This document shows positions 1-7,302 of a DNA stretch of 7,302 nucleotides, in pieces; the first letter of the stretch is position 1, and each line of letters begins with the position of its first letter. The notes under the pieces were generated by a model, which was not told where the DNA came from, made no database searches, and saw only the letters and a list, made by a program, of their open reading frames with translations. The DNA comes from an uncultured Candidatus Saccharibacteria bacterium (lineage in GTDB: Bacteria; Patescibacteria; Saccharimonadia; Saccharimonadales; UBA6022), in the NCBI GenBank assembly GCA_946479115.1, contig CAMLED010000044.1, positions 1-7,302 on the forward strand. Reading direction: 5' to 3'. The position numbers and the translations under genes were made by a program.

Positions 1-886
1 TGCCAAAACGGAGATCTGGCTTGTCAGAACCAAAACGGTCCATAGCTTCGTTATAGGGAATGCGTGGCACGTCGTCGGTCATAAGTGTTTTACCGCCAAA
101 ATCAGTCACTAATTGCTTCACGAGTGGCTCCATTGTCTGGCGGACCGTCTCACCGTCTTCGACAAATGACATCTCCAGGTCAAGCTGATAAAAGTCACCG
201 TACAGGCGATCAGCGCGTGGGTCTTCATCACGAAAACACGTCGCAATTTGGTAGTAGCGTGAAATACCACCAACCATTAGGAGCTGTTTGAACTGCTGCG
301 GAGCCTGAGGCAAGGCATAAAAACTGCCCGGGTGGACACGTGATGGCACCAAAAAGTCACGGGCGCCTTCGGGACTCGAGTTAGCAAGAATAGGTGTGGT
401 TACTTCGACGAACTCACCTGCTTCCATGTAGTCACGGAGAACTTTGTAGTAGGCAGCGCGTTTTTTCAAGGTTTCTTGCATTTTTGAACGACGCAAATCA
501 AGGTAACGATATTTAAGACGCAATTCTTCACTTGCCTGCGCAGTATCACTATGAATAGGAATCGGTAGAGGCTCTGACTTGTTCAATAGACGCAGGCGAT
601 CAACGACGACTTCGATGCTGCCGGTATCGATATTAGGGTTTTTAAGTGCCTCGTCACGCTCTTTGACAAGACCCGTGATCGAGATGACAAACTCGTCGCG
701 TAGCTGCTCAGCTAAACCAAATGCCTCGGCGTGTTCTGGTTGAATCACCAACTGAACGATACCGGTATGATCGCGTAAATCAATAAAAATAAGGCCACCA
801 TGGTCGCGTCGGGTGTGCACCCAGCCGCTGATTGTTGCCGTCTGGCCAATCATTCCAGTCAATTCTCGTACTAGCGTTCTTGTCAT
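1..886 (-). CDS. aspS: Aspartyl-tRNA synthetase, N-terminal half (cut by window edge)
   Basis: Cytoplasmic class II synthetase charging tRNA with aspartate. 295 codons lie in the window; bacterial AspRS is usually near 590, so the rest of the catalytic core, including motif 3, lies beyond base 1. The anticodon-binding OB fold covers about residues 1-105 (GWVHTRRDHGG at 21-31). The catalytic domain begins with YRYLDLRR (126-133), followed by LPQAPQQFKQLL (192-203) and motif 2, FRDEDPRADR (218-227). After motif 2 most bacterial enzymes have QPEFTQ, but here it is LYGDFYQ (228-234), one residue longer. His29 in the OB fold is the residue type I associate with non-discriminating AspRS that also charges tRNA-Asn. 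The ATG at 886 is chosen because AAAGGA lies 3 nt upstream (890-895). The gene is 52 nt downstream of the CBS-protein gene, same strand, probably co-transcribed. Identity is near certain; tRNA specificity is inferred. Confidence 0.96.
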   Translation of the reverse strand, partial: MTRTLVRELTGMIGQTATISGWVHTRRDHGGLIFIDLRDHTGIVQLVIQPEHAEAFGLAEQLRDEFVISITGLVKERDEALKNPNIDTGSIEVVVDRLRLLNKSEPLPIPIHSDTAQASEELRLKYRYLDLRRSKMQETLKKRAAYYKVLRDYMEAGEFVEVTTPILANSSPEGARDFLVPSRVHPGSFYALPQAPQQFKQLLMVGGISRYYQIATCFRDEDPRADRLYGDFYQLDLEMSFVEDGETVRQTMEPLVKQLVTDFGGKTLMTDDVPRIPYNEAMDRFGSDKPDLRFG

Positions 887-938
887 AATTCCTTTATTTT
901 ACCACTGCTACCTCTATAAAACTAGACGCCAGTGGTTT

Positions 939-1925
939 TTAGCGCGACGAAGAACGCTGGGCAACCGCGCGGCGGTCAGTGTGATGATCAAATTCATCAA
1001 CGATCTTGCGTCCAATCAATGCCTCGATCGTGTCTTCGAGCGTCAGCAACCCGACTGTCTCCTGGTCTTGGTTAACCACAATCAGCAAATGATGATGTGT
1101 CCGCAAAAAAGTATTTAAGGCGTGCGACAAGGTTTGCCGTTCGTTGATATACAGCACGCGTGGCTCCATGGCTTTTTCGGCTGTGACCGAGCGTTTGACA
1201 TCCAGGCTCAAAAGATCCTGAGCATAGAGCACCCCGATAACATGATCGATGTCTTTGTCGATGACCGGAAAACGACTATGGCCCGTCTTGTGAAGATCGT
1301 TCAGGACCAATGGACCCAGCATTTCTTTGCCACTGATACTATCGATTGCATCGCGTGGTGTCATTATCTCGCTAACGTGACGGTCGCCGAACAACAGTCC
1401 ATGCAGCAGTAAAGCTTTTTCGTCAGGAGTAATAACGTTCCGCGCATTTGTAATCAGATGTTCTAGTTCTTGGCGAGAGTGCACACTGCCATCTGGTTGT
1501 GATGAGGTCGCCGAGTGCTGCAATACAGCAATAGGCCCGTGAAATTTCTCAACAAATGCTAATAATTTGTTTTCGCGGCGGTCATACATATGCTGCGCAG
1601 CATGACGGATGAATTTGAGACGGGTAAATGCACCGTAAAATAGTGCAATAACAATGGCAGCAATAGCACCAATCGTCCAGTCAAAACGCACCACGAGCAG
1701 CATAGCAAGTGTCACTAGCATGAGCGACTCGATAATACGCTGCAGTGACACAACCTCTGCCTGCAACGAGACGCGGCGAAGTGCATGTACCGCCTCTGAA
1801 TCGCCGAGCTGCTGGCGACGGTTTAATTCAAAGTGGCTAAGTTGTGACTGCCTGGGACGTACACTGCCGATCAGTAGCAGTATGACAAAAATCACAACGA
1901 TCACCAGCAGCAGAAAGATGTCCAT
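939..1925 (-). CDS. Membrane-anchored CBS-pair protein, CorC/CNNM (hemolysin-like) family
   Basis: 328 residues from the chosen ATG. A hydrophobic helix (about 2-20) is followed by a polar stretch resembling a degenerate DUF21 start (SHFELNRRQQLGD), then two more hydrophobic segments (about 66-80 and 84-100). The C-terminal half is a CBS pair: SEIMTPRDAI at 185-194 opens the first, and the second ends in LEDTIEALIGRKIVDEFD, the usual end of CorC-type pairs. The CorC_HlyC domain that follows in full-length relatives is absent. In the family, CBS pairs bind adenine nucleotides and the proteins are linked to Mg/Co export or tolerance; substrate here is unknown. An in-frame ATG at 1964 would add 13 residues; it has AGGA 8 nt upstream, while the ATG at 1925 has AGAGG 4 nt upstream and starts directly at the hydrophobic helix, so the start is uncertain. 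aspS follows 52 nt downstream. A CorA gene about 3.3 kb away fits a metal-homeostasis theme but is not linked to it. Confidence 0.85.
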   Translation of the reverse strand: MDIFLLLVIVVIFVILLLIGSVRPRQSQLSHFELNRRQQLGDSEAVHALRRVSLQAEVVSLQRIIESLMLVTLAMLLVVRFDWTIGAIAAIVIALFYGAFTRLKFIRHAAQHMYDRRENKLLAFVEKFHGPIAVLQHSATSSQPDGSVHSRQELEHLITNARNVITPDEKALLLHGLLFGDRHVSEIMTPRDAIDSISGKEMLGPLVLNDLHKTGHSRFPVIDKDIDHVIGVLYAQDLLSLDVKRSVTAEKAMEPRVLYINERQTLSHALNTFLRTHHHLLIVVNQDQETVGLLTLEDTIEALIGRKIVDEFDHHTDRRAVAQRSSSR

Positions 1926-1975
1926 AGTACCTCTATTGTACCCTATCTTTCCTTGCCGCAACATGGCTTTTATCC

Positions 1976-1990
1976 TACACTTAGTATAGT
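1976..1990. promoter_or_regulatory. Divergent promoter region with overlapping -10-like hexamers
   Basis: The 83-bp gap between the CBS-protein gene and the DsbA-like gene contains AGTATAGT at 1983-1990. It reads as TATAGT (1985-1990) on the plus strand and TATACT (1983-1988) on the minus strand, so one element could serve both directions. A weaker plus-strand pair is TTGCCG (1954-1959) and TACACT (1976-1981), 16 bp apart. No good -35 was found for the minus strand. The assignment rests on -10 resemblance only. Confidence 0.35.
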
Positions 1991-1996
1991 AAATAT

Positions 1997-2002
1997 AAGG
2001 AG
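1997..2002 (+). promoter_or_regulatory. Ribosome binding site deciding a GTG start
   Basis: AAGGAG lies 6 nt upstream of the GTG at 2009. It is a near-perfect Shine-Dalgarno sequence at good spacing. It supports GTG as the start of the DsbA-like gene, since no ATG lies in frame nearby. Confidence 0.8.
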
Positions 2003-2008
2003 TTATAG

Positions 2009-2764
2009 GTGAGTAAAAAAGCTTGGATTATTTTTGTGGCCATTTGTGTCGTCGTACTGGGCGCGCTGGTTTTTTCATCAAACAGTAAAAAAGTCGATGT
2101 TAGCGCGGTTGATAGCAACAGCATCATCAAGGCAACAGAGGATACTGGCAACATTGCCGATCACGTGTTTGGTAAGGCCGATAGCAAAGTCATGTTGGTT
2201 GAATACGGCGATTACCAGTGTCCAGGCTGTGGTAGCGCCTACCCTATCGCTAAATCACTCAGCGAAAAGTACAAGGACCAGCTTGCCTTCGTATTCCGTA
2301 ACTTTCCTCTAACGAGTATTCACCCGAACGCCAAGGCCGCAGCCGGTGCCGCTGAAGCTGCTGGACTACAGGGCAAGTTCTGGGAAATGCACAATCAGCT
2401 GTATGAAAGCCAGGACAGCTGGAAATCACTTAATTCATCAACACGCGGTGAATACTTCAAAACGCTTGCCACGAAAGTCGGAGTTGATGGTAGTAAATAC
2501 GATACCGATTTCGCTGGCCAAGCCGTAAGTAAGAAGATTGCTTTTGATATGGAACTTGGTAAAAAAGTGAAAGTAAGTGGCACCCCAACCTTTTACCTGA
2601 ACGGCAAGATGGTTGATCAATACGTGAAGGACGGCAAATTCGTCGAGGCTAACACTGATGGTGCACAGCCAATCTGGAGTGATGCTGACGCATTTGAGAA
2701 ACTACTCCTCATTCCTGCATTCAAGGAAGCTGGCATCAGCCTTCCTGAAGCAACCAAATCGTAA
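2009..2764 (+). CDS. DsbA-like thiol:disulfide oxidoreductase, membrane-anchored
   Basis: 251 residues. An N-terminal hydrophobic helix (about 5-22) after MSKK is a signal anchor or signal peptide, placing the thioredoxin-fold domain outside the membrane. The catalytic motif is CPGC (Cys71, Cys74) in the context EYGDYQCPGCG. The cis-proline loop is SGTPTFYLNG (190-199), with Pro193. The helical insertion typical of DsbA lies between (about 100-180). In this family the protein oxidises or isomerises disulfides in exported proteins; the redox partner (DsbB or VKOR) is not in the window. The only other cysteine is Cys13 in the anchor. The start is GTG, supported by AAGGAG 6 nt upstream. The gene is alone on its strand, divergent from the CBS-protein gene and closed by the terminator at 2778-2812. 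Family is confident; oxidant versus isomerase role is open. Confidence 0.92.
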   Translation: MSKKAWIIFVAICVVVLGALVFSSNSKKVDVSAVDSNSIIKATEDTGNIADHVFGKADSKVMLVEYGDYQCPGCGSAYPIAKSLSEKYKDQLAFVFRNFPLTSIHPNAKAAAGAAEAAGLQGKFWEMHNQLYESQDSWKSLNSSTRGEYFKTLATKVGVDGSKYDTDFAGQAVSKKIAFDMELGKKVKVSGTPTFYLNGKMVDQYVKDGKFVEANTDGAQPIWSDADAFEKLLLIPAFKEAGISLPEATKS

Positions 2765-2777
2765 TCAGTACGAATGT

Positions 2778-2812
2778 AAAAATACCCCGCTCATAGCAAG
2801 CGGGGTATTTTT
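2778..2812. terminator. Bidirectional intrinsic terminator
   Basis: A perfect 14-bp stem pairs 2778-2791 with 2799-2812 around a 7-nt loop. The GC-rich core is ACCCCGCT/AGCGGGGT, with A-run and T-run flanks forming the base of the stem. It therefore works in both directions: for the DsbA-like gene (stop at 2764, plus) and for the AbrB-MFS operon (stop at 2824, minus). Confidence 0.93.
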
Positions 2813-2823
2813 ATCGTATTGTT

Positions 2824-4521
2824 TTAGGCTTCGCCAGGCGTTTCGGTTGGCTTGGCGGTGCGAAGCGGTCGCTCCTTTAGCGTGATTGCTAACACCAAGG
2901 CTAGGAACATCATGGTTGAGGTAACGATAAAGATCGTATGCAGACTCTTAGAGAAGGCATTGACTAGCTTGTCGCTATATTCATTTTGCTTGTCTGTAAA
3001 GTCTTGCTTCAACTGGTTTTTAACTTGCGCCGGTACATCCACCTTTGCCATGCTGGCGGTAAAGCCGTCGGTAATCTGTGCTTTCGTTGTTGGCATATTC
3101 AGCATCAGAAGTGTATTAGTATCATTCGGGTTTGAAACAATCTGGCTAGCTGCTGGTGATTGTTTAAGTGTTTGGATATAGGCATCCTTACTCATATCGC
3201 CTAGGTGATTACCGATACCCAAGGTCAGCATACTACCAAAGACAGCTACACCAATCGTTGAACCGAGGCCGCGGAAGAGCTGACTAGAACTCGTTGCGAT
3301 ACCAAGATCCTTTTGCTCGAATTCATTCTGAATTGCAATGTTCATCAGCGGCATAGCGGCACCGATACCGGCACCAACAAAGAAAATGATGATTGCCTCA
3401 TGAATAAACTGGCTTGTTGGGGTCAATGTAATCAACGAGCCAATCGCAATGGTTGCCACCACGAAGCCACCAACCATAAAACGTTTATATTTTCCGAAGC
3501 GCGACACCAGCTGTCCGGTAGTAATGCTCACCGCCATAAGTCCGGCAATCATTGGTAGCAACATCAAGCCAGACGTGGTTGGACTTGCGCCGTAGACCTG
3601 CTGGTTGAACTGCGTCAGGTACATGATCGATCCAAGCATCGCCGCACCAACAAAGGCCGCAATACCAGATAGAATAAGGAAATTTTTGTTTTTAAAGAAC
3701 GCGAGATCCAAAATCGGCTCTTTGGCACGGCGCTCTACAAAGATGAAGGCAGTCGTGGCTGCAACAACAATTGCGGCCATAATCAGGCGAAGCGTTTCAA
3801 GGCTCATGCCAGTGCTGGTTAGTAGGTCGGCAAAAATCTTGTCGGTGTTATCAACGGCAAGCACAAGGGTTGCAAGGGCTACGGCCAGCAGGCTGGCACC
3901 GATGTAATCAACACGTGGCTTTTTCTCGTGCTTGAGTGACGGACAGTAAATAGCAATGATCGTAAAGGCGGCAATCGCGATTGGCACATTGATATAGAAC
4001 GTCCAGCGCCAGTCAGTTACGAGGCCAAAAATATTATGTGATTCGGTCAGGAAGCCGCCTAAGAGCGGGCCAACCACTGATGACACACCAAAGACAGCAC
4101 CGATCATTCCCTGCCACTTACCGCGCTCACGAGCGGCAAACAAATCGCCAATGATCGTAAAAGCGTTAGCGGTGATAATACCACCACCAATACCCTGCAC
4201 GGCACGCCAAATAATTAATTGATTAATATCACCACTCATACCGCTAAAGAGCGAGGCGACCGCAAAAATAGTCACACCGATTAGTAGCAGCAAGCGACGT
4301 CCGAACATGTCAGACAACTTACCTGCAATTGGCGTCGTAATCGTCGTAGTAATCAAATACGCCGTAACGACCCAGCTAAGGGACGAGAAAGCATCGAAAT
4401 CTTCGACAATTTTGCCCAGTGCAGTGGAGATGATAGTCTGGTCAAGCGCAACGAGAAACAAGCTGGCCATGACCGAAATCATAATAATAATTTTGTTGCG
4501 TAAACTAAGATGGTGGTTCAC
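2824..4521 (-). CDS. MFS multidrug efflux transporter, DHA2 (EmrB/QacA) family
   Basis: 565 residues, the usual length for a 14-TM proton-coupled drug exporter in the inner membrane. Visible family motifs are LDQTI with Asp27 in TM1 (motif D1), GKLSDMFGRR at 67-76 (motif A), WRAVQGIGGG at 105-114 (motif B, Arg106), GVSSVVGPLLGG at 145-156 (motif C, the antiporter signature) and DWRW at 170-173. A hydrophilic loop of about 80 residues (440-522) separates the last two TM helices, and a short charged tail follows. It starts at GTG, 6 nt after the stop of the AbrB-type gene and with no clear Shine-Dalgarno sequence, so translation is probably coupled to that gene. An alternative in-frame ATG (Met14) would remove the N-terminal charged residues just before TM1. 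Transcription ends at the bidirectional terminator at 2778-2812. The substrate cannot be told from sequence. Confidence 0.93.
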   Translation of the reverse strand: MNHHLSLRNKIIIMISVMASLFLVALDQTIISTALGKIVEDFDAFSSLSWVVTAYLITTTITTPIAGKLSDMFGRRLLLLIGVTIFAVASLFSGMSGDINQLIIWRAVQGIGGGIITANAFTIIGDLFAARERGKWQGMIGAVFGVSSVVGPLLGGFLTESHNIFGLVTDWRWTFYINVPIAIAAFTIIAIYCPSLKHEKKPRVDYIGASLLAVALATLVLAVDNTDKIFADLLTSTGMSLETLRLIMAAIVVAATTAFIFVERRAKEPILDLAFFKNKNFLILSGIAAFVGAAMLGSIMYLTQFNQQVYGASPTTSGLMLLPMIAGLMAVSITTGQLVSRFGKYKRFMVGGFVVATIAIGSLITLTPTSQFIHEAIIIFFVGAGIGAAMPLMNIAIQNEFEQKDLGIATSSSQLFRGLGSTIGVAVFGSMLTLGIGNHLGDMSKDAYIQTLKQSPAASQIVSNPNDTNTLLMLNMPTTKAQITDGFTASMAKVDVPAQVKNQLKQDFTDKQNEYSDKLVNAFSKSLHTIFIVTSTMMFLALVLAITLKERPLRTAKPTETPGEA

Positions 4522-4527
4522 GGGCGG

Positions 4528-4776
4528 CTACTTATCCAACTCTGCGGCTGGGCTATCCAACACGTCTTTATAGCGTTCAATATTATCGCTCAGATGTTCA
4601 ATCATTGAGCGTAGTTGTTCTTCCTGGATCAAGCCAATCCATTGACCCTGTTTCGATCCAATAACATACAGGCGGTCGCCTGATTCGATGCCAAGAATTT
4701 CGCGGGCTTCGGCGGGAATAACCACCTGGCCTTTGGTCCCGACAGTTGCGGTTCCATATAATTTTTTATCGTGCAT
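4528..4776 (-). CDS. AbrB/SpoVT-type DNA-binding regulator
   Basis: 82 residues. The N-terminal swapped-hairpin DNA-binding domain is clear: TVGTKGQVVIPAEAREILGI at 11-30, followed by ESGDRLYVIG. The C-terminal part (about 52-82) is probably a helix or short coil (EEQLRSMIEHLSDNIERYK). In this family such small proteins bind DNA as dimers or tetramers and act as transition-state regulators, local autoregulators or antitoxins. No toxin gene is next to it; the partner is the efflux transporter 6 nt downstream, so a role in controlling that operon is the natural inference. The ATG at 4776 has AAGAGG (4787-4792) 10 nt upstream. The promoter (4816-4845) carries three 9-bp direct repeats that could be its operator. 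Confidence 0.9.
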   Translation of the reverse strand: MHDKKLYGTATVGTKGQVVIPAEAREILGIESGDRLYVIGSKQGQWIGLIQEEQLRSMIEHLSDNIERYKDVLDSPAAELDK

Positions 4777-4815
4777 TGTGTTTTTACCTCTTAAAGACAG
4801 TTTTATTCATTCATT

Positions 4816-4845
4816 AGTCTACCGTAAGTATGAAAAGTATGTCAA
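4816..4845 (-). promoter_or_regulatory. Promoter of the AbrB-MFS operon
   Basis: On the minus strand there is a perfect -35 TTGACA (4840-4845), an 18-bp spacer and a -10-like TAGACT (4816-4821). This predicts a start near 4809 and a leader of about 33 nt before the ATG at 4776. The -35 lies within the tandem repeats at 4826-4852, so a protein bound there would compete with RNA polymerase. Confidence 0.6.
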
Positions 4846-4852
4846 GTAGGTC
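4826..4852. repeat. Three tandem 9-bp direct repeats over a -35 element
   Basis: Plus strand: AAGTATGAA (4826-4834), AAGTATGTC (4835-4843) and AAGTAGGTC (4844-4852), head to tail with an exact 9-bp period. All three share AAGTA-G; neighbouring copies differ at one or two positions. The repeats cover the spacer and -35 of the AbrB-MFS promoter, which suggests an operator, possibly for the AbrB-type protein itself. Repeat structure is seen directly; function is inferred. Confidence 0.6.
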
Positions 4853-4868
4853 AACCGCTAACACAAAC

Positions 4869-4895
4869 AAAAAACACCCCGGTGCCTTGGGGTGT
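4869..4895 (-). terminator. Intrinsic terminator of the intergenic minus-strand unit
   Basis: On the minus strand, ACACCCC (complement of 4889-4895) pairs with GGGGTGT (complement of 4874-4880) around an 8-nt loop. The stem is followed at once by a U-rich tail, TTTTTTGTTTGTGT. The plus-strand reading has its T-run only after five other bases, so the minus direction is favoured. No annotated gene ends nearby on that strand except corA, 300 nt upstream. It most likely ends the short unit starting near 5125. Confidence 0.82.
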
Positions 4896-4909
4896 CTCAA
4901 TTTTTTGGT

Positions 4910-4928
4910 GAAATCTTATGCAGATTTC
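4910..4928 (-). other. 7-bp hairpin downstream of the small ORF
   Basis: GAAATCT and AGATTTC form a perfect stem around a 5-nt loop, 17 nt after the small ORF's stop and 14 nt before the terminator stem. No T-run follows it on either strand, so it is not a terminator itself. It may stabilise the transcript's 3' end or be a protein or RNA contact site. Confidence 0.45.
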
Positions 4929-4945
4929 GGGGGTGAACACACGTT

Positions 4946-5038
4946 CTAATGTGCGATATACAGTTGCCATTCGGCAGGCACCACATCCACTGCAATCTTT
5001 TTGCTTCGTGATGAAACAAATTCGATAGCTATTGGCAT
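4946..5038 (-). CDS. Small ORF, 30 aa, unknown function
   Basis: ATG to TAG, 30 codons: begins MPIAIEFVSSRSKKIAVD and ends VVPAEWQLYIAH. I do not recognise it. It has no cysteines, no membrane helix and no signal peptide. A short basic patch (SRSKK, 10-14) is followed by alternating hydrophobic residues that could form a small beta hairpin. AAGGAG (5051-5056) lies 12 nt upstream, a strong Shine-Dalgarno sequence at longer than ideal spacing. In-frame sequence upstream is closed by a TAG just before the AAGGAG, so the ATG is the only normal start. Its own promoter and terminator bracket it, which favours a real small gene. A chance ORF inside a non-coding RNA is the main alternative. Confidence 0.42.
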   Translation of the reverse strand: MPIAIEFVSSRSKKIAVDVVPAEWQLYIAH

Positions 5039-5047
5039 GAGGTTTTC

Positions 5048-5119
5048 GTACTCCTTGTACTATGTACAGCCCTGCGCGCTTCGACCTTTAAATTAAAATT
5101 TTCGTGTTTTTGGCGCAAG
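5048..5119 (-). promoter_or_regulatory. Structured leader with Shine-Dalgarno sequence in a possible hairpin loop
   Basis: On the minus strand, CTTGCGC (complement of 5113-5119) can pair with GCGCAGG (complement of 5071-5077): 7 bp with one G-U. Downstream are three GTAC words (5064-5067, 5057-5060, 5048-5051). The middle one can pair with the first (3-nt loop) or with the last, which puts AAGGA of the Shine-Dalgarno in a 5-nt loop. These pairings exclude each other, as in a translational switch, but the stems are only 4 bp. Confidence 0.35.
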
Positions 5120-5130
5120 ACACATCATTT

Positions 5131-5159
5131 ATACTACCAATAATATATTGGCTCGTCAA
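5131..5159 (-). promoter_or_regulatory. Promoter of the intergenic unit
   Basis: Minus strand: TTGACG (complement of 5154-5159), a spacer of exactly 17 bp (5137-5153), and TAGTAT (complement of 5131-5136). Predicted start is near 5124. A perfect palindrome occupies 15 of the 17 spacer bases, so the promoter looks built for repression. Confidence 0.6.
5137..5151. promoter_or_regulatory. Perfect 15-bp palindromic operator candidate
   Basis: CCAATA-ATA-TATTGG: two perfect 6-bp arms around a 3-bp centre, lying between the -35 and -10 of the promoter at 5131-5159. The size and position fit a dimeric repressor of helix-turn-helix type. It does not resemble CRP, FNR, CIRCE or NrdR boxes. A single CCAATA half-site recurs at the start of the small ORF (5030-5035, minus-strand sense). 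The cognate protein is unknown. Confidence 0.6.
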
Positions 5160-5164
5160 GACAT

Positions 5165-5182
5165 GCGCGATATTCATCACGC
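5165..5182 (-). other. Hairpin just downstream of corA
   Basis: GCGTGAT and ATCGCGC (minus-strand sense) form a 7-bp stem with one G-U around a 4-nt loop, 13 nt after the corA stop. No T-run follows in the corA direction. It could mark the 3' end of the corA mRNA or slow polymerase, but it is not a canonical terminator. No better terminator for corA was found before 4895. Confidence 0.35.
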
Positions 5183-5195
5183 TCTTGTTTATATA

Positions 5196-6116
5196 CTAAA
5201 AGACCTTAAGCCGTTTGGCAAGTAGGTACACCCCTAAAAGAACGATAACTGTAAATACTACAACAGCACCATACGCCCACGGTGCATCCTGGAATGGCAA
5301 CGCGACGTTCATACCGTACATACCGTAAAAGACATTCGGTAATGCAATCAAGACCGTAAACACTGTTAGTGTCTTCATGCGTTGGTTCAATACATTATTG
5401 GCAATAGTGCCATAGGCATTACGAATGCTGGTAATCGTCTGGTTATGACTGTCAATCGATACAAGCAGTTGGCGGATATACAACAGGACATCTTCAAGTG
5501 CCTCATGGTCTTTTGTTTCGCGGTATAACTCTTTAAGACGCTCGGCTACAACTAACATACCACTTAGGTTCATGCGATATTCATTAAGGTTATCTTCGAC
5601 CGTTACGAAGGTAATGAAATCTTGGTTAGTCACCTCGTGAGTGCGCAGGCGCCGGCCAGTGTTGAAAATATGGCGAGCTGTGCGTTGAATCAACTGCTCG
5701 TATTCACTTACGACCGTTGCAAACATACCAAGTAGCAGCCCAGTTGTACTGGCATCAACGGCAGACAAAACAGGTGTAGCCAGTTTGTAGTCCGTCGTTG
5801 TTGCGATCGAGACATTTGCAAACACGTCATCCTTGACTGCCAGAAGCACTGGTGTCGTCACCACCTGACCGTGCTTGCCGCGCTGTGCAGTACGTACAAA
5901 GACATACAAGCCATCGTCGTGCACTTCGACACGCGGGAGCTCATTAACATCAAGCACGTCACGCAGGACGTTATAATCCATACCGTACGTACTAGACAGC
6001 AGGCGCAGGTCAGTCTCATCGACTCCTTCACCATGAATCCAGGCGTTAGCTTTCGGTGGCGCCGATACCTGCTGGTATTGTTCCGCCTCGCTGTGCTTGA
6101 CATAATATTTCAACAT
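5196..6116 (-). CDS. corA: CorA-family magnesium/divalent cation channel
   Basis: 306 residues, close to the usual length of about 315. The large N-terminal cytoplasmic domain (about 1-245) includes the long helical stalk (about 125-250). Two C-terminal membrane helices follow (about 248-267 and 281-300), joined by the short outside loop with the family signature YGMN (267-270) in FYGMYGMNVALPF. A basic tail, KRLKVF, ends the protein in the cytoplasm. In the family it forms a pentamer and imports Mg2+, with some Co2+ and Ni2+. The ATG at 6116 has no Shine-Dalgarno sequence; a -10 (TATACT, 6125-6130) ends 8 nt upstream, so the mRNA is probably leaderless and has no room for an Mg riboswitch. 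It is divergent from the Crp-like regulator with 109 bp between. Zn export by a ZntB-like member is less likely but cannot be excluded by eye. Confidence 0.93.
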   Translation of the reverse strand: MLKYYVKHSEAEQYQQVSAPPKANAWIHGEGVDETDLRLLSSTYGMDYNVLRDVLDVNELPRVEVHDDGLYVFVRTAQRGKHGQVVTTPVLLAVKDDVFANVSIATTTDYKLATPVLSAVDASTTGLLLGMFATVVSEYEQLIQRTARHIFNTGRRLRTHEVTNQDFITFVTVEDNLNEYRMNLSGMLVVAERLKELYRETKDHEALEDVLLYIRQLLVSIDSHNQTITSIRNAYGTIANNVLNQRMKTLTVFTVLIALPNVFYGMYGMNVALPFQDAPWAYGAVVVFTVIVLLGVYLLAKRLKVF

Positions 6117-6124
6117 ACATAAGC

Positions 6125-6153
6125 AGTATATCGCGTTTTGGAATCGTTGACTA
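6125..6153 (-). promoter_or_regulatory. corA promoter, probably giving a leaderless mRNA
   Basis: Minus strand: -10 TATACT (complement of 6125-6130), a 17-bp spacer, and -35-like TAGTCA (complement of 6148-6153; 4 of 6 match to TTGACA). Eight bases separate the -10 from the ATG at 6116, so transcription should start at or within 1-2 nt of the start codon. Confidence 0.55.
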
Positions 6154-6156
6154 CGT

Positions 6157-6178
6157 AAGTGTTATAATTTTCACATTT
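6157..6178. promoter_or_regulatory. CRP-type operator in the corA/crp divergent region
   Basis: The core TGTTA-TAATTT-TCACA (6160-6175) fits the CRP pattern TGTGA-N6-TCACA at 9 of 10 fixed positions. The flanks AAG and TTT extend the match: the right half (TCACATTT) is identical to the E. coli symmetric consensus and the left half matches at 6 of 8. It overlaps the extended -10 of the Crp-like gene, which suggests autorepression. The comparison uses a remembered E. coli consensus. The encoded regulator keeps the Arg-Glu pair that reads such sites. Confidence 0.5.
6160..6168 (+). promoter_or_regulatory. Extended -10 promoter of the Crp-like gene
   Basis: TGT-TATAAT (6160-6168) is a perfect -10 with an upstream TG. 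No good -35 lies at normal spacing; TTGGAA (6138-6143) is 19 bp away. The expected start is near 6175, giving a leader of about 50 nt. A second -10-like TATTAT (6191-6196), 17 bp after TTTTCA (6168-6173), is an alternative. Confidence 0.5.
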
Positions 6179-6225
6179 TCTATTTCGTAGTATTATAGTG
6201 CTAGAGGTAGCGAATAATTTTTACC

Positions 6226-6891
6226 ATGGATAACCTGTTACATAGTCTGCAACCCCACACTCTGACACGCTTTGTAAAAAAAGGATCAATTTTGCTGTAC
6301 CAAGGCGAAATTCCACGATCAGCCTTTATTATTCGTCGCGGGCTTGTCCGCGTCTACACAATTACTACTGCCGGCGAAGAGCGCACGATTGCCTTACATG
6401 GTAAGGGTGACATCTTCCCCTTACCATGGATTTTTGGCGAAGTCACTAACACTCTGTTTTACTACGAAGCGATGAGCGACACTGAAGTCGTCACTGCTTC
6501 AAAAAATGACGTCCAAACTGCTGTTGCGAGTAATCCTGAGTTAACAGCTGCGATCTTAAAATTTACTATCAATGAATATACTGCCCTGCTACTGCGTATT
6601 ACCGCACTAGAGCAGTCACGGGCGGCAGAAAAGATTGGCTTAACGCTGTACTATTTAATCTTTCGACACAGCATCGAAAAAACACCTGGCTTGTTTACGA
6701 TTGACATCAAAATGACACAGTCAATGATTGCCAGCCTGGTTGGGCTGACTCGTGAAAGTACGGCTGTTAACTTGAAACTACTCAAGAAAAAAGGCGTTAT
6801 TCAATATAGCAAATTTACGTATGTCATCAACAAAAACAAGCTAGAACGCTTTGTTGGTGAAGATACTTTTAAAGATTTATCTCTCAAATAG
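6226..6891 (+). CDS. Crp/Fnr-family transcriptional regulator
   Basis: 221 residues, typical for the family. The N-terminal beta-barrel sensor covers about 10-110 (KKGSILLYQGEIPRSAFIIRRGLVRVY). The dimerisation helix spans about 108-140. A C-terminal winged helix-turn-helix follows, with TQSMIASLVGLTRES at 164-178 and wing KKKGVIQY. The recognition helix keeps the Arg-Glu of E. coli CRP (Arg176, Glu177), while CRP Arg185 is replaced by Val. The sensor keeps FGE (70-72), but the segment after it is shorter than in CRP and lacks the Arg-Ser pair that holds cAMP phosphate, so cAMP binding is doubtful. There are no cysteines, so no FNR-type iron-sulfur cluster. The ATG at 6226 is poorly supported: AGAGG (6203-6207) is 18 nt upstream. 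Only ATA (6214) or ATT (6217) would sit at good spacing in frame. It is divergent from corA and converges on the receiver gene 3 nt away. The signal and targets are unknown. Confidence 0.9.
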   Translation: MDNLLHSLQPHTLTRFVKKGSILLYQGEIPRSAFIIRRGLVRVYTITTAGEERTIALHGKGDIFPLPWIFGEVTNTLFYYEAMSDTEVVTASKNDVQTAVASNPELTAAILKFTINEYTALLLRITALEQSRAAEKIGLTLYYLIFRHSIEKTPGLFTIDIKMTQSMIASLVGLTRESTAVNLKLLKKKGVIQYSKFTYVINKNKLERFVGEDTFKDLSLK

Positions 6892-6894
6892 TAA

Positions 6895-7281
6895 TTATTT
6901 ATTTGTCGCTGCAGTATCTTCAACGATCTTAATCAACTCTTTTGGCGAAGCCCAGGCCTTTAATACATAGCGGTCCGCCCCAAGATTATAGGCTTCATCA
7001 ATCTCTTGCTGGAGATCATAATTGCTAAAGATAATAATTTTGACATGCTTGTGATTGGAAGCTGGATTGTAGGCACGCAAGAATCCGATGCCATCTAGCG
7101 TAGGCATACGTAGGTCGAGAAAAATAATATCTGGTTCTTGCTCATTAACAAGCACTAAGGCTTCTTCACCATCATAGGCAGTACGTACAGGATAGCCTGC
7201 AGTTCGTAGAATCGTTTCGTACGCTTGGTTTAGCGCCGGGTCATCTTCGATAATCAGAATGTTGGGAATATTTTTTGCCAT
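6895..7281 (-). CDS. Receiver-only response regulator (CheY-like)
   Basis: 128 residues, one receiver domain and no output domain. All expected residues are present: acidic pair Asp13-Asp14 in IIEDDPAL, phospho-acceptor Asp56 in IIFLDLRMP, Ser86 in IIIFSNYD, aromatic Tyr105 and conserved Lys108 in DRYVLKAW. In the family such proteins relay phosphate from a histidine kinase by protein contact, in phosphorelays, motility or enzyme control. No kinase gene is in the window, and no flagellar or chemotaxis gene either, so the partner is unknown. The ATG at 7281 is well supported by AAGAGG (7287-7292) 5 nt upstream. The gene converges with the Crp-like gene, stop codons 3 nt apart and no terminator between them. 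The next upstream gene is outside the window and could be an operon partner. Confidence 0.92.
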   Translation of the reverse strand: MAKNIPNILIIEDDPALNQAYETILRTAGYPVRTAYDGEEALVLVNEQEPDIIFLDLRMPTLDGIGFLRAYNPASNHKHVKIIIFSNYDLQQEIDEAYNLGADRYVLKAWASPKELIKIVEDTAATNK

Positions 7282-7302
7282 AATTGCCTCTTACTATATC
7301 TT

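Follow-up and report, generated by a model that had tools for sequence, protein, structure and literature searches.

The window, by which we mean the whole 7,302-nt stretch of DNA that was analyzed, carries corA, a small gene of 30 codons, abrB and an MFS gene in this order on its minus strand, and a dsbA gene on its plus strand (Table 1). The CorA protein is 92% identical to its nearest proteins, with named matches that include Candidatus Saccharibacteria and Saccharimonadales. An earlier note, made from the letters of this DNA alone, had described a small transcription unit on the minus strand between corA and abrB, with a promoter, a leader, AAGGAG, a 30-codon ORF, hairpins and a terminator, and every one of these parts is present in that order, including the -35/-10 pair at 17-nt spacing (TTGACG/TAGTAT). 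The note recognized neither the RNA nor the peptide, and we obtained the same result in Pfam, NCBIfam, Rfam and PDB: the window peptide has no match in Pfam (one of the 36 members of profile A3 reached E 0.068 to JmjN), none in NCBIfam and none in PDB either by sequence or by profile, and all families of Rfam gave no match anywhere in the window at E up to 5. The best hit in PHROGs had an E of 0.06 only, a search of phage DNA returned no match to the unit, and a search of plasmid DNA gave nothing beyond a match of 26 nt, present in two records at E 0.3.

Table 1. Layout of the locus and parts of the small transcription unit, in positions of the window.
Feature	Position	Strand	Description
corA	6116-5196	minus	first gene in the minus-strand order, followed by the small gene
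sigma-70-like promoter	5159-5131	minus	TTGACG (5159-5154), 17 nt, TG-n-TAGTAT with TAGTAT at 5136-5131
leader hairpin P1	5069..5123	minus	arms 5123-5113 and 5079-5069; GGTCGAA (5086-5080) in the loop
small hairpin GTAC-AAGGA-GTAC	5048..5060	minus	Shine-Dalgarno AAGGAG (5056-5051) within the loop
ORF, 30 codons and TAG	ATG 5038 to TAG 4946	minus	conserved peptide, MPIAIEFVSSRSKKIAVDVVPAEWQLYIAH
in-ORF RNA hairpin, codons 7-13	5000..5020	minus	TTTGTTTC-ATCAC-GAAGCAAA; from RNAalifold and pair counts
GGUGCCU, end of codon 19 to codon 21	4976..4982	minus	complement of the terminator loop
post-stop hairpin/palindrome	4946-4935	minus	GAACGTGTGTTC, GAAC-GTGT-GTTC, directly 3′ of the stop
hairpin GAAATC...GATTTC	4910..4928	minus	upstream of the terminator; predicted fold
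intrinsic terminator	4898-4871	minus	10-bp stem, 8-nt loop AAGGCACC at 4888-4881, T tract
abrB	4776-4528	minus	beyond the small gene, followed by the MFS gene
dsbA	2009-2764	plus	beyond abrB-MFS in the window

Taken as a single sequence, the unit has modest statistics. The region 4500-5500 contains five promoter-like and four terminator-like sites, against 2.1 ± 1.2 and 0.9 ± 0.9 in shuffles, the predicted 262-nt transcript folds with z = -2.55 (equally good in one of 200 shuffles), and a 30-codon ORF is cheap, which leaves the decision to comparison. The claim that the unit is self-contained stands on that comparison: promoter, ORF and terminator are all kept in relatives, the opposite of the lack of conservation that the earlier note had named as telling against it, and we place the unit above chance because of this conservation.

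Scanning genome contigs with a CorA alignment yielded 71 loci, of which at least five (L064, L066-L069) come from outside Saccharibacteria, judged by their titles. Among these 71 loci, 41 encode the peptide, at a length of 30 aa in 39, 29 in L058 and 31 in L046, and it starts mostly 100-250 nt past corA. In one locus a 1316-aa ORF with repeated domains (L003:5983-9933) lies between corA and the small gene, and in another (L031) the small gene is divergent from corA. A whole-genome search matched the peptide in 12 of 12 genomes at E ≤ 1, including two in which it lies away from corA (G007 and G009), and two matches that were weak at first (G010 and G012, E 0.096 and 0.15) improved to 5.3e-13 and 7.5e-13 when the wider profile, A3, was used. 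Removing 26 duplicates and then 11 loci scoring under 13 from the 170 loci with any profile match left 133 distinct loci, the window included. Counted by script, the ORF is 30 codons long in 126 of them, 29 in five (among which L185 is a trimming error, its true length being 31) and 31 in two, and it starts with ATG in 131. Across the 126 loci with 30 codons, third positions account for 61% of the changes between pairs at least 80% identical and for 42% between pairs below 40%, and the other two frames contain stops in 108 and 56 loci. Distant forms such as MPVKIKIIHQRSFKVEVKVRRPSWQQFINY keep M1, W24 and the hydrophobic residue pattern, with a mean net charge of +5.0 compared with +1.2 in close forms. 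Judged by this pattern of conservation, the window ORF is a real small-protein gene, from a family of about 27-31 residues.

We searched 392 genomes of the class with profiles of this family, and found a match to A2 in 200 at E ≤ 0.2 and to A3 in 192 at E ≤ 0.001. Weak partial matches to A2 led to a second subfamily of 27-30 aa, MRIKKLKRS..RKAKIAPAEWQEFIEI, to which 12 of 15 examined stretches belong (L235-L246; L247-L249 are not members), convergent with dsbA in all 12. Its members are basic in their N-terminal part, end in PAEWQ.FIEI, and lie in the same place beside dsbA. The profile built on it, A7, matches 110 of the 392 genomes at E ≤ 0.001, so that A3 or A7 together reach 280 of 392 (22 genomes are matched by both), a lower bound given for genomes of unstated completeness; the other 112 genomes have neither match. 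A single match per genome is the rule, in 181 of 192 genomes for A3 and in 109 of 110 for A7. We infer that the two subfamilies are one family on the basis of their common place beside dsbA and their common C-terminal motif. The protein has a C-terminal stretch P-x-x-W-x-x-[FY]-[IL], with the end about six residues past the Trp, and an N-terminal part that is basic or strand-like. Examination of 20 of the 200 class genomes without an A3 match revealed the dsbA place in 16, one of which carries the second subfamily (L224) and one a doubtful relative (L231). In a sample of 286 genomes of the phylum, A3 at E ≤ 0.01 matched 20, of which 17 were also matched in the class search and the remaining three (G473, G567, G587) are partial, and A7 matched 10, nine class members and one partial match (G483). 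Because the matches beyond the class set are all partial, the family seems to be restricted to the class to which the window's relatives belong, taken as Saccharimonadia, and the 30-residue gene is likely an overlooked core gene of Saccharibacteria.

The gap between corA and abrB, in which the earlier note had set the unit and which it wished to compare across genomes, is the true setting in the window; the most constant neighbor of the small gene is, however, a convergent dsbA, which 116 of 133 loci have at a distance of up to 900 nt. A same-strand corA lies upstream in 52 of the 133 and abrB downstream in four, all these counts being lower bounds, since for many loci the sequence extends no more than about 900 nt to either side. 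The window, L001, L002 and L051 have the abrB-MFS pair between the small gene and dsbA; in the window (2009-4776) and its nearest relatives the pair has moved to this place from upstream of corA. A 19-27-nt block of the abrB promoter region (window 4825-4848, TTGACATACTTTTCATACTTAC) recurs in many related loci, some 2.9-3.0 kb into the sequence and with 92-100% identity; abrB-MFS is upstream of corA in these loci, which suggests a conserved promoter or operator of abrB. No ribosomal genes were seen among the neighbors of the small gene.

The promoter of the unit is conserved as well: an upstream promoter scores at least 10 in 111 of 133 loci (83%), against 8.6% of mononucleotide shuffles, and of the 129 loci in which any promoter was called, 107 have a spacing of 17. 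CATAAGC or its complement GCTTATG recurs in several lineages beside or inside the promoter, around the -35. Hairpins upstream of the -35 look convincing by eye, and at a score of at least 10 they are not above shuffles (4.5% vs 2.5%, 111 loci). The palindrome directly after the stop resembles the LexA/SOS-type operator, whose consensus is GAAC-N4-GTTC. In several relatives it is replaced by GAGTC/GACTC, GGATC/GATCC or GAATC/GATTC hairpins, and this swapping of arms fits an RNA hairpin rather than a fixed operator, which we rejected. Post-stop hairpins scoring at least 9 are modestly enriched overall (11.3% of loci, 2.6% of shuffles). The word “repressible”, which headed the unit in the earlier note, is thus not borne out, as no conserved operator was found and the leader element, among the candidates scored, was found at this gene only.

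The transcript itself was compared in A4, an alignment of 46 transcripts that we chose for their alignable leaders from a pool of 79, a pool prefiltered for the CDS motif and terminator loop described below (of 86 loci, 82 had a promoter call, and a redundancy filter left 79). RNAalifold finds leader, in-ORF and terminator stems. Named pairs are formed in 96.2% of cells compared with 91.3% in shuffles, and cells with changes on both sides number 83 compared with 21.6; none of 500 shuffles reaches any of five measures and slid controls are all far lower, in a test in which the structure was read from the very sequences tested and in which the genomes are related and cells are not independent events. 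Leader hairpin P1 (helix 2) changes on both sides in six of eight pairs with 94.2% of cells paired, and the terminator stem (helix 6) covaries. The Shine-Dalgarno hairpin (helix 3) has 91.3% of cells paired, with its outermost pair broken in 10 of 41 sequences, and is lost in some subclades. In the in-ORF hairpin, base 1 of codon 9 and base 3 of codon 11 are paired in 87 of 92 distinct sequences, never as C-A, which couples the amino acid at codon 9 (Ser or Pro) with the silent third base of Arg11; the second pair, between base 3 of codon 8 and base 1 of codon 12, forms in 67 of 92 only. Silent sites are nearly fixed at codons 17-24 (84 distinct sequences), with V20 as GTG in 84 of 84 and A22 as GCC in 82 of 83; codons 4, 9-11, 15 and 16 vary, and residue A4 uses four codons. 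Read from this covariation and codon usage, the mRNA is under constraint in the window's clade.

Of 18 genomes, 11 had a match to R1, a model of the leader, at E ≤ 1, and in all 11 the best match lay directly before the small gene, with 150 of the 178-341 candidates per genome scored; the same 150 candidates per genome gave one further match, in G006 (E 0.72). A riboswitch or regulon leader was rejected on these best matches, all at the small gene. On 47 loci R1 matched 10, all at the small gene, and distant leaders went unrecognized. In L031, L046, L050, L039 and L070 the leader shows GGTGCC and then GGTCGA in an apparent hairpin tip, GGTGCC sitting there instead of in the ORF. The earlier note had left open whether the gap holds an undescribed small RNA or a small-protein gene, and since conservation of the peptide reaches far beyond that of the RNA elements, the answer is mainly a protein.

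The terminator loop AAGGCACC contains a 7-nt complement of GGUGCCU in the ORF, with a computed duplex energy of -14.6 kcal/mol for two 12-nt pieces. A string search finds the CDS motif together with the loop in 86 loci, neither of them in 39, the CDS string alone in six and the loop string alone in two. The CDS string lies away from codons 20-21 in L153 and L184, the codons are kept without the loop in L156, L157, L159 and L170, and L149, in which V20 is replaced by E, has lost the loop too (GATGCACC). On a dsbA tree built from partial proteins for 120 of the 133 loci, with TGTGCC of L121 counted as motif, the CDS motif changes eight times and the loop ten times, six of these on common branches, one joint gain (L029, L036, L038) being a possible tree error. 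Pairing of the loop with the codons is likely, and we do not regard it as proven because within A4 six of the seven pairs are invariant and no compensatory exchange occurs. A precedent for such an arrangement is icaR mRNA of Staphylococcus aureus, in which the long 3′-UTR pairs with the Shine-Dalgarno region of its own 5′-UTR (PMC3868564). The two are alike in that a motif at the 3′ end could pair with a region further upstream in its own mRNA; in the present unit, however, the motif is the terminator loop and its complement lies in codons 19-21, so that pairing of the icaR type with the Shine-Dalgarno region was rejected.

Based on these data, our preferred reading, which we consider quite probable, is a transcription unit with one gene, which encodes the 30-residue protein; its RNA folds would act in cis, and its product we guess to be an accessory of an RNA-protein machine. 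The structured mRNA is probably self-regulating: initiation would be set by the leader and Shine-Dalgarno hairpins, and when ribosomes are scarce the terminator loop would fold back on codons 19-21 of its own mRNA and close the message, such that the folds would control the expression of the small gene itself. Points that weigh against this reading are the 112 class genomes with no match, the invariant loop-codon pairs, the loci that retain the codons but not the loop, the weaker second pair of the in-ORF hairpin, and RNA folds that are missing or go unrecognized in distant lineages.

The conserved loop could also be explained from the opposite strand, if convergent dsbA used the same terminator and carried GGUGCCUU, the complement in the ORF being incidental. 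The convergent position of dsbA in most loci agrees with this explanation, as do the A tracts ahead of the hairpin in many of them, which would allow the terminator to end both transcripts. We consider it improbable, given that the window, L001, L002 and L051 keep the loop with the small gene despite the intervening abrB-MFS, that the dsbA of the window has a different terminator, and that loop and ORF codons change on common branches of the dsbA tree.

We also considered that the transcript is a dual-function RNA which, besides encoding the peptide, pairs in trans with other mRNAs through the exposed loop AAGGCACC. Such RNAs are known from VcdRP, with the 29-aa protein VcdP (PMC8672173), and from SR1, with the small protein SR1P (PMC8501984, PMC8152036), and both VcdR and SR1 pair in trans with mRNAs through pairing regions of their own. 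The likeness is one of architecture, with no sequence relation claimed: a short independent transcript, a very short ORF, a structured RNA and an exposed loop, all predicted here. The unpaired loop is conserved inside a covarying stem, and as a loop in a hairpin it is specific to the small gene, since 26 of the 27 occurrences of AAGGCACC in a stem of at least 4 bp, in 72 sources, lie there. In contrast to VcdRP and SR1, no trans target was found: GGTGCCTT occurs 18 and 21 times in two genomes, compared with 13 and 12 for the reversed control, and no common gene or start region was recognized in the contexts of 30 of these 39 sites. The present loop instead complements its own ORF, with linked changes of loop and codons that point to a cis target, it is missing in distant members, and the protein is the most widely conserved part of the unit. 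For these reasons we find pairing in trans unlikely.

That the unit is a leader peptide and attenuator for the next gene is suggested by the window, where a short ORF and a terminator precede abrB-MFS on the same strand. We rejected attenuation of abrB on gene order, as so few loci have abrB downstream and dsbA, on the opposite strand, is what commonly comes next, and the abrB of the window has a promoter-like site of its own at 4845-4816; this explanation is very improbable. A non-coding structured RNA with an incidental ORF would account for the stable fold and the covarying stems, and is hardly credible for a peptide whose conservation extends well beyond that of the RNA folds, with its start, stop and length kept and third positions dominating the changes.

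Returning to the single-gene unit with folds acting in cis, our leading and still tentative guess is that the protein serves an RNA-protein machine as a small accessory, the ribosome being the likeliest such machine, because the near-fixed length, the single copy, the basic distant forms and the gene-specific leader resemble such proteins. Small lineage-specific ribosomal proteins with autogenous leaders exist, and the present protein is likewise very short, mostly single copy, lineage-wide and basic in its distant forms, with a leader found at its own gene only. It differs from them in that the family has no PDB match and no ribosomal neighbors were seen, and the peptides of the window's clade are near-neutral in charge, which we counted against the ribosome. 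AlphaFold2 predicts an extended chain with a C-terminal helix at low confidence (pLDDT 67.5 and 70.4, pTM below 0.2), a shape that would fit a peptide folding on a partner. A bolder version, possible and in our view doubtful, would join a lineage-defining core mini-protein of Saccharibacteria, a new subunit of the ribosome or of another ribonucleoprotein, to a self-sensing mRNA in which the terminator loop kisses its own ORF and loss of translation closes the message. We know of no described bacterial mRNA with a switch of this kind between a terminator loop and an ORF.

Among the matches listed for open-licence literature on small proteins or RNAs of Saccharibacteria, TM7x and Patescibacteria or the candidate phyla radiation, none concerned the gene, and the matched passages of a TM7x transcriptome paper (PMC10768705) and of a paper on Southlakia epibionticum (PMC10633639) do not mention such a gene. 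The comparative evidence is best read as a new family of small proteins in Saccharibacteria, one that the libraries and papers we searched do not describe. Automatic annotation overlooks many small ORFs (PMC7673341), and the present gene occurs in at least 280 of the 392 sampled class genomes and matches no Pfam or NCBIfam model. Cultured, naturally transformable strains of Saccharibacteria exist (PMC10633639). With its covarying mRNA, the unit lends itself readily to testing cis control of a coding sequence by a terminator loop. Saccharibacteria live as epibionts and have tiny genomes, and because this mini-protein is strongly conserved and mostly single copy in such genomes, it makes a good candidate for a function both essential and lineage-specific.
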